From Selenomonas sp. AB3002 (GTDB lineage: Bacteria; Bacillota; Negativicutes; Selenomonadales; Selenomonadaceae), in assembly GCF_000702545.1 (NCBI RefSeq), contig NZ_JNIO01000002.1, positions 124,001 through 188,000 on the forward strand: 64,000 bases of DNA, written 5' to 3'. Position 1 is the stretch's first letter. Every line of letters begins with the position of its first letter. The notes below the pieces were generated by a model, which saw only the letters and a program-made list of their open reading frames with translations, was not told the DNA's origin and did no database searches. The position numbers and the translations under genes were made by a program. Positions 1-64,000 of the stretch are shown in pieces.

Positions 1-391
1 TCAGGAACTCGCCTTCATCTTTGCCCATGTCTCCCGCCTGACGGTGGGATTTGGCGGTGGCCTTAACTTGTTCCATTAGGGTCATGGCATCGTATAGCAT
101 ATTCCTTACGGCCATAGCCCCATGAACTTTCCCCTGATTTTCCACGCCCAATATACAATAAGCCGCCTGCCCATCAGTCTTCAAGACCATTTTCAGCAGG
201 TCACGCTCTTTCTGCTTTGGGATAGTGGCCCCATCCTTGCCGAAGGGCAGGGCAATGCTGGTGGTGGACATTTCCCGCAGATTCTTCGGGTCAATGACTT
301 CCTCGCCCCTGAATAGTGCCCCGTTGAAGACATCGGCGAATTGCTCCGGCTGTTTCATGTATTCATGCGTAATGGAATCTTTAACGCCCAA
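1..391 (-). CDS. Rpn-type PD-(D/E)XK nuclease/transposase-like protein, partial
   Basis: The reading frame runs off the left edge of the window, so only about 130 N-terminal residues are visible. The translation (LGVKDSITHEYMKQPEQFADVFNG..., then ...ERDLLKMVLKTDGQ..., then AYCILGVENQ) has the layout of the Rpn/YhgA-like putative transposase family. That family is a set of PD-(D/E)XK nucleases linked to recombination. The Asp in RDLLK and the ENQ after ILGV fit the nuclease core (family knowledge). The start chosen is TTG at 391, with GGGGG just upstream on the same strand; no ATG lies in frame near it. It lies downstream of two phage-like small genes, so it belongs to an accessory patch. Function is inferred from motif order only. 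Confidence 0.6.
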   Translation of the reverse strand, partial: MGVKDSITHEYMKQPEQFADVFNGALFRGEEVIDPKNLREMSTTSIALPFGKDGATIPKQKERDLLKMVLKTDGQAAYCILGVENQGKVHGAMAVRNMLYDAMTLMEQVKATAKSHRQAGDMGKDEGEFL

Positions 392-465
392 AATCTCAGC
401 CCCCGTTTCTTTTCATCCTTGTCTATATTTTATGACTTTGGCATTCAAAAGGCAATATTTCCTCA

Positions 466-490
466 TAATAAAAGACCGGCATAACGCCGG
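466..490 (-). terminator. Rho-independent terminator after the YvrJ-like gene
   Basis: On the minus strand CCGGC-GTTAT-GCCGG forms a 5-bp GC stem (arms 476-480 and 486-490) followed by TCTTTTATTA. It sits 6 bases past the stop of the YvrJ-like gene. Confidence 0.55.
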
Positions 491-495
491 CCCCA

Positions 496-660
496 TTATT
501 TTGCTTTACGCTCCCGCTCCATAGCCTGCAGAAACTCCGTCAATTTTGCAATCTCCCCGCTCAGCCTGTCCATGGACTTCTGGAAGCTGGTAAGCAAATA
601 GAAGGTAACCACAATGGGGAACCCCACCGTGGAAATCGCCGTGAGTGCCGTCTGCTCCAT
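496..660 (-). CDS. YvrJ-like small membrane peptide (54 aa)
   Basis: ATG at 660 preceded by GGGGGTGAGGTA gives a 54-residue peptide. An N-terminal hydrophobic segment with the signature TVGFPIVVTFYLL (residues 11-23) is followed by a charged amphipathic helix. This matches my memory of the YvrJ family, short single-helix proteins found beside DUF2922/DUF1659 genes and in Firmicute phage regions. The molecular role is unknown. The truncated DUF2922 gene lies immediately upstream on the same strand, which is the usual partner order. Too short for many gene callers. Confidence 0.65.
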   Translation of the reverse strand: MEQTALTAISTVGFPIVVTFYLLTSFQKSMDRLSGEIAKLTEFLQAMERERKAK

Positions 661-674
661 TACCTCACCCCCTA

Positions 675-702
675 CAAGAAAAGCCCCGATTTCTCGGGGC
701 CT
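675..702 (-). terminator. Hairpin after the DUF2922 remnant
   Basis: Perfect 7-bp stem GCCCCGA-TTTC-TCGGGGC (683-689 and 694-700). On the minus strand it is followed by CTTTTCTTG. It lies between the DUF2922 stop and the YvrJ start, so it may be an attenuating terminator in a two-gene unit. Confidence 0.5.
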
Positions 703-721
703 CCCTTATCCTCCGCCTAGC

Positions 722-880
722 TCACGCCAGTTCCTCGCGATCGCTGATGCGGATATAGGCTTCCTTGATTTCCGTGGCCTGCTCCCCGCCTACGGAAACG
801 GCCTTCTTGTCAATCATCTTCTGCATGACGGTCCTGACCGCTGCGTCAGTCAGCCCCGGCGCGGGATCCTGAAGAGTAGT
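722..880 (-). pseudogene. DUF2922 protein, 5'-truncated remnant
   Basis: The C-terminal 50 or so residues of a DUF2922-type protein are present: LTDAAVRTVMQKMIDKK, then AVSVGGEQATEIKEAYIRIS, ending in DREELA and TGA at 722. The intact family is about 70-75 aa with an N-terminal beta strand pair. Here the frame upstream runs into a TGA at 884-886 with no start codon, and the sequence turns directly into the opposite-strand integrase remnant. An internal ATG exists but would remove half the domain. I read it as a deletion or recombination product, not a working gene. Confidence 0.65.
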
Positions 881-1517
881 GGATCATACTCACAGAATAC
901 GTCACAGGCGCCCGCATGGGCGAAATCCTGGCCCTCCGCTGGGAAGATATCCACCTGGAAAAAGACAGCAATGGGCGCGTAGTATCCGGCACCCTCCACA
1001 TTGCCCACACACTCTCCACTGGCCACAAAGGAAAAGAGGACAAAAAAGCCCCCTGTTCCTTGGCCCGCCAAAAACAGCCCAGGGCGACCGGGTGCTGGCG
1101 CTGCCCCTCTACTATTGCCAGGAAATCCAGCACTACCGCAAAGTGCAGCTGGAAAAGCGCCTGACAGTGCCCGACTGGCAGGACACAAACTTTGTCTTCA
1201 CCACCAAAAAAGGAGCTCCTATCCGTCCCAACCGCCTCAGCAACTACTTTGGCAGCCTCCGCAGGAAACTTGGCATCAAGAGCACTTTCCACATGCTACG
1301 GCACGACATGGCCAGCCGCATGAAAAACTCCAGCCAGTTCGACCTGAAGGACATCCAGACCCAGCTGGGCCACAGCTCCATCAACATCACCATGGATATC
1401 TACACCCATATCGACAACGAAGCCCAGCAAACCAAAGTCAGCACCTGGCTGGAAGAAGACCTGACCGAACTGATGGAGGACACCAGCAAAAACAACGCCT
1501 CCCAAAAATCCTCCTGA
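880..1517 (+). pseudogene. Tyrosine recombinase (phage-type integrase), truncated and frameshifted
   Basis: The C-terminal catalytic domain of an XerC/phage-type integrase is recognisable: YVTGARMGEILALRW (catalytic Arg I), HMLRHDMASRM (H-x-x-R) and ITMDIYTHID (nucleophile Tyr). The reading starts in one frame at 880 without a start codon (a TAG lies just upstream at 877-879). It changes frame within the homopolymers A6/C5 at 1042-1053: KEDKKAP in the first frame, LFLGPPKTAQGDRVLALPL in the second. The N-terminal SAM-like DNA-binding domain is absent. A single-base sequencing error could explain the frameshift, but not the missing 5' half. It marks the edge of a decayed integrated element. 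Confidence 0.8.
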
Positions 1518-1553
1518 CCTCTGGCTATACACTGGCTACACATCAGCCAAAAA

Positions 1554-1592
1554 GCCATAAAAAAAGCCCTGCGAGAATCCCATGCAGGGCTT
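1554..1592 (-). terminator. Terminator downstream of glmU
   Basis: 9-bp stem AAGCCCTGC / GCAGGGCTT (1564-1572 and 1584-1592). On the minus strand it is followed by a run of T residues, so it can end the ispE-GntR-glmU transcript. It is about 120 bases past the glmU stop, with no gene between. Confidence 0.65.
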
Positions 1593-1714
1593 GTCCCTAA
1601 AGGATTTTTCCACCCCAACCAAATATTAGGCAGGGTAAAATCAACTTTAGGGACGGATTAGATTTAGATTTAAATTTGCTGAAAGAAAAATGGAATTCCA
1701 AGGCTTGAAAGCAA

Positions 1715-3088
1715 TTACTGATTGCGCTTGTCCAGCCAGCCCTCGATGTTCTTCTGGCGGGCGCGGGCAATGGCCAGCGTCCCCTGGGGTACGGTCTTGG
1801 TGATGGTAGAGCCAGCGCCGATGTAGGCACCGTCCTCCACAGTGACGGGAGCCACCAAGTTGGAGTTGCAGCCCACAAAGGCATCGTTGCCGATAACGGT
1901 GCGGAACTTCTTCTTGCCATCGTAGTTCACCGTGATGGTGCCGCAGCCCATGTTCACCCCGGAACCCATATCGCAGTCACCGATATAGGAAAGATGCGGC
2001 AGTTTGGAACCCTTGCCCACAGTAGAGTTCTTCACTTCCACGAAGTTGCCCATCTTCACGCCCTCAGCCAGGTGGGAAGCAGGACGGATATGGTTGAACT
2101 GGCCCAGAGCCACGCCATCGTCAATCTGGCAGTCATGGGCATAGCAGAACTGTCCCACTACGTTGTTGCCGCACTTCACGTTCTGGAAGCGGACGCTGGG
2201 GCCGATTTCGCACTCCTCGCCAATGACCGTGCCGGCTTCCAGCCAGGTCATGGGATAGATGATGGTATCGCGTCCCACCTGCACATCGAAATCCACATAG
2301 GTGGTATCCGGGTCCATGAGGGTGACACCCTCTGCCATCAGCTGCTCATTCTTGCGGCGGCGCAGGATCTTCTCGGCGCCAGCCAGCTGCTGACGGGAGT
2401 TGATGCCCAGAGTAGACTCATAGTCATCTGCAGCCACAGCCCAGATCTTATCCCCCTGGCTGCGCAGGATTTCCAGCACATCCGGCAGGTAATACTCGCC
2501 CTGGGCATTGTCGTTGGTAACCTTACCCAGAGCCTCGAACATGGCCTGGATATCGAAGCAGTAGATGCCGGAATTGACTTCCTTCACCTGGCGCTCCTCT
2601 TCCGTAGCATCCTTGTGCTCCACAATCTTCAGCACGGAGCCGTCCTCGCTGCGGATAATGCGGCCGTAGCCCGTAGCGTCAGGCATGATGGCCGTGAGCA
2701 CCGTAGCCTTGGCGCCGGCTTCCTGATGGGACTCATAGAGCTTCTTCAGCAGGTCACCGGTGAGCAGAGGCGTATCACCGCAGAGCACCATGACCGTGCC
2801 CTGGGTGCCGGAGAGCAATTCCCTGGTCTGGAGCACGGCATGGCCCGTACCAAGCTGCTCAGCCTGGGTCACATATTCCACACCCTGCTGCTCTCCCATG
2901 GTCTCACGGACTACATCGCCGCCAAAACCAGTGACTACCACGTTGCGGACAGCCCCGGCCTCTTTGGCTGCATCTATCACATGCTGCAGCATGGCCTTGC
3001 CGGCTGCCTTGTGCAGCACCTTCGGCAGCTTGGACTTCATGCGGGTGCCCTTGCCGGCGGCAAGGATTATGGTTACCAAATCTGACAT
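1715..3088 (-). CDS. glmU: Bifunctional GlmU: GlcNAc-1-P uridyltransferase / GlcN-1-P acetyltransferase
   Basis: Makes UDP-GlcNAc, the cytosolic precursor of peptidoglycan and of the lipid A that a diderm needs. The 457-aa length is typical. Residues 9-26 carry the nucleotidyltransferase signature LAAGKGTRMKSKLPKVLH, followed by the usual VLCGDTPLL and GYGRIIR blocks. From about residue 250 the left-handed beta-helix hexapeptide repeats lead to the acetyltransferase site region (NYDGKKKF, IGAGSTITK). ATG at 3088 has AGGAGA upstream. It is the last gene of an apparent ispE-GntR-glmU unit, which recalls the ispE-purR-spoVG-glmU order of many Firmicutes. Confidence 0.96.
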   Translation of the reverse strand: MSDLVTIILAAGKGTRMKSKLPKVLHKAAGKAMLQHVIDAAKEAGAVRNVVVTGFGGDVVRETMGEQQGVEYVTQAEQLGTGHAVLQTRELLSGTQGTVMVLCGDTPLLTGDLLKKLYESHQEAGAKATVLTAIMPDATGYGRIIRSEDGSVLKIVEHKDATEEERQVKEVNSGIYCFDIQAMFEALGKVTNDNAQGEYYLPDVLEILRSQGDKIWAVAADDYESTLGINSRQQLAGAEKILRRRKNEQLMAEGVTLMDPDTTYVDFDVQVGRDTIIYPMTWLEAGTVIGEECEIGPSVRFQNVKCGNNVVGQFCYAHDCQIDDGVALGQFNHIRPASHLAEGVKMGNFVEVKNSTVGKGSKLPHLSYIGDCDMGSGVNMGCGTITVNYDGKKKFRTVIGNDAFVGCNSNLVAPVTVEDGAYIGAGSTITKTVPQGTLAIARARQKNIEGWLDKRNQ

Positions 3089-3131
3089 ATTATCCTATCT
3101 CCTATCTTCAGCACATCTGCTGTGCTTTATC

Positions 3132-3857
3132 CTACTTTTCCTTCGCGGCCTTGCTGGTTTTCTTGCCCTTGGCCTGCTTCTTGTTCACCACTTCCATGGC
3201 CTGCAGGAGGGTCTTTTCTGAGTTTTCCATGTGCATTTCTGCCGCCTTGCGGGCTGTATTCACATCACCCTGGGCGATGGCTTCCACAATGGCCCTGTGC
3301 TCCTCCAACGTAGCTTCCAGACGGCCAGGATAAGACATGGACAAAGTGCGGAAGCGCGTAAGCTGATCGCGCAGATTGGAAATGACCCCCACCAGCCTGG
3401 TATTCCGGGCTGCATGGTACAGGAGGTCGTGGAACTCAATATCCGTTTCCACGATTTTCTCAATGTCATTATCCGCTATATAGCCCCCGATGATCACCAG
3501 CAGGCGCTGAAGATGCTCCAGCTCCTCATCTGTAATGCGCTCAGCTGCCAGGCCATTGGAAAGAGATTCCAGCGCCGTGCGGATTTCAAAAATCTCGTTG
3601 ATATCCCTTATGGACATGGTGGCCACATAGGTACCCCGGCGGGGCATCATGATCACATAGCCTTCCAACTCCAGCTTGCGGATGGCCTCACGCACGGGAG
3701 TGCGGGATACGCCCAGTTCTTCTGCCAGCTGTATCTCCATGATCCGCTCCCCGGGCTTCAAGACGCCGTTGCGGATTGCTTCACGCAATGATTCGCAGAC
3801 AACTTCCCTCAAGGGCTGGTAGCTGTCAAGCTTGATGGGAGATAATCTCCTGTCCAT
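3132..3857 (-). CDS. GntR family transcriptional regulator, FadR/FCD type
   Basis: 241 aa. Residues about 15-80 form a GntR winged helix (EIQLAEELGVSRTPVREAIRKLELEGYV). The rest is an all-helical FCD ligand domain (IFEIRTALESLSNGLAAERI..., with DIEFHDLLYHAARN and the late MHMEN supplying candidate metal or ligand-binding D/H residues). The C terminus is Lys-rich. FCD regulators usually sense small carboxylic acids, but the ligand here cannot be told from sequence. It lies between ispE and glmU on the same strand (41 bases after ispE, 43 before glmU), so it may be co-transcribed with envelope-precursor genes. Confidence 0.88.
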   Translation of the reverse strand: MDRRLSPIKLDSYQPLREVVCESLREAIRNGVLKPGERIMEIQLAEELGVSRTPVREAIRKLELEGYVIMMPRRGTYVATMSIRDINEIFEIRTALESLSNGLAAERITDEELEHLQRLLVIIGGYIADNDIEKIVETDIEFHDLLYHAARNTRLVGVISNLRDQLTRFRTLSMSYPGRLEATLEEHRAIVEAIAQGDVNTARKAAEMHMENSEKTLLQAMEVVNKKQAKGKKTSKAAKEK

Positions 3858-3898
3858 AACGATTCCCCTATTCTGATTCTGGATTTTACTGAAAGTGT

Positions 3899-4768
3899 TT
3901 ATACAAAGCGGGTGCCGCAGCCGCTGGTGCGGGTGACAAACACATCCGCCCGGGTCACATGGCGCAGGAAGCCGGCGATGCGCAGGGCTTCGCTTTTCTT
4001 GGCGGTCAGGCCGAAGACAGTGGGGCCGCTGCCGGACATCATGCTCACCAGCGCCCCTTTTTCCATCATGAGCTTCTTGTAGCGCTCTATGACCTCATAC
4101 TTCTTAATAGTAACACTTTCAAGCACATTGCACAACAAGGGCACCATGGCTTTGAGGTCCTGGGCAATGATTTTTTTCTCCACCAGATCGTTGTCAGGGT
4201 GGCGCTCCGCCCCCTGCTCGTCATAGTTCTGGTAAGCCCAGGCCGTGGACACGGAAACCCGGGGCTTGGCCAGCACCACCCAGGCGGTAGGCATGCCCTT
4301 GAGCCGACGCAGCACTTCTCCCCTGCCCGTGGACAACATGGTCCCCCCCATCAGGCAGAAGGGGATATCAGAGCCCAGCTCCGCCCCCAGGGCGCAAAGC
4401 TCCTCATCAGAAAGCCCCAGACCGAAAAGCCTGTCCATGCCTCTGAGCACCGCCGCCGCATCAGCACTGCCCCCGGCCAGTCCGGCTGCCACAGGGATGC
4501 GCTTGGTGAGGTGGATATTCACGCCCCCCTTGAGTCCACAGCGCTCCTGCACAAGAGCCGCTGCCTTCCAGACCAGATTGCTCTCATCGGCCTTCATCCA
4601 GGGCACATTGATCTTCAGCCCGATGCCCTCCCGCGCCTTCTCCAGGCTGAGGGTATCATGCAGGGCAAGAGACTGCATGATCATGGCCACCTCGTGGTAC
4701 CCGTCAGGCCGCTTGCCCAGTATGTCCAGGGTCAGGTTGATTTTGGCTTTTCCTTCGATTTTCAGCAA
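3899..4768 (-). CDS. ispE: 4-diphosphocytidyl-2-C-methyl-D-erythritol kinase
   Basis: Phosphorylates CDP-methylerythritol in the MEP route to isoprenoids, which feed undecaprenyl carriers and quinones. 289 aa, standard GHMP-kinase size. Visible motifs are KINLTLDILGKRPDGYHEV at the N terminus, the ATP-binding loop PVAAGLAGGSADAAAVLRGM (about residues 90-110) and the C-terminal glycine motif SMMSGSGPTVFGL. The start is a TTG at 4768 with AGGAAGG six bases upstream; no better ATG is in frame. First gene of the unit with the GntR regulator and glmU. Confidence 0.95.
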   Translation of the reverse strand: MLKIEGKAKINLTLDILGKRPDGYHEVAMIMQSLALHDTLSLEKAREGIGLKINVPWMKADESNLVWKAAALVQERCGLKGGVNIHLTKRIPVAAGLAGGSADAAAVLRGMDRLFGLGLSDEELCALGAELGSDIPFCLMGGTMLSTGRGEVLRRLKGMPTAWVVLAKPRVSVSTAWAYQNYDEQGAERHPDNDLVEKKIIAQDLKAMVPLLCNVLESVTIKKYEVIERYKKLMMEKGALVSMMSGSGPTVFGLTAKKSEALRIAGFLRHVTRADVFVTRTSGCGTRFV

Positions 4769-4867
4769 AGCAATCCTTCCTATCTGTCAGTTATTCTCTA
4801 ATGATATTAGCCTTTGACTTGTGGGTCTGTCAATAACAGAATGCGGGCTTTGCACCCAAAAACGCCT

Positions 4868-6274
4868 TCATGGCTTATTCTTCTCTTTTTTCCTGTTCTC
4901 AAGCTCTTCACTGTAGACGCGGTAGCAGCTGCGGCCGTCGGACTTGGCTGCATACAAAGCCCGGTCACTGCGGTTCATCAGCACATCAATGGGAACCGGC
5001 TGGTCATCAGCATAGGCAATGCCGGCACTGACAGTCAGGCAATTAAGCCCCGGATCCTGATGATAGACAGATATCAGCTGCCGCATGAATGACTCCAGCC
5101 GCTCCTCCACCGACTCTCTCTGCACCTTCCCCGTGAGCACCACCAGGAACTCATCTCCCCCCATGCGCACATTCAGGGCATCAGGAAACTGCAATTTCAA
5201 GACCTCAGCCAGGATCAGCAAGGCTGCATCCCCTGTCTGATGGCCGAAATTGTCATTGACCTCCTTGAAGTGATCCAAATCCAGGGATATCAGGGTAAAC
5301 ATGGTATCGGCAGAACACTGCTTGATGAACTCCCCAAAATGACGCCGATTGGCCAATCCTGTAAGCACATCATGCTGGGCCATGCTCAGGATAAGCATCT
5401 GATTCTTGTAGAGATTCTTGTTCATCTCGCTCATAGCGCGGCTCATGGCCCCCAGTTCATCATCCCGCTTGGACAGCTCCTGCATCTGGGCCTCGGTCTG
5501 CTCATCCATCTTGAGCACGCCCTCTCCCAGTTCCTTCATGCGCTTCGTTGCCACCTGGATGGGATAAGCCAGCTTCCCCCCTGTGTAAACCGCCAACAGC
5601 ACGAAAAGCGCTTCCAGCAGCACAAGTCCCGTAAGCATGCGGGCAACGTGCTCCTTCATGTTCTCCATAAAAGCCTTTTCCCGCATGACCACCCGGCGGT
5701 CGATCTGGTCAATCCAGATGCCTGTGCCAATCACCCAATGATAGGGGAAAAATTCCATCGTGTAATAGAGCTTGGGCAGAGGCTTTTCGGTACCTGGCTT
5801 GGGGAACATGAACTCCGAGAAGCCTCCCCCCTCTTTGGCCTGATTGATCATCTCACGGATGAAATAACGACCCTCCGGGTCCTGGAACTCCAGGCGGGGC
5901 TTGCCCTCAGCTTCCGTCCCCAGCAGCACCACATTCACTCCCTCATCCGTGTCGATGGTAAAGTACCCCTGTCCATTGTCATAGCGCATATTCCGCACCA
6001 GGTCAGCTGCCCGCTGCATAGCCTGTTCCTGGGTAACCTCGCCACGCATCTGGGCCTGATAGCAGGTTTCCACTACACTCCAGGCCGAATGGGTCTGCCA
6101 TTCCAGCTGCAGCTCGGCATTTTTCTCCATATCCTTGCGAAACTCCCGCATCATGCGCTGATTCTCCTGCACAGCGCCATAAACGCTGACAGCTCCCAAA
6201 ATCAGCATAGTCAGCAGGGATATGCCAATGAATATCATAGTCAAACGAGATTGCATCGATCTGAACTGCATCAT
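4868..6274 (-). CDS. Membrane diguanylate cyclase with single Cache sensor, HAMP-like linker and GGDEF
   Basis: 468 aa. TM helix at about residues 12-32. A periplasmic sCache_2-type domain follows (GQGYFTIDTDEGVNVVLLG..., PKLYYTMEFFPYHWVIGTGI), then a second TM at about 210-228, a HAMP-like coiled stretch, and a GGDEF domain with an intact RMGGDEFLVV active-site loop. Synthesis of c-di-GMP in response to an extracytoplasmic small ligand is the expected role. sCache_2 domains commonly bind small organic acids (family knowledge), but no ligand is evident here. I do not see an RxxD inhibitory site just before GGDEF. It is monocistronic. Confidence 0.9.
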   Translation of the reverse strand: MMQFRSMQSRLTMIFIGISLLTMLILGAVSVYGAVQENQRMMREFRKDMEKNAELQLEWQTHSAWSVVETCYQAQMRGEVTQEQAMQRAADLVRNMRYDNGQGYFTIDTDEGVNVVLLGTEAEGKPRLEFQDPEGRYFIREMINQAKEGGGFSEFMFPKPGTEKPLPKLYYTMEFFPYHWVIGTGIWIDQIDRRVVMREKAFMENMKEHVARMLTGLVLLEALFVLLAVYTGGKLAYPIQVATKRMKELGEGVLKMDEQTEAQMQELSKRDDELGAMSRAMSEMNKNLYKNQMLILSMAQHDVLTGLANRRHFGEFIKQCSADTMFTLISLDLDHFKEVNDNFGHQTGDAALLILAEVLKLQFPDALNVRMGGDEFLVVLTGKVQRESVEERLESFMRQLISVYHQDPGLNCLTVSAGIAYADDQPVPIDVLMNRSDRALYAAKSDGRSCYRVYSEELENRKKEKNKP

Positions 6275-6395
6275 CGAAATCCCTCACCTACAAGATATTT
6301 TGCCTTTTCGACCAAAGACATTTGTAGATTCCGTTGATAATATAAGTTCTACAATTCCTTAAATCTCCCTGCAAAAAACTCCGTGCGAAACAATT

Positions 6396-6429
6396 AAAAA
6401 CAGCCACAAGAGAAGACTCTCATGGCTGT
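6396..6429 (-). terminator. Terminator of purL
   Basis: On the minus strand ACAGCCATGAGAG-TCTT-CTCTTGTGGCTGT is followed by TTTTAATT (6400-6429 plus tail), 18 bases past the purL stop. Confidence 0.75.
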
Positions 6430-6446
6430 CTGCAGCAAAGAATATC

Positions 6447-9400
6447 TTACTTGTAGTACCTGACCCCGGCTTCAAAGAGCTGCTGGTCCTTGGCCCCCGG
6501 CACGTTCAGGGCTACGCTCTCGCCGATGCGCTCGGAGTGGCCCATCTTGCCCAGGACGCGGCCATCGGGGCTGGTGATGCCTTCGATGGCGTTGACAGAG
6601 CCGTTGGGGTTGTAAGGCATATCCAGAGTGGGATTGCCGAACTGATCCACATACTGGGTGGCAATCTGCCCCCGTATGCGCATCTTGGCCACCACTTCCT
6701 GGTCAGCTACGAAACGTCCTTCGCCGTGGGATACGGCAATGGTATGCACATCTCCCACCTGCACGTTGTTGAACCAGGGAGAAAGGTTGGAAGAAACCCT
6801 GGTCTGCACCATGCAGGACACATGGCGGCCAATGCTGTTGTGGGTAAGGGTAGGCGAGCTGTCGGACAGGTCGCGGATCTCACCGTAGGGCACCAGGCCC
6901 AGCTTGATGAGGGCCTGGAAGCCGTTGCAGATGCCCAGCATGAGACCGTCCCTCTGCCTCAGGAGCTTCATGATCTCTTCCTGGATGCGGGGATTCCGGA
7001 ACATGGCAGCAATGAACTTGCCGGAGCCGTCCGGCTCGTCGCCGCCGCTGAAGCCGCCGGGCAGCATGACAATCTGGGCTTCCTTGATGCCCCTCACTAT
7101 GGCCTCCACGGTCTCTGCCGTGGCCTGGGGCGTGAGATTGCGCACCACCAAAGTCTGGGGATCGCCCCCTGCCCTCTCCCAGGCACGGGCGGTATCATAC
7201 TCGCAGTTGGTGCCGGGGAACACGGGAATGAAGATCTTGGGCTTGGCCACCTTGGTATCACCGCCAGTGAGGGGCGTACCCTTGGTATAGGGTACATAGG
7301 TAGCCTTTTCCTTGAAGAGGGACTTGGCCCGGGCCTCGGTGGGGAAAATCTTCTCCAGAGGCTCCGTATAGGCAGTCTCTGCATCAGCGAGCATGACCAC
7401 CGTCTCCCCGAAGACCATGCTGGGACCGCCGGTGGTCCGGCCCAGCTCGAAGAAGCCGGTGCCAGCGAGCAGTTCCTCCACCTGCACCATTTCCGGCACT
7501 TCCAGGATGATGGAGCCGTACATGGGCTTGAAGAGGTCTTCACGGCTGTAGGGCCAGGTTTCCATATTGAAAGCAAAGCCAATGCCATTGCCCAGGCACA
7601 TCTTGGTGACGGCGGCGGCAATGCCGCCCACTCCCACGCTCTGGGCAGAGAACACTTTGTGGTCCTCAGTCAGGCGGCTGATCTTGGCAAAGTTATCCTT
7701 CAAACGGTCAAAGTCAGGCAAATCCTGCTCATCCAGGGGGCAGGGCACCAGATAGACCTTGTTGTCCACGTATTTGAACTCAGGAGAAATGGCCTGGTCA
7801 GCGGGGAACACATCCACCGCAAAGGCAGCCAGGGTGGGCGGCACGCAGATTTCCTCACCGTCCTTGCTGGTGAAGGTGCCGGACATGGAATCCTTGCCGC
7901 CGATGGCGGGGATAGCCAGCTCATGCTGGGCATAGAGGGCGCCCAGGAGGGCAGAGAGGGGCTTGCCCCACTTCTCCGGATCCTTGCCCAGGCTCTCGAA
8001 ATACTCCTGGAAGGTCAGGCGGATGCGGTCAGCACGGCCGCCCAAGGCCACCATCTTGGCAGCAGACTCCACCACGGCATAGAGGGAACCGTGGAAGGGG
8101 CTCCAGCTCATGAGATCCGGGTTAAGGCCGAAGGTCATGGCCGTAGCGGTCTTGGTCTCCGCTCCCAGTACAGGAAGCTTGGCCACCATGCCCTCGGCAG
8201 GAGTCAGCTGCTTCTTGCCGCCGAAGGGCATGAGCACGGTATTGCCGCCGATGGTGGAGTCAAAGCGCTCCGCCAGTCCCTTCTGGCTGCAGACATTGAG
8301 GGAGCCAAGATTAGCCAGCCAGGCCTGCTCCAGGTCATTCCCTGCAGCCTTCACTTCCTCCGGCACCTCCCGGAGATAGCGGTGCTCGCTGTCCGGCTGG
8401 GTCACTTTGGCAGTCACATGCTGGCGCACGCCGTTGGTATCCAGGAACTCGCGGTTCATCTGCACGATGGCCTTGCCGCGCCACTTCATGATGAGACGGG
8501 GCTTCTCCGTAACCACAGCCACCGGCACAGCTTCCAGATTCTCCTCATCGGCAAACTGCTTGAAAGCTGCCACATTCTCAGCGGCCAACACCACAGCCAT
8601 GCGCTCCTGGGACTCGGAAATGGCCAGCTCCGTGCCGTCAAGGCCTGCATACTTCTTCTTCACAGCGTCCAGGTCGATGACCAGGCCGTCAGCCAGCTCG
8701 CCAATGGCCACCGCCACGCCGCCGGCGCCGAAATCATTGCAGCGCTTGATGAGGCGGCTCACCTGAGGATTGCGGAAGAGGCGCTGGATCTTGCGCTCCG
8801 TAGGAGGATTGCCCTTCTGCACCTCTGCCCCGCAGGTAGTAAGCGATGCTGCCGTATGCTCCTTGGAAGAGCCCGTAGCACCGCCGCAGCCGTCACGGCC
8901 GGTGCGGCCGCCCACCAGCACGATCACATCGCCGGCAGCCGGGCGCTCACGAATGACGTTCACCTTGGGAGCTGCCGCAATGACAGCGCCGATTTCCATG
9001 CGCTTGGCCATATAGCCTGGGTGATATACCTCACGCACCTGCCCCGTGGCCAGGCCCACCTGGTTGCCGTAAGCACTGTAGCCTGCAGCCGCCCCCAGGG
9101 TGATCTTCTTCTGGGGGAGCTTGCCGGGCATGGTGTCCTTGAAGGCAGCCCGCGGGTCAGCCGCACCAGTCACGCGCATGGCCTGATAGACATAGGAACG
9201 GCCGGACAGCGGGTCGCGAATAGCGCCACCCAGACAGGTGGCGGCACCGCCGAAGGGCTCGATTTCCGTGGGGTGATTGTGGGTCTCGTTCTTGAACATC
9301 ACCAGCCAGTCTTCATCCTGTCCCCCCACATCAGCCTTCACCACAATGCTGCAGGCGTTGATTTCCTCAGACTGGTCCAGGTCGTCCAGCTTGCCTGCCC

Positions 9401-10262
9401 GGCGCAGGGCCTTCATGCCGATGACGGCCAGGTCCATAAGGGTCACGGGGCGCTCCTCGTCCCGGTAGATATCCGTCCTGTCCTGCTGATAGAGGCCATA
9501 AGCCTTTTCCAGGGCAGGGCTGAAATAGCCCTCGTCAATCTTGATTTCGTCAATAGCCGTGGTAAAGGTGGTATGACGGCAGTGGTCAGACCAGTAAGTA
9601 TCGATGACCCGCAGTTCCGTAAGGGTAGGATTGCGGATCTCCTGCTCGAAGAAATACTTCTGGCAGAAGGCCAGATCCTCCAGGCTCATGGCAAAACCGC
9701 GCTCCTTGTGGAAGGCTGCCAGTTCCTGCATATTGAGGCTACCGAAGCCCTCCAGCACTTCCACGTCCTCGGGCTCCTCATAGTGCTGCACCAGGGATTC
9801 CGGCTTTTCAAGCGCTGCCTCCCGGCACTCCACCTCATTGATGCAGTAGGCCTTGATCTTCTCGAAGACCTCGCGGCTCACATCACCCACCAGCACGATG
9901 CAGCGGGCAGTGCGGATCTCGGGGCGCTCCTTCTGGGTCACCAGCTGCACGCACTGGGCGGCAGAGTCGGCGGCCTGGTCATACTGGCCCGGCAGGTATT
10001 CGACGGCAAACATCCGTGAATTGGGGAAATTGGGCAGTTTTTCTTCATAGATCACATCCACCGGGGGCTCGGCGAACACCACCGGCCGCACCCTGGCATA
10101 TTCCTCATCATCAAGGCCTTCGATATCATACCTCTGGATAATGCGGACAGCCTTGAGCTGATCCCTGAGGCCAAAAGTTTCCTTGAGGTCGCTGCAGAGC
10201 TGCTGGGCAGGAATATCGAAATAACCCTGTCTTTTTTCCACGAAAAGTCTTCTTACCGTCAT
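6447..10262 (-). CDS. purL: Phosphoribosylformylglycinamidine synthase, single-chain
   Basis: Converts FGAR, glutamine and ATP to FGAM in de novo purine synthesis. About 1271 aa in one chain fuses the PurS-like N-terminal part, the synthetase domains (KNETHNHPTEIEPFGGAATCLGG near residue 330) and a C-terminal class I glutamine amidotransferase (PGGFSGGDEPDG, catalytic Cys in GICNGFQAL, His in VSHGEGRF). Gram-positives usually split this into PurS, PurQ and PurL. A fused form is known in proteobacteria and in many Clostridia/Negativicutes. I start at the ATG at 10262 (MTVRRLFVEK, GGAGG 12 bases upstream); a further-upstream start at 10307 would add an unlikely 15-residue tail. No other pur gene is adjacent. 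Confidence 0.95.
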   Translation of the reverse strand: MTVRRLFVEKRQGYFDIPAQQLCSDLKETFGLRDQLKAVRIIQRYDIEGLDDEEYARVRPVVFAEPPVDVIYEEKLPNFPNSRMFAVEYLPGQYDQAADSAAQCVQLVTQKERPEIRTARCIVLVGDVSREVFEKIKAYCINEVECREAALEKPESLVQHYEEPEDVEVLEGFGSLNMQELAAFHKERGFAMSLEDLAFCQKYFFEQEIRNPTLTELRVIDTYWSDHCRHTTFTTAIDEIKIDEGYFSPALEKAYGLYQQDRTDIYRDEERPVTLMDLAVIGMKALRRAGKLDDLDQSEEINACSIVVKADVGGQDEDWLVMFKNETHNHPTEIEPFGGAATCLGGAIRDPLSGRSYVYQAMRVTGAADPRAAFKDTMPGKLPQKKITLGAAAGYSAYGNQVGLATGQVREVYHPGYMAKRMEIGAVIAAAPKVNVIRERPAAGDVIVLVGGRTGRDGCGGATGSSKEHTAASLTTCGAEVQKGNPPTERKIQRLFRNPQVSRLIKRCNDFGAGGVAVAIGELADGLVIDLDAVKKKYAGLDGTELAISESQERMAVVLAAENVAAFKQFADEENLEAVPVAVVTEKPRLIMKWRGKAIVQMNREFLDTNGVRQHVTAKVTQPDSEHRYLREVPEEVKAAGNDLEQAWLANLGSLNVCSQKGLAERFDSTIGGNTVLMPFGGKKQLTPAEGMVAKLPVLGAETKTATAMTFGLNPDLMSWSPFHGSLYAVVESAAKMVALGGRADRIRLTFQEYFESLGKDPEKWGKPLSALLGALYAQHELAIPAIGGKDSMSGTFTSKDGEEICVPPTLAAFAVDVFPADQAISPEFKYVDNKVYLVPCPLDEQDLPDFDRLKDNFAKISRLTEDHKVFSAQSVGVGGIAAAVTKMCLGNGIGFAFNMETWPYSREDLFKPMYGSIILEVPEMVQVEELLAGTGFFELGRTTGGPSMVFGETVVMLADAETAYTEPLEKIFPTEARAKSLFKEKATYVPYTKGTPLTGGDTKVAKPKIFIPVFPGTNCEYDTARAWERAGGDPQTLVVRNLTPQATAETVEAIVRGIKEAQIVMLPGGFSGGDEPDGSGKFIAAMFRNPRIQEEIMKLLRQRDGLMLGICNGFQALIKLGLVPYGEIRDLSDSSPTLTHNSIGRHVSCMVQTRVSSNLSPWFNNVQVGDVHTIAVSHGEGRFVADQEVVAKMRIRGQIATQYVDQFGNPTLDMPYNPNGSVNAIEGITSPDGRVLGKMGHSERIGESVALNVPGAKDQQLFEAGVRYYK

Positions 10263-10335
10263 GAGTGTCTGTTTCCTCCAAACCATCATACACAAGTGAC
10301 ACGGCAATAAAATTGAAATTTAATATATAGAAATA

Positions 10336-10362
10336 GGCATGGCAGATAAGCTCCGCCATGCC
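10336..10362 (-). terminator. Terminator-like hairpin between the YhcH-type gene and purL
   Basis: 8-bp perfect stem GGCATGGC / GCCATGCC (10336-10343, 10355-10362). It is followed on the minus strand by an AT-rich, only moderately T-rich stretch. It would separate the YhcH-type gene from purL. Confidence 0.5.
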
Positions 10363-10371
10363 CATATTCCA

Positions 10372-10842
10372 TCACAAAAGATCTACAGATACCTTCACCA
10401 CTGCCTTGACAACCTCCATGGGCTTGTCCACTGCACACTGGGGCGCATGGACATCGTCAGGATAGAGCACAGCAAAACAGCCCGGCTTCAGCAGGATGTC
10501 GCTCTCCGGTATCAGGCATTTATAGAAGGCAATGTCTTTTTCCTCGTCATAAGGCTCCAGAACCTCCAGGTCGGGACTGAAGGGGCACCAGCCCACATAC
10601 TCCTCCCCTGCAGCCAGGTACTGGATATCAACGTATTTCTTATGAGTCTCAGGATGGCAATCCTCCGGCAGTTTGGTCACGTACCTCTGCAGGTTCACAA
10701 AACAATCTTCCCCCTGGATGAGGTACTTGCCATCCTCCATCTTGGTGAAATCATGGTTGCGCAGATACTCCAAGGCCTTGGTAATAGCCTCGGGATAGAC
10801 TACATGTCCCTTGTCAAAAGTGTCAATGCTGCCAATAACCAT
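10372..10842 (-). CDS. YhcH/YjgK/YiaL family (DUF386) protein
   Basis: 156 aa cupin-like protein of the YhcH/YiaL family, linked in other bacteria to sialic acid or other sugar-acid catabolism (family knowledge). Family hallmarks seen here are ETHKKYVDIQYLAAGEE, with metal-ligand candidates His and Glu, and CFAVLYPDDVHAPQ with the second His. The start is set at ATG 10842 (MVIGSIDTF) because GGAGG lies nine bases upstream. The open frame extends 12 codons further, but without that site. No sialic-acid genes are nearby, so the substrate stays open. Confidence 0.85.
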   Translation of the reverse strand: MVIGSIDTFDKGHVVYPEAITKALEYLRNHDFTKMEDGKYLIQGEDCFVNLQRYVTKLPEDCHPETHKKYVDIQYLAAGEEYVGWCPFSPDLEVLEPYDEEKDIAFYKCLIPESDILLKPGCFAVLYPDDVHAPQCAVDKPMEVVKAVVKVSVDLL

Positions 10843-11004
10843 ATCCGACTGCCTCCAAATAGCGGGAATCTCCCCCACGAAATTAAGAGATAACTTTCTC
10901 TATGCCTATTTTAGCCGAAAGATGGTGAGTTGGCAAGGAGACCTCTTAATATTTTCGCAAAAGGACATCTGACTTGTTTTCCAGCTGCTCCCTACTTAAA
11001 TATC

Positions 11005-11034
11005 TTGCCAGCTTCACGGGCTTTATGCTAAGAT
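11005..11034 (+). promoter_or_regulatory. Candidate promoter for the Lrp-aminotransferase pair
   Basis: TTGCCA (11005-11010), 18-base spacer, TAAGAT (11029-11034), about 45 bases before the Lrp-type start. Only a moderate match to the sigma-70 consensus. The remaining 235-base intergenic stretch shows no gene. Confidence 0.35.
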
Positions 11035-11077
11035 AAGCACTAGCAATTGTACACTTTACATATAAGGAGGATCCCTT

Positions 11078-11553
11078 ATGCGAGAACTGCTAGAGCTTCT
11101 GGAGCACGATGCCCGCCGCCCCGTCAGCGAACTGGCTTCCATGCTGCAGCGCAGCGAATACGAAGTAGAAAAGAATATCAAGGACCTGGAAAAGAACAAG
11201 ATCATCCTTTCCTATAACACCCTCATCAACTGGGAGAAATTCGGCGACGATACAGTGACCGCCGTCATCGAGATCAACCTTACCCCCCAGAGGGAAGTGG
11301 GCTTTGATGCCATTGCCGAGCGCATCTACCGCTTCGACGAAGTGCGCACCGTTTATCTTATGAGTGGCAGCTTTGACCTGCTGGTCATCATCGAGGGCAA
11401 GTCCCTGAAGGACGTGGCCAACTTCGTAGCCACCCGCCTGGCCACCATCGAAGGCGTCACCGCCACCCGCAGTCATTTCATGCTGAAGCCTTACAAGAAG
11501 GACGGCGTCATCATCAACGATGAGGAACGTGACCGCAGATTGGTGGTGTCCCC

Positions 11554-11557
<4 letters not shown>
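11078..11557 (+). CDS. Lrp/AsnC family transcriptional regulator
   Basis: 159 aa. The N-terminal winged helix (LLELLEHDARRPVSELASML..., residues 3-50) is followed by a RAM/ferredoxin-like effector domain (TAVIEINLTP..., VRTVYLMSGSFDLLVIIEGKSLKDVANFV). This is the architecture of feast/famine regulators that sense amino acids. ATG at 11078 has AAGGAGG. Its last four bases overlap the start of the aminotransferase gene (ATGA), so the two are translationally coupled. The regulator probably controls its own operon and responds to an amino acid handled by that enzyme (inference). Confidence 0.9.
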
Positions 11558-12741
<1,184 letters not shown>

Positions 12742-12746
12742 ATTAA

Positions 12747-12790
12747 AAAGACAGGTATTGAGAATGCATCATCCTCAATACCTGTCTTTC
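12747..12790. terminator. Bidirectional terminator
   Basis: Perfect 16-bp stem AAAGACAGGTATTGAG / CTCAATACCTGTCTTT (12747-12762 and 12774-12789), with A/T tails on both sides. It serves the + aminotransferase and the convergent - membrane-protein gene. Confidence 0.85.
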
Positions 12791-12800
12791 TTTTGCCAAA

Positions 12801-13157
12801 TCAGCGGAAAAGAAGCCTTTTGATGAAATAGTAAGCTATGGCCAGCCCCACTGCCCCCAGCAGTACCGGCAGGACAAAACTTACAAAGAGCACCACCACA
12901 GTCGCCACGCCAATCAGGGCAACTATGCGCACAATCCTGGTGCGCCAGTCATTTCCCAGAATGATGCGGCTCCAGCCCAGGCCTTGGGAGAAGGGAGCGT
13001 GGCTGGAATAGACGCGGTAGTATTGGGGCTGCTCCCTGTCCTGCTGATAGTCATGACGGCTGTCAGCTTCATTGCCATCGGCATCTATGGTCACACCCTC
13101 ATAGGAGTTCTTCTCATCACGGGTGAGCACCCGCACAGATTCCTTTTCCTCTTCCAT
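12801..13157 (-). CDS. Unrecognised small membrane protein
   Basis: 118 aa. The first 75 residues are hydrophilic and acidic. The last 40 form one long or two short membrane helices (IVRIVALIGVATVVVLFVSFVLPV, then LLGAVGLAIAYYFIKRLLF) ending in basic residues. I do not recognise the family. The start is ATG 13157 with GGGGGAGG seven bases upstream; a GTG two codons earlier would sit on the ribosome site. It is 33 bases downstream of the AgcS symporter on the same strand and may be co-transcribed with it. Confidence 0.7.
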   Translation of the reverse strand: MEEEKESVRVLTRDEKNSYEGVTIDADGNEADSRHDYQQDREQPQYYRVYSSHAPFSQGLGWSRIILGNDWRTRIVRIVALIGVATVVVLFVSFVLPVLLGAVGLAIAYYFIKRLLFR

Positions 13158-13190
13158 GTTCACGCCTCCCCCTCTATAAGCAAACGAAAA

Positions 13191-14609
13191 TTAAATATCA
13201 GCCTGGCAATCGATGCGTTCCCCGTTCTTTTCCTTTTCCACCACCTGCTTCTGGAATTCGAAGCACTCGCTGGCTACATCATTGGAAAGCCAGAGCAGGC
13301 AGATAAGGTTCGGGATGGCCATGAGGCCGTTCATGGTATCGGAAAAGTTCCAGACCACTTCCAGGGAAGTGGTGGCACCCACGAAGGTGATCATGCCGAA
13401 AATCACCCGGTAGCTCATGATGACCTTGCGGTTCTTGATAATGTACTCCAGGGCCTTTTCGCCGTAATACTCCCAGCCCAGAATGGTAGAGAAGGCGAAG
13501 AGGGACAAAGAGATGGAAATAACCAGCTTGCCATACTCACCAAAAACCGTAGAGAAGGCCAGGATAGTGAGCTGTGCCCCGGACACGGGAGCCCCGGTAG
13601 CAGGGTCTATGGTGCCCAAAAGACCAGAGGAGGCAATTACCAGGCCCGTCAGCATGCAGACGATCATGGTGTCGAAGAAGGTGCCCGTCATGTTCACATA
13701 GCCCTGGCGGGAAGCATGGTCAGTGCGGGCAGCAGCTGCTGCAATAGGCGCAGAGCCAAGACCTGCCTCGTTAGAGAACACGCCCCGGGCCACGCCCCAG
13801 CGCATGGAAGTGAGCATTGAAGCCACGATGGAGCCACCCACACCGCCTGCCACGGAGTCAAAGGAGAAGGCCATGCGGAACATTTCCATGACCCCTGCAG
13901 GCACAGCTTCGAAATTCACGATAATGACAATAAGAGCTGTAACAAAGTAGAAAGCCGCCATGGCAGGCACCACGATGCTGGACACCTTGCCGATGCTGCG
14001 GATGCCGTTCACCAGCGTGCAGGTGGCTGCCACCATGATGACGGTACCGGTAATCCAGGTAGGTATATCATAACTGGTAAAAAGTGCTGCAGAAATCGAA
14101 TTTGCCTGGGTCATGTTGCCGATGCCGAAGGAGGCCAGCACCACGAAGGAGGCAAAGAGAGCCGCCAGAGTACGCCCGATGAACTTATTGGAGAAGCCAT
14201 GCTTCATGGCGTACATGGGACCGCCGGACATCTCACCCACGCTGTTGGTCTCACGGTACTTCACCGCCAGCACGGACTCAGCGTATTTGGTAGAAAGGCC
14301 GAAGGCGGCGCTGATCCACATCCAGACAAGGGCTCCCGGGCCGCCCAGCACCATAGCCGTGGCCACGCCTACGATATTGCCTGTGCCCACCGTAGCGGAC
14401 AGGGCCGTCATCAGCGACTGGAAGGGAGAAATATCCCCCTCATGGCTCTTTTTCTGGCGGAAAATCATCTTGATGGCATAGACAAGATTTATCCAGGGCA
14501 GGAAGCGCAGCCTTATCGTCAGGAAGATGCCGGTGCCCACCAGGAAGGCCAGCATGACCGGCCCCCAGACAAAATCATTGATGTCTGCCAAAAGTCTTGA
14601 TACATCCAT
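13191..14609 (-). CDS. Sodium:alanine symporter (AgcS family)
   Basis: 472 aa, about ten membrane helices. It carries the AgcS signatures: FQSLMTALSATVGTGNIVGVATAMVLGGPGA near residue 70, SGGPMYAMKHGF, and VARGVFSNEAGLGSAPIAAAAA near residue 285. Imports alanine or glycine with Na+ (or H+) at the inner membrane. Monocistronic or leading the downstream membrane-protein gene. The exact amino-acid preference is not visible. Confidence 0.93.
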   Translation of the reverse strand: MDVSRLLADINDFVWGPVMLAFLVGTGIFLTIRLRFLPWINLVYAIKMIFRQKKSHEGDISPFQSLMTALSATVGTGNIVGVATAMVLGGPGALVWMWISAAFGLSTKYAESVLAVKYRETNSVGEMSGGPMYAMKHGFSNKFIGRTLAALFASFVVLASFGIGNMTQANSISAALFTSYDIPTWITGTVIMVAATCTLVNGIRSIGKVSSIVVPAMAAFYFVTALIVIIVNFEAVPAGVMEMFRMAFSFDSVAGGVGGSIVASMLTSMRWGVARGVFSNEAGLGSAPIAAAAARTDHASRQGYVNMTGTFFDTMIVCMLTGLVIASSGLLGTIDPATGAPVSGAQLTILAFSTVFGEYGKLVISISLSLFAFSTILGWEYYGEKALEYIIKNRKVIMSYRVIFGMITFVGATTSLEVVWNFSDTMNGLMAIPNLICLLWLSNDVASECFEFQKQVVEKEKNGERIDCQADI

Positions 14610-14641
14610 AAGCTATCCCCTCACCTTTCATCCTCTTCTGC

Positions 14642-16033
14642 TCAGGCTTCCACCAGGAAGGCCTGATACCCCTTCCAAACTTCATATATATCCACCTTGC
14701 TGGTAGCTTCCCAGGGAGCGTGCATGGAGAGCACTCCTACGCCGCTGTCGATAACCTGCATGCCGTAAAGGCTCATGATGTAGGCGATAGTGCCGCCCCC
14801 ACCCAGGTCAACCTTGCCCAGCTCTGCCAGCTGGAAGTGGACATTATGCTTCTTCATGATGCCGCGGATCTCTCCCAAATACTCCGCATTGGCATCGTTG
14901 GAGCCAGACTTGCCCCTGGCCCCGGTGAACTTGTTGAACACCATGCCCTTGCCCAGATAAGCCACGTTCTTCTTGTCAAAGGAAGAAGCGTAGAGGGCGT
15001 CATAGGCGCTGGACACATCAGAGGAAAGCATCTTGGAATTGGCCAGGGTGCGGCGCACAGAGAGGTCGCTGCCCTGCCCCATGGCGTTCAGCAGCTCTGC
15101 CACCACGTTCTCGAAGAAACGTGACTGCATGCCCGTAGCGCCCACGCTGCCGATTTCCTCCTTGTCCACCAGCAGGCAGCAGGCAGTGCGGCGCATGCGC
15201 CCCGTCTCCAGCATAGCCATGAGGGACGTATAGGAGCAGACCCTGTCATCCTGCCCATAGGCCAGCACCATGCTGCGGTCAAACCCAAGCTCCCTGGCCT
15301 TGCCAGCAGGCACCAGGGCAAGCTCAGCGGACTGGAAATCCTCTTCCTCAATGCCATACTTATCTTTGATAAGCTTCAGCACGCCTGCCTTGACGGATTC
15401 CTTCTCCCCTTCCTTCAGGGGATAGTTGCCCACCAGGATATCAAGGCTCTCTCCTTCCACCACCTTGGCGCCAGCCTTCTTCAGCTGTTCCTGGGAAAGA
15501 TGGACCAAGAGGTCAGTGACGCAGAACACCGGGTCCTTTTCATCCTCGCCGATGCAGATCTCCACCACTTCGCCGGAGGGCTTCACCACTACGCCGTGCA
15601 GGGCCAGGGGCAGGGCCACCCACTGATACTTCTTGATGCCGCCGTAGTAATGTGTATCAAGGTAAGCAAGTCCCCCCTCCTCATAAAAGGGGTTCTGTTT
15701 CACATCCAGGCGGCAGGTGTCGATATGTGCCCCCAGAATGTTCATGCCCTTCTCCAGCGGCTCCTCGCCGATATTGAAGAGCACCACGGACTTCTTCATG
15801 TTCACCGCGTAGACCTTGTCACCGGGGCGCACCTGCTCCCCTGCCTCCAGCATGGCATAGAGGTCGCGGTAACCGGCCTTCTCCGCAAGTGTGACCGCCT
15901 CAGCGGCGCTCTCCCGCTCAGTCTTGCAGCGGGAAAGGAAATCTATGTAGCCTGCAGAGAGCTTCTCCAGAACTTCCCTGTCGCTGTCCGTATACTGGCT
16001 CCAGATGGAGTCTTTTGCTTTATCTTCAGCCAT
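14642..16033 (-). CDS. M18-family zinc aminopeptidase
   Basis: 463 aa from ATG 16033 (MAEDKAKDS, AAGGA upstream). The frame is open further upstream, but that part is inside the palindromic repeat and is not coding. Peptidase motifs: GAHIDTCRLDVKQNP near residue 125 (first metal His/Asp), LVDKEEIGSVGATGMQS near 325 (catalytic Glu and bridging ligands) and VLSMHAPWEATSKVD near the C terminus (last His ligand). Cytosolic broad-specificity removal of N-terminal residues is the family role. Closest in layout to the M18 aminopeptidase I-type proteins annotated in Firmicutes. Confidence 0.88.
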   Translation of the reverse strand: MAEDKAKDSIWSQYTDSDREVLEKLSAGYIDFLSRCKTERESAAEAVTLAEKAGYRDLYAMLEAGEQVRPGDKVYAVNMKKSVVLFNIGEEPLEKGMNILGAHIDTCRLDVKQNPFYEEGGLAYLDTHYYGGIKKYQWVALPLALHGVVVKPSGEVVEICIGEDEKDPVFCVTDLLVHLSQEQLKKAGAKVVEGESLDILVGNYPLKEGEKESVKAGVLKLIKDKYGIEEEDFQSAELALVPAGKARELGFDRSMVLAYGQDDRVCSYTSLMAMLETGRMRRTACCLLVDKEEIGSVGATGMQSRFFENVVAELLNAMGQGSDLSVRRTLANSKMLSSDVSSAYDALYASSFDKKNVAYLGKGMVFNKFTGARGKSGSNDANAEYLGEIRGIMKKHNVHFQLAELGKVDLGGGGTIAYIMSLYGMQVIDSGVGVLSMHAPWEATSKVDIYEVWKGYQAFLVEA

Positions 16034-16059
16034 GAAAAACGTTCCTTTCTGTATCAAAT

Positions 16060-16187
16060 AGCCTTCCCCTTGAGGGGAAGGTGTCAGCCGACAGGCTGAC
16101 GGATGAGGTGGCCTGCTGCAGTCAATCAACATAGCGAGACACCTCATCCACCGCTTCGCGGTCCCCCTTCCCCTCAAGGGGAAGGCT
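16060..16187. repeat. Palindromic MITE-like repeat, family A copy 1
   Basis: 128-bp element with inverted ends AGCCTTCCCC / GGGGAAGGCT. Each end is itself a hairpin (CCTTCCCC-TTGA-GGGGAAGG at 16062-16081; CCTTCCCC-TCAA-GGGGAAGG at 16166-16185). Inner arms are GGATGAGGTG (16101-16110) and CACCTCATCC (16140-16149), plus a CCGCTTCGCGG hairpin. It lies between the M18 gene start and the dusB stop codon, which it directly abuts. No ORF. Related to the repeat at 34249-34384. Confidence 0.75.
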
Positions 16188-17153
16188 TCAGAGGTGGTCT
16201 TCTAAGATTTTCTCAAAGTCCCCACGGGTAGTTGCCTTGTTGAACCTGTCACGGAGCAACGCCCCATGCTGCAGGCCTCTGGTATACCAGGTGGCGTGCT
16301 TGCGCATTTCCCGGGGACCGATGTAATCGCCCTTGTACTTCAGCAACAGGTCAAGGTGGCGCATGATCACTTGGGCCCGTTCCTGCATGGTGGGGGGCGG
16401 CAGCTCCTCCCCGGTGGCCAGATAATGGGTCAGGCGCTTGAAAATCCAGGGATTGCCCTGGGCGCCGCGTCCAATCATGACCCCGTCTGCCCCGGTGACT
16501 TCCATTATCTTCTTCAAATCGGCACAGGTCCTCACATCTCCATTGGCAATGACGGGAATGGAAACAGCCTGCTTCACCTCAGCAATCTTCTCCCAGTCTG
16601 CCTGACCGGCGTAGAACTGAGCACGGGTGCGGCCGTGGACAGCGATGGCGTCAACGCCTGCCTCTTCCGCCATCCTGGCGATTTCCAGCACATTGACATT
16701 TTCCTCGTCCCAGCCCAGGCGCATTTTCACCGTGAAGGGCATCTTCACAGCCGCCCGCACAGCCTTCATGATGGCGCAGGCCCGCTCCGGGTCCTTCATC
16801 AGGGCAGAGCCCTCGCCATTCTTCACCACTTTCGGGGCAGGACAACCCATATTGAAGTCCAGGATATCACAGGTGCCCTGAGCCTCCACAAAGGCCGCCG
16901 CCTCTGCCGCCATCTCCGGGGTAGCAGCGAAAATCTGCATGGCCAGGGGGCGCTCTCCCGGCTCGGAGTTCAGCATCTTCAATGTCTTCTCATTGCGAAA
17001 GTGGATGCCCTGGCTGCTGACCATCTCCGCATAGCAGAGAGGGCAGCCCATATCGTGGGCGATGATGCGGTAGGCCGTATCCGTCACCCCCGCCATGGGA
17101 GCCAGGAACACCGGATAGTCGAAGTGGAAAGCGCCGATATCTATGCCCTTCAT
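16188..17153 (-). CDS. dusB: tRNA-dihydrouridine synthase (DusB type)
   Basis: Reduces specific D-loop uridines of tRNA with FMN. 321 aa. Motifs: LAPMAGVTDTAYRIIAHDMGC (FMN-binding start), DFNMGCPAPKVVKNGEGSALM with the catalytic Cys in GCPxxK, VKMRLGW, AIAVHGRTRAQ and GVMIGRGAQGNPWIF. The start ATG overlaps the coaX stop by four bases. Its stop codon lies immediately next to the palindromic repeat. Genome context (coaX-dusB) matches other Firmicutes. Confidence 0.94.
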   Translation of the reverse strand: MKGIDIGAFHFDYPVFLAPMAGVTDTAYRIIAHDMGCPLCYAEMVSSQGIHFRNEKTLKMLNSEPGERPLAMQIFAATPEMAAEAAAFVEAQGTCDILDFNMGCPAPKVVKNGEGSALMKDPERACAIMKAVRAAVKMPFTVKMRLGWDEENVNVLEIARMAEEAGVDAIAVHGRTRAQFYAGQADWEKIAEVKQAVSIPVIANGDVRTCADLKKIMEVTGADGVMIGRGAQGNPWIFKRLTHYLATGEELPPPTMQERAQVIMRHLDLLLKYKGDYIGPREMRKHATWYTRGLQHGALLRDRFNKATTRGDFEKILEDHL

Positions 17154-17944
17154 TCCTGCACTTTCCTTTCGCCGCTCTTAACCTGATTGCGCTCATAAAG
17201 GGCACGAAGGCCCGTGAGGGTCAGGAAGTGGTCTATCTTGTCGATGGTAGCCGATTCCTTGGCAATCATCTTGGCCAGGCCGCCTGTGGCGATGACCTTC
17301 ATCTCACAGCCCATTTCTTCCTTGATGCGGCGCACGATTTCATCGATCTGGCCCACATAGCCGAAGATGATGCCCGCCTGCATGCCCTGAATGGTGTTGC
17401 GGCAGATGACCTGTTTGGGAGGCACCAGCTCGATGCGTGGCAGCTGGGCCGCCTGCTGGAACAGGGCATCGGCACTGGTGCCGATGCCGGGAGCGATGAC
17501 GCCCCCCAGGAAATCCCCGTTCTCCGCCACCACATCAAAGGTGGTGGCCGTGCCGATATCAATGACAATCAGGGGGCCGCCGTACTGCTCATAGGCACCC
17601 ACCACATTGACGATGCGGTCTGCGCCGATGGCCCTGGGATTCTCATAATGGAGCTTGATGCCCGTCTTGATGCCGGGGCCCACCACCAGGGGCTTGATGT
17701 GGAAATAGCGCTCGCACATCTTCATCATGGGCACCACCAGAGGCGGCACCACTGAAGAAATGATGATGGCCTCAATATCCGTCATGCTGATGCCCTGAAA
17801 GCGGAAGAGGTCGTTTAAAAGCATGCCGTACTCATCACCAGTCTTCTGCCTGTCCGTAGAGATGCGCCAGTGCTTCACCAGCTTCTTGCCCTCGTAGGTG
17901 CCCATGACCGTATTTGTATTGCCTATATCAAAAACTAACAGCAA
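17150..17944 (-). CDS. coaX: Type III pantothenate kinase
   Basis: First step of CoA synthesis; the type III enzyme is not feedback-inhibited by CoA (family knowledge). 264 aa from a TTG at 17944, chosen because GGGAGG sits eight bases upstream and the protein then begins with the ASKHA phosphate loop LLVFDIGNTNTVMG. Other motifs are NPRAIGADRIVNVVGA and PLIVIDIGTATTFDVV. An ATG 11 codons earlier overlaps birA and would place residues before the first beta strand. Forms a tight birA-coaX-dusB unit. Confidence 0.94.
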   Translation of the reverse strand: MLLVFDIGNTNTVMGTYEGKKLVKHWRISTDRQKTGDEYGMLLNDLFRFQGISMTDIEAIIISSVVPPLVVPMMKMCERYFHIKPLVVGPGIKTGIKLHYENPRAIGADRIVNVVGAYEQYGGPLIVIDIGTATTFDVVAENGDFLGGVIAPGIGTSADALFQQAAQLPRIELVPPKQVICRNTIQGMQAGIIFGYVGQIDEIVRRIKEEMGCEMKVIATGGLAKMIAKESATIDKIDHFLTLTGLRALYERNQVKSGERKVQE

Positions 17945-17973
17945 AGTATTTTCCTCCCATTGGGAACTAGAAC

Positions 17974-18969
17974 TCATTTCTTCGGCCTGATGGATACATC
18001 CCCTGCCATCACCGTGCGGATCTCGCCGTCTTTTTCCACCAGCAGGGCGCCGTAGGAATCAATATCCACAGCCCTGCCCGTGAACTCATCACCGCCGTGG
18101 ATGCCGATGACCCTGACTTCCTGTCCCAAGGTCACCGAATACTTTCGCCAGGCCTCAAGAACGGGGGTGAAGCCCTTCTCCAAAGCCGTCTTGTACCACT
18201 TCTCAAGAGAACGCAGCACCGCCTGCAGGAACTTCACTCTGGGCACCGGCTCGCCTTTCATGATTTCCATGGAAGTGGCCTTGCCCCGCAATTCCTCCGG
18301 GAAGTCCTCCTCCTTGATATTGGCATTGATGCCGATGCCCAGGACGATGTGCTTGATGCGGTCTATGTCGCAACTGGCCTCCGTGAGGATGCCCACCAGC
18401 TTCTTTCCCTCATAGACAATATCATTGGGCCATTTGATGCCTGGCGTCAGGCCAAACTCCCGCATGGCCTCCGTCACAGCCACCGCCGCCAGCAAAGTGC
18501 ATTTGGGCGCCTCCTGGGGAGCGAAGGGCGGGCACAATACCAACGAAAACCAGATGCCTGTCCCCGCCGGGGAAAAGAAGCTCCGCTCCAGGCGGCCCCG
18601 CCCTCCGGTCTGGCTCTCTGCCACCACCACCAGGCCATCAAGCTTCTTCCAGCCGCCAGGGCCATTCTTTATGATCATCTGCTTGGCCACATTATTAGTA
18701 GAATCCACCTGCTGGAAATTCTTGATCAGGCGGCCCACCAATTCCGTATTCAAACCATGGCTTATCTCACTGGCCAGCAGGCTGTCCGGACTTTCCCTCA
18801 AAGAATAGCCATTGCGGGAATGGCTGACAATCTCATAGCCAGAGCTGCGGAGCTCCTGGATGTGCTTCCACACAGCCGTCCTGGTGACCCCCAGTTTTTC
18901 TGCCATCTCTTCCCCGGAAACGTAACGGTCTCCGGATTGCCGCAATAGGTCAAGTATCTTGCCGCGCAT
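17974..18969 (-). CDS. birA: Biotin operon repressor / biotin-protein ligase
   Basis: 331 aa bifunctional BirA. N-terminal winged helix (residues about 1-60, GEEMAEKLGVTRTAVWKHIQELRSSGYE), then the ligase with TGGRGRLERSFFSPAGTG (biotinyl-AMP loop), IKWPNDIVYEGKKLVGIL and a C-terminal SH3-like cap. Attaches biotin to carboxylases and represses biotin genes. Followed within about 30 bases by coaX. A perfect ACTGT-A-ACAGT palindrome lies 48 bases upstream (19017-19027), but I cannot link it to BirA binding. Confidence 0.94.
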   Translation of the reverse strand: MRGKILDLLRQSGDRYVSGEEMAEKLGVTRTAVWKHIQELRSSGYEIVSHSRNGYSLRESPDSLLASEISHGLNTELVGRLIKNFQQVDSTNNVAKQMIIKNGPGGWKKLDGLVVVAESQTGGRGRLERSFFSPAGTGIWFSLVLCPPFAPQEAPKCTLLAAVAVTEAMREFGLTPGIKWPNDIVYEGKKLVGILTEASCDIDRIKHIVLGIGINANIKEEDFPEELRGKATSMEIMKGEPVPRVKFLQAVLRSLEKWYKTALEKGFTPVLEAWRKYSVTLGQEVRVIGIHGGDEFTGRAVDIDSYGALLVEKDGEIRTVMAGDVSIRPKK

Positions 18970-19047
18970 ATATTTCCCCCCTGCCGGGACTTAAGGAACT
19001 GTTCATACAAAATTACACTGTAACAGTATACCATAAAAGCCACGCAA

Positions 19048-19084
19048 AATAAAAGCTGGCGGGACAGTTTCCTGTACCGCCAGC
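19048..19084 (-). terminator. Terminator of the RND efflux operon
   Basis: On the minus strand GCTGGCGGTACAG-GAAA-CTGTCCCGCCAGC (19055-19084) is followed by TTTTATTTT, about 20 bases after the permease stop. Confidence 0.85.
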
Positions 19085-19102
19085 GATTGGATCTAAAAAT
19101 CC

Positions 19103-22100
19103 TTACATGTAATCGATGGAAGACTTCTTCTTCTCCTGCTTCATATAGCCAAGCTGCTTGGCTATCCACTCCGTGATGACGAAGAAAACAGGAATCAGGA
19201 AGACACCCATGAAGGTGGCAAAGAGCATGCCGCCCACTACCGCCACGCCCATGCCGTTGCGGGCGGCTGCGCCGGCGCCGCTGGCCATAGCCAGGGGCAG
19301 ACAGCCGATGATGAAGGCAAAGGAGGTCATGAGGATAGGACGGAGACGCAGGCCTGCTGCCTCAAGGGCAGCCTTCACAGGCTCCATGCCCCTGTCCACA
19401 CGCACCTTGGCAAACTCCACGATCAGGATGGCGTTCTTGGCCGCCAGGCCGATGATCATGATGATGCCTATCTGCATGTAGACGGAGTTCTGCAAGCCTG
19501 AGTTCATGTGCCCCGTGAGCATCATGCCCAGATTGGACAAAGCCCACTCGGAGAACAGAGCACCGAAGATGCCTGTAGGCACCGTAAAGAGCACGGCAAA
19601 GGGCACGCTCCAGCTCTCATAGAGGGCTGCCAGGCACAGGAACACGAAGACCAGCGCCAGGGCCAGCACCTGGAAGGTGGAGCTTGCAGCTTTCTTTTCC
19701 TCGCGGCTCTGGCCGGACCACTCAATCTCAAAGCCAGTACCGGCTTCCTCCCGGACAATCTGCTCGATGGTATCCATGGCCTGTCCGGAGCTGTAGCCGT
19801 CGCCGGCATTGCCCTGGATGCTGACGGCCTTGGTGCCGTTGAAGCGGGAAATAACCGTGGGGCCCGTGCTGTTCCTGGGAGTCAGCAGGGTGCTAAGAGG
19901 AATCATGGTGCCGGAGGAACTCCGCACAAACATGAATTTCATGGCATCCGTCTCGCTGCGGAAGGCGGTATCAGACTGGAGCACCACCTTGTAGCTGCGG
20001 CCAAAACGGTTGAAGTCGTTCACCTGAGCGCCGCCGAAGTTCACCTGCATGGCTGTGAACACATCAGACAGCTTCACATCCATCTTCTTGATCTTCTCGC
20101 GATCCACATCATACTCGATGGTAGGAGAAGTGATGGAATAGGTGGTGCGCACACCCTGCAGGGCAGGGTTCTGATTAGCCTTGGCCACGATGCGATTCGT
20201 AATCTCATAGAGTTCCTCATCCGTATGGCCAGACATATCCATGAGCTGCAGATTCCAGCCGCCCACATTGCCCAGACCGGGCAGGGCAGGAGGATTGGCA
20301 GCAATGACCGTAGCCTCGGGAGCCAGCTGCGCTCCCAGGCCGAAGAGAGTGCCCACGGCAGCATCCACGGACTGATCCCCGCCGGGGCGCTGGCTCCAGT
20401 CCTTCATGCCGATGATCAGGAGGCCTGCGCTTGGCTTGCTGGTGAAGGCCAGCATATCAAAGCCCGTGACCGCCATGGATTGGTCTATGCCCTTGATGCT
20501 CTGGAGAGCCGCAGCCTGCAGCTTGTCCATGGTCTTCTGGGTCTGGTTCAGGGAAGTTCCCTCAGGCAGGTTGACCATGGCGAAAGCGTAGCCCTGATCC
20601 TCCGAAGGCACGAAGGTAGAGGGCAGCTTCATATAGAGCAGGGCCATCAAGCCCGACACGATGAGCAGGAAGATCACAGCCAGCTTGGCATTGGCAATGC
20701 CCCGGGCCACTATCCCCACATAGCCTTTCTTGGTTCTCTCAAACCAGTTGTTGAAAGCGGTGAAGAAACGGTCCAAAGCGCCGTCCTGCCCTTCGCTCTC
20801 CTCATGGCGCTTGAGAATCATGGCACAAAGAGCCGGAGTCAGGGTCAGTGCCACGAAGGCAGACAGGGCCATGGAAACCGCGATGGTGAGAGCAAACTGG
20901 CGATAGAGCACGCCGGTCATGCCCCCCAGGAAAGCCACGGGCACGAACACCGCCGCCAGCACGAAGGCAATGGCCACTACCGGGCCCTGCACTTCATCCA
21001 TGGCGCGCTCGGTGGCGTCCACAGGCTCAAGTCCCTCTTCCATGTGCTTCTCCACGTTCTCGATGACCACGATGGCGTCATCCACCACCAGGCCGATGGC
21101 CAGCACCAGGGCAAAGAGGGTCAGGGTATTGATGGAGAAATCCAGGAGAATGAAGGCTGCCAGGGTACCAATCAGAGATACCGGCACTGCCAGCAAAGGA
21201 ATGATGGTAGCCCGCCAACTCTGCAGGAAGAGGAAGATAACGAACACCACCAGGAGCAGAGCCTCGAAGAAGGTCTCCAGCACCTCTTTGATAGAAGCGT
21301 TGATATAGTTGGTGCTGTCCATGATCTCGCTGACTTCCAAGTTGGGAGGCAGATCAGACTTTGCTTTTTCAATGATTTCCTTGACCCCTGCCACCGTCTG
21401 CATGGCATTGGCGTCATTGGTAAGCTGGATGCCGAAGCCCACGGCGGGAGCGCCGTTGCTCTTGGTCACAAAGCCATTGTCCTTCTGTCCTTCCTCCACC
21501 CGGGCCACGTCCTTCAGGCGCACGAAGGAGCCATCTGTGCCATGGGTCTTCAGCACGATGTTACCGAATTCCTCAGGGGTGGAGAGACGGCCCTGAATTT
21601 TGCCCGTGTACTGCTTTTCCTGGCCATTGTCCACAGGCATGCCGCCTACGGTACCTGCCGGAGCCTGCACATTCTGCTCATTGATGGCATCGGTTACGTC
21701 CTTCACCGTCAGATTGTACTCTGCCAGGCGGTCAGGATTCAGCCAGACACGCATGGCATAGTCGGCGCCGAAGACCTGCACATCACCTACGCCGGCTACA
21801 CGCTTGATCTGATCCAAAAGATAGATATCCGCATAATTCTTCATGAAAGCACGGTCATACGTACCATCAGGAGAAGTCAGGGACACCATGTAAGCCATAT
21901 CGTTAGAAGACTTGCGGGTGGTTACGCCCACGGACTGCACCGACGAGGGCAGGCTGGCATTGGCGATGGCCACGTTGTTTTGCACCTTGACGGAATCCAT
22001 ATCGCCGTCAGAGCCCGTATCAAACACCACGCTGAGGCTGTACCGGCCAGTATCGTTGGAGGTGGAGCTCATGTAGTCCATGCCCTGGGTGCCGTTGACC

Positions 22101-22303
22101 TGCTGCTCAATGATCTGGGCCACCGTGTCATTTACTACGCTGGCGTTAGCGCCAGTATAGGACGTACCGACAGAAATAGTCGGCGGGGCAATCTGCGGGT
22201 ACTGCGCTATAGGCAGCTGCACAGCCGATATAAGGCCCACGATTACGATAATGATGGAAATGACTATCGCAAAGATTGGGCGGTGGATAAAAAACTTTGA
22301 CAA
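19103..22303 (-). CDS. RND multidrug efflux permease (HAE1, AcrB/MexB-like)
   Basis: 1066 aa. Inner-membrane proton/drug antiporter of a tripartite pump. It has the internal duplication of the family: TM1 at FAIVISIIIVIVGLISAVQLP, a large periplasmic loop, the TM4 relay residues in GLVVDDAIVVIENVEKHM near residue 405, and a second half starting near IANAKLAVIFLLIVSGLMAL. Residues in FVPSEDQGYAFAMVNLPEGTS match HAE1 pumps, not heavy-metal RNDs. TTG start at 22303 with AAGGGGG. Follows the adaptor by 12 bases. No outer-membrane channel gene is in the cluster, so it must borrow a TolC-type protein encoded elsewhere. Confidence 0.94.
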   Translation of the reverse strand: MSKFFIHRPIFAIVISIIIVIVGLISAVQLPIAQYPQIAPPTISVGTSYTGANASVVNDTVAQIIEQQVNGTQGMDYMSSTSNDTGRYSLSVVFDTGSDGDMDSVKVQNNVAIANASLPSSVQSVGVTTRKSSNDMAYMVSLTSPDGTYDRAFMKNYADIYLLDQIKRVAGVGDVQVFGADYAMRVWLNPDRLAEYNLTVKDVTDAINEQNVQAPAGTVGGMPVDNGQEKQYTGKIQGRLSTPEEFGNIVLKTHGTDGSFVRLKDVARVEEGQKDNGFVTKSNGAPAVGFGIQLTNDANAMQTVAGVKEIIEKAKSDLPPNLEVSEIMDSTNYINASIKEVLETFFEALLLVVFVIFLFLQSWRATIIPLLAVPVSLIGTLAAFILLDFSINTLTLFALVLAIGLVVDDAIVVIENVEKHMEEGLEPVDATERAMDEVQGPVVAIAFVLAAVFVPVAFLGGMTGVLYRQFALTIAVSMALSAFVALTLTPALCAMILKRHEESEGQDGALDRFFTAFNNWFERTKKGYVGIVARGIANAKLAVIFLLIVSGLMALLYMKLPSTFVPSEDQGYAFAMVNLPEGTSLNQTQKTMDKLQAAALQSIKGIDQSMAVTGFDMLAFTSKPSAGLLIIGMKDWSQRPGGDQSVDAAVGTLFGLGAQLAPEATVIAANPPALPGLGNVGGWNLQLMDMSGHTDEELYEITNRIVAKANQNPALQGVRTTYSITSPTIEYDVDREKIKKMDVKLSDVFTAMQVNFGGAQVNDFNRFGRSYKVVLQSDTAFRSETDAMKFMFVRSSSGTMIPLSTLLTPRNSTGPTVISRFNGTKAVSIQGNAGDGYSSGQAMDTIEQIVREEAGTGFEIEWSGQSREEKKAASSTFQVLALALVFVFLCLAALYESWSVPFAVLFTVPTGIFGALFSEWALSNLGMMLTGHMNSGLQNSVYMQIGIIMIIGLAAKNAILIVEFAKVRVDRGMEPVKAALEAAGLRLRPILMTSFAFIIGCLPLAMASGAGAAARNGMGVAVVGGMLFATFMGVFLIPVFFVITEWIAKQLGYMKQEKKKSSIDYM

Positions 22304-22315
22304 AACGCCGCCCCC

Positions 22316-23515
22316 TTATTTCTTGACAGTAGAAGCGTCGGGATCGAAAAGGGAAGTATCGGTATTCAGGGAGAAGCCCATTTCCTCAGGCGTCACCATA
22401 GTCACCGTAAGGTCCCTGCCCTCCTGCAGGTTGGTAAGGCCTTCCACCACCACAATATCGCTGGCATCGATGCCTTCCTTGATGATGTAGTAGCTGCCCA
22501 CCTTTTCCCCAAGTTTCACGGTGCGGGCCTCGGACTTGGCATCCCCGTTCACTACCATGACAAAGGACTTGCCCAAGAGCTGCTGCACGGCACGCTGGGG
22601 CACCAGGATGGCTCCCGGCACAACCTCACCCGTGAGCTTCACCCGTGCGTACATGCCGGGGAGCAGGATGCCGTTGGGGTTGTCAAAGAGAGCCTTCAGG
22701 GTCAAGGTACCCGTATTATCGGATAAAGCGCGGTCAGACTCAGAAATGACGCCAGTGAGTGGATATTCCGTACCATCAGACAGGGTAAGGCTCACATTCA
22801 CATTGCTGTTGGGATCACCCTGCTGCATGGCCTTGATGTTCATGAATTTCAGGAACTCAGTCTCGGAAATGGAGAACTGGGCATAGATGGGGTCAGAGGA
22901 ACCGATGGTCACCAGAGTGGTGTTGCCGGCAGTGGCATAAGTGCCTACTGCCACGTCATCCACGGAGAGCTGGCCCGTCATGGGAGCATAAACCACCGTA
23001 TCGTCAAGATCTTCCTGAGCCTTCTTCAGCAGGGCCGCATTGGCAGCAGCAGCAGCTTCATAGGCATTCACCTGAGACTGCTGGTTGGCCACAGTCTGCT
23101 CCGCTATGGCATCAGACTTCAGGAGTTCCTCATAGCGGTAGAGGTCTGTCTGGGCATTACTCAGATTGGCCTCGGCCTGAGCCAGATTGGCATGGGCGTT
23201 CAGCACCGCCGACTCATACTGGCGGGAGTCAATGCGGTACAGGGGCTGTCCCTCCACCACATACTGGCCGCCCTGGACATATTTTTCGATAATCTTGCCA
23301 GAGACCTTGGCCTGGACCTTCACCTCATCCTTGCCTACCAGGGAGCCTGCATACTCACTGGTGAGGGGCGTATCCTGCTGGATGACGTTCATGGCCTTCA
23401 CCTGGGCACCGCCCTTCTGGGCCTGCTGCTGCTCCTTGCCGCAGCCAGAGAGCACCACGGAGAGGCAAAGGGCCATCACCAGGGCCAAAGCCTTCTTGTT
23501 TTTCGTCAAAAACAA
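22316..23515 (-). CDS. RND periplasmic adaptor (membrane fusion) lipoprotein
   Basis: 399 aa. Signal peptide with lipobox (ALCLSVVLSGCGKEQ, Cys about residue 26), so it is probably anchored in the inner membrane facing the periplasm. Then come the lipoyl/barrel-sandwich halves flanking an alpha-hairpin coiled coil (NAHANLAQAEANLSNAQTDLYRYEELLKSDAI...), a beta-barrel and a membrane-proximal domain. TTG start at 23515 with AGGAGG nine bases upstream. Pairs with the permease downstream. Transcribed divergently from the marR-type gene. Confidence 0.93.
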   Translation of the reverse strand: MFLTKNKKALALVMALCLSVVLSGCGKEQQQAQKGGAQVKAMNVIQQDTPLTSEYAGSLVGKDEVKVQAKVSGKIIEKYVQGGQYVVEGQPLYRIDSRQYESAVLNAHANLAQAEANLSNAQTDLYRYEELLKSDAIAEQTVANQQSQVNAYEAAAAANAALLKKAQEDLDDTVVYAPMTGQLSVDDVAVGTYATAGNTTLVTIGSSDPIYAQFSISETEFLKFMNIKAMQQGDPNSNVNVSLTLSDGTEYPLTGVISESDRALSDNTGTLTLKALFDNPNGILLPGMYARVKLTGEVVPGAILVPQRAVQQLLGKSFVMVVNGDAKSEARTVKLGEKVGSYYIIKEGIDASDIVVVEGLTNLQEGRDLTVTMVTPEEMGFSLNTDTSLFDPDASTVKK

Positions 23516-23569
23516 AGCAAAAAACCTCCTTCATACTATAACTCAACAACTACAACGTTTCTGGAGATT

Positions 23570-23587
23570 AGTAAATAAGTGTTTACT
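23570..23587. promoter_or_regulatory. Palindrome AGTAAA-N6-TTTACT, candidate MarR operator
   Basis: Perfect 6-bp arms (23570-23575 and 23582-23587) with a 6-bp spacer. It is downstream of the pump promoter, between the divergent pump and MarR genes. MarR proteins typically bind such 16-20 bp palindromes in their own divergent promoter. Assignment is by position and symmetry. Confidence 0.5.
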
Positions 23588-23600
23588 ATCAATGGATTAT

Positions 23601-23629
23601 ATAGTATTATACTGCTAAGGAAAAGTCAA
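23601..23629 (-). promoter_or_regulatory. Promoter of the RND efflux operon with overlapping palindrome
   Basis: On the minus strand TTGACT (23624-23629), 17 bases, TACTAT (23601-23606). A second perfect palindrome AGTAT-T-ATACT (23603-23613) covers the -10 side. A repressor bound there would block RNA polymerase. Confidence 0.55.
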
Positions 23630-23673
23630 GAAGCACATGACAAAAATCACCTTCTTGACAAGGAGGGACGGAA

Positions 23674-24111
23674 ATGACCTTAAAAAATCCCGGGCATGCC
23701 CTTTCCAAAGACTTTTTGGAAACCCTCATGCTCATCCATGTGAATGTATTCCGCAACAAACAGCTGCCCCTGCCCCTCAATCAATATGTGCTGCTCATGT
23801 TCATAAATACAGAAGGAGCCATCACCAACAGCAGCGCCAGCGAGATGCTGAAGATTTCCAAGCAGCAGATGAGCACCGTGGCCGAGCGGCTCCTTGAGCA
23901 AGGCTATATCAGCAAGAACACCGACTGCCGCGACCGCAGGCGCTGCCTGCTGGAGCTGACGGAAAAGGGCAGGGAGATCATCAGGCAGCAGAACGAATAC
24001 GTGCGGAAAAAATTTGAAGACAGACTGCAAAAGCTCTCCGGAGAAGAACAGCAGCAGCTCTCAGAAGCTATCAACTGCCTGAAAAACTCCATCGACCGCA
24101 TGTTTTCCTAA
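23674..24111 (+). CDS. MarR family transcriptional regulator
   Basis: 145 aa. A winged helix with the MarR layout: ITNSSASEMLKISKQQMSTVAERLLEQGYISKNTDCRDRRRCLLELTEKGREI, where the DRRR wing and recognition helix are clear, between helical dimerisation ends. ATG at 23674 has AGGAGGG. Divergent from the RND pump, so it most likely represses that operon and itself until a pump substrate binds (inference from arrangement). Confidence 0.9.
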   Translation: MTLKNPGHALSKDFLETLMLIHVNVFRNKQLPLPLNQYVLLMFINTEGAITNSSASEMLKISKQQMSTVAERLLEQGYISKNTDCRDRRRCLLELTEKGREIIRQQNEYVRKKFEDRLQKLSGEEQQQLSEAINCLKNSIDRMFS

Positions 24112-24158
24112 AAAAAGAACCGGACTACCTGGGAAACCTGGTACTCCGGTTCTTTTTT
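24111..24158 (+). terminator. Terminator of the MarR gene
   Basis: AAAAGAACCGGA ... TCCGGTTCTTTTTT hairpin immediately after the stop, with U-tail on + and A/T symmetry that could also serve the convergent MBL gene. Confidence 0.8.
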
Positions 24159-24174
24159 CATCCTCCAAGCAGGC

Positions 24175-24978
24175 TCAAAGGTCAATCACCTCAAGGTCAT
24201 CCGGCACGAAAATCTTACCGCCGTAGTACTTCGCCGCCTCTGTGCTGTAATCCTGCTTGCGTGTGGCTATATGTTTATCTTCCGTATGATAGAGCACCAG
24301 ATTCCTGACTTTTAATTCTTCAGCCAGTTCGCTGGCCTCCTTCACGGTGCTGTGGTTCTTTTCATAGGGCTTGAAGACTTCCCTATCCTCATAGCGGCAG
24401 AAAGCCTCCGCCAGCAGCCAATCAGCCCCTGCCGCATACTCCCTGTCATGCTCATTGTAAGGCTCATCCCCCAGGCAGACGAACTTCATGCCATCGGGGA
24501 AAACCAGCCGGTAGCCAAACTGCTTGGCCTTGGTAGAGCAGATATCAAAGGCGGTGAGATTGGCAAAGGGCAGCTCCACGCTTTCCCCGTCCTGCACCTC
24601 ATGCACCAGGATATCCGTCCCCACCCTGGCAAAATCCTTCTTCTTCAAGGTCATCTTCGTCATGGTGATGAGCATGTCCTTCACCACATCATGGCAATAA
24701 ATGTGAAACTGCCCCTCGTACTTGCCCTTGTTCATCAGGTCAGCCACCTTGCGCATGACCCAGATGACCCCCAGCACATGATCAGTATGGCCGTGGGTCA
24801 CAAACATGTGGTGGCAGTCACCGAATTTGAAGGGAGTCTCCTCCAGCTGGCGCAGGATGCCATTGCCGCCCCCCGCATCAGTCAGGAACAGCCCCTGCTC
24901 CGTCTCCAGATAAAAGCAGGTATTGAAGCACTTGGTAGCCATGGCAAAGCCAGTCCCCAAAACATACATCTTCCGCAC
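24175..24978 (-). CDS. MBL-fold metallohydrolase (ribonuclease Z-like group)
   Basis: 267 aa. The metal motif HMFVTHGHTDHVLG (HxHxDH, near residue 60), Asp in CLGDEP and His in VLYHTEDKH give the metallo-beta-lactamase two-metal site. The order resembles the RNase Z / arylsulfatase-like branch, but the protein lacks an obvious exosite arm, so I do not call it rnz. A GTG at 24978 with GAGGGGG upstream is the start; an ATG three codons in is possible. Stands alone; function unknown. Confidence 0.8.
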   Translation of the reverse strand: MRKMYVLGTGFAMATKCFNTCFYLETEQGLFLTDAGGGNGILRQLEETPFKFGDCHHMFVTHGHTDHVLGVIWVMRKVADLMNKGKYEGQFHIYCHDVVKDMLITMTKMTLKKKDFARVGTDILVHEVQDGESVELPFANLTAFDICSTKAKQFGYRLVFPDGMKFVCLGDEPYNEHDREYAAGADWLLAEAFCRYEDREVFKPYEKNHSTVKEASELAEELKVRNLVLYHTEDKHIATRKQDYSTEAAKYYGGKIFVPDDLEVIDL

Positions 24979-25030
24979 AAAAACGCCCCCTCTAATCGCA
25001 CCAAAGACTCATGCAACCGGCCCCCAAGGA

Positions 25031-25120
25031 TGGGGGCCAAAGGGCCTTTGAATTCAGGATGAATTCAGGCCCAAAGGTTTTCTTTTGGTACTTTTCTTTG
25101 CATCAAAGAAAAGTACAAGC
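25031..25120. repeat. Intergenic hairpin repeat, family B copy 1
   Basis: Two nested hairpins in the gap between manA and the MBL gene: GGGCC-TTT-GAATTC ... GAATTC-A-GGCCC, then a perfect 13-bp stem GTACTTTTCTTTG-CAT-CAAAGAAAAGTAC (25088-25100 and 25104-25116). The second stem recurs with changes at 33441-33471. Confidence 0.65.
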
Positions 25121-25127
25121 CGCCCCC

Positions 25128-26093
25128 TTACTTCTCAACTAAAAGGCACTCACCCTCACCAGAGAGTCTGTAATCCTCCATGCCCACCGGCAGGAAAACC
25201 GTCTCCCCCTTGGCAAGCTCAGTATCCTTGCCGCCGCAGACCAGCTTCAAACTGCCGGACAGCACCGTCAAAGACTGGAAAGACTCCCCGGGAGCCTTGA
25301 AATCCGCCTCACCATCAACCTCCAGATGATAAGTCGTGAAATAATCGCACTTAGCCAGCAGCGACACCCTGCACCCTTTCAGCAGGTCAATTTCTGCCAA
25401 GGGCCTCGTATTTAGCGGCAGCGGTTTCCTCCTGGTCACTGCCAAGGCCTTGCCGATATGCAGGGGCCTAGACTTGCCGTCTGCCCCCACTCTGCCGTAA
25501 TCGTAGACGCGATAAGTGGAATTGGAGCTCTGCTGCACCTCGCAGATGAGAATGCCTGCCCCGATAGCATGCAGTGTCCCCGCCTCGATGAAGAACACAT
25601 CCCCCTTGTGCACCGGCACCTGGCGGCAGACCTCCAGCAGGGTGTCCTCCTCAATGCGGTTCCTGAACTCCTCCTTGGAAATCTCCTTCTCAAAGCCGTA
25701 GATGAGCTTCGCTCCAGGCTCGGCATCCAGCACATACCACATCTCCGTCTTGCCCTGCTCACCTTCCACCCGCTGGGCGTATTCATTGTCCGGATGCACC
25801 TGCACAGAAAGGCTGTCCCTGGCATCGATGAACTTGATCAGCAGGGGGAATTCCGCCAGCCCCTGACATTTCGGCCCCAGGATCTGCTGCCCCTGTCGCT
25901 CAATGTATTCCCTCAGAGTCAGGCCCTTGTCCTCCCCCTCGGCAATGATGCTCTCTCCGTCCTTGTGGCAGGAAAGCTCCCAGCTCTCCGCCACCTTCTC
26001 CATCTCCGAGGCCTTGCCGTACTCCTCCCGCAGGCGGTTGCCCCCCCAAAGATAGTCTTTAAGCGGTGCCTGCAGCTTAACAGGATAAAGCAT
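25128..26093 (-). CDS. manA: Class I mannose-6-phosphate isomerase
   Basis: 321 aa zinc cupin of the short Firmicute type. Motifs: LSVQVHPDNEYAQRVEG with zinc ligands (Q, H), TEMWYVLDAEPGAKLIYGF with Glu ligand, HKGDVFFIEAGTLHAIGAGILICEVQQ with the last His, and YRVYDYGR with the active-site Arg. Interconverts mannose-6-P and fructose-6-P for mannose use or GDP-mannose supply. ATG at 26093, GGGGAGG upstream. Single gene. Confidence 0.93.
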   Translation of the reverse strand: MLYPVKLQAPLKDYLWGGNRLREEYGKASEMEKVAESWELSCHKDGESIIAEGEDKGLTLREYIERQGQQILGPKCQGLAEFPLLIKFIDARDSLSVQVHPDNEYAQRVEGEQGKTEMWYVLDAEPGAKLIYGFEKEISKEEFRNRIEEDTLLEVCRQVPVHKGDVFFIEAGTLHAIGAGILICEVQQSSNSTYRVYDYGRVGADGKSRPLHIGKALAVTRRKPLPLNTRPLAEIDLLKGCRVSLLAKCDYFTTYHLEVDGEADFKAPGESFQSLTVLSGSLKLVCGGKDTELAKGETVFLPVGMEDYRLSGEGECLLVEK

Positions 26094-26145
26094 ATATCTT
26101 CCTCCCCTTCATAATCTAGTCACATTTTAGCACAAATTACAGACA

Positions 26146-26183
26146 ACAAAAAGAGGTGGAAGCTGTGATTATCTTCCACCTCT
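26146..26183 (-). terminator. Terminator of the fatty acid operon (after rnc)
   Basis: 11-bp perfect stem AGAGGTGGAAG / CTTCCACCTCT (26152-26162, 26173-26183). On the minus strand it is followed by TTTTTGTTG, directly after the rnc stop. Confidence 0.85.
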
Positions 26184-26195
26184 AAATATGCAATT

Positions 26196-26912
26196 TCAGC
26201 CCTTCCATTTAGCCAAGGCTGCCCTGGCGGCCTGCTGCTCTGCCGCTTTCTTGCTGCGGCCGGAGCCTTCGCCGTAGGGCACGCCGTCCACCAGCACCCG
26301 GCTGGTGAAGATCCTTTCGTGAGGGGGGCCGGACTCGCCTGCTTCTTCGTAGGTTATGACCTTTTCCGGGTCCTTGTGTACCAGTTCCTGGAAAGTGGTC
26401 TTGTAGTCCGTCAGGATCTCCCCTACCCGGCTGGCCTGCTGGAATTCATGGGAAAGCTGCCTCACCACGTAGTCTTGGGCAGTCTCCCAGCCCTGGTCCT
26501 CATAGATGGCGCCGATAACGGCCTCGAAGGCATCCTCCAGATTGGTCTGGCGGTTGCGGCCGCCGCCCATTTCCTCCCCCCGGCCCAAGAGCAGATGCTC
26601 ACCCAGCTTCAGGTCTTTGGCCAGGCGGGCCAGAGTCTCCGAGCGCACAATGCTGGCCCGGATCTTGGTAAGCTCGCCCTCGGGAAGGTTTTTGAAATGA
26701 CCATACAGATAAGTGCTGGAGGCAAGCTCCAGCACTGCGTCCCCTAAGAATTCGAGACGTTCATTATGGTCAGTCTTCCTTTTCGCCTCATTGGCGTAGG
26801 AGGTATGGGTGAGTGCCCGGTCCAGCAGGGCAAGGTTCCTGAACTTCACGCCCAGGCTCCCCGCCAGCTTTTCCAGTTCCTCACGCCTTTCCTCAGAAAG
26901 GAATTCAGACAT
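26196..26912 (-). CDS. rnc: Ribonuclease III
   Basis: 238 aa. RNase III domain with the signature NERLEFLGDAVLELASSTYLY near residue 50 and catalytic ED(A)FEAVIGAIYEDQG. A C-terminal double-stranded RNA-binding domain follows (DYKTTFQELVHKD ... KKAAEQQAARAAL). Processes rRNA precursors and structured mRNAs. Located 15 bases after fabF at the end of the lipid operon, as in other Firmicutes. Confidence 0.95.
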   Translation of the reverse strand: MSEFLSEERREELEKLAGSLGVKFRNLALLDRALTHTSYANEAKRKTDHNERLEFLGDAVLELASSTYLYGHFKNLPEGELTKIRASIVRSETLARLAKDLKLGEHLLLGRGEEMGGGRNRQTNLEDAFEAVIGAIYEDQGWETAQDYVVRQLSHEFQQASRVGEILTDYKTTFQELVHKDPEKVITYEEAGESGPPHERIFTSRVLVDGVPYGEGSGRSKKAAEQQAARAALAKWKG

Positions 26913-26927
26913 ATCTGTTCCTCTTGC

Positions 26928-28172
26928 TTACTCAGCGTACTTCTTCAGCAGCAGGCAGGCATTGTGGCCGCCGAAGCCGAAGGAGTTGGACATAGCTGCG
27001 CGCACGGTCTTGGCCCTGGCCTTGTTCGGCACATAGTCAAGATCCAGTCCCTCGTCCTGAGTCTCATAGTTCATGGTGGGAGGCATCATATCATTTTCCA
27101 CAGTCAGGGCAGTGGCAATAGCCTCCACGCCGCCGGCAGCACCCAGCAGATGGCCGGTCATGGACTTGATGGAGGACACGGAAACCTCCTTGGCAGCCTC
27201 GCCCCAAACAGCCTTGATAGCCTCGCTCTCACCCTCGTCATTCAGGTGGGTGGAGGTGCCATGGGCGTTCACATAGTCAACCTCGCTGGCCTTCATGCCT
27301 GCATCATCCAGAGCCAGCTGCATGCACTTGGCCTGATAGGTGCCATGGGGAGCAGGGCTGGTCATGTGATAAGCGTCGGAGTTGGCGCCATAGCCAATCA
27401 CCTCGGCGTAGATATGAGCGCCGCGGGCCTTGGCGTGCTCCAGGCTCTCCAGCATCACAATGCCTGCGCCCTCGCCCATGACGAAACCGCTGCGGTTCTT
27501 GTCGAAGGGACGGGAAGCATGAGCAGGATCATCGTTGTGATTCATGCAGAGGGCCTTCATGGCAGCGAAACCTGCCACAGCAGCGGGAGAAATGCAGGCC
27601 TCGGTGCCGCCAGCCAGCATGGCATCAGCATCGCCGCGCTGAATCACGCGGAAGGCATCACCGATGCAGTTGGTGCCCGTAGCGCAAGCCGTCACCACGC
27701 ACTCAGAGGGGCCGTGGAGGCCGAACTGGATAGCCACATGGCCGGTGGCCAGGTTGGCAATCATCATGGGGATGAAGAAGGGGCTGATGCGGGAAGGACC
27801 CTTGGCAAAGAGCTTCTCGTACTGGCTGTGCATGGTCTCGATGCCGCCGATGCCAGCGCCGATGTAAGTGCCGATGCGGTCACGATCTGCTTTCTCAAGA
27901 TCAATCCCGGAATCCTCAATGGCCAGCTTGGCTGCAGCCACAGCGAACTGGGCATAGCGGTCCATGCGCTTGGACTCCTTCTTGTCGATGTAATCAGCGG
28001 GATCGAAATCCTTCACCTCGCCGGCGATCTGGGCGCCGTACTCGGAAGCATCGAAACGGGTGATCTTCTCAATGCCGTTCTTGCCCTCCAGGAGTCCCTT
28101 CCAGAATTCGTCCTTGCCGATGCCGATAGGGGTGACGGCACCAAGGCCGGTGATAACTACGCGATTCTTCAC
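26928..28172 (-). CDS. fabF: Beta-ketoacyl-ACP synthase II
   Basis: Elongating condensing enzyme of type II fatty acid synthesis. 414 aa from GTG 28172 (VKNRVVITGLGAVTPIG), chosen for AGGAG seven bases upstream; an upstream TTG has no such site. The catalytic Cys is in VVTACATGTNCIGDA, and the two His are in NAHGTSTHLNDEGE and MTGHLLGAAGG. No fabH is in this operon, so initiation must be encoded elsewhere. Confidence 0.95.
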   Translation of the reverse strand: MKNRVVITGLGAVTPIGIGKDEFWKGLLEGKNGIEKITRFDASEYGAQIAGEVKDFDPADYIDKKESKRMDRYAQFAVAAAKLAIEDSGIDLEKADRDRIGTYIGAGIGGIETMHSQYEKLFAKGPSRISPFFIPMMIANLATGHVAIQFGLHGPSECVVTACATGTNCIGDAFRVIQRGDADAMLAGGTEACISPAAVAGFAAMKALCMNHNDDPAHASRPFDKNRSGFVMGEGAGIVMLESLEHAKARGAHIYAEVIGYGANSDAYHMTSPAPHGTYQAKCMQLALDDAGMKASEVDYVNAHGTSTHLNDEGESEAIKAVWGEAAKEVSVSSIKSMTGHLLGAAGGVEAIATALTVENDMMPPTMNYETQDEGLDLDYVPNKARAKTVRAAMSNSFGFGGHNACLLLKKYAE

Positions 28173-28271
28173 AACAAATCTCCTCTCGCAATTGAAACCG
28201 TTCTCAAAAAACTTCAAACAAGGTTCCTAATCAACAGAATAGGGCGCGCAGAGCACGCCCCCCATTTCCTC

Positions 28272-29213
28272 TTAGATTGCCGCTACCTCAGCCTTGAGCT
28301 GCTCAAAGATATCATGCACGCTCATGATGCTCTTGATAGTGGGCAGACGCTCTCCCGTAAAGACCAGCCCCGTCTCCACATCGCCCTGCTGAGCCCTGAT
28401 CAGGGAGCGGATGATGCAGAAATTGTGCTTGCAGGCCTTCAGGCAGGCATCACAAACCGTCGGCGGCACGGGCCCTTCCAGCACCTTGGCGGTGAAGGGA
28501 GTGCGCACGGCGCGCCCAGGAAGTCCCACAGGACTGTGGATGACCACTACGTCCTCGGGCTTGGATTTCAGATAATATTCCTTCAGGGCCGGTGCGCCAT
28601 TGGCCTCCTCAGAAGCCGCAAAGCGGGACCCCATCTGGACGCCATTGGCACCCATGTTTATCAAATCAACGACATCCTGACCGGAAAGGACACCGCCGGC
28701 TGCAATCACCGGCAGCTTCACAGCTGCACGTATATCCGGGATAAGGTCCCTCACAGAGGTGTCCGTTCCCAGGTGGCCGCCAGCCTCCTTGCCCTCTACC
28801 ACAATAGCAGTAGCGCCAAGACGCTCGGAAATCTTTGCCAATTTAACTGACGATACAATCGGTACGATAGGCGTGCCGGATTCCTTGCCCAGGCCGAACA
28901 TATCACGGGAGAACCCCGCACCAGCTACCACAAGGTCAATGCCCTCATCGATGGCAGTCTTCACTACCTCTGCAAAGTCGCGGGCAGCCACCATGATATT
29001 GATGCCGATAATGCCTTTGGTAAGGGAACGAGCCAGTCTTATCTCGTAGCGCAGTTCGTCATGGGACATTCCGGATGCAGCAATGAGCCCAATGCCACCC
29101 TCGTTAGCTACCGCAGCAGCCAGACGAGCCGTTGACAGACGAATCGCCATTCCTCCTTGGATAATAGGCATTTTTGCGATTTTCGTGCCAATTTTCAGCT
29201 CTGGAAGCTTCAA
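28272..29213 (-). CDS. FabK-like FMN enoyl reductase / nitronate monooxygenase family protein with C-terminal Cys cluster
   Basis: 313 aa TIM-barrel flavoprotein. Seen: MPIIQGGMAIRLSTARLAAAVANEGGIGLIA, VEGKEAGGHLGTD, PVIAAGGVLSGQDV and NGVQMGSRF, the FMN/phosphate motifs shared by FabK and nitronate monooxygenase. It differs from the true fabK of this operon in a late segment VCDACLKACKHNFCI that holds four Cys and one His. TTG start at 29213 follows GGAGGAG. Sits between acpP and fabF, after a terminator. It could be a second enoyl reductase, a nitronate-detoxifying enzyme or a redox partner; the sequence does not decide. Confidence 0.8.
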   Translation of the reverse strand: MKLPELKIGTKIAKMPIIQGGMAIRLSTARLAAAVANEGGIGLIAASGMSHDELRYEIRLARSLTKGIIGINIMVAARDFAEVVKTAIDEGIDLVVAGAGFSRDMFGLGKESGTPIVPIVSSVKLAKISERLGATAIVVEGKEAGGHLGTDTSVRDLIPDIRAAVKLPVIAAGGVLSGQDVVDLINMGANGVQMGSRFAASEEANGAPALKEYYLKSKPEDVVVIHSPVGLPGRAVRTPFTAKVLEGPVPPTVCDACLKACKHNFCIIRSLIRAQQGDVETGLVFTGERLPTIKSIMSVHDIFEQLKAEVAAI

Positions 29214-29240
29214 TGTTACTCCTCCAATCAATCTCCCCTC

Positions 29241-29278
29241 TTGACAAAATCCCGCGAAACTGAAGTTCACGGGATTTT
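29241..29278 (-). terminator. Terminator inside the fatty acid operon, after acpP
   Basis: AAAATCCCG / CGGGATTTT (29246-29254, 29270-29278) with inner GAA/TTC pairing, running into TTTT on the minus strand. It is about 30 bases after the acpP stop and before the FabK-like gene. Partial termination would give more acpP than downstream message. Confidence 0.7.
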
Positions 29279-29306
29279 TCAAAAGGTAAGACGCCCAAAA
29301 CTATTG

Positions 29307-29540
29307 TCAGTCTTTGTTCTGGTCGATGTAGGTAACTACATCCTGAACAGTCTTGATCTTCTCAGCAGCCTCGTCAGGAATCTCGATGTTGAATTCCTCC
29401 TCGAAAGCCATGATCAGCTCCACGATATCCAGGGAATCAGCACCAAGATCATCGATGAACGTAGACTCGATTGCTACCTCATCAGCCTCAACACCCAGCT
29501 GCTCAACCACGATATCTCTTACTTTATCGAAAGTAGACAT
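29307..29540 (-). CDS. acpP: Acyl carrier protein
   Basis: 77 aa, acidic. Phosphopantetheine attachment Ser in the invariant [20 protein letters not shown] (Ser about residue 37). Carries acyl chains between the enzymes encoded around it. AAGGAGG upstream of ATG 29540. Followed by a terminator, consistent with the need for abundant ACP. Confidence 0.97.
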
Positions 29541-29595
29541 GAAGTTTCACCTCCTTAAATTGGTGTACTTGCAAAAGTACCTAATATAGATAATA

Positions 29596-30339
29596 TCACA
29601 TTACCATGCCACCGTCTACATTGACGATCTGGCCTGTGATATAAGCTGCATTTTCGCTCACCAGGAAGAGGACAGCATTTGCCACATCCTCAGGCTGGCC
29701 TTCCTTCTTCATGGGGATAGTGCCCAGGACAGCTTCCTTGGCCTTCTCATTCATAGCGTCAGTCATGTCCGTGGCTATGAAGCCCGGAGCCACCATGTTC
29801 ACGGTGATGCCGCGGGAAGCAAGCTCCTTGGCGGCAGACTTGGAGAAGCCGATAACGCCAGCCTTGGAAGCTGCATAGTTGGTCTGACCGGCGTTGCCGG
29901 TAAGGCCTACCACGGAAGCCATATTCACGATGCGTCCGCTGCGCTTCTTCATCATGAGCTTGGCCACAGCCTTGGTGCAGTAGAAAACACCCTTCAGATT
30001 GATGTCCACCACAGCCTCGAAGTCCTCGTCCTTCATACGGGCCAGCAGGCCGTCACGGGTAATGCCGGCGTTGTTCACCAGGATATCGATGGTGCCGAAA
30101 GCCTCAACGACCTTCCCGACCATGGCTTCCACAGCGTCCTTGTCAGCCACGTTAGCCTGCACCAGGATGGCCTCGCCACCCATCTTCTCAATCTCAGCCT
30201 TGACTTCTTCGGCCTTGGCCTGGCTGCCGGAGTAATTCACAGCAACCTTGGCGCCCTCGGCGGCCAGCTTCAGGGCCACAGCCCTGCCGATGCCCCGGGA
30301 AGCACCTGTAACAAGCGCAACCTTTCCGTCTAAAAGCAT
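29596..30339 (-). CDS. fabG: 3-oxoacyl-ACP reductase
   Basis: 247 aa short-chain dehydrogenase. NADPH loop VTGASRGIGRAVALKLA at residues about 10-26, NNAGITRDG, catalytic Ser in NMASVVG and YAASKAG with Tyr and Lys. Start ATG 30339 lies one base after the fabD stop, with GGAGG inside fabD; upstream in-frame codons would run into fabD. Reduces 3-oxoacyl-ACP in each elongation round. Confidence 0.95.
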   Translation of the reverse strand: MLLDGKVALVTGASRGIGRAVALKLAAEGAKVAVNYSGSQAKAEEVKAEIEKMGGEAILVQANVADKDAVEAMVGKVVEAFGTIDILVNNAGITRDGLLARMKDEDFEAVVDINLKGVFYCTKAVAKLMMKKRSGRIVNMASVVGLTGNAGQTNYAASKAGVIGFSKSAAKELASRGITVNMVAPGFIATDMTDAMNEKAKEAVLGTIPMKKEGQPEDVANAVLFLVSENAAYITGQIVNVDGGMVM

Positions 30340-30340
30340 A

Positions 30341-31285
30341 TTAGCGGACCTCCTTGAAATAGTCAAGCGTTTTTTGCAGGGACTCCATATTTTCTACGTT
30401 GAGGCTCTGGATAGCCTTGTCAATACGGCGGTTGAAGCCGCAGAGAGTCTTGCCGGGGCCTGCCTCCACAAAGGTGTCGGCGCCGAATTCCTGCATGGTC
30501 TTGACGCAGTCAATCCACTTCACAGGATTATCTGCCTGCTTCACCAGGTTCTCCTTGATCTCCTCAGCCTTGGTCTGGAGCTTGCCCGTATAGTTTGCCA
30601 CTACCGGGAAAGCCGCATCATGGAGAGCTACCTTGTCAAGCTCTGCGGAGAGCTTCTCAGCAGCAGGCTTCATGAGCGTGCTGTGGAAAGGTGCAGAGAC
30701 AGGCAGGATTACGGCCTTCTTGGCACCAGCTTCCTTCAGGGCCTCCACGGCTGCCTCAACACCTGCAGTGGTGCCGGCAATGACCGTCTGGCCCGGGCAG
30801 TTGAAATTCACGGCCTGCACTGCACCCTTGGCTGCCGTTGCCTTCTCGCAGGCGTCCACGATGACCTCATCAGAAAGGCCGATGATGGCAGCCATGCCGC
30901 CCTCGCCTACAGGTACAGCCTCCTGCATGAACTGGCCGCGCTTGTGCACCAGTACCACTGCATCCTGGAAGGACAGCACGCCTGCTGCCACCAGGGCGGA
31001 ATACTCGCCCAGGCTGTGGCCGCCAGCCACCTCGGGCTGAATGCCATTTTCCTTCAATACTTCATTGGCAATGACGCTCATGGTGAGGATAGCAGGCTGG
31101 GTATTGGCCGTGAGCTTCAGGTCCTCTGCAGGACCCTCAAAGCACATATTCATAATGGAATAACCAAGAGCTTCGTCTGCTTCCTTAAAAATCTTCTTGG
31201 CTACATCATAATTATCATAGAAATCCTTGCCCATGCCGACAGCCTGGGCACCCTGACCGGGGAATACAAATGCCAGTTTATTCAA
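30341..31285 (-). CDS. fabD: Malonyl-CoA:ACP transacylase
   Basis: 314 aa. FPGQGAQAVGMGKDF at the N terminus, active Ser in GHSLGEYSALVAAG near residue 90, VSAPFHSTLM with the catalytic His near 200. Loads malonyl groups on ACP. TTG start at 31285 with AGGAGG seven bases upstream. Coupled to fabG. Confidence 0.95.
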   Translation of the reverse strand: MNKLAFVFPGQGAQAVGMGKDFYDNYDVAKKIFKEADEALGYSIMNMCFEGPAEDLKLTANTQPAILTMSVIANEVLKENGIQPEVAGGHSLGEYSALVAAGVLSFQDAVVLVHKRGQFMQEAVPVGEGGMAAIIGLSDEVIVDACEKATAAKGAVQAVNFNCPGQTVIAGTTAGVEAAVEALKEAGAKKAVILPVSAPFHSTLMKPAAEKLSAELDKVALHDAAFPVVANYTGKLQTKAEEIKENLVKQADNPVKWIDCVKTMQEFGADTFVEAGPGKTLCGFNRRIDKAIQSLNVENMESLQKTLDYFKEVR

Positions 31286-31336
31286 AGCAATGCCTCCTAG
31301 AAAGATAAGCAGGAAACTTCTTATTGCAATAACCTA

Positions 31337-32284
31337 TTACTTGCAGGTTTCCTCAATGCCAGTGATGACCTTGGGCAGGCCGTTCACGATATCTTCAATG
31401 ATGGTCTTGACAGGCTTGATGTCATTCAGCATGCCGGAAATCTCGCCAATCATGACAGAACCGTTCTCCACGTCACCTTCATGGGTAGCGCGGCGCAGGC
31501 TGCCTGCACCCAGCTTCTCAAGTTCTTCAGCAGGTGCCTGGGCGGCCTCCATCTCCTCGTACTTGCGGGAAAGCTTGTTGGCCAGCACCCGGGCAGGATG
31601 GCCCAAAGAGCGGCCGGTGACCACAGTGGAGCGGTCCTTGGCCTTCAGCACCATCTTCTTGTAATTCTCATGGGCAATGCACTCCTCAGAGAGGACAAAG
31701 CGGGAGCCCATCTGCACAGCCTGTGCCCCCAGGGCAAAGGCTGCTGCCATGCCGCGGGAGTCGCCGATGCCGCCTGCACCGATGACAGGCACGTCCACGG
31801 CATCCACCACCTGGGGCAGGAGCGCCATGGTGGTGATTTCACCGATATGGCCGCCGGACTCAGTGCCCTCAGCGATGACAGCATCAGCACCGATGCGGGT
31901 CAGGCGCTTGGCCAGAGCCACAGAAGCCACCACGGGGATGACCTTGGTGCCGATTTCCTTCAGGGCGGGCAGATACTCGCCGGGATTGCCAGCGCCAGTG
32001 GTGACCACGGCCACGCGCTCGTCGATGACCACCTGCATGACCTCCTTGACAAAGGGGCTCATGAGCATGATGTTCACGCCGAAGGGCTTGTCCGTCCAAC
32101 CCTTGCACTTCTGGATCTCAGCCCGGAGGATGTCAGGCGGCATATGGCCTGCACCAATAATGCCCAGGCCGCCGGCATTGGATACTGCCGAAGCCAGCTC
32201 AGCCGTGCCGATCCAGGCCATACCACCCTGGAAAATCGGGTACTTTATGTTGAGTAGCTTACAAATCGCATTGTTTTCAAACAT
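31337..32284 (-). CDS. fabK: Enoyl-ACP reductase II, FMN-dependent
   Basis: 315 aa. KYPIFQGGMAWIGTAELASAVSNAGGLGIIGAG, EGTESGGHIGEI, IGAGGIGDSRGMAAAFALGAQAVQMGSRF: the FabK pattern, an FMN enzyme that performs the last reductive step in place of FabI. Starts at ATG 32284, whose A overlaps the plsX stop (TGATG); a TTG one codon earlier is the alternative. The only clear enoyl reductase in the operon besides the divergent paralogue at 28272. FabK-type enzymes are intrinsically insensitive to triclosan (family knowledge). Confidence 0.92.
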   Translation of the reverse strand: MFENNAICKLLNIKYPIFQGGMAWIGTAELASAVSNAGGLGIIGAGHMPPDILRAEIQKCKGWTDKPFGVNIMLMSPFVKEVMQVVIDERVAVVTTGAGNPGEYLPALKEIGTKVIPVVASVALAKRLTRIGADAVIAEGTESGGHIGEITTMALLPQVVDAVDVPVIGAGGIGDSRGMAAAFALGAQAVQMGSRFVLSEECIAHENYKKMVLKAKDRSTVVTGRSLGHPARVLANKLSRKYEEMEAAQAPAEELEKLGAGSLRRATHEGDVENGSVMIGEISGMLNDIKPVKTIIEDIVNGLPKVITGIEETCK

Positions 32285-33321
32285 CAATCATTATCCTCCT
32301 TAGAGCCGTCAGTGACCAGCTGCTCCTCTTCCTGGAGTGCCTCCTGGATATGGGTGAGGACGCTCCCTTCCACATAGTCTTTCGCCACGCCGATGGCGCT
32401 GCAGATGGCCTTCGCATTGGATGAGCCGTGGCTGATAAGGCAGCAGCCGTTAACGCCAAGGAGGGGCGCGCCGCCGTACTCGCTGGCATCCAGTTTCTTG
32501 CCCAGCTTCTTCAGAGTGGGCATCAGCAGGAGTGCTCCCAGCTTCGGCAGTATGCCTCCTTCTTTCACGGCATCCTTAATCAGCTTCATAATGGTCTTTG
32601 CCAGACCCTCACCAAATTTTAGCACAACATTGCCAACAAATCCATCACAAATTACGACGTCGAAATTCCCCTTGGGAATATCCCTGCCTTCTGCGTTGCC
32701 CTGGAAGTTGATGGTGTGCATGGTCTTCAGTATCTGGTAAGTAGCCTTGGCCTGCTCGTTGCCCTTGGTTTCCTCCTCGCCGATATTCAGGAGGCCCACC
32801 CGGGGGCTCTTCCTGCCGAAAACATATTCGGCATAGATGGAACCCATGATGCCGCTCTGCACCAGATGCTCCGGCTTGGAATCAACATTAGCGCCGGAGT
32901 CCAGCAGGAGAGTCACCCCCTTGGGGGTTGGCATGGGAGTGGCAATGGTAGGACGGCCTATGCCCTTGATGCGGCGAAGGATCAGCTGGGCTGCCGTCAC
33001 AGCTGCCCCGGTGCTGCCTGCGGAAAGTACCGCATCACAGACGCCGTCCTTCACCAACCTGGTAGCCACCACTACTGAGGAATCTTTCTTTGTGCGCACA
33101 GCGTCAGCAGGATGTTCATCCATCCCGATGACCTGTGTGGTGTGATGAATAGTGATGCCCAGTTTCTCCCAGCCATCTTCTCTTTTCAATACCTCACGAA
33201 TCTGAGGCTCATCTCCCACCAGTACGATCTCACAGCCATATTTTTTTGCTGCCCTGACTGCACCAAATACAATCTGTTCCGGCGCATAGTCTCCGCCCAT
33301 GGCATCGACTGCAATCTTCAC
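32284..33321 (-). CDS. plsX: Phosphate:acyl-ACP acyltransferase
   Basis: 345 aa. MKIAVDAMGGDYAPEQIVFGA start, VVATRLVKDGVCDAVLSAGSTGA, VICDGFVGNVVLKFGEG and YGGAPLLGVNG are PlsX signatures. Makes acyl-phosphate for PlsY in phospholipid synthesis, so it ties fatty acid to phospholipid production. GTG start at 33321 with AGGAGG. Acidic C-terminal tail. The order fapR-plsX-fab is the Firmicute norm. Confidence 0.95.
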   Translation of the reverse strand: MKIAVDAMGGDYAPEQIVFGAVRAAKKYGCEIVLVGDEPQIREVLKREDGWEKLGITIHHTTQVIGMDEHPADAVRTKKDSSVVVATRLVKDGVCDAVLSAGSTGAAVTAAQLILRRIKGIGRPTIATPMPTPKGVTLLLDSGANVDSKPEHLVQSGIMGSIYAEYVFGRKSPRVGLLNIGEEETKGNEQAKATYQILKTMHTINFQGNAEGRDIPKGNFDVVICDGFVGNVVLKFGEGLAKTIMKLIKDAVKEGGILPKLGALLLMPTLKKLGKKLDASEYGGAPLLGVNGCCLISHGSSNAKAICSAIGVAKDYVEGSVLTHIQEALQEEEQLVTDGSKEDND

Positions 33322-33376
33322 GCTGCCGCCTCCTAGTAAATTAATAAATCCAACCCAAGACTATTCAATCTTCAGC

Positions 33377-33475
33377 CCATGGATGGGCGTTCTGCGGCCG
33401 TCCGATTTTACGGACGAAATCGCGGCCGCTGTTTCTTTTGGTTCGTTTTCTTTGCGTCAAAGAAAATGAACAACC
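33377..33475. repeat. Intergenic hairpin repeat, family B copy 2 (between fapR and plsX)
   Basis: The 178-base fapR-plsX gap holds a GTCCG-ATTTTA-CGGAC hairpin flanked by CGGCCG sites, then a 14-bp stem GTTCGTTTTCTTTG-CGT-CAAAGAAAATGAAC (33441-33454, 33458-33471; one mismatch). The stem matches the design of the repeat at 25088-25116. It could modulate readthrough from fapR into plsX. Confidence 0.65.
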
Positions 33476-33498
33476 GAAACAAAACAAAGAGGGCAATC

Positions 33499-34056
33499 TT
33501 ATTCTCCCCAAGATACCATAATAAACTTGGCTCGAAAAACCTCTTGCGTCTCATTGCGGGTCTTCACCCAGACAAAATACTTATTGCCCCGCACCCTTAC
33601 GATCTCTGCCTTGGCAATAAGTTTTTCGCCCACATGCACAGGCACCTTGTACTTGACGTTGGCCACTCCCGTCACTGCCATAGGCGCATCAATCACCGCT
33701 ATGGCCAGGGAATTGGCCTGTGAGAACATGTATTGCCCCTTGGCAATCTGCGTCTTGGCGAAAACCATATCCTCAGTGATGCGCAGGAGAGAAATCCCCG
33801 AATGACCCAGTTCCAGGTCGATAAGCTCGCCTACCACTTCACCGCTTCTGAGCGCCTTCACCTTGTTCTGAGCCGTTTCCGCCATCTTGCGGATACGCCC
33901 CCTGAGTTCCGGGATGCCCAGCTCCAGCCTGTCCAGCCTGATGGTCTGGACACTGACGTCCAGATTCTTGGCCAGCTCCTCATCAGTGAGGAAAGGCTTG
34001 TCCTTCACCTGAGCCAGCAAAAGCTGCTGCCTCTCCTTCTTCTTCACCCGTGCCAT
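33499..34056 (-). CDS. fapR: FapR, malonyl-CoA-responsive repressor of lipid synthesis
   Basis: 185 aa. N-terminal DeoR-like helix-turn-helix (PFLTDEELAKNLDVSVQTIRLDRLELGIPELRGRIRKMAE), linker helix, and a hot-dog fold domain (SLAIAVIDAPMAVTGVANVKYKVPVHVGEKLIAKAEIVRVRGNKYFVWV) that binds malonyl-CoA in the family. ATG 34056 with AAAAGGAGGTG. Heads the lipid operon; a candidate FapR box sits between its promoter and start, implying autoregulation. Confidence 0.94.
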   Translation of the reverse strand: MARVKKKERQQLLLAQVKDKPFLTDEELAKNLDVSVQTIRLDRLELGIPELRGRIRKMAETAQNKVKALRSGEVVGELIDLELGHSGISLLRITEDMVFAKTQIAKGQYMFSQANSLAIAVIDAPMAVTGVANVKYKVPVHVGEKLIAKAEIVRVRGNKYFVWVKTRNETQEVFRAKFIMVSWGE

Positions 34057-34070
34057 GTTCTCACCTCCTT

Positions 34071-34090
34071 TTAGTACCTGCTGCTACTAT
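34071..34090 (-). promoter_or_regulatory. fapR: FapR-box-like inverted repeat with wide spacer
   Basis: TTAGTA-CCTGCTGC-TACTAT on the + strand. The half sites and the CCTG match the Bacillus-type FapR box as I recall it (TTAGTA-N5-TACTAA), but the spacer is 8 rather than 5 because of an extra trinucleotide. It lies 16 bases downstream of the -10 box of the fapR promoter. Confidence 0.6.
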
Positions 34091-34105
34091 CTCATATAAT
34101 GGACT

Positions 34106-34134
34106 ATTATAAAGGGTATGTCTTAAAAATGCAA
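34106..34134 (-). promoter_or_regulatory. Promoter of the fapR-plsX-fab operon
   Basis: On the minus strand TTGCAT (34129-34134), 17 bases, TATAAT (34106-34111). Strong sigma-70 match placed 50 bases before the fapR ATG. Confidence 0.7.
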
Positions 34135-34248
34135 GGGTCATGTGTCATGAAAATAAAGTTGTTCGACTGTACATTCTTGGTGGACAGACTTAATATTGTT
34201 ATACTTACGATCAGTTTTTTCATATAGGAGAATTGCGTTTCTAGCAGA

Positions 34249-34384
34249 TCTTACCTCCACCGCTTGCGGGGGAGGGGGACCGGCGAAGCCGGTGGAAGGG
34301 GGAATCGAAGTCGTAACGTTACCCTCACACCCCTTCCACCGCCTAACGGCGGTCCCCCTTCCCCGTTTCACGGGGCAGGTAAGA
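34249..34384. repeat. Palindromic MITE-like repeat, family A copy 2
   Basis: 136 bp with perfect 8-bp inverted ends TCTTACCT / AGGTAAGA. Inner arms resemble each other (GGGGGAGGGGGACCGGCG on the left, the reverse complement of CGGTCCCCCTTCCCC on the right) and contain CCGGCGAAGCCGG and CCGCCTAACGGCGG hairpins. The CCACCG...CGGTCCCCCTTCCCC core is shared with the repeat at 16060-16187. No ORF. Confidence 0.75.
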
Positions 34385-34437
34385 CCTACGATTTACGAAA
34401 CAATTCTAAAATCAGCTATTCTCGCGCACATGAAAAA

Positions 34438-34463
34438 AGAGCAGAACCTCGCGGTTCTGCTCT
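34438..34463 (-). terminator. Terminator after rpmF
   Basis: 11-bp perfect stem AGAGCAGAACC-(loop)-GGTTCTGCTCT. On the minus strand it is followed by TTTTTTCATG, nine bases after the rpmF stop. Confidence 0.85.
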
Positions 34464-34471
34464 ATATAGCC

Positions 34472-34651
34472 TTACTCAGCGGCTGCGATGACCTCTTTGC
34501 CATCATAGTAGCCACACTCAGTGCACACATGATGCGGCATCTTGGGCTCGTGGCACTGGGGGCAGGAAACGAAACCAGGGGCCTCCAGCTTCCAGTTGGC
34601 ACGGCGGCTGTCACGACGAGCCTTGGACATTTTACGCTTTGGAACTGCCAT
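34472..34651 (-). CDS. rpmF: Ribosomal protein L32
   Basis: 59 aa: begins [20 protein letters not shown] and carries two CxxC zinc knuckles (CPQC at 30-33, CTEC about 43-46). Zinc-binding type of L32, as opposed to the C-minus paralogue. Ribosome site GGAGG before ATG 34651. Follows yceD by 30 bases, the standard yceD-rpmF pair that usually precedes plsX; here rpmF and the fapR operon are separated by a terminator and repeat. Confidence 0.96.
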
Positions 34652-34681
34652 GTCGGATACACCTCCTTCAAGGTACTTCTA

Positions 34682-35185
34682 TCAGTCTTCCTTATTTATC
34701 AGTTGCTGTAATGCTGCCAGGCGGGGATCCGGGACGAAGCGGTCGCAGCCGCAGTCGCCTTCATTGAGGTCAGCCCCGCACACCGGGCAAAGGCCCTTGC
34801 AGTCGGGCCGGCAAAGATTGCTGAGGGACTGGGCTGCCAGGACGGTATCCCGAATCATATCCGTGATATCAACATAGTCCCCATCCACCATCAGGCCTTC
34901 AGGGTTCTCTTCCCCAGCTTTCTGGAATTCCTCCTCAAAGCTGAGAACCTGCTCTTCCTCACAGTCCTTCAGGCAGCGGTCACAGGCAAAAGCCTTGACC
35001 GCCTTGATTTCCCCAAAAACACGATAACAGACGCCCGTATAGACCAGGCTGCCCCGGACACTGATTTCTCCCACAAAGGAAAAATCCTCCCCCGTTGCCC
35101 CCAGATCTTCTGCGGTCGTCTGATAGGCGAAGGGAATCTCCTGTCCCAGGCTCCCTGCCGCCTCAGCAATACTCATTTTCATCAT
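34682..35185 (-). CDS. YceD/DUF177 family protein
   Basis: 167 aa. DUF177 family, linked to 23S rRNA accumulation in plants and bacteria (family knowledge). Shows the conserved CDRCLKDC near residue 70 and a second cluster CRPDCKGLCPVCGADLN...DCGCD near 130, suggesting a zinc site. An MDVSE-like acidic middle separates them. Operon with rpmF. Confidence 0.9.
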   Translation of the reverse strand: MMKMSIAEAAGSLGQEIPFAYQTTAEDLGATGEDFSFVGEISVRGSLVYTGVCYRVFGEIKAVKAFACDRCLKDCEEEQVLSFEEEFQKAGEENPEGLMVDGDYVDITDMIRDTVLAAQSLSNLCRPDCKGLCPVCGADLNEGDCGCDRFVPDPRLAALQQLINKED

Positions 35186-35267
35186 TTCAGCATCAACCTC
35201 AGATATTATAATACTTTAGACCAGTTTTTGCAACAAAAAGATAACTGTAACTTCAGCCCATGGCAAG

Positions 35268-35738
35268 CTAGTCTCCCAGCCTTGCTTCAAAGGCGCGCAT
35301 AGCTTCCTGCTGCACAAGTTTCAGCGGCACTTTCTTCTCTCTGGCCGCCCGGCAACAGTCCTCATACTCAGGAGCCACATTGATGAGATGGCCGCCATAA
35401 GCACTGACCTTGCAGGTAATATCCCCATATTTGGTATCCACTTTGGCCAGATGGCGGTCAGCTTCCAGCCTTTCTTCAATACGCCGCACCCTGATGCCGA
35501 TGCTGGTGGTTTCCCTGAAGATAATACTGGCACAAGCGTCCTTCTTATCCTCGCTTGCCAGCACAGAGAGCATCTGCCCCGGGCGGTTTTTCTTCATATA
35601 GATAGGAGTCGTCCACACATCCCTGGCCCCGGCCTCAAAAAGCCTGTCATAGAGATAGCCATAAATTTGGGGATTCATGTCATCAATATTGGTTTCCAAT
35701 AGCAGAAGATTATCTGCTGCCCTGACCTCTTCCTGCAT
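35268..35738 (-). CDS. Orphan C-terminal half of LarC-type nickel insertion protein (LarC2-like)
   Basis: 156 aa, beginning MQEEVRAADNLLLLETNIDDMNPQIYG. This is the conserved C-terminal region of LarC (Ni_insertion family), the enzyme that puts nickel in the pincer cofactor of lactate racemase. The full protein is about 400 aa; in Lactobacillus it is made from larC1/larC2 by frameshifting. Here the ATG at 35738 has GGGAGG eight bases upstream, and the upstream sequence is another gene, so the N-terminal half is absent from the locus. No larA, larB or larE is near. Either a remnant or a stand-alone protein. Confidence 0.75.
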   Translation of the reverse strand: MQEEVRAADNLLLLETNIDDMNPQIYGYLYDRLFEAGARDVWTTPIYMKKNRPGQMLSVLASEDKKDACASIIFRETTSIGIRVRRIEERLEADRHLAKVDTKYGDITCKVSAYGGHLINVAPEYEDCCRAAREKKVPLKLVQQEAMRAFEARLGD

Positions 35739-35769
35739 GAATATCGCCTCCCGGCATGAGCCTGTGCCC

Positions 35770-36402
35770 TTATTCTTCGATAGGCTGGGGAGCCGCAGCC
35801 GGATGATTGTTCACCGGATGGGGCTGGTTCATCTGGCTCTTGGCCTGCTGCAGCACCGTCAAAGCCTGCTGCAGGCCAGCCTCAGCCTGACGCACACCCT
35901 GGAAGGTGCTGCTGACATGGGCTATGAGCTGGTCAAAAACCTGATTGGCATAGCTGTCGGCATCACTCTGCAGCTGGGTGGCATTGGCCTGGGTGCGCTC
36001 CATGATCTCCCTGGCCTGGGACTGAGCCTGCTCCATAAGGGTGCGGGCCTTTTCCTGGCTCTCCGTCACCGTGGCTTCGGCCTGGCTGCGGGCTTCGGCC
36101 ATGATTCTTTCTGCCTCGCCACGGGAGTTCCTGATGATTTCCTGCTCATCCGTGATGCGCTGGGCGTATTTCTTGGCCTCTTCCACAATGCGTTCAGCTT
36201 CCTTCTGAGCTTCCTCAAGTATGGCATTCTTATTGGCCTTGATGGCATTTGATTCTTCCAGCTCGCTGGAAACGTCATGGCGCAGCTCGTCCACATAATG
36301 GATCAGGTCGCCATCACTGACCATGGTCTTTTCCGTGAAAGGCACGCGACGGGCCCCAACCACCAGATTCTCTATCCTATCCAATGATTCAAAAACTGAC
36401 AT
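35770..36402 (-). CDS. Coiled-coil protein, DivIVA/ATP synthase-b-like
   Basis: 210 aa. Residues about 40-180 are a nearly continuous charged coiled coil with Glu/Ala/Arg heptads (EEAQKEAERIVEEAKKYAQRITDEQ...). A short folded N terminus (MSVFESLDRIENLVVGARRVPFTEKTMVSDGDLIHYVDELRH) and a Pro-rich tail flank it. No membrane helix. Similar proteins beside coaD/rsmD in Firmicutes are often annotated as ATPase or DivIVA-like; no function is shown. RBS GGGAG before ATG 36402. Between coaD and the LarC2-like gene on the same strand. Confidence 0.75.
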   Translation of the reverse strand: MSVFESLDRIENLVVGARRVPFTEKTMVSDGDLIHYVDELRHDVSSELEESNAIKANKNAILEEAQKEAERIVEEAKKYAQRITDEQEIIRNSRGEAERIMAEARSQAEATVTESQEKARTLMEQAQSQAREIMERTQANATQLQSDADSYANQVFDQLIAHVSSTFQGVRQAEAGLQQALTVLQQAKSQMNQPHPVNNHPAAAPQPIEE

Positions 36403-36480
36403 AAATATTGCTCCCTTTCTTTTCCCTAATTATATCCATCTGTCACTCTGTACAACCAGTCAGAAACTGTATTTCAGAAA

Positions 36481-36963
36481 TCACATCTTTTCGTGATGCT
36501 CCAGAATAGCCCGCTCCACACAATCTGGCACCAGGCCGTGTATCTCTCCGCCGAAATGCACCAGTTCCCTTATCCCTGAAGAACTGACAAAAGAGTATTC
36601 CGGGCGGGTAAGCAGGAACACCGTATCAAGCTTCTTGTCCAGATGCCTCAGCATATAGGCTTCATTCTGCTCATATTCCAAATCCTTCACGGAGCGTACT
36701 CCCCGGACGATGATATGGGCGTCGTGCTCCTCCATGTATTTGGTCACCAGCCCCGAGAAGGAATCCACCTTCACATTGGGCAGGTGTCTGACAGCTTCCT
36801 CAATCAGCGCAACGCGCTGTTCCACTGGCAGGAAAGGGTTTTTAAGCATATTGTTGAAGACGCAGACAATAAGCTCATCAAACATGACACTGGCCCGCTC
36901 AAATATATCAATGTGGCCGTTGGTCACCGGGTCAAAGCTCCCGGAGCAGATGGCTCTCTTCAT
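36481..36963 (-). CDS. coaD: Pantetheine-phosphate adenylyltransferase
   Basis: 160 aa. Nucleotidyltransferase with the T/HxGH motif (AICSGSFDPVTNGHIDI), IIVRGVRSVKDLEYE and EYSFVSSSGIREL. Fourth step of CoA synthesis; coaX for the first step is also in this window. ATG overlaps the rsmD stop by four bases. Confidence 0.95.
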   Translation of the reverse strand: MKRAICSGSFDPVTNGHIDIFERASVMFDELIVCVFNNMLKNPFLPVEQRVALIEEAVRHLPNVKVDSFSGLVTKYMEEHDAHIIVRGVRSVKDLEYEQNEAYMLRHLDKKLDTVFLLTRPEYSFVSSSGIRELVHFGGEIHGLVPDCVERAILEHHEKM

Positions 36964-37541
36964 TCTCCTGCCTCCTCACAAGCTGCCAGATAATCTTTTC
37001 GCTGGAAGAAACTCAGCTGGGTGGTGTGCCCATAGCGCTTATTCAGCACCAGCTGGAGCTTCTCCAACTGCGGGTACTTATTTTCATCAGCCCCGTGCTC
37101 CACCACCAGTATGCCCTCATAGGCAAGCACATCATTTTCATCCAGGACCTCCAGCGCCCTTTCCCATAGCCCCCTATGATAAGGAGGGTCACAAAAGATC
37201 AGGCTGAAGCTGCGGCCGGCGGCAGAGAGGCGGCTGAGGGCGCTGTACACATCACAGCCCATGACCTCGGCCCTGTCTGCCAGACGAGTGTGGCGGGCAT
37301 TCTCGCTGATCAGGCCTGCGGTGGCCTTATCCACCAGCACGGCCCCTTCCGCCCCCCGGGACAGGGCTTCCAACCCCAGGCTGCCGGTACCGGCAAAGAT
37401 ATCCAGCACCGTCCGGCCCTCAATCATCCTGCCCAGGATATTGAACAGGGATTCCTTCACCCTGTCGGCTGTGGGCCGGGTGTCCTGCCCCTTGGGGGTC
37501 TTCAGTTTTGCGCCCCGGGCGCTGCCCGTGATAATCCGCAT
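36960..37541 (-). CDS. rsmD: 16S rRNA (guanine-966-N2)-methyltransferase
   Basis: 193 aa from ATG 37541 (MRIITGSARGAKL), with GGAG six bases upstream; the frame is open 15 codons further without a better site. SAM-binding LDIFAGTGSLGLEALSRGA and catalytic FCDPPYHRG (DPPY) are present. Methylates G966 of 16S rRNA. rsmD-coaD is a widely conserved pair. Confidence 0.94.
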   Translation of the reverse strand: MRIITGSARGAKLKTPKGQDTRPTADRVKESLFNILGRMIEGRTVLDIFAGTGSLGLEALSRGAEGAVLVDKATAGLISENARHTRLADRAEVMGCDVYSALSRLSAAGRSFSLIFCDPPYHRGLWERALEVLDENDVLAYEGILVVEHGADENKYPQLEKLQLVLNKRYGHTTQLSFFQRKDYLAACEEAGE

Positions 37542-37702
37542 TTCCTGCTCCATTCCGGCGGTGCCTGCAATGGTTGCACCCGCCAATCTTCTTACACAGA
37601 AAACATTCTATCATATTTTTTCGTTTTCGTGAACAGTTCTATGACGTATAATATCATATATGTATGGTTATTCATCCACAAATTCAGCAAAGGAGCCTTG
37701 CC

Positions 37703-39394
37703 TTGCTTAAAAATAAAAACCTTGCCTCTCTCACTCTTATCCTGCTTATAACAGCTTTCGCCTTAGGCGTCTGGCACTTGCACACCCCTGCTCCCGCTGG
37801 CACCCCCCTGCCCCTGCCCCAAATCCCGCCAAAGGCAAAAATCACCCTGCTGCCCCTGGATGGCCGCCCTCCCTGCCGCCAGTTTGTCATCAATGGCGGC
37901 AGGATTGCAGGGCTTGAAGTTTCCGTGCCTCCAGGCGAACTGCAAGACTACTACTCACTGCCAGGCAACACTCAGAGCATGAAAGAATGGCTGATGAACG
38001 ACCTCAGCGATTCCTCCGCCGCCCTTATCTCCATTGACCAATTGCTCCACGGCGGGCTGCTGGCTGCCAGAGAAAAAAATGCCAGCCATGCAGAAGTGGA
38101 CAGCCTGACAGCATATCTGAGGAACCTGCACGAAAAATATCCCGCTGTCCCTCTCTACGCCTTTTCCATCCTGCCGCGCCTCACCCCCCAGGACAGCATT
38201 GACGGCTACCAGGAACGGAAAGACCTGACAGCCTACTCCCGCCTGGCCGGCAGAAAAGCCGCCGGGCTGGCAGTTGATGAAAACGAACTCAGGCGGCTTG
38301 AAGAAGCCATCCCGCCCCAAAGCCTTTCAGCCTATCTGGCCCACTTCAAGGAAAATGAATACCTCAATCAGAAACTTATCGACCTGACCAGGGAGGGCAT
38401 ACTCACCAAGCTGGTCCTGGGACAGGACGACGGCGAAGCCTACAGCATTCCCAATATAGAGAAAAGCGCCCTGCTGGGCTACATAGCTGCCAGCGGCCTG
38501 GACAGCTCCCGTGTATTCCTCACCCACGGGGCAGACGAGATTGCCCTTACCCTGCTGGCAGGCATCGAAAATCAGCGCACAGGCTTTGCTCCCAAAGTCT
38601 TCCTTGACTGCAACACCCCGGAAACACTGCAGAAGATCATGCCCTATATGGCTGTGGACATGGAGACCACCGCCCGGGAGAAGATTGCCCTGCTGGGGGG
38701 CGAAGAAACCAACAACCCCGAAGAAGCAGATTTCATTCTCTTTATGTCAGCCATAGACAACAAGGAGGATACCTTGAAAAGCCGGGCAAAAAGCACCGCC
38801 CGGCTGAATAAATATCAGCTGGCAGGAAAGCAGCTGGCCATCGTTGACCTAAGCCAGCACTTCACTGGCAGCGAATGCCTTTTCCCCCAGCTCCTTGAGG
38901 AAGATTTTCCCGTCAGCAGCCTTGCCGCCTACTCCGGCTGGAACACCGCCAGCAACTCCATCGGCACCGCCAGCAGCCAGGCCTCCCTGTACCTCGCCGC
39001 CCTCTCAGCCTGTGAGGACAAAGACGAAGTCATGCAGACGGCCTACGCCCAGAGCGCTTTCCTGCAAGGGCGGATCATGGAAGACTACTTTTATCTCAAG
39101 CAGGACATCGACGAAGTGAACAACAGCCTGAAAAAAGCCGGCTACACCAACACAGCCGACCTTGACCTGGAGCACAACTACCGCTGGGCCACCGCCATGC
39201 TGCAGAAGTCCCTCAACGAACATCTGTCAGCCTACCAAAACACCCGTGCCGCCCGCGCCCCCTACCAAGTGGCATGGCAAAAGGGCGAGCTCACGCTCGC
39301 CCTCCATCATCTGAAAATAGACGTATCCTTCCCCTGGCCCCGGACCTTTGAGGTTAATCTGCTGGCGTATCCAGAACTGTATCAGATACCTTAA
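37703..39394 (+). CDS. DUF4127 family exported or membrane-anchored protein
   Basis: 563 aa from TTG 37703 (GGAG seven bases upstream). One N-terminal hydrophobic segment (LASLTLILLITAFALGVW) acts as signal or anchor; the bulk is extracytoplasmic. Family features: ITLLPLDGRPPCRQFV at the start of the domain, ISIDQLLHGGLLAAR, LVLGQDDGEAYSIPNIEK, YSGWNTASNSIGTASSQ. DUF4127 has no assigned reaction; the conserved D/G/N motifs hint at a metal- or sugar-binding enzyme (inference). The frame also allows a start at 37664. Single gene, followed by a terminator. Confidence 0.85.
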   Translation: MLKNKNLASLTLILLITAFALGVWHLHTPAPAGTPLPLPQIPPKAKITLLPLDGRPPCRQFVINGGRIAGLEVSVPPGELQDYYSLPGNTQSMKEWLMNDLSDSSAALISIDQLLHGGLLAAREKNASHAEVDSLTAYLRNLHEKYPAVPLYAFSILPRLTPQDSIDGYQERKDLTAYSRLAGRKAAGLAVDENELRRLEEAIPPQSLSAYLAHFKENEYLNQKLIDLTREGILTKLVLGQDDGEAYSIPNIEKSALLGYIAASGLDSSRVFLTHGADEIALTLLAGIENQRTGFAPKVFLDCNTPETLQKIMPYMAVDMETTAREKIALLGGEETNNPEEADFILFMSAIDNKEDTLKSRAKSTARLNKYQLAGKQLAIVDLSQHFTGSECLFPQLLEEDFPVSSLAAYSGWNTASNSIGTASSQASLYLAALSACEDKDEVMQTAYAQSAFLQGRIMEDYFYLKQDIDEVNNSLKKAGYTNTADLDLEHNYRWATAMLQKSLNEHLSAYQNTRAARAPYQVAWQKGELTLALHHLKIDVSFPWPRTFEVNLLAYPELYQIP

Positions 39395-39445
39395 CCTGTC
39401 TGCCAATGGTGTAACACCGAAGAAGATGTTGCCCTTTAAAAAGTC

Positions 39446-39475
39446 AGCCGCCAAATGGAGCGGCTATTTTCTTTT
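39446..39475 (+). terminator. Terminator after the DUF4127 gene
   Basis: AGCCGC / GCGGCT stem (39446-39451, 39460-39465) with tail ATTTTCTTTTCG. Confidence 0.75.
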
Positions 39476-39548
39476 CGTTTATTCTGTTGTAAAATATAGT
39501 AAATAGCGATTTAGTAACTCACTATTTACTAAAAAGGAGATGAGAAAT

Positions 39549-40946
39549 ATGCAGCAGTATGATTTCATTGGAAGAGAAAAGGAACTGGCCAGATTAGATA
39601 AAATGTACGACAGCCAGACACAGGAAGCCACATTGATTTATGGGCGGCGACGTGTAGGCAAAAGCGAACTGATAAAGCAATTTGTCCAGCAACACGTTGA
39701 TGATGCCATATATTTTGAGTGCAAGCAGACTACTGAATCAAATAATGTAGCAACTCTTGGAGAATTAGTTTCCGATAAAATGCAACTTCCCCCTCTAGGA
39801 TTCGCTAATATAGAGCAATTGCTAGATTTCGTGTTCAAGCAGGCCTGTGCGAGAAAGATTATCCTGGTCTTGGATGAGTATCCTTATCTGCAAAAGATAG
39901 TAACCGGCTTGGACAGCATCTTGCAGGCACTGATTGACAAGTATAAGAACCATTCACAGATTAAGCTGATATTATGCGGTTCCTTTGTGGACACCATGAA
40001 AAAACTGCTCCTGCGGCATAATCCTTTGTACGGGCGTATTTCTACAGTGCTCAATCTGAAGCCAATGAACTACCTGGAGTCAGCAAACTTCTATCCATCT
40101 TTTTCCCGCGACGACAAGGTGCGGCTCTATAGCGTGTTTGGTGGAATCCCTTACTACAACAGCCTCATAGATGAGCGCCTGTCAGTCAAAGAAAACATCA
40201 TGGAGCTGATTGCCCTGCCAGGTGCCCGCCTGGAAGACGAGGTTTCCATGTACTTAAGCACTGAGCTTGCCAAGATAAACAGTGCCAATGAAGTGTTTGA
40301 GGCCTTGACCAGAGGCTTTTCCAAGTTTAGCGATATCCTGTCCCAGTCCCACTTATCCAGCAGCGCATTATTATCTGATGTCTTGAAAAAACTTATGCTG
40401 ATGGATATGGTTGACAAAGAAGCCCCCATAAATGACGCTAACAATAAAAAAAAGGCTGGCTATTTCATCAGCGACAATATGTCCATGTTCTTTTATCGGT
40501 ATATTTTTCGCTATGCCTCCCAACGGCGCATTATGAATCCCGAAATCTTCTACCAGCGTTACATTGAGAGTGATTTTGAGCAATTCTATGTACCCAAAAG
40601 GTTCGAAGACATTTGCAAGCAGTTCCTTATCCTGAAAAATCAACAGGGCGAAATGGATGAACCTTTCGAGGCCATAGGCAAATACTATTACGATCTGCCC
40701 AAGGAGCATAAAAATGGCGAATTTGACGTAGTGACCAAGGATGACCGTGGCTATGCTTTCTATGAGGCAAAGTTCCGTGATGCCCCTGTTTCAAATGCCA
40801 TGATAGAAAAAGAAATCCAGCAAGTGAACTCGAGCGGCTTGTACTGCTATCGCTATGGATTCTTTTCTAAGTCAGGGTATGAAGAAATTTCCCGCTCTGA
40901 TGTGGTCAAATATACCTTGGATAACCTGTATCCTGAGCACCTATAA
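39549..40946 (+). CDS. Archaeal-type AAA ATPase with DUF234-like nuclease-fold C terminus
   Basis: 465 aa. FIGREKELARLDKMY lead-in, Walker A LIYGRRRVGKSELIKQF (about residues 30-46), Walker B ILVLDEYPYLQ and a sensor segment LILCGSFVDTM, then a winged helix and a C-terminal part (HKNGEFDVVTKDDRGYAFYEAKFRD) that looks like a PD-(D/E)xK core (E-F-D ... E-A-K). ATG at 39549 with AAGGAGA. Such ATPases of unknown role move often between genomes. The gene is clearly more AT-rich than its neighbours, which suggests acquisition by transfer. Confidence 0.85.
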   Translation: MQQYDFIGREKELARLDKMYDSQTQEATLIYGRRRVGKSELIKQFVQQHVDDAIYFECKQTTESNNVATLGELVSDKMQLPPLGFANIEQLLDFVFKQACARKIILVLDEYPYLQKIVTGLDSILQALIDKYKNHSQIKLILCGSFVDTMKKLLLRHNPLYGRISTVLNLKPMNYLESANFYPSFSRDDKVRLYSVFGGIPYYNSLIDERLSVKENIMELIALPGARLEDEVSMYLSTELAKINSANEVFEALTRGFSKFSDILSQSHLSSSALLSDVLKKLMLMDMVDKEAPINDANNKKKAGYFISDNMSMFFYRYIFRYASQRRIMNPEIFYQRYIESDFEQFYVPKRFEDICKQFLILKNQQGEMDEPFEAIGKYYYDLPKEHKNGEFDVVTKDDRGYAFYEAKFRDAPVSNAMIEKEIQQVNSSGLYCYRYGFFSKSGYEEISRSDVVKYTLDNLYPEHL

Positions 40947-40991
40947 AGCTGCAAGCAACAAAGCTGCTTGAACGTAATATGACAGTCAGCA

Positions 40992-41029
40992 AAAGCCGCC
41001 TCGCTGAATAAAGCCAGCAAGGCGGCTTT
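40992..41029. terminator. Bidirectional terminator between the ATPase and DUF362 genes
   Basis: AAAGCCGCC / GGCGGCTTT (40992-41000, 41021-41029) with an inner GCTG/CAGC pairing, placed between convergent genes. Confidence 0.75.
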
Positions 41030-41053
41030 CTCAGTATATGCTGTTATGAAGAT

Positions 41054-42181
41054 TTACTTTATCTTCACCAACTCATACTCCCGGGAACCAAGCCCAATCT
41101 TCTCCGCGTGCTCCAGAGTTTCCTTCCAATGCACGTTGGGATTGCTGTCCATGAAGTGGTCGTGGTGGCACTGCCAGTCGGGCTTTTTCAGATTGTCTGA
41201 CAGCTGGCTGTTGGGCATGGGCTCTGCCTGCTGGCAGGCATCAACGCAGGCCTGGTCCAGGGCCACCGGGTCAAAGGAAGCAAACATGCCGATATCCGGC
41301 AGGATGGGGGCATCGTTCTCCCCGTGGCAGTCGCAGTTGGGCGAAATGTCTCTCACGATATTGATATGGAAGCAGGGGCGGTCCTGGCAGACAGCCTGGG
41401 CGTATTCTGCCATCTTCCTGTCCAGCAGATTGCCCGCATCCCACTGCACAGTCTCGATGGCATCGAAGGCGCAAGCGCCGATGCAGCGGCCGCAGCCCTT
41501 GCAAAGGTCTGGATTGATATAAGCCTTGTTATTCTCATAGGTGATGGCATCGGAGCCGCACTCCCTGGCACAGCGGCGGCAGCCCTTGCAGAGTTCTGCG
41601 TTCACCTCTGGTTTGCCGGAAGAATGCTGCTCCATCTTTCCTGCTCTGCTGCCAGAGCCCATACCGATGTTCTTGATGGCACCACCGAAACCAGTCATCT
41701 CATGGCCCTTGAAATGGGCCAGGCTGATGAAAACATCCGCATCCATGATGGCCCGGCCAATCTTGGCCTCCTTGACATACTCACCATTCTTGACAGGCAC
41801 CTCAGCCTCATCCGTACCCCTGAGACCATCGGCGATGATGATCTGGCAGCCCGCCGTGAGAGGATTGAAGCCATTGATATTGGCACAATCCAAATGCTCC
41901 AGAGCATGCTTGCGACTGCCGGGATATAGGGTGTTGCAGTCCGTCAGGAAGGGAATCCCCCCTGCTTCCTTCACCATCTCTGCCACAGCCCTTGCATATT
42001 GGGGACGCAGGTAAGCCATATTCCCCAGCTCACCGAAATGCATCTTGATGGCGGTGAACTTGCCCTGGAAGTCAATCTCCTTGGTCATGCCAGCCACCTT
42101 GCAGAGACGTTGCAGCTTCTGCATCAGGTTGGTCTGCAGGTCAGTGCGGAAATCCGTGAAATAAACCTTTGCCTTTGACAT
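41054..42181 (-). CDS. DUF362 protein with two 4Fe-4S clusters
   Basis: 375 aa. DUF362 core (KAKVYFTDF..., FTAIKMHFGELGNMAYLRP, VFISLAHFKGHEMTGFGGAIKNIGMG) with an inserted ferredoxin pair: CKGCRRCARECGSDAI and CKGCGRCIGACAFDAIE near residues 195-245. Probably a cytosolic redox protein; the partner is unknown. Common in strict anaerobes. ATG 42181 with AAAGGAGA upstream. Single gene. Confidence 0.88.
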   Translation of the reverse strand: MSKAKVYFTDFRTDLQTNLMQKLQRLCKVAGMTKEIDFQGKFTAIKMHFGELGNMAYLRPQYARAVAEMVKEAGGIPFLTDCNTLYPGSRKHALEHLDCANINGFNPLTAGCQIIIADGLRGTDEAEVPVKNGEYVKEAKIGRAIMDADVFISLAHFKGHEMTGFGGAIKNIGMGSGSRAGKMEQHSSGKPEVNAELCKGCRRCARECGSDAITYENNKAYINPDLCKGCGRCIGACAFDAIETVQWDAGNLLDRKMAEYAQAVCQDRPCFHINIVRDISPNCDCHGENDAPILPDIGMFASFDPVALDQACVDACQQAEPMPNSQLSDNLKKPDWQCHHDHFMDSNPNVHWKETLEHAEKIGLGSREYELVKIK

Positions 42182-42415
42182 TTGGGACTCTCCTTTTACA
42201 TATACACAAACACTACACGCTTAGTCATATTATAACGCAAATGTTCTCATTTTTCCAAAGATAATATTTACTTCTCAGAGTTTATTTGCCTATCAAAATA
42301 GTAGATAAAAGAGTAGACATTTATCCCGTTTATATATATAATAGCAAGCAAGTCATTTATTTTTCATTTTCAACTCAATTATGCAATCATCCGTACACAA
42401 GAAAGGAGCATTCTT
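42182..42415. other. AT-rich divergent promoter region
   Basis: 234 bases between the divergent DUF362 and DAACS genes. Strongly A/T-rich. It contains several TATAAT-like strings but no promoter I can pin down, no hairpin and no RNA gene. Confidence 0.5.
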
Positions 42416-43720
42416 ATGTCTGAAAAGAACAACCTGCGTGAGCAGGCCCAAAACATCATTCAGACCAGCCGAAAGCAAGGCAATGGCAAAACCTTCCTGC
42501 TGTGGCTGGGAGCTTTGATCCTGGGCGCCATCCTGGGCTGGGTAGGCCCCGCCCCCCTGATTTCCTTCTTCGACTTCATCGCCACGGTGTTCACCCGGCT
42601 CTTCCAGTTCATCGCCGTGCCCACCATCGCCCTGGCTGTCATCACTACCCTCTCCAGCCTGGGAGCACAGAAGGAGACCCGCAAGATCTTTGCCCGGGCC
42701 CTCTCCTACACCCTGCTGACTACGTTCGCGGCGGCAGCAGTGGGCCTGCTACTCTACCTCTGGATTGAGCCTGGCAACCTGCCCGCCGAGGCCATCGGCG
42801 CAGGAGCCAGCGCCATTCCCATGGACAAGGTGGGTTCTCTCTCCTACTATGACCACTTCCTGAAGGTCATCCCCAACAATGTGCTCCAGCCCTTCCTGGC
42901 TGGCAATGTGCTCTCCGTGCTCTTCATCGCTGCTGCCGCAGGCCTGGGGCTGGCCTTCATGCCCAGGACCGAGAACCGGGAAGTGCTGCTGAAAGGCATT
43001 GCAGGCCTGCAGGAGCTTCTCTTCACCCTGATCCGCGGCCTGCTCTACATCCTGCCCTTCGGCATCCTGGCTTTCTCCGCCCAGCTCTCTGCCCAGATTG
43101 AGGCAGGCGTCATCGTAGGCGCCCTGGGCAAATACGTGGCAGTTGTCATGGGCGGCAACCTCATCCAGTTCTTCATCGTGCTGCCCCTGTTCCTGGCTCT
43201 CCGGGGACTCAACCCCCTCCAAGTCCTGAAGAAGATGTCCCCGGCCATTGCCGTGGCTCTCTTCACCAAGAGTTCCGCCGCCACCCTGCCGGTGACCCTG
43301 GCTACGGCCGAGGAAAACCTCAAGGTGAGTCCCAGGGTTTCCCGCTTCGTGCTGCCCATCTGCACCACCATCAACATGAACGGCTGTGCCGCCTTTATTC
43401 TTGTAACGTCACTTTTCGTCATGCAGAATGCCGGTTTTGAGCTGACCCTGCCCACCATGATTTCCTGGCTCTTCGTAGCTGTGCTGGCCGCCGTAGGCAA
43501 CGCCGGCGTCCCCATGGGCTGCTACTTCCTGACTCTCTCCCTCATGTCCTCTCTGGGCGCTCCCCTGGGGCTCATGGGCATCATCCTGCCCATCTACGCC
43601 GTCATCGACATGATTGAGACAGCAGAAAACGTCTGGTCCGACTCCTGCGTCTGCGCCATGACCAACAACGACCTGAAGGACAGCCTGCCGGAGAGTGCAC
43701 CGGCATCAAGTTCAATCTGA
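42416..43720 (+). CDS. Dicarboxylate/amino acid:cation symporter (DAACS family)
   Basis: 434 aa, about eight helices plus two re-entrant loops. LFQFIAVPTIALAVITTLSSLGA, AVALFTKSSAATLPVTLATAEENLKVS (HP1 serine-rich loop), TINMNGCAAFILVTSLFVMQNAG (TM7 NMDGT-like motif, here NMNGC) and NAGVPMGCYFLTLSLM (HP2). Na+- or H+-coupled uptake of glutamate, serine/threonine or C4 acids; substrate undecided, and the NMNGC variant is unusual. RBS GAAAGGAG. Confidence 0.9.
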   Translation: MSEKNNLREQAQNIIQTSRKQGNGKTFLLWLGALILGAILGWVGPAPLISFFDFIATVFTRLFQFIAVPTIALAVITTLSSLGAQKETRKIFARALSYTLLTTFAAAAVGLLLYLWIEPGNLPAEAIGAGASAIPMDKVGSLSYYDHFLKVIPNNVLQPFLAGNVLSVLFIAAAAGLGLAFMPRTENREVLLKGIAGLQELLFTLIRGLLYILPFGILAFSAQLSAQIEAGVIVGALGKYVAVVMGGNLIQFFIVLPLFLALRGLNPLQVLKKMSPAIAVALFTKSSAATLPVTLATAEENLKVSPRVSRFVLPICTTINMNGCAAFILVTSLFVMQNAGFELTLPTMISWLFVAVLAAVGNAGVPMGCYFLTLSLMSSLGAPLGLMGIILPIYAVIDMIETAENVWSDSCVCAMTNNDLKDSLPESAPASSSI

Positions 43721-43735
43721 AATGACATTTGAGCT

Positions 43736-43774
43736 AACGGCTTCTCTGCCAAATTTGCGGAGAAGCCGTTTTGC
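43736..43774 (+). terminator. Terminator of the DAACS symporter gene
   Basis: 11-bp stem AACGGCTTCTC / GAGAAGCCGTT (43736-43746, 43760-43770), then TTGCTT. Confidence 0.75.
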
Positions 43775-43858
43775 TTCTAAAGTCCTATAGCCAAATACTT
43801 CCCAGTAAGTTATAATACAGATATATCTGAATTTTCTCTTCTGATAGGAGGGCCACTT

Positions 43859-44476
43859 ATGAATCCGAAAGCCATGTTCAACATTTCCTATGGCCTATAC
43901 GTCCTCACCGCCAATCTTGACGGCAAGGACAACGGGTGCATCATCAACACCGTCACCCAGGTCACCTCAGACCCCAACCAGATCACCATTGCCGTGAACA
44001 AGAGCAACTACACCCGGGACATGATTGCGGCCAGCAAGAAATTCACTGCCTCCATCATCAGCCAGCAGGCGGACTTCGAGCTGTTCAAACGCTTCGGCTT
44101 CCAGTCCGGGAAGAATGTGGACAAATTCGCGGGCTTCACTGCCACCAAACGCCTGCCCAGCGGCGCCCTGCTCATAGACGAAGGCACCAATGCCTATATC
44201 TCCGGCTACGTCACCCAGGAAATCGACCTGGGCACACACAGCCTTTTCATCGCCAGCGTCACGGATATGGACGTGCTGAATGATACCCCCTCTGCCACCT
44301 ACACCTACTACCACCAGAACATCAAGCCGAAACCCCAGGCAGCCCCCAAGAAAGATGGCAAGACCATCTGGCGCTGCACCATCTGCGGCTATGAGTATGA
44401 AGGCGACGAACTTCCCGCAGATTTCATCTGCCCCCTCTGCAAGCACCCCGCTTCGGACTTTGAGAAGGTAAACTGA
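43859..44476 (+). CDS. Flavin reductase-rubredoxin fusion (high-molecular-weight rubredoxin type)
   Basis: 205 aa. Residues 1-150: FMN-binding flavin-reductase-like domain (ISYGLYVLTANLDGKDNGCIINTVTQVTSDPNQI). Residues 160-205: rubredoxin with CTICGYEYEGDELPADFICPLCKH, two CxxC knuckles for one Fe. Resembles Hrb of Moorella, which passes electrons from NAD(P)H to the oxygen/NO-reducing flavodiiron protein (family knowledge). No flavodiiron gene is adjacent. Its stop overlaps the hydE start, so they are one operon. Confidence 0.9.
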   Translation: MNPKAMFNISYGLYVLTANLDGKDNGCIINTVTQVTSDPNQITIAVNKSNYTRDMIAASKKFTASIISQQADFELFKRFGFQSGKNVDKFAGFTATKRLPSGALLIDEGTNAYISGYVTQEIDLGTHSLFIASVTDMDVLNDTPSATYTYYHQNIKPKPQAAPKKDGKTIWRCTICGYEYEGDELPADFICPLCKHPASDFEKVN

Positions 44477-45549
44477 TGACCGAAAAGAACCTTATTTCCC
44501 TGCTGACCAAACTTGAACGGACACAAGACCTTAGCGATGAGGAATTTGCCTCTCTCCTGGAGGCAGATTCCTCTGCTTTTTGCGCGGAACTTGCCCTGCG
44601 GGCCAGAAACACCCGGGAAAGATACTATGGCAAGGACGTATATATCCGCGGGCTCATAGAGTTCACCAACTACTGCCGGAACAATTGCTATTACTGCGGC
44701 ATCAGGCGCGGCAATGAAAGAGCCCAGCGCTACCGCCTGACCTGCGAAGAAATCCTGGCCTGCTGCAAAGCAGGCTATCAGCTGGGCTTCCGCACCTTCG
44801 TGCTGCAGGGCGGCGAGGACAGCTATTTCACCGACGAGAGGCTGGCCGGGCTTATCCGCGCCATCAAAAAAAGCCATCCCGACTGCGCCGTCACCCTGTC
44901 TGTGGGTGAACGGGAGCGGGACAGCTATGAGAAACTCTTTGAGGCGGGGGCAGACCGCTACCTGCTGCGGCACGAAACAGCTGACAAGGCCCACTACGAA
45001 AGCCTGCACCCGGCAGGAATGTCCTGGGAGCACCGCCTGAAGTGCTTGCGCGACCTGAAAGCCATCGGCTATCAGGTGGGCTGCGGCATGATGGTGGGTT
45101 CTCCTGGGCAGACTACGGCTCACCTCATCAAGGACTTCCGGCTGTTGCAGGAACTGCAGCCGGAAATGGTGGGCATCGGTCCCTTCATCCCCCAGCAGGA
45201 CACGCCCTTTGCTGACCAACCAGCAGGCACAGCAGAACTCACCCTGCGGCTGCTCTCCATAATCCGCCTGCTTCTGCCCCAGGTGCTGCTGCCTGCCACC
45301 ACCGCTTTAGGCACCATCGACCCCCGGGGACGGGAAAAAGGTCTGCTGGCCGGAGCCAATGTCCTCATGCCCAACCTGTCCCCTGTCTCAGTGCGGAAAA
45401 AATATGCCCTGTACGACAACAAGATCTGCACAGGCGAAGAAGCCGCCGAGTGCATCAGATGCCTTTCAGGACGAGTTGCCTCCACAGGCTTCCATATCGT
45501 AAAAGGCCGGGGCGACCACCCCGGCTTCAAAAGAAAAGAGGGACGCTGA
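44476..45549 (+). CDS. hydE: [FeFe]-hydrogenase maturase HydE, radical SAM
   Basis: 357 aa. Radical SAM motif IEFTNYCRNNCYYCGIRRGN (CxxxCxxC) near residue 60, then the BATS-type C-terminal region (PALLPATTALGTIDPRGRE..., NVLMPNLSPV). HydE helps build the dithiolate ligand of the H-cluster. hydF, hydG and a hydrogenase gene are not in the window, so the system is dispersed. Homologous PylB/BioB-like enzymes are an alternative, but the spacing and RRGNERAQRYRLT segment fit HydE best. Confidence 0.88.
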   Translation: MTEKNLISLLTKLERTQDLSDEEFASLLEADSSAFCAELALRARNTRERYYGKDVYIRGLIEFTNYCRNNCYYCGIRRGNERAQRYRLTCEEILACCKAGYQLGFRTFVLQGGEDSYFTDERLAGLIRAIKKSHPDCAVTLSVGERERDSYEKLFEAGADRYLLRHETADKAHYESLHPAGMSWEHRLKCLRDLKAIGYQVGCGMMVGSPGQTTAHLIKDFRLLQELQPEMVGIGPFIPQQDTPFADQPAGTAELTLRLLSIIRLLLPQVLLPATTALGTIDPRGREKGLLAGANVLMPNLSPVSVRKKYALYDNKICTGEEAAECIRCLSGRVASTGFHIVKGRGDHPGFKRKEGR

Positions 45550-45562
45550 CGCCCCTCTTTTT
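45534..45562. terminator. Terminator overlapping the hydE stop
   Basis: AAAAGAGGG / CCCTCTTTT (45534-45542, 45553-45561) with an inner CG/CG pair, T-tail on +. Also close to the end of the convergent ZIP gene. Confidence 0.7.
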
Positions 45563-45586
45563 GCATGCTGCCATATCTGCCAAAAC

Positions 45587-46372
45587 TTACCCCAGCGCCA
45601 CATCCAGCGCCATCATCAGCGTAAATCCAAGGGCAAAGGCCAGCACCCCTACATTGGAATGGTGGCCTGAGGACATCTCAGGAATAAGTTCTTCCACCAC
45701 CACATAGAGCATGGCCCCTGCCGCAAAGGCCAGCAGATACGGAAGCACCGGGATTACAAAGCTGGCCGCCAGGATAGTCAGCAGCCCTCCTATAGGCTCC
45801 ACCACACCTGAGAGCATGCCCCCCAGGAAAGCCTTATGGCGGCTCATGCCCGCTGCCCTCAAAGGCAGGGAGATGATGGCCCCCTCGGGAAAGTTCTGTA
45901 TGGCAATACCCACAGACAGCGCCAAAGCTCCTCCCAGGGTAACATCGGCAGTCCCTGAGATCCACCCTGCCAGCACCACGCCTACCGCCATGCCTTCAGG
46001 GATATTGTGCAGAGTCACCGCCAGCACCAGCATGGCAGATTTTGGCAGCGAGCAGCTGGGGCCCTCTGCCTCCTCCGAGTCCAGATGCAGATGGGGAATG
46101 AAATGGTCAAGGGCCAGCAAGAAAAGCGTCCCTGCCCAAAAGCCAATCACCGCAGGAAGGAAAGCCAGCTGCCCCAGCTGCCCCGAAGCCTCCATGGAGG
46201 GAATCAAAAGACTCCAGACAGAAGCCGCCACCATGACCCCCGCGGCAAAGCCCATAAGCCCCTTTTGCACCAGAGGATTGAGCTCATCCTTCAGCACATA
46301 CACCCCTGCCGCCCCCAAGGCAGTGCCCATAAAAGGCAGCAGCAACCCCTGCAATACTTCCAAAGATAACAT
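45587..46372 (-). CDS. ZIP family metal transporter
   Basis: 261 aa, eight membrane helices. The metal site is evident in HNIPEGMAVGVVLAG (TM4, H-N-x-P-E-G) and QNFPEGAIISLPL (TM5), and a His-rich loop HFIPHLHLDSEEAEG lies between TM3 and TM4. Imports Zn2+ or other divalent metals (ZupT-like). ATG 46372 with GGAGG five bases upstream. A TTG four codons earlier is the alternative. Confidence 0.9.
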   Translation of the reverse strand: MLSLEVLQGLLLPFMGTALGAAGVYVLKDELNPLVQKGLMGFAAGVMVAASVWSLLIPSMEASGQLGQLAFLPAVIGFWAGTLFLLALDHFIPHLHLDSEEAEGPSCSLPKSAMLVLAVTLHNIPEGMAVGVVLAGWISGTADVTLGGALALSVGIAIQNFPEGAIISLPLRAAGMSRHKAFLGGMLSGVVEPIGGLLTILAASFVIPVLPYLLAFAAGAMLYVVVEELIPEMSSGHHSNVGVLAFALGFTLMMALDVALG

Positions 46373-46529
46373 AAATGCCTCCAAAATCAGATGTCAGAGA
46401 TAATTTCCTCATTACTATTTCCTCCCCGCAGGAGAAAAATCCTCCCTCCCCCTTAACCTTTGCCACCCAAATAACGATATAATGATATGGAGAAACGGAC
46501 TTCTATGGCATCCAAAGGAGGAATGGGCC

Positions 46530-47312
46530 ATGGCAAACTCAATCAACAATAATTTCCTGCTTCGCTATAAGAGTACAGAGCAGCTGGGCAAGAACATGTT
46601 CAAAGGCAGCAAGGAAAAGGCCTCTGAGGCCAAAGATCCTCTGGCCCAGTTCGGCGGCAGCGCCTCCGTGGAGCTTTCCCAGGAAGGACTGGCCTTAGCC
46701 GTCCAGCAGAAAAATGCCAAAGATGACAGCGGCGAAGGTTCCGGGGGCGTGAAGTCCGGCGAGGAAGCCCTCTCCCCCAAGGCTCAGGATTTCCTGGCCA
46801 AGCTGCGGGAGAAATACGGGGACTATGATTTCTTCGTAGCCGATAATGTAGAAAATCCCCTGGACTTCGACGGCGCCGGCAACAGCAATAAGAGATACTA
46901 CGTCATCCTCTCCAATGAGGAGCTTGAAAAGATGGCAGATGACGAAGAGTACGCGAACAAAGTCATGGGCCAAGTGGAAAAGGCCATTGGCGTAGCAGAC
47001 AAGCTGGAAAAAGATGGCAAGCTGGGCGAGGGTGTCTCCTTCAGCAAGATTGCCATCACCATCGATGCCGAAGGCAACATGAAGCTCTTCGCCGAACTGG
47101 AGCGTGCCTCCCAGGAACAGCAGGAACGCCTGGAAAAGGCCCAAGAAAAGAAGGAAGAGGAAGCCGCCAAGGCTGACAAGGAAAAGGAAAAAGAAGCAGA
47201 AGAAGAACAGCCGCCTCTTTCCCTCCAGCACACGCGAATCGAAGCTGACTCCGAAGATGAATTCTGGGAAAAGATCCTGGGCATCGACTGGAGCAAGATT
47301 GCCTTTGACTGA
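46530..47312 (+). CDS. DUF6033-like hypothetical protein
   Basis: 260 aa from ATG 46530 (MANSINNNFLLRYKSTEQL, GGAGG upstream). Low-complexity N terminus, a conserved-looking core LSPKAQDFLAKLREKYGDYDFFVADN...YYVILSNEELEKMADDE near residues 95-150, and a highly charged C-terminal helix rich in Glu/Lys. I place it, from memory, with the DUF6033 proteins of Lachnospiraceae and Negativicutes; no role is known. No signal peptide. Single gene with its own terminator. Confidence 0.7.
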   Translation: MANSINNNFLLRYKSTEQLGKNMFKGSKEKASEAKDPLAQFGGSASVELSQEGLALAVQQKNAKDDSGEGSGGVKSGEEALSPKAQDFLAKLREKYGDYDFFVADNVENPLDFDGAGNSNKRYYVILSNEELEKMADDEEYANKVMGQVEKAIGVADKLEKDGKLGEGVSFSKIAITIDAEGNMKLFAELERASQEQQERLEKAQEKKEEEAAKADKEKEKEAEEEQPPLSLQHTRIEADSEDEFWEKILGIDWSKIAFD

Positions 47313-47327
47313 ACCATTCAGAAATTT

Positions 47328-47372
47328 AAAAGGCTTCTGTTGCCGACTATGGCAGCAGAAGCCTTTGTTTTC
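47328..47372. terminator. Terminator after the DUF6033-like gene
   Basis: AAAGGCTTCTG / CAGAAGCCTTT with inner TGCC/GGCA (47329-47366), T-rich on the + strand. Lies between convergent genes. Confidence 0.75.
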
Positions 47373-47384
47373 GTGGCAGGGAAA

Positions 47385-47696
47385 CTACTCCTCCAGCAAC
47401 CCCACATATTTTTCCACCAGGACCTTGAGCTCCGCCAACGGAAGCGAGCATTCCCTGTCGGTAATGTCATTGATCACTTTCGCCCCGCCACCTGAGGCTT
47501 CCACCCTGAATACATTGCCGGCAAACTCAGCCGGAACAGATGCTTTTTCACAGTCTGACAGGAAAGAAAGCAGCTCTGCCCCGAAATTCCTGGCCTCTGC
47601 CAGCAGGAATTCCCCCAGCAGGGCATACTCCCTATCCTCAAAGGCAAAGACCGGCACAGCCTGCCTGCCTTCCCTTTTCACTTTGTATTTCAGCAT
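47385..47696 (-). CDS. Small protein of unknown function (103 aa)
   Basis: 103 aa, no membrane segment or Cys pair. Starts MLKYKVKREGRQAVPVFAFEDREYALLGEF. Compact alpha/beta pattern by eye; family not recognised. It is three bases downstream of the lipoprotein gene on the same strand (47700), so the two are almost certainly one operon. Confidence 0.65.
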   Translation of the reverse strand: MLKYKVKREGRQAVPVFAFEDREYALLGEFLLAEARNFGAELLSFLSDCEKASVPAEFAGNVFRVEASGGGAKVINDITDRECSLPLAELKVLVEKYVGLLEE

Positions 47697-47699
47697 GGG

Positions 47700-48404
47700 C
47701 TACTCCTTCCTGTAGATGGGATAGGCAGTGAGGATTTTCTTTTGGTCGTTCAGGTACATATCTATCTCCAGATCCCCGCTGTAGCCAATCCAAAGCTCAC
47801 CATGGGGATTGTCCGAATTCCCCAAAGCATCCGCATAGGCTGTATTGATAGCATCCACCACTTCCTGGGGTGTCCAGCCATCAGGATAGAAGGAACTAAA
47901 GCCGTTCTTCTGCACGCCATCCACCTCCACCTTGGCGGTGAAGACACCGTGCCTGTCCTCCTTGGAGCGTGTCCCCGGCAGAATCCTGCCCCGGCTGCCC
48001 TCCACCTTGTCATAGTGATACCCAGTGGCCTTGCCCTTCTTGTTGATGGTGCCGTCAAAGATATGCTCCAGTGCGCCCCTGGCAAAGACTTCCGTGTTCC
48101 TGAGCCTCTTGATATCCTGCATGGTATAACTTGCTGCACTGCTATCCTTGCCAGTCTCCTGTTTTCTCGCCTCTTCCCTGGCGATTTCCCGCATTCTCGC
48201 CGCTTCTCTGGCAGCAGCCTCCTGCTCCCTGGCCGCTGACTTTTCCTCAAGAAGCTTGCGCCCTGCCTCTGCCTGCTGTGACTGCACCTCAGCAGAACTG
48301 CTCACCGTGCTGCCGGCCTCCTCCTGCCCTCCGCAACCGGAAGCCAGCGCCAGCATAAGCGTGACAAATACCGCCAGCAGCACACTGCTGCACCATTTTT
48401 TCAT
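47700..48404 (-). CDS. Lipoprotein with coiled-coil segment, function unknown
   Basis: 234 aa from ATG 48404 (MKKWCSSVLLAVF...), RBS GAGGGGG. Signal peptide with lipobox LASGCGG (Cys about residue 24). Next comes an Ala/Glu/Arg-rich stretch (about residues 35-85) likely to form a coiled coil, then a globular C-terminal part (FARGALEHIFDGTINKKGKATGYHYDKVEG...). The last part (RSKEDRHGVFTAKVEVDGVQK) resembles the EndoU toxin-type nuclease fold region often annotated in polymorphic toxins, but I would not assign it without a search. Upstream of the 103-aa gene. Confidence 0.65.
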   Translation of the reverse strand: MKKWCSSVLLAVFVTLMLALASGCGGQEEAGSTVSSSAEVQSQQAEAGRKLLEEKSAAREQEAAAREAARMREIAREEARKQETGKDSSAASYTMQDIKRLRNTEVFARGALEHIFDGTINKKGKATGYHYDKVEGSRGRILPGTRSKEDRHGVFTAKVEVDGVQKNGFSSFYPDGWTPQEVVDAINTAYADALGNSDNPHGELWIGYSGDLEIDMYLNDQKKILTAYPIYRKE

Positions 48405-48559
48405 GCTGTTTCCCCCTCGTATAATCATTTTCCAAGTAAGTATTTCACCCTGCTGCTTGAAAATCCTCCCTCCTGCCACAATAAGCCCTTTCCAACAGCT
48501 CTGAGACAAGGTACAATAAGACAGGATTGACTATACATACAAGAGGAAGGGATTATTTC

Positions 48560-49468
48560 ATGGAACTCAAACATCTTCGGACCAACGGCGCGGCTCTGTG
48601 CCTTGCCTGCCTGCTTCTTTCCGGCTGTGGCGCCCAGGACACAAACACCAGCAGCCAGGCAGCTGATCCTGCCTCCAGCGCAGCAGCCCAGACGGAAACT
48701 CCGGCAGCAGCACCTGCAGAGGAAAAGAAGGCTTATGTGGTGGTTGCCGATGACCTCAGCAACCTGTCGCTGGACAATGCCGAAACGCCGGTCTATGACC
48801 GCTATACACTGGCCCAGCGCAGGGAGAAGGGCCTGACTACAGCCCTGCCTGCCATCACGCCTTACAAGCAGGGCAAAGTTGCCTACCTGACCTTCGATGA
48901 CGGCCCCGATGAGAAAAACACGGCAGCGGTACTGGACATCCTGAAGCAGGAAGGGGTCAAGGCTACCTTCTATGTGACTGGCAGGAATGTCAGGAACTTT
49001 CCCGACACCGCCAGGCGCATCTTCGAGGAAGGGCATGCCCTGGGCAACCACAGCTATGACCACGACTACAACCGCCTCTACGCTTCTGTAGGCAACTATA
49101 TCGAAGAAATGGAACAGGCAGATGAGGCCATCTATGAACTCCTGGGGGTACGCCCCCTGATCACCCGCGCTCCCAGCGGCCGCATGGGCAATTTCACCAA
49201 GGCCTATGAAGATGCTATCGCTGCCAATGGCTATGTGGAACACGACTGGAATGTCAGCTCCGCCGACACCGCCCCCGGGAACCCCACTGCCCAGGATTTC
49301 ATCGACAACATTTCCGGTCAGGCTGTCACGGACTGCGTCATCATCCTCATGCACAGCTCCGGCGGCCATGAGGAAACCGTCAAGGCTGTGCCTGAGATCA
49401 TCCGCATCCTGCGTGAAAGGGGCTACACCTTCGGCGTAGTGACGCCCATGACGCCCCAGCCCTGGTAA
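48560..49468 (+). CDS. Polysaccharide deacetylase (NodB domain) lipoprotein
   Basis: 302 aa from ATG 48560. Lipobox LLLSGCGAQ (Cys about residue 22) then an Ala/Pro-rich linker. NodB domain: YLTFDDGPDEKNTAAVLDIL (catalytic/metal Asp pair), GNHSYDHDYNRL (metal His pair HSxxH), RAPSGR, and the late HDWNVSSADT and MHSS motifs. Likely removes acetyl groups from peptidoglycan or an exopolysaccharide at the cell surface. Divergent from the lipoprotein gene. Confidence 0.9.
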   Translation: MELKHLRTNGAALCLACLLLSGCGAQDTNTSSQAADPASSAAAQTETPAAAPAEEKKAYVVVADDLSNLSLDNAETPVYDRYTLAQRREKGLTTALPAITPYKQGKVAYLTFDDGPDEKNTAAVLDILKQEGVKATFYVTGRNVRNFPDTARRIFEEGHALGNHSYDHDYNRLYASVGNYIEEMEQADEAIYELLGVRPLITRAPSGRMGNFTKAYEDAIAANGYVEHDWNVSSADTAPGNPTAQDFIDNISGQAVTDCVIILMHSSGGHEETVKAVPEIIRILRERGYTFGVVTPMTPQPW

Positions 49469-49512
49469 CTCCTCGGCGCTCCCCATATACATAAAATAAG
49501 CACAAACAAGCA

Positions 49513-49558
49513 GGGCTGCTGCATAAGTGAAACTCTCACTCATGCAGCAGCCCATTTT
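49513..49558. terminator. Terminator between the deacetylase and the metal-resistance block
   Basis: GGGCTGCTGCAT-A-AGTGA ... TCACT-C-ATGCAGCAGCCC (49513-49553), T-tail on +. Separates convergent genes. Confidence 0.8.
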
Positions 49559-49580
49559 CGCAAGTATGCCCTTGCCAGCT

Positions 49581-49799
49581 TCAGATATACACTTCGCAGT
49601 CGTCTTCCACGCGCTTGCAGTTGCTGCGGACATTTTCCATGACAGCCTGAACGTCCTGGCCCTCTTCAAATTCCACCTTCATCTTCAGTCCCATGAAATT
49701 GACCGTTGCATCTTTGACACCTGGCGTCTTCTTAGCAGCCTCCTCCATCAGATTCGCGCAGGCGGCACAGTCAACCTCGATTTTGTAAACCTTCTTCAT
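49581..49799 (-). CDS. Heavy-metal-associated (HMA) domain protein, 72 aa
   Basis: Complete ferredoxin-like HMA fold. The loop is KIEVDCAACANLMEEAA, i.e. D-C-x-x-C, which is the CadA/ZntA-type variant, not the copper-type GMTCxxC. Probably a Zn/Cd-binding metallochaperone or a detached N-terminal domain of the P-ATPase upstream. That ATPase lacks its own HMA domain. A 16-bp palindrome 22 bases before its ATG suggests control by an SmtB/ArsR-type repressor. Confidence 0.85.
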   Translation of the reverse strand: MKKVYKIEVDCAACANLMEEAAKKTPGVKDATVNFMGLKMKVEFEEGQDVQAVMENVRSNCKRVEDDCEVYI

Positions 49800-49820
49800 A
49801 CAGGCACATCCTTTCTATAT

Positions 49821-49836
49821 ATGAATGTTTATTCAT
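49821..49836. promoter_or_regulatory. SmtB/ArsR-like operator before the HMA gene
   Basis: ATGAAT-GTTT-ATTCAT, perfect 6-bp arms. Resembles the TGAA...TTCA operators of SmtB/CzrA/CadC sensors (family knowledge). A sister site lies before the P-ATPase. Confidence 0.6.
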
Positions 49837-49897
49837 TAGATAATCTAAGTATTGCTCCTCTTGCAGGGCAAACAATTTTCCCTGCTTATGAAATCCT

Positions 49898-51832
49898 TCA
49901 GGCTGCAGCCACATCTGAAAGGCTGCGGCTGTTTTCATTTGCCTGCAGGACAGACTTGGGGACAAACATGGCCCGCACAGCGTTCAGAACAGCCAGGACC
50001 ATGACCCCCACATCGGCGAAGATAGCCGCCCACATATTGGCAAAGCCTATAGCCCCCAGCATCAGCACCAGCACCTTGACCCCGATGGAGAACCAGATAT
50101 TCTGCCTGACAATCCGCAGGGTCTTGCGGGCAATGCGCTGGGCAACGGAAATCTTGAGAGGATCGTCATCCATCAGCACCACATCGGCGGCTTCAATGGC
50201 CGCATCGGAGCCCAGAGCCCCCATGGCTATGCCCACATCGGCACGGGCAAGCACCGGGGCATCGTTGATGCCATCCCCTACAAAGGCCAGCTTGCCGGTC
50301 TTTTTCTGCTGCAACAGCTCTTCCACCCTGGCTACCTTGTCCTGGGGCAGCAGCTGGCTGTATACCTCATCCAGCTGCAGATCCGCCGCCACCTTGTCAG
50401 CTGACTTGCAATTATCACCAGTGAGCATGACCGTCTTTTTGATGCCATTGCGCTTGAGAGCGCGGATAGCCTCATGGGCATGTTCCTTCACCACATCGGC
50501 AATGATGATATGGCCGGCGTATTCGCCCTCTACCGCCACATGGATCATGGTGCCAGCTTCATCGCATTCATGCCACCTGGCACCAAGGGATTCCATCATC
50601 CTGGCATTGCCCACGCAGACGGTCTTGCCGTTGACCCGGGCACGGATGCCCTGACCGGCGATTTCCTCCACCTCTTCCACCTGGCAGCCATCAGCCTCAT
50701 GGCCAAAGGCATTGCGCAGAGATTCGGCAATGGGGTGAGTAGAATAGCGCTCCACATGAGCAGCCAGGTGCAGCAGCTCCTCCCGGTTCAATTTGTCCGT
50801 ATGAATGGCATTGACCTGGAAAACTCCTTTGGTCAGGGTACCAGTCTTGTCAAAGACCACCGTATCCACCTCTGCCAGGGTTTCCAGATAATTGGAGCCC
50901 TTTACCAGCACTCCCTGACGGCTGGCGCCGCCAAGGCCGGCAAAGAAGCTGAGGGGAATGCTGACCACCAGGGCACAGGGACAACTGATAACCAGGAAGG
51001 TAAGGGCGCGGTAAATCCAGGTACCCCACTCGGGAGCCAGCCCCATGCCCCAAAGACGTACCAGGGGCGGCAAAAAGGCCAGCGCCAGAGCAGCATATAC
51101 CACGATGGGGGTATAAACCCGGGCAAACTTGCTGATGAAGTCCTCCGATTTGGACTTCCTGGAACTGGCGTCTTCCACCATCTCCAAAATCCTGGAGGCC
51201 GTTGACTCGTCAAATTCCTTGGTGGTCCTGATTTTCAGCAAGCCATTGATATTGACGCAGCCGCTGAGGACCTCATCTCCTGCCCCGGCTTCCCGGGGCA
51301 GGGCTTCACCGGTCAGGGCTACCGTATTCAGGCTGGAAGTGCCCTCCACCACCACACCGTCCAGGGGAATCTTTTCGCCGGGCTTGACCACAATGATGCT
51401 GCCAATCTCCACCTCATAGGGATCCACCTGCTCAAGGGAGCCATCTGCCTGCTGCAGATTCGCATAGTCCGGACGGATATCCATCAGCTCGCTGATATCC
51501 CGGCGGCTGCGGCCCACGGCATAGGCCTGGAACCACTCACCCACCTGATAGAACAGCATGACGGCAATGGCTTCAGTATAATCCCCGTCCTCATAAACAG
51601 CCAGAGCCATGGCGCCCAGGGTGGCAATGGCCATGAGCAGGCTTTCATCAAAAGCCCGCCGGTTCCTGAGGCCCTTGCCAGCCTTGTACAGGATATCATA
51701 ACCAATGATGAAATAAGGCACCAAGTAGGCCAGGAAGCGGGGAAGCCCCGCCAGCGGCGCATAGGCCAGGGCAATCATCAGGACAGCAGCCACGATAATC
51801 CGCACAAGATTTTTCTTCTGCTTCTGATTCAT
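49898..51832 (-). CDS. Zn/Cd-type heavy-metal P1B-ATPase without HMA domain
   Basis: 644 aa. Two leading helices, then EVEIGSIIVVKPGEKIPLDGVVVEG (actuator), SCPCALVVSIPLSFFAGLGGASRQGVLVKG with the metal-site CPC, phosphorylation DKTGTLTKGVFQ, and [24 protein letters not shown]. The CPCALVVS context points to the ZntA/CadA (Zn, Cd, Pb) subgroup rather than CopA, where CPCALGLA is usual. Exports metal across the inner membrane. Start ATG 51832 with GGAGG seven bases upstream; an ATG two codons earlier overlaps that site. Its HMA partner is the separate 72-aa gene 98 bases downstream. Confidence 0.92.
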   Translation of the reverse strand: MNQKQKKNLVRIIVAAVLMIALAYAPLAGLPRFLAYLVPYFIIGYDILYKAGKGLRNRRAFDESLLMAIATLGAMALAVYEDGDYTEAIAVMLFYQVGEWFQAYAVGRSRRDISELMDIRPDYANLQQADGSLEQVDPYEVEIGSIIVVKPGEKIPLDGVVVEGTSSLNTVALTGEALPREAGAGDEVLSGCVNINGLLKIRTTKEFDESTASRILEMVEDASSRKSKSEDFISKFARVYTPIVVYAALALAFLPPLVRLWGMGLAPEWGTWIYRALTFLVISCPCALVVSIPLSFFAGLGGASRQGVLVKGSNYLETLAEVDTVVFDKTGTLTKGVFQVNAIHTDKLNREELLHLAAHVERYSTHPIAESLRNAFGHEADGCQVEEVEEIAGQGIRARVNGKTVCVGNARMMESLGARWHECDEAGTMIHVAVEGEYAGHIIIADVVKEHAHEAIRALKRNGIKKTVMLTGDNCKSADKVAADLQLDEVYSQLLPQDKVARVEELLQQKKTGKLAFVGDGINDAPVLARADVGIAMGALGSDAAIEAADVVLMDDDPLKISVAQRIARKTLRIVRQNIWFSIGVKVLVLMLGAIGFANMWAAIFADVGVMVLAVLNAVRAMFVPKSVLQANENSRSLSDVAAA

Positions 51833-51865
51833 AGACATTCCTCCCCAGGCTAAACATTATTATAT

Positions 51866-51881
51866 ATGAACAATTATTCAT
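51866..51881. promoter_or_regulatory. SmtB/ArsR-like operator before the Zn/Cd ATPase
   Basis: ATGAAC-AATT-ATTCAT, matching the TGAACA...TATTCA form I remember for cyanobacterial SmtB sites. Located 34 bases upstream of the ATPase start, so binding would block its transcription. Confidence 0.6.
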
Positions 51882-51978
51882 TCGTTGAATGTATTATACC
51901 ACTTCCTGACCCTGAGAACAATAACCAGCAAAAAAATAGCCCGTCTGGAATAAAAATAAACCAGACGGACCATTTCAC

Positions 51979-54543
51979 TTAGTCCACCAATTCGTAGCCT
52001 GCCTCGGTGATGACCTGGGCGAACTCCTCCCGGGCAATCTCCCGTTCAGCTGTCACCTTGGCCGTACCGGCTTCCAGGTTCACCTCCACAGCGGTAACTC
52101 CCGCCATCCCGGCCAGCGCATCATTTACATGCTTCTGACAATGGGCGCACATCATGCCTTCAATCTTAAGTTCCTTTTCCATAGTCTTTTCCTCTTCCTT
52201 TCTGTCATTTGCTGTTTCTTCAATTTTATCCTGATGAACTGCCGTCACTGCTGCCCCCTGCTCCGGCTTGAAATACCGCAGCCTCAGCGCGTTCATGACC
52301 ACGCAGACACTGGACATGCTCATGGCTGCCGCCCCAATCATGGGGGAAAGCTTGATGCCAAAGGCAGGATACAGAAGCCCTGCAGCCAGTGGAATGCCGA
52401 TGATATTGTAGATGAAAGCCCAAAACAAGTTTTCCTTGATATTGCGAATCACTGCCTGGGACAGCCTGATGGCACTCACTGCATCCAGCAGATTGCTGCG
52501 CATCAGTACCGCATCGGCACTCTCCATGGCCACATCCGTGCCGGCGCCAATGGCAATACCCAAGTCAGCCCGGGCCAGGGCCGGCGCATCATTGATGCCA
52601 TCGCCAATCATGGCCACCTTATGACCCTCTGCCTGCAGCTTTGCAATATGCTGCTCCTTGTGGGCCGGCAGTACCCCGGCAATGAATTTCCTGAGGCCCA
52701 GCCGCTGGCTGACAGCTTTCGCTGTGCGTTCATTATCGCCGGTGAGCATGATGACCTCCAGCCCCATAGCCGTGAATTTGCGGATAGCCTCGATGCTGGA
52801 AGCCTTTTCCCTGTCCGCCACCGCCATGAGGCCCACCAGTTCTCCCCCACAGGCAAAGAACAGCAGGGACTTGCCCTCATCTGCCAACTTTGTCACCAGT
52901 CGGCTATGAGGCGAAATATCTATGCCCTGCTCAGCCATGAAGTCTTCGTTGCCAGCCAGGCAGGGCTTGCCCTGCACCTGCCCTTTCAGACCCCGTCCAA
53001 TGACGGCCTGGAAGTCCTGCACTGCTGCCGGGGAAATCTTCTTGCTCCCGGCATAGGCCAGCACGGCTTCAGCCAGCGGGTGCTCGCTTTTCTGTTCCAG
53101 GCCTGCCGCCAGAGCCAAAAATTCCGTCTCCTCCATGGCGAAGACTGCCACATCTGTCACAGCAGGCTTGCCCTCAGTGATGGTGCCGGTCTTATCCATG
53201 ACCACCGTATCCACGGCCCGGGCAATTTCCAAAGCTTCCCCGGACTTGATCAGTATGCCGTTTTCCGCCCCCTTGCCCGTGCCCACCATGATGGCCACAG
53301 GCGTTGCCAGTCCCAGCGCACAGGGACAAGAGATGACCAGAATGGATATAGCGATGGAAAAGGCAAATTCCACGCTCTCTCCCAGTGCCAGCCACGCGCC
53401 CCCTGCCGCCAGGGCAATGAGAATCACCACTGGCACGAACACCCCGGCAATGCGGTCAGCCAGCCTGGCCATGGGAGCCTTGCTGGCGCTGGCTTCATCC
53501 ACCAGCCGGATGATCTGGCTGATGGTGGTATCGCTGCCCACCTTCTGGGCACGGAAATGTATCGCCCCCGCCTTGTTCAGCGTGGCAGAGGTCACCATAT
53601 CCCCGGCCTGCTTGAAGACTGGCAGGCTTTCACCGGTCAGGGCCGACTCGTCCACGCTGGTCTGACCCTCAAGCACCACGCCATCGGCGGGTATCCTCTC
53701 CCCTGGCCGCACGATAATCTCGTCCCCTGCCACCAGCTCCTCAACGGGCAGCAGGACTTCCCTGCCCCCTCGCAACACAGCAGCCTGCTTCGGAGCCAGT
53801 TCCATTAGCCTGGCCAGGGCAGCACCTGTTTTGCCCTTGGCCCTGGCCTCAAGATACTTGCCCACGGTAATCAGCGTGACAATCATGCCCGCCGACTCAA
53901 AGTAGAGATTGCGGCTGTATTCCGTCACCAGGGCCCAGTCCCCATGCCCCAGCCCCCATCCTATGCGGAACAGAGCGAAGGCACCAAAAACGGCTGCCGC
54001 CATGGAACCCATAGCCACCAGGCTGTCCATATTGGGAGCCCCCTGAAGTAGGTTCCTGAAACCATTGATATAGTATTTGCGATTTAGGTACATGATGGGC
54101 AGCAGCAGCAGGAATTGGGCCAAGGAAAAGGTCAGGGCATTCTCTGCGCCGTCAAACAGCTCCCGCACCAGCGCCGGCACCGGCAGTCCCAGCCAGGCCA
54201 ACAGCATCTGATGCATGGCAATATACATGATGGGAAAGAGAAACAGCACCGACCAAAGCAGACGCTTTTTCATGTCTGCCGCTTCTTTTTCCAGCGGCGC
54301 CGCCTCTTCCTTTTGGGAAACAGACTCCTGCCCCTTCAGGCTGGCGCCGTAACCGGCCTTTTCCACTGCGGCAATGATTGTCCCTGCGTCCAATTTCCCT
54401 TCATCATAAGACAGCTGCATGGAGTTGGTCAGCAGGTTCACGCTCACCCCCTCTGTGCCCTCCAGTTTCGCCACAGCCTTTTCCACCCGTGCCGAACAGG
54501 CTGAACAGGTCATGCCGGTTATGGTGAATCGTTCTTTTTTCAT
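51979..54543 (-). CDS. copA: Copper-exporting P1B-ATPase with HMA domains at both ends
   Basis: 854 aa. N-terminal HMA ([15 protein letters not shown], residues about 9-23), eight helices, [59 protein letters not shown]. After the last helix pair comes a hydrophilic linker and then a complete second HMA domain from about residue 790 ([20 protein letters not shown]). In most bacteria this C-terminal part is a separate CopZ chaperone, so it looks like a CopA-CopZ fusion. Cu+ export across the inner membrane. Seven bases after csoR. Probably regulated by CsoR. Confidence 0.93.
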
Positions 54544-54550
54544 CAGCCCC

Positions 54551-54874
54551 TCACCTCATCATCTTGCCCAGCAGCATCACCAGTTCATCCACCACCGCCT
54601 CGTCGCCATCACGGATATCGTGGACCACGCAGCTCTTGATATGCTGGGACAGCAGTTCCTTGTTGAAAGCCCCCAGGGCCGCTTGTATGGCGCTGACCTG
54701 GGTCATGATATCCACGCAATAGCGATCCTCTTCCACCATGCGGCGGATGCCCCGCACCTGTCCTTCAATGCGGTTGAGACGGGAGATCAGCCCTTTGTAT
54801 TCCCCGCCCTCCTTGTCACGATACTTGTGCCTTACCTCGGCACAGCCACAGCATCCTTCATGCGCTTGCTCCAT
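54551..54874 (-). CDS. csoR: CsoR/DUF156 family copper-sensing repressor
   Basis: 107 aa from ATG 54874 ([16 protein letters not shown] five bases upstream); the longer open frame has no such site. All-helical DUF156. The Cu ligands C-H-C fit the [17 protein letters not shown] Cys, the H of LLSQHIKSC and the following C. The N-terminal GCCGCAE is an additional Cys-rich stretch. Represses the copper exporter until Cu+ binds. First gene of csoR-copA. Confidence 0.92.
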
Positions 54875-54900
54875 AACAGCCTCCCTGATAGTGTCCAAAA

Positions 54901-54943
54901 TATACCCCTTATAGGTATATAGATTATACCCATGAGGGGTATA
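54901..54943 (-). promoter_or_regulatory. Tandem CsoR-like operators
   Basis: Two palindromes with identical arms TATACC-N7-GGTATA at 54901-54919 and 54925-54943, 24 bases centre to centre, just before csoR. The TACC(C)...GGTA layout is what CsoR tetramers bind in other Firmicutes and actinobacteria. Confidence 0.7.
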
Positions 54944-54963
54944 TGTCAAGCACTTGCTTCCAA

Positions 54964-54992
54964 CAGAAAAGCCCTCACCCGCAGGTGAGGGA
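54964..54992 (-). terminator. Terminator of the ArsC-like gene
   Basis: CCCTCACC-TGCG-GGTGAGGG hairpin followed on the minus strand by CTTTTCTG, about 20 bases after the stop. Confidence 0.65.
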
Positions 54993-55009
54993 CAATCATA
55001 TAACGGTTT

Positions 55010-55378
55010 TCACTCAAACACTTCCAGCCACTCTTTTTCCTTGAAGCCCACCAGGACTTTGGCATTCCGCCCCTTTCCCACCAGGATAGGCCGCTTCACC
55101 AGCATGCCGTCCGTAGAGAGCAAGGCAAACTGCTCATCCTCGCTCATCTCTGGCAGCTTGTCCTTCAGCCCCAGTTCTTTGTACTTGACACCACTGGTGT
55201 TGAAGAAACGCTTCAGGGGCAGGCCGCTTTTCTTATGCCACTGGCGCAGTTCCTTCTCCGTAGGGTTATCCTCCTTGATATCCCTCACCTTCACCTCTAT
55301 CCCCTTATCCTTCAGCCACTGCTCCGCCTTCTTACAGGTGGTGCAGCGGGGATAGCAGACAAAAAGCAGTTCACTCAT
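55010..55378 (-). CDS. ArsC/Spx/YffB family thioredoxin-fold protein
   Basis: 122 aa. Starts MSELLFVCYPRCTTCKKAEQWL with the redox CTTC motif, followed by FFNTSGVKYKELGLKDKL and the family RPILVGKGR. Members include arsenate reductase and the Spx regulator. The CxxC and the lack of the downstream Arg/Cys set argue for an arsenate-reductase-like or YffB protein, but the activity is unproven. Next to copper/zinc resistance genes. Own terminator. Confidence 0.85.
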   Translation of the reverse strand: MSELLFVCYPRCTTCKKAEQWLKDKGIEVKVRDIKEDNPTEKELRQWHKKSGLPLKRFFNTSGVKYKELGLKDKLPEMSEDEQFALLSTDGMLVKRPILVGKGRNAKVLVGFKEKEWLEVFE

Positions 55379-55410
55379 ACTAACGCACTCCTCTCAAATA
55401 GCTTATGTGC

Positions 55411-56817
55411 CTAATCAGTACGTTCAGCCCTCATCTCTACTTTCCTTTTATACATGGCGCCATCTGCACGGCGGAATACATCTTCTACATTGGAATCCGT
55501 ATTTTTATTAAAATAAGCAACTCCTACGGCAGCAGAAGGTGCTTCCCAAGGCTTGACGTCTTCCCTGGCAGAACGCCTGCTTAAGTTTTCCTCAAAATTT
55601 GAAAGCAGCTTATCTGCATTTGCCAGGTCCGTTTTCTGAAGGATAACTACAAATTCATCGCCGCCTATCCTGTAGACAGGAGAATGGACAAATACATCGC
55701 ATACAACACCGCAGAAATTCTTGATAAGCATATCTCCATACTCATGACCATAGGTATCATTTATCTTCTTCAATAGATTAAGGTCCATCATGATGATGCC
55801 AAAATCATCCATGCTGCCGCTGGCTATCTTTTCATTGATGTCTTCCACTCTCTCATTATATGCAAATTTATTTTTCACACCAGTAAGAGAATCTGTATTT
55901 GCCAGGTATTTCATATGAGCTGTCTCTTTTTCAGCAGAAATGAGCTGGAGCATGTAGTTCTTGATATTTACTGTCATCTGACCGATGGTATTGCTTAAAG
56001 ACTCCACCTCATTCTTTATATCAAGATTTGGTTTCTCAAAATCAAGCTGATCGGGGGAACTTACGCACCTGCTCTGCTCAATGTATCTGATGGCGCTTTT
56101 TTCCAGCAATTCGATAGGATCTGTGATATTCCTCGAAGTCCAGACAAGAAATACATAAATGAATACAGCGCCGATAACAATGATTATCAAAAGGACATTA
56201 AGGGTCTTATACAGGATATCGCGGTACATCTGTGTCAGGTCTATATCGACTCCTAAAATCGCATAGGGAGCTCCCAGGGAATCACGCAGAGCATATAAAC
56301 CGCAATAGGAATGCCCCCAATAGCTTCTGCTCTCCATGAATACTATGTCTTTGGCGCTCATAGCCTTATGATATTCGTCTACTTCTTCCTTGGTATATTC
56401 ATCCTCTGTTATATCGCCGAGATACAGGTTTCCCTCTGTATTTTCATAGCGGTCATAATTATTTTCTGCACTCATGATGATCAGCACATGATTCCCGCCA
56501 TCTTCCTTCAAGGGCTTGATGATGTAAAGGTACTGCGGATTGAAATCCTCCTTGACATCATCCATGAAAGCCAGCAATTCCTTGTATTTCTCGCTTTCTG
56601 CTTTCGTGTCGGCGCAATGTTTCAAGTCATCATTATCAATATGGCCAATTACATAAGTAATTATATTTCTTATATGGACTTCGCTCTGTTCAAAAAAGAA
56701 CTCTCTGTAGCTGAAATATATACTGACACCAAGGCATAGGCACAATACCAATACAAAAGAAATACACCCGATTTTGACACTTCTCTTTAAGGGTCTTTGG
56801 ATTCTTTCATTTGCCAT
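55411..56817 (-). CDS. Membrane diguanylate cyclase with extracytoplasmic sensor and GGDEF
   Basis: 468 aa. TM1 about residues 16-38, a periplasmic sensor (about 40-195, TSYLYIIKPL..., ends PYAILGVDIDLTQMYRD, dCache-like), TM2 at LLIIIVIGAVFIYVFLVW, a HAMP-like linker and a GGDEF domain with YRIGGDEFVVIL. Makes c-di-GMP. I use ATG 56817; another ATG at 56838 would overlap ogt. More AT-rich and with longer sensor than the GGDEF protein at 4868. Confidence 0.87.
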   Translation of the reverse strand: MANERIQRPLKRSVKIGCISFVLVLCLCLGVSIYFSYREFFFEQSEVHIRNIITYVIGHIDNDDLKHCADTKAESEKYKELLAFMDDVKEDFNPQYLYIIKPLKEDGGNHVLIIMSAENNYDRYENTEGNLYLGDITEDEYTKEEVDEYHKAMSAKDIVFMESRSYWGHSYCGLYALRDSLGAPYAILGVDIDLTQMYRDILYKTLNVLLIIIVIGAVFIYVFLVWTSRNITDPIELLEKSAIRYIEQSRCVSSPDQLDFEKPNLDIKNEVESLSNTIGQMTVNIKNYMLQLISAEKETAHMKYLANTDSLTGVKNKFAYNERVEDINEKIASGSMDDFGIIMMDLNLLKKINDTYGHEYGDMLIKNFCGVVCDVFVHSPVYRIGGDEFVVILQKTDLANADKLLSNFEENLSRRSAREDVKPWEAPSAAVGVAYFNKNTDSNVEDVFRRADGAMYKRKVEMRAERTD

Positions 56818-56822
56818 AATAT

Positions 56823-57383
56823 TCACCATTTCACCCAATCTGTGACACCAGAGGAAATCCCCTTCTCCGTCACCCTATGCCCCTCCAGCCTCAGCAAAGC
56901 AATCTTATTCATCATGCCGCCGCCATATCCTGTCAGCGTGCCCTTGGCGCCGATTACTCTGTGACAGGGAATGATCAGGCAGATGGGGTTCCAGCCCACG
57001 GCACCGCCTACAGCCTGGGCTGACATCCTGGGCTTGTCCAGCCGGCGGGCCGCCTCCTGAGCTATTTCCCCATAGGTTGTCACCCTTCCATAGGGAATAT
57101 TCGCCACGATGTTCAGCACCACCTGCCTGAAAGGTGTAGCATTTTTTTCCTGATAAGGAGGCACAAAACCAGGCTCCCTGCCTCCAAAATATATATCCAG
57201 CCAGCGGCAGGTCTCTGCAAAAACAGGCAGACGCTGTTCCTTGCCTTTACTCCCCTGCCACTCATCATCTTGGCTCACAAAGTTCAAATCCGTAAGATAT
57301 GTCCCATCACTGCCAAGTAGCAGATTGGAAAAGCCTTCAGGAGTATGGTAGAAATATTTATACGTAAAAATCCCTCCAAACAA
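56823..57383 (-). CDS. ogt: Methylated-DNA-protein cysteine methyltransferase
   Basis: 186 aa. Suicide repair of O6-methylguanine. C-terminal domain: FRQVVLNIVANIPYGRVTTYGEIA, SAQAVGGAVGWNPICLIIPCHRVIG with the acceptor Cys in PCHR, and LTGYGGGMMNKIALLRLEG. The start codon is not clear. The only in-frame candidate near the expected N terminus is TTG 57383, but the good ribosome site (GGAGGG) lies just inside that frame, six bases before an ACG. Confidence 0.9.
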   Translation of the reverse strand: MFGGIFTYKYFYHTPEGFSNLLLGSDGTYLTDLNFVSQDDEWQGSKGKEQRLPVFAETCRWLDIYFGGREPGFVPPYQEKNATPFRQVVLNIVANIPYGRVTTYGEIAQEAARRLDKPRMSAQAVGGAVGWNPICLIIPCHRVIGAKGTLTGYGGGMMNKIALLRLEGHRVTEKGISSGVTDWVKW

Positions 57384-57464
57384 TCGCTAAGGCTTTATTC
57401 TCGACTGCTCCATTTGATTCCTGCCTGAGCAGCACATTGTTTCTAACTAATGTTCCTCATACCA

Positions 57465-57497
57465 AAATAAGAGGCCAGCCTATAATTGGCCAGCCTC
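57465..57497 (-). terminator. Terminator downstream of res
   Basis: 10-bp stem GAGGCTGGCC-(AATTATA)-GGCTGGCCTC with two G-U pairs, then TTATTTT on the minus strand. A second hairpin AACACC...GGTGTT with a T-run on + lies at 57503-57540; nothing upstream on + uses it. Confidence 0.6.
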
Positions 57498-57587
57498 CCC
57501 AGAACACCTTGCCTACTACGGGTTATACGGTGTTTTTTTAATTCTCTTCATTAACCTAAGATGTTGCACCACTAGCTTTTATCAAAC

Positions 57588-59139
57588 TCACATACCCAAA
57601 AGCTCATTGACCTGTCTGCCAATATCCCGTCCCTGTGCATCCTTGAGGGTGGCCATCAGGAACAGGCACTTTCCCTGGCTGGCTTCTGCCCATACATGGC
57701 CAACCATATCTTTTTCCTTGGAATCATCCGCTGTCACCAAATGACCGCCTTTGACCTCGATAGCCGCTACCCGGCCATCTGTCAGCTTGACCACAAAATC
57801 CGGATAAAAGTTATCTTGGTGGGTTGGCAGCCAAAAAGAGTTAAGAGTATCACGTGGAATGTTCCTGACCCATGTTTCCACCATTGGATGTGCGTCAATA
57901 TATTGGGCACATATCACTTCATCCTTTGAATCCATATCCCCTATGGAAGCATAGAAATGCTTTTGGAATTTCACCTTGCCACGGTAAAAACTCTTAGCAG
58001 GATAATGTCCCGGCCTAAAAGCCATTTGCACCTCCGGCGTCACTCTAGCTGCCTCACCTTCAAACAGAGTTTCCTGTACTCCCTGCTTGTAAGCCTCCTT
58101 GCGATTGATTTCTATCTGCTCCTTGAGTATTTTTGCCAGAACAAAACGAAAGCGCACCAAGTCTGCCATGGGCACTTTCTTGACCTGCACCTGATAGTCA
58201 ACAGCCTTACGCAGATAGTTTACCAAGTCGCCAAAGTCTAAGTCTAAAGCTGTTATCCGTCTGGACAGCCAGATAACCAACTTCTTTTCATCCCAATCTG
58301 TAATGCGCTCCAGTCCCAAGGGTCCTTCCTCTGAGCTGGAAAACTGTTCTGTAATCTTGCCGTCCAAAATATCAAATTCATAAACATGGCGACTTTCATC
58401 CACCACAAAGGCGGGCAACTCCGCGGAAAAACTTGATAGTGACCAGCCATCTGCCAGGCAGGCCTCCCGATCCGCCAGTTCTGCCCCATCCCCAAAATCA
58501 AGACAAAGCTGGGGGATGGCAAAGGTTACACCCTTGTCTACCATCCCTTTAGGCGGGATGTAAACATTTGTCCTTGATACAGCATACAAGGCTTCCTGTT
58601 GGTCATGAGGATTTTTGAAACACTCCGTCACCTGTTCCTGCAAATCACGCAGATTATCCTTATCTGCTTCCTTGATGGTGACTTTGTACTTGCCTGTCTG
58701 CTCCTCCTTCACAACTTCGGTTAAAAGATTAAGTGCCATATTGCCAGAGAAATCCGGGGCTTCTGTTGTATAGAATTCCAACGTGGCATTCTGCACATAT
58801 TCCTTTTTTTCATCCTCCAGCAAAGAAATCTGCGAGTTTGGCTGTACCGCCTCCTCTGTTTCTTCACGCTCGAACCCCATGTCTATAAGATTGTCTTTAA
58901 AGCTGCCCACGGCACTCATCCAACTGTCCACCGCCACATGGGCATAAGCCCGATTCAAGGCGTCATGCTGGCGCCGTTTGGCATAGGGCATCCTAAGCAC
59001 GCGTCCAAGAAGCTGCTCAGCATCTTTGCTGGAGTGGACCTTCGCCACACTGCAGAATACATAGGCAAAGGAGCAATCCCAGCCTTCTTTCAAGGCTTGC
59101 ACAGTAATGACGTAACGCACAGGGCAGGAAGGATCGAAC
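57588..59139 (-). pseudogene. res: Type III restriction enzyme Res, 3' part (cut by IS)
   Basis: C-terminal two thirds of a type III R-M helicase/endonuclease, 517 codons, no proper start (frame enters from the IS at 59139). Helicase motifs V-VI: RYVITVQALKEGWDCSFAYVF and AEQLLGRVLRMPYAKRR. The C-terminal nuclease PD-(D/E)xK is intact: FYPDFVVKLTDGRVAAIEVKGGH. A GTG at 59120 could start translation internally, giving a nuclease fragment without motor. Continues into the part at 60440-61488: deleting the IS and one AAC copy gives NLFDPSCPVRYVITV in frame, 865 aa in total. Confidence 0.9.
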
Positions 59140-59211
59140 TATAATGGGCCCATGAATTCAGACCAGTACTGAAAATTTTAAGAGTGCATGATATAGTATA
59201 GGTAACGAAAA

Positions 59212-59565
59212 TTGGAGGTTGCCATTATGCCAAGAAAAAAGTACACTGCTGAATTCAAGACCAAGATTGTTTTGTCAATTCTTCAAGGCGACAAGGAATT
59301 CAATGTCATCTGCTCTGAAAACGGCCTGAATCCAAACATGGTCAGAAAATGGAAGCAAGAATTCTTGCAGAATGCCTATCTCGCCTTTGGCGCAGACTCT
59401 GAGCGTAAGGCCGTTCAGAGGAAGGAGGACGACCTGAAGAAAAAGAATGACCAAATGCTAAAGACCATTGGTCAGCTTACGCTTGAACGCGACTTTCTTC
59501 AGGACTGCTTTCGCCAGGCTGGGGAGACCATCCCACGAATCCCGGAATATGATCCGAAAGGGTAA
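59212..59565 (+). CDS. IS3-family transposase OrfA
   Basis: 117 aa. Helix-turn-helix (RKKYTAEFKTKIVLSILQGDKEFNVICSENGLNPNMVRKWKQEFLQ) plus a leucine-zipper-like C-terminal helix (KKKNDQMLKTIGQLTLERDFLQD) used for dimerisation with OrfB. ATG at 59212 with GGAGG. Overlaps orfB by 17 bases. Confidence 0.9.
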   Translation: MEVAIMPRKKYTAEFKTKIVLSILQGDKEFNVICSENGLNPNMVRKWKQEFLQNAYLAFGADSERKAVQRKEDDLKKKNDQMLKTIGQLTLERDFLQDCFRQAGETIPRIPEYDPKG

Positions 59566-60376
59566 TGGTCTTTCCATACGCCGTCAGTGCGAGCTGCTGG
59601 GACTAAACCGCTCAAGCCTATATTACACGCCCACTGAACCAGATAAAGCTGCTGTCAAGCTTGATGAAGCCTTAATGGCACGTATCGACTACTGGCATAC
59701 CAGGTGTCCTTATCTCGGCTCTCGTAAGATTGTTGCCAAACTGCAGGAAGAAGGTTTTTCAGCCTGTCGCAAGACAGTACGGCGACTTATGCTGAAGATG
59801 GGCATCTATGCCGTTTACCCTAAACCTAATCTGTCCAAGCGCAATTTCAAGGAGTCTATCGTGCCTTATCTGTTACGCAATTATAATGTGTCTTTCCCCA
59901 ACCAGGTGTGGTCCATTGACATCACCTATATTCCGATGCCACATGGACACATGTATCTGACTGCAATAATTGATTGGTATAGCCGGCGGCTGGTCGGCCA
60001 TTATCTTTCAGATAGTCTGGAAGCAGAATCTGTCATTTATGCCGTAAAGGAAACCGTTAAGGCATGTGGCGTTCCAGCCATCATCAATTCAGACCAGGGC
60101 AGCCAGTTTACCAGTGATGACTACAAAGACCTGCTTCGTAGCCTTAACATCCGTCAAAGCATGGATGGCAGGAGCCGCTGGGCTGACAACATCATGATTG
60201 AACGCTGGTTTCGCAGCCTCAAAACGGAGCAGCTCTATCCTAACGAATACCGTACGCCAAGAGAGCTTCGCCGCCTGATCAACCAATACGTGGATGATTA
60301 CAACAATATACGTCCCCACGAGGCTTTAGGCTACAAGGTTCCTAACGAATTCTATTTTGGCTGCTTCGCTGCGTAG
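59549..60376 (+). CDS. IS3-family transposase OrfB (DDE)
   Basis: 275 aa from ATG 59549 inside orfA. HTH_21-type start (RRQCELLGLNRSSLYY), then the rve integrase core: WSIDITYIPM (first D), NSDQGSQFTS (second D) and ADNIMIERWFRSLKTE (E). It is in the +1 (or -2) frame relative to orfA rather than the -1 frame common in IS3, so separate initiation at the overlapping ATG seems more likely than a programmed -1 shift. Confidence 0.9.
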   Translation: MIRKGNGLSIRRQCELLGLNRSSLYYTPTEPDKAAVKLDEALMARIDYWHTRCPYLGSRKIVAKLQEEGFSACRKTVRRLMLKMGIYAVYPKPNLSKRNFKESIVPYLLRNYNVSFPNQVWSIDITYIPMPHGHMYLTAIIDWYSRRLVGHYLSDSLEAESVIYAVKETVKACGVPAIINSDQGSQFTSDDYKDLLRSLNIRQSMDGRSRWADNIMIERWFRSLKTEQLYPNEYRTPRELRRLINQYVDDYNNIRPHEALGYKVPNEFYFGCFAA

Positions 60377-60439
60377 GATACTCTGTTCACTGACACTCTT
60401 AAAATTTCAGGATGTGGTCTTGACAAGGGGCCCATTATA

Positions 60440-61488
60440 AACAAATTTACCTTGTCGAGCTCCCTCTGCTCCCCCGTAGCCACTGCTACCTGTTCTGCCG
60501 GAATACCATGCTCCTTAATAAGATAATTCCTAACGACTTCAACCGTTACCTCTTTATCTTTGTTTTCCGCCTGTATTAGCATAATAGGCCGCAGATACTG
60601 GGGCTCATTTTCCGCAAGTTTTTCCAAACCATTACGCCGTTCAATACCACTGTCAATAGCGCCCTGCCAGCTTTGAGCTTCCTCAAGCATCACTGGCAAC
60701 TTTATCATATCCTCAGCCTTTAGTTCCGAAGCAGTAACCTTATAGAGCACATTACTGTTATCTGCCGGAGTAGCTGTCAATTCTACAATGGCCGAAGGGC
60801 GAAGCCTCCTCAGCACTTCTTCTGATAGCTTGCTGGCATGATTGTGTGCCTCATCAATGATGATAAGAGGCCGCATAAAGCTAAGCAGGTTAGCAAAGGA
60901 ATGAAACATCTCCCCTGCCTCGTCCTTGTCAAAATAGTCCTGTGAAGGAATATCGCGGAAGCAGGCATCTAATGCCTCGTTAGTCTGGTAAACTTTACGT
61001 CCATCCTTGGACTTTACCCGAAAAGCTGCAAAAGTAGCTATGAAAACATTTGTCTTATCCCGCAAGTCCTGAGGCCGCAAGTGAGTAAAATCAGTAATGT
61101 CATAAACCCGCACATTGCCGCCAAACCTTTCATCCAGCACTCGACGGTTCTCTTTATGGGTACTTTGCAATACCTCCAAAGTTTGCTTGCGGATAATATC
61201 TGTAGGCACCAGCCATATTACCAGAGGATAATCCTGTTCCAAGTATTCCTCTGCCGCTACGCCAATGGCATAGGACCCCAAGAGAGTCTTGCCTCCCCCA
61301 GTGGGCAAGCGCAGGCAAATATAGGGGACATCTTCCAGCCCTTTGATACTCTTGTACTTTGCCCCATAACCTTGGGCATCCTGCTCTTTTGCAAAGGCCC
61401 GTGCAATTTTTCCATCCAGCCTTGCCGAGCCGAGAAAGGCCGCCAACTTTTTTAAGGCCGCTTCCTGATAGTTCTTTAACTGCAACAT
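60440..61488 (-). pseudogene. res: Type III restriction enzyme Res, 5' part (cut by IS)
   Basis: N-terminal part of Res from ATG 61488 (MLQLKNYQEAALKKL, GGAGG upstream). Walker A LPTGGGKTLLG at 61-71, DEAH box LIIIDEAHNH, motif III ELTATPAD. The frame reads into the IS and stops at 60352 after adding foreign residues. The last genuine residues are RELDKVNLF. Only 12 bases follow the mod stop, so mod-res was one operon. Confidence 0.92.
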
Positions 61489-61500
61489 GGCGCCGCCTCC

Positions 61501-62601
61501 TTAATAGACCTTGATTTCTGTGGGGATATGCTTGAATGTAATCTGAAGCTGCTGCATCTTTGCTGCCCCAAAGAGAGTTCGCTCACCATAAATGACCTTG
61601 GGCCCATCATAAGGAGGCAGTATAGACATCACTTTCCTTGACAGCACATTGCCACTCTGGGGCTTTTTATCTCCCAAAATACCGTTATAAAGCAAATAGT
61701 ATGCAGTACCATTATGAACGCCCAAAAGAGGGCTCTTGCCATCACCACTGTAAGGTCGCTTTGTTTCTGTAAACCAGATATGCGCCGCCAATTCAAGGAA
61801 GTTTATATCAGGGCGAATAATCTCGTACTCGTCAAATAAAGTCTCCCCCAACCGATAAAAACGGAATCCACCGCCTCCCTGCCAATTCACAGCCTTAGAA
61901 ATACCGCCCAGCTCACCGTCCACTACCTTCTGCAAGCGTGGCACACAATGGGTAATGGCATGGTCCCCCATTTCAATGCCAATGTAACGGCGGTTCATCT
62001 TATGAGCTACGGCAGCAGTGGTGCCAGAGCCAAGAAAGGAATCAAGAACTAAATCACCTTCGTTAGTAGCTATTTGCAATATACGCTGAAGTAGTCTTTC
62101 CGGCTTAGGGGTTTCGAAAGTATTATCTTTACCGAACAGGGCGATAATCTCTTTTTGGGCTTCATCTGTATGACCAGCCTCATCATGAGGCCACCAAGTG
62201 TTAGGCACTATCGGAGGAGCATCCTTCAAATATGACTTTACAGAAGGCATTCCATCACCATTCTTGCCAAAGTACGCTCGTCCTTCTCTGACAATATCAA
62301 GCCATTGATCTTCAGTCCTACTCCAGCAACGCCCAGTAGGTGGCATTTTTACATTTCCCTTTAAGTTTATAATGGGGTAAGTCAAATTCGGCCTTATATT
62401 GGGAGCATCCCAGGGAATTGCCCTCCACGGTCCATTAGGATCTTTATCTGGATTTTTATATTGCTTGGACTGTGCTTCTGTCCTTGGCAACCTATTCCTA
62501 GCTTTCTTCCATACATCTGGATTTACCGCATAAACATAAATATAATTGTGCGACAAGGATACAACCGCATCATTTGAACGTGAGTATCTGCTTTGCCAAG
62601 T
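61501..62601 (-). pseudogene. mod: Type III DNA methyltransferase Mod, 3' part (cut by IS)
   Basis: 366 codons. Genuine sequence resumes at ITWQSRYSRSNDAVVSLSHN. It contains NPDKDPNGPWRAIPWDAPNIRPNLTYPI, PPIVPNTWWPHDEAGHTDEA and SAM motif I LVLDSFLGSGTTAAVAHKMNRRYIGIEMG. In this beta-class layout the catalytic DPPY precedes motif I and would be in the missing N-terminal part. A TTG at 62556 is an internal start at best. Stops at 61501, 12 bases before res. Confidence 0.9.
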
Positions 62602-62697
62602 GGCCTTCCCCCATGCGCTTAGACACCTAAAATGAAAGATTCCTAACGCATCCTCAAAATTGCTTTATTTTCCGCAGTTTTGGCCATCTTCACCAAT

Positions 62698-63579
62698 TTA
62701 GGCAGCAATTTTTTCAACGGGCATTCGCTCCATGTAGTATTCTTCCGGAGTCTGGTAATCGTTGCTGGAATGTATTCGCTGGCGGTTGTAGAAAATCCAA
62801 ATATACTCAAATACAGCCGCCTTAGCTTCAGCGCGAGTGCGGAAATGCTTCTCGTTCAGCCATTCCTGTTTTAATGTACCCCAGAAGCTTTCCATGGGAG
62901 CGTTATCCCAACAGTTGCCTTTCCGGCTCATGCTCATCGTAAAACCATTCTGCTTTGCCATTTGGCAGTAGTCTTTGGAACAATACTGGCTTCCACGGTC
63001 AGAATGGAGGATGCAGCCGTTTACATCGCTGGTATGATTTATGGCATCCTGTAAAGCTGACATAACTAGCTGTTTGGTCATACGGCTGTCCATGGCCACT
63101 CCTACCATTTTACGGCCGCATAAATCCATCACCCCAGCTAGATAAAGCCAGCCTTCGTCTGTAGGGATATAGGTTATATCACTGACCATCTTTTCCCCAG
63201 GATGTTCCGCAGAAAAATTGCGGTTGAGAACATTTTCGGCAACAGGCATATCATGGTCTGAATATGTTGTAGCCTTATATTTACGACGTGCCTTGCCATG
63301 TATGCCGTTTGCCTTCATGATACGTTCTACACGCTTGTGGTTGACCTTAATCCCCTTTTTACGTAGCTTTCTGAAAATGCGCACGGAACCATAGGTCTTA
63401 TTGGATTTTTCGTGAATTTGCTTAATGATACGTAAAAGCTCATCATTGCTTTTGTCACGTGGGCTTGGCTTGCGGGAAAGCCAAGCGTAAAAACCGCTTC
63501 TGGATACATTAGCCCATCGCACCATCTTTGCAATCGGATATTTGCCGCGGTTAGCTTCGATGTAGTAATATCGGATCAC
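62698..63579 (-). CDS. IS3-family transposase OrfB (DDE)
   Basis: 293 aa. HTH_21 start (SRSGFYAWLSRKPSPRD), rve core with SDITYIPTDEGWLYLAGVMDL (D), HSDRGSQYCSKDY (D) and NCWDNAPMESFWGTLKQEWL (E). Listed from GTG 63579, but it is in the -1 frame to orfA, and the frame stays open back through the A7 run at 63609-63615. The natural product is therefore probably an OrfAB fusion made by -1 frameshifting. Confidence 0.92.
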   Translation of the reverse strand: MIRYYYIEANRGKYPIAKMVRWANVSRSGFYAWLSRKPSPRDKSNDELLRIIKQIHEKSNKTYGSVRIFRKLRKKGIKVNHKRVERIMKANGIHGKARRKYKATTYSDHDMPVAENVLNRNFSAEHPGEKMVSDITYIPTDEGWLYLAGVMDLCGRKMVGVAMDSRMTKQLVMSALQDAINHTSDVNGCILHSDRGSQYCSKDYCQMAKQNGFTMSMSRKGNCWDNAPMESFWGTLKQEWLNEKHFRTRAEAKAAVFEYIWIFYNRQRIHSSNDYQTPEEYYMERMPVEKIAA

Positions 63580-63857
63580 TTCAGGTTCTTGGCAAAGAAG
63601 GCGCTCGCTTTTTTTAGGAATTCATTCTCCTGTTCAAGGTCTTTAATACGCCGCTGTAGCCTTCTTAGCTCGGCATCCTCATCACGGAGCTTGCCACTGC
63701 CGACAAAGGGCTGCTCCGGATGTTTTATGTATCTTGCCTTCCAAGTGTATAGGGAACTTACGTTGACTCCTATCTCTCGGGCTACCTGGCTGGCCGGAAC
63801 ACCGCTCAAGACTCTTTTTACGGCTTCTTCCTTAAATTCATTACTGTATCTGTTCAA
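63576..63857 (-). CDS. IS3-family transposase OrfA
   Basis: 93 aa from TTG 63857 (NRYSNEFKEEAVKRVL, GAGGTG six bases upstream). HTH_Tnp_1 domain with VPASQVAREIGVNVSSLYTWKARY and a zipper RRLQRRIKDLEQENEFLKKA. The A_AAA_AAG slippery run near its end (63609-63615) precedes a -1 open frame into orfB. Confidence 0.9.
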   Translation of the reverse strand: MNRYSNEFKEEAVKRVLSGVPASQVAREIGVNVSSLYTWKARYIKHPEQPFVGSGKLRDEDAELRRLQRRIKDLEQENEFLKKASAFFAKNLK

Positions 63858-63922
63858 TCGTATCACCTCATGAATGTATTGTACCATTCATTTCGGGTGT
63901 CCAGCAAAGCGGGTATGGGGCA

Positions 63923-64000
63923 AAGTTATGGTCGTAATGAAATTATTCCTGCCAAATATCTCATCACAAATGACTTTGAGATACTGCCCCTCATTATCAT
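63923..64000 (-). pseudogene. mod: Type III DNA methyltransferase Mod, 5' part (cut by IS, partial)
   Basis: The minus frame at the right edge reads DNEGQYLKVICDEIFGRNNFITTIT, the segment that follows the catalytic region in Mod proteins, then enters the IS. The rest of the N terminus, including DPPY, is beyond the window. Confidence 0.85.

Follow-up and report, generated by a model that had tools for sequence, protein, structure and literature searches.

A probable zinc/cadmium efflux module of Selenomonas with a free HMA protein, twin operators and a distant ArsR-type candidate sensor

The 64-kb window analysed here (the whole stretch of Selenomonas sp. AB3002 DNA at C2:124001-188000) probably encodes a zinc/cadmium efflux module, in which twin operators answer to one distant ArsR-type regulator, ArsR1, and a free HMA protein serves the pump. 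The source is a rumen-type bacterium; judged by HMA identity (up to 90%), its closest named relatives are strains of Selenomonas ruminantium. All parts of the locus are of known kinds; what sets it apart is the free HMA partner of a zinc pump, apparently unstudied in the literature searched, together with the series of fusions and the displaced regulator. The genes, their domains, the operators, the co-distribution and the ArsR1 pairing are established at the level of sequence. The features are as follows.

49513-49553, strand not assigned: terminator-like hairpin 3′ of the HMA gene, 19 pairs (in the whole scan, such sites are no commoner than in shuffles)
49581-49799, minus strand: free 72-aa HMA protein (PF00403), DCAAC site plus C61 and C68
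49821-49836, strand not assigned: operator 2, same class as operator 1, between the ATPase and HMA genes and 5′ of the HMA gene, ATGAATGTTTATTCAT, score 0.94 with a hand-set matrix
49898-51838, minus strand: 646-aa P1B-type ATPase for Zn/Cd/Pb export, without an HMA domain; CPC in TM6, FADVG in TM8
51866-51881, strand not assigned: operator 1, core of a 12-2-12 repeat 5′ of the ATPase gene, ATGAACAATTATTCAT, score 0.98 with a hand-set matrix
51893-51898, minus strand: -10-like TATAAT, 10 nt upstream of the 18-mer of operator 1
51979-54543, minus strand: copA, 854 aa, two HMA domains, with a hairpin-like site at the gene end (51964-51988)
54551-54949: CsoR-type repressor gene

On the minus strand the ATPase gene is followed, after a gap of 98 bp, by the HMA gene, and copA and the CsoR-type repressor gene lie upstream. 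The original prediction of an ATPase without an HMA domain and a separate 72-aa DCAAC-type HMA gene agrees with the open reading frames, strands, coordinates and domains. A profile search found the E1-E2_ATPase and hydrolase domains in the ATPase and no PF00403. The protein passes TIGR01512 (501.6 bits, cut-off 313.5), falls below the copper-type model TIGR01511 (396.4, cut-off 397) and stays below the ZntA equivalog cut-offs (463.5 and 424.1 versus 1005 and 1240). Its closest solved structure is the zinc ATPase 4umv (E 1.2e-101), with the CPC and the TM8 Asp segment (FADVG) aligned. The family score, the CPC in TM6 and the Asp in TM8 classify it as a P1B-2 ATPase of the Zn/Cd/Pb type (ZntA/CadA), and it would presumably transport zinc or cadmium. 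An N-terminal HMA domain is usual, though not universal, in P1B-2 ATPases; here it is missing, and the HMA is a separate protein. A broken gene that had lost its HMA domain was considered and ruled out, since relatives are equally long without HMA and C-terminal fusions exist.

The 72-aa protein matches PF00403 at 33.4 bits (cut-off 24.8) and is one of three HMA matches in the genome, the other two being in CopA. It is predicted to fold as beta-alpha-beta-beta-alpha (mean pLDDT 78.3, with low confidence for residues 67-72 and the last strand), and the predicted fold matches HMA structures including CopZ (6ff2). It has the PF00403 domain, the CxxC and, by prediction, the ferredoxin-like fold of CopZ/MerP-like metallochaperones, and it scores under the NCBIfam CopZ cut-offs (22.9, 21.3 and 19.5 bits versus 95, 85 and 91). 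The metal-site motif is DCAAC in the free protein, and MTCSAC and MMCAHC in the adjacent CopA. All 30 sequences hand-chosen from 87 family loci have the DCxxC cysteines, C61 and C68. Across the whole set the C-terminal pair is less constant: it is missing in genus g8, G011, G026, G030 and others, and G093 lacks C68. CopA has an HMA domain at both ends; the C-terminal one recalls the relatives in which the zinc-type ATPase carries a C-terminal HMA fusion. A ZIP-family metal transporter gene (ZupT-like; 45587-46384, minus strand) lies ~3 kb from the efflux pair.

The HMA gene and a zinc-type ATPase gene share one fetched locus in 83 of the 87 cases, and the other four have no ATPase in the fetched stretch. 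Of these 83 loci, 55 have HMA ahead of the ATPase and nine behind it; in the rest the two are joined, with HMA at the ATPase C-terminus in 18 and at the N-terminus in one. Kept contig-search HMA matches are 75-90% identical, many of them from Lachnospiraceae and other Clostridia. By these sequences HMA is normally a separate protein in Selenomonadaceae and many Clostridia, so that describing the pair as an oddly 'split' exporter was misleading. The fusions suggest that the HMA protein hands metal to its ATPase. In the literature searched, no published work on a free HMA protein of a zinc/cadmium-type pump was found.

Each of the two genes is preceded by a TGAAYN4RTTCA palindrome, the two operators differing in their centres. 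The predicted near-identical palindrome per gene was recovered: the only exact ATGAAYN4RTTCAT matches in the window are 49821-49836 and 51866-51881, each 5′ of one gene. When two mismatches are allowed, the window has 11 matches, which is no more than chance. In the whole 3.67-Mb genome the exact motif occurs at three places, two of them at this locus, versus none for the reversed control; the looser TGAAN6TTCA is uninformative genome-wide (67 places versus 42 in the control). Two further sites were rejected as regulon members: the third palindrome (C2:364174) starts with the initiation codon of a gene for an EamA-family transporter and looks like chance, and a site with one mismatch (C8:1388424) falls within a 643-aa ORF without an evident metal link. 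The flanks of the two operators have a common 37-nt repeat, 76% identical. The 52 family sites give AACAAATGAAYA-RT-TRTTCATATRTT as their extended consensus, an imperfect 12-2-12 repeat near the promoter, and the sequences support one class of SmtB/CzrA-type 12-2-12 operators (op1). A TATAAT-like hexamer (5 of 6) is found 8-22 nt upstream of the 18-mer at 38 of the 52 family sites versus 110 of 2610 random places, and the operator therefore probably covers the transcription start. For the HMA gene of the window, the -10 judged by eye (AATACT, 4 of 6) is weak, a point against the explanation proposed below. The matrix weights and the thresholds (0.85; 0.94) were set by hand after the data had been seen; among random 300-bp windows of the same family loci, 68 of 3480 pass for op1 and 22 of 3480 for the ArsR2-type operator (op2) described below. 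The hairpin scan found no terminator-like site in the 98-bp gap, so that transcriptional read-through from the ATPase into the HMA gene is possible; the neighbouring copA is probably a separate transcription unit.

As predicted, the window contains no ArsR/SmtB gene: a PF01022 scan gave ten matches in the genome, none of them within C2:124001-188000. The best match, ArsR1 (C2:285779-286156), lies ~110 kb from the efflux pair. ArsR1 contains both CxCD and D-x-H...H-x-x-E/H, and the frames of the other nine ArsR-type matches contain neither motif; we take D-x-H...H-x-x-E/H to be the alpha5 ligands and CxC the alpha3N ligands of ArsR/SmtB metal sensors. ArsR1 passes NF033788 (103.5 bits, cut-off 55), and its closest solved structure is SmtB (1r1t; E 3.2e-25, alpha5 segment aligned). 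These features make ArsR1, as a candidate repressor, the most likely sensor for both operators. The original suggestion that a distant sensor coordinates both genes thus appears likely, with one operator class and a named candidate.

The proposed genome scan for other palindromes gave the three places described above; as to an ArsR-family gene preceded by one, ArsR1 has no operator before itself within the family and is operator-preceded in most loci read outside it. No site before ArsR1 reaches 0.85 in any of 39 Selenomonadaceae loci (best 0.77), which counts against the pairing. Ten ArsR1 loci outside the family were available as class-level matches with locus sequence. In eight of them ArsR1 stands directly before a ZntA-type ATPase, and all eight (two from one genus) have a palindrome 33-40 nt before the ArsR1 start, with a score of at least 0.89; the remaining two precede NlpC and have no palindrome. 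This apparent autoregulation of ArsR1 outside Selenomonadaceae, in other families of the class, supports the link between ArsR1 and the operator. In the source genome ArsR1 is preceded by murQ, a PTS gene and mupG, which point to peptidoglycan recycling, and an NlpC/P60 gene comes after it. NlpC follows ArsR1 in each of the 12 longer family loci that were read; murQ-PTS-mupG lie upstream completely in six of these, in part in four and not at all in two. The NlpC/P60 gene may be the other or the main partner of ArsR1, which counts against the pairing with the pump. As a side observation, this peptidoglycan hydrolase gene also follows ArsR1 outside the family (L065 and L067), a link between metal sensor and cell wall; the ArsR1-NlpC coordinates are C2:285779-287037 (L012:5780-7037), with others in L112-L118 and L216-L219.

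The association of operator and ArsR1 was examined in the 85 readable loci of the 87 fetched, G060 and G132 being too close to a contig end. ArsR1 was scored as present at about 59% identity or more, a limit set by hand after the data had been seen (in G132 the match is in two pieces). op1 and ArsR1 occur together in 50 loci, op1 without ArsR1 in one, ArsR1 without op1 in three, and neither in 31 (Fisher p 1.2e-18, kinship ignored). By genus, ArsR1 is present in all 13 genera with op1 in the read locus (in g1, in 5 of 6 genomes) and absent in 9 of the 12 genera without it. The one genome with the operator and no ArsR1 match (G001; 380 contigs, 8% contamination) stands as an exception and counts against the association. 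As to the three opposite mismatches, G028 was scored without op1 through a misassigned start site, a perfect op1 preceding its N-terminally fused ORF; G015 runs off its contig; and G013 has a site at 0.79.

The 31 loci with neither op1 nor ArsR1 comprise 13 with a local ArsR2 (12 of them with the ArsR2-type operator), two with that operator alone (G034 and G113) and 16 with nothing. The last group, from genera g12, g18 and g28, counts against the proposed explanation. In genus g12, 13 HMA-gene loci (L089, L194-L205) lack the operator, ArsR1 and a local ArsR2, and control there is lost or different. Another 14 family genomes have ArsR1 and the ATPase without an HMA match, and an exact op1 precedes the ATPase in only five of them (G069, G073, G087, G088 and G091; between 75 and about 360 nt ahead of the match), which also counts against the association. 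An exact-match search found none before the ATPase in G009, G019, G074, G089, G090, G127, G133 and G134; G007 has one exact op1 site in the genome, its position not listed. Three sites of genus g6 pass both operator thresholds, with ArsR1 in all three, a further point against the explanation.

ArsR2 is a different, local ArsR paired with a different operator, ATTAARYRNNYRYTTAAT. Among the best 80 of 451 contig-search loci, a sample therefore biased to close relatives (roughly twelve belong to the family, and some were already in the family set), an ArsR1-like gene is found in 21 and an ArsR2-like gene in 29. The order operator-HMA-ATPase-ArsR1 occurs in 12 of the 21 ArsR1-like loci and operator-ArsR1-HMA-ATPase in four; two have the operator before HMA with ArsR1 ~2.3 kb off, and three have no operator. 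ATTAARYRNNYRYTTAAT is carried by 28 of the 29 ArsR2-like loci, and no cross-combination of regulator and operator occurs among these best 80. ArsR2 with this operator stands in place of ArsR1 and its operator in L084, L095-L097, L103, L180, L181 and L184-L188; L102 and L189 go with these, and G034 and G113 have the ArsR2-type operator without a local ArsR2. Genus g21 contains both pairings: in G069, ArsR1 goes with an exact op1 (C32:1647) before the ATPase (C32:1921), and eight sister genomes have ArsR2 and its operator; by sequence, this genus shows non-orthologous regulators swapped together with their operators.

Absence of the palindromes from close relatives with the same genes had been named as the contrary outcome; the operator is present at the gene pair in all five other genomes of the genus, imperfectly in G002 (0.92) and G005 (0.85 and 0.87), and G005 alone has one before each gene. 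When a site within 100 bp of each gene with a score of at least 0.8 is required, an operator before each gene is found in 5 of the 87 loci, 64 of which have separate genes in one locus (G000, G005, G115, G117 and G122). Twin operators occur in both gene orders, the order in G005 being reversed. An AraC-type gene on the opposite strand lies between HMA and ATPase in G115, as does a biotin-synthase-like radical-SAM gene in G117 and G122, which are near-identical here and therefore not independent cases. Since HMA is its own transcription unit in these three genomes, operator 2 is more than a chance repeat; the stand-alone units do not show that the genes answer to separate signals. Most op1-bearing relatives have just one operator, for both genes or for a fusion.

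We propose that the locus is a zinc/cadmium efflux module whose P1B-2 ATPase would have its cytosolic metal-binding domain as a separate soluble HMA protein, each gene having its own promoter, with a 12-2-12 operator located on or close to the transcription start. A single trans-acting repressor, ArsR1, would bind both operators in metal-poor cells; once Zn(II) or Cd(II) fills its site, it would leave the operators, and pump and HMA protein would be made together. The HMA protein would capture metal and deliver it to the pump or regulate the pump, like the fused C-terminal domain in relatives. ArsR1 binding, the identity of the metal, induction and the role of the HMA protein are what we infer from the arrangement. 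Because both sites belong to one operator class, separate promoters under shared control are the better reading of the twin operators and appear to fit best, possibly with differing strength or threshold. The originally suggested independent induction of the small protein finds no support, as both sites fit a single operator class and nothing points to a second regulator. It is unlikely that the second operator gives a different output, with an HMA promoter of other affinity or threshold that induces the protein, as buffer or chaperone, before or without the pump. The different centres and scores (0.98 and 0.94), the five loci in which HMA has its own operator and the three in which an unrelated opposite-strand gene parts it from the ATPase would fit such an arrangement, but the operator class is the same, there is no second regulator, most op1-bearing relatives have a single operator, and G117 and G122 are not independent.

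We regard as very unlikely that a regulator other than ArsR1, such as the nearby CsoR-type repressor, uses the palindromes. G001, with its operator and no ArsR1 match, would agree with such a regulator; however, op1 is found at the gene pair in relatives without a CsoR or copA match in the fetched locus (G001, G003, G004 and G020, among others), ArsR1 orthologues elsewhere have op1 on their own promoter, and the genome's other nine ArsR-type matches lack the metal motifs. The HMA protein could also be a metal buffer or copper chaperone co-regulated by happenstance rather than a pump partner, which we consider improbable. Most of the solved structures closest to it in sequence and fold are copper HMA domains, and copA adjoins in the window and in G002, whereas the fusion to the C-terminus of the zinc-type ATPase (18 of 87 loci), the shared locus in 83 of 87, a DCAAC site unlike those of the adjacent CopA and the presumed co-regulation with the zinc-type ATPase argue for the partnership.

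Soluble chaperones for export ATPases are well known for copper, and to our knowledge no comparable HMA-fold chaperone of zinc efflux is established. The natural series of free, C-terminally fused and separately controlled HMA offers a way to test the role of the HMA domain for a zinc pump, and the locus presents an ArsR regulator that has apparently moved out of the operon while retaining its targets, and an exchange of non-orthologous regulators along with their operators. A conceivable but doubtful extension is that the 72-aa protein represents an undescribed family, widespread in gut Bacillota, of soluble metallochaperones dedicated to Zn/Cd efflux, in which a detachable HMA (free or as a C-terminal fusion) with a second conserved Cys pair, C61/C68, loads or gates an HMA-less pump, its dose set by a private operator in some lineages.

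CopZ-CopA copper systems have a free HMA-fold chaperone beside a P1B ATPase; unlike them, this locus combines a zinc/cadmium-type ATPase lacking its own HMA with a DCxxC site and a C-terminal Cys pair. One report describes 12-2-12 repeats for the cyanobacterial SmtB/ZiaR/AztR/AzuR operators, one listed Anabaena site being TGAACA-GA-TGTTCA, and an azuR gene remote from its target nmtA (PMC8790569). The repeat with a TGAACA-N2-TGTTCA core and the remote regulator gene are common to both loci, whereas the AzuR target is a metallothionein and the targets here are an ATPase and an HMA protein with one site each. Bacillus subtilis CzrA is one ArsR-type zinc sensor over two efflux genes, cadA and czcD (PMC5189952). 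Its described targets are two transporters, compared with a transporter and its free HMA protein here. The B. subtilis czrA gene is reportedly unlinked to its targets. Mycobacterial CtpC-PacL1 is a P1B zinc exporter with an adjacently encoded small metal-binding partner (PMC9374683), a separate partner beside the exporter gene being common to both loci. PacL1 is a membrane protein without a ferredoxin-like fold and CtpC keeps its N-terminal metal-binding domain, unlike here. In Thermus, TtSmtB-TTC0354 are adjacent SmtB-type and ATPase genes with dedicated promoters (PMC5658604); the TTC0354 ATPase has an HMA motif and an arsenic response there, and the dedicated promoters are a feature in common with this locus.
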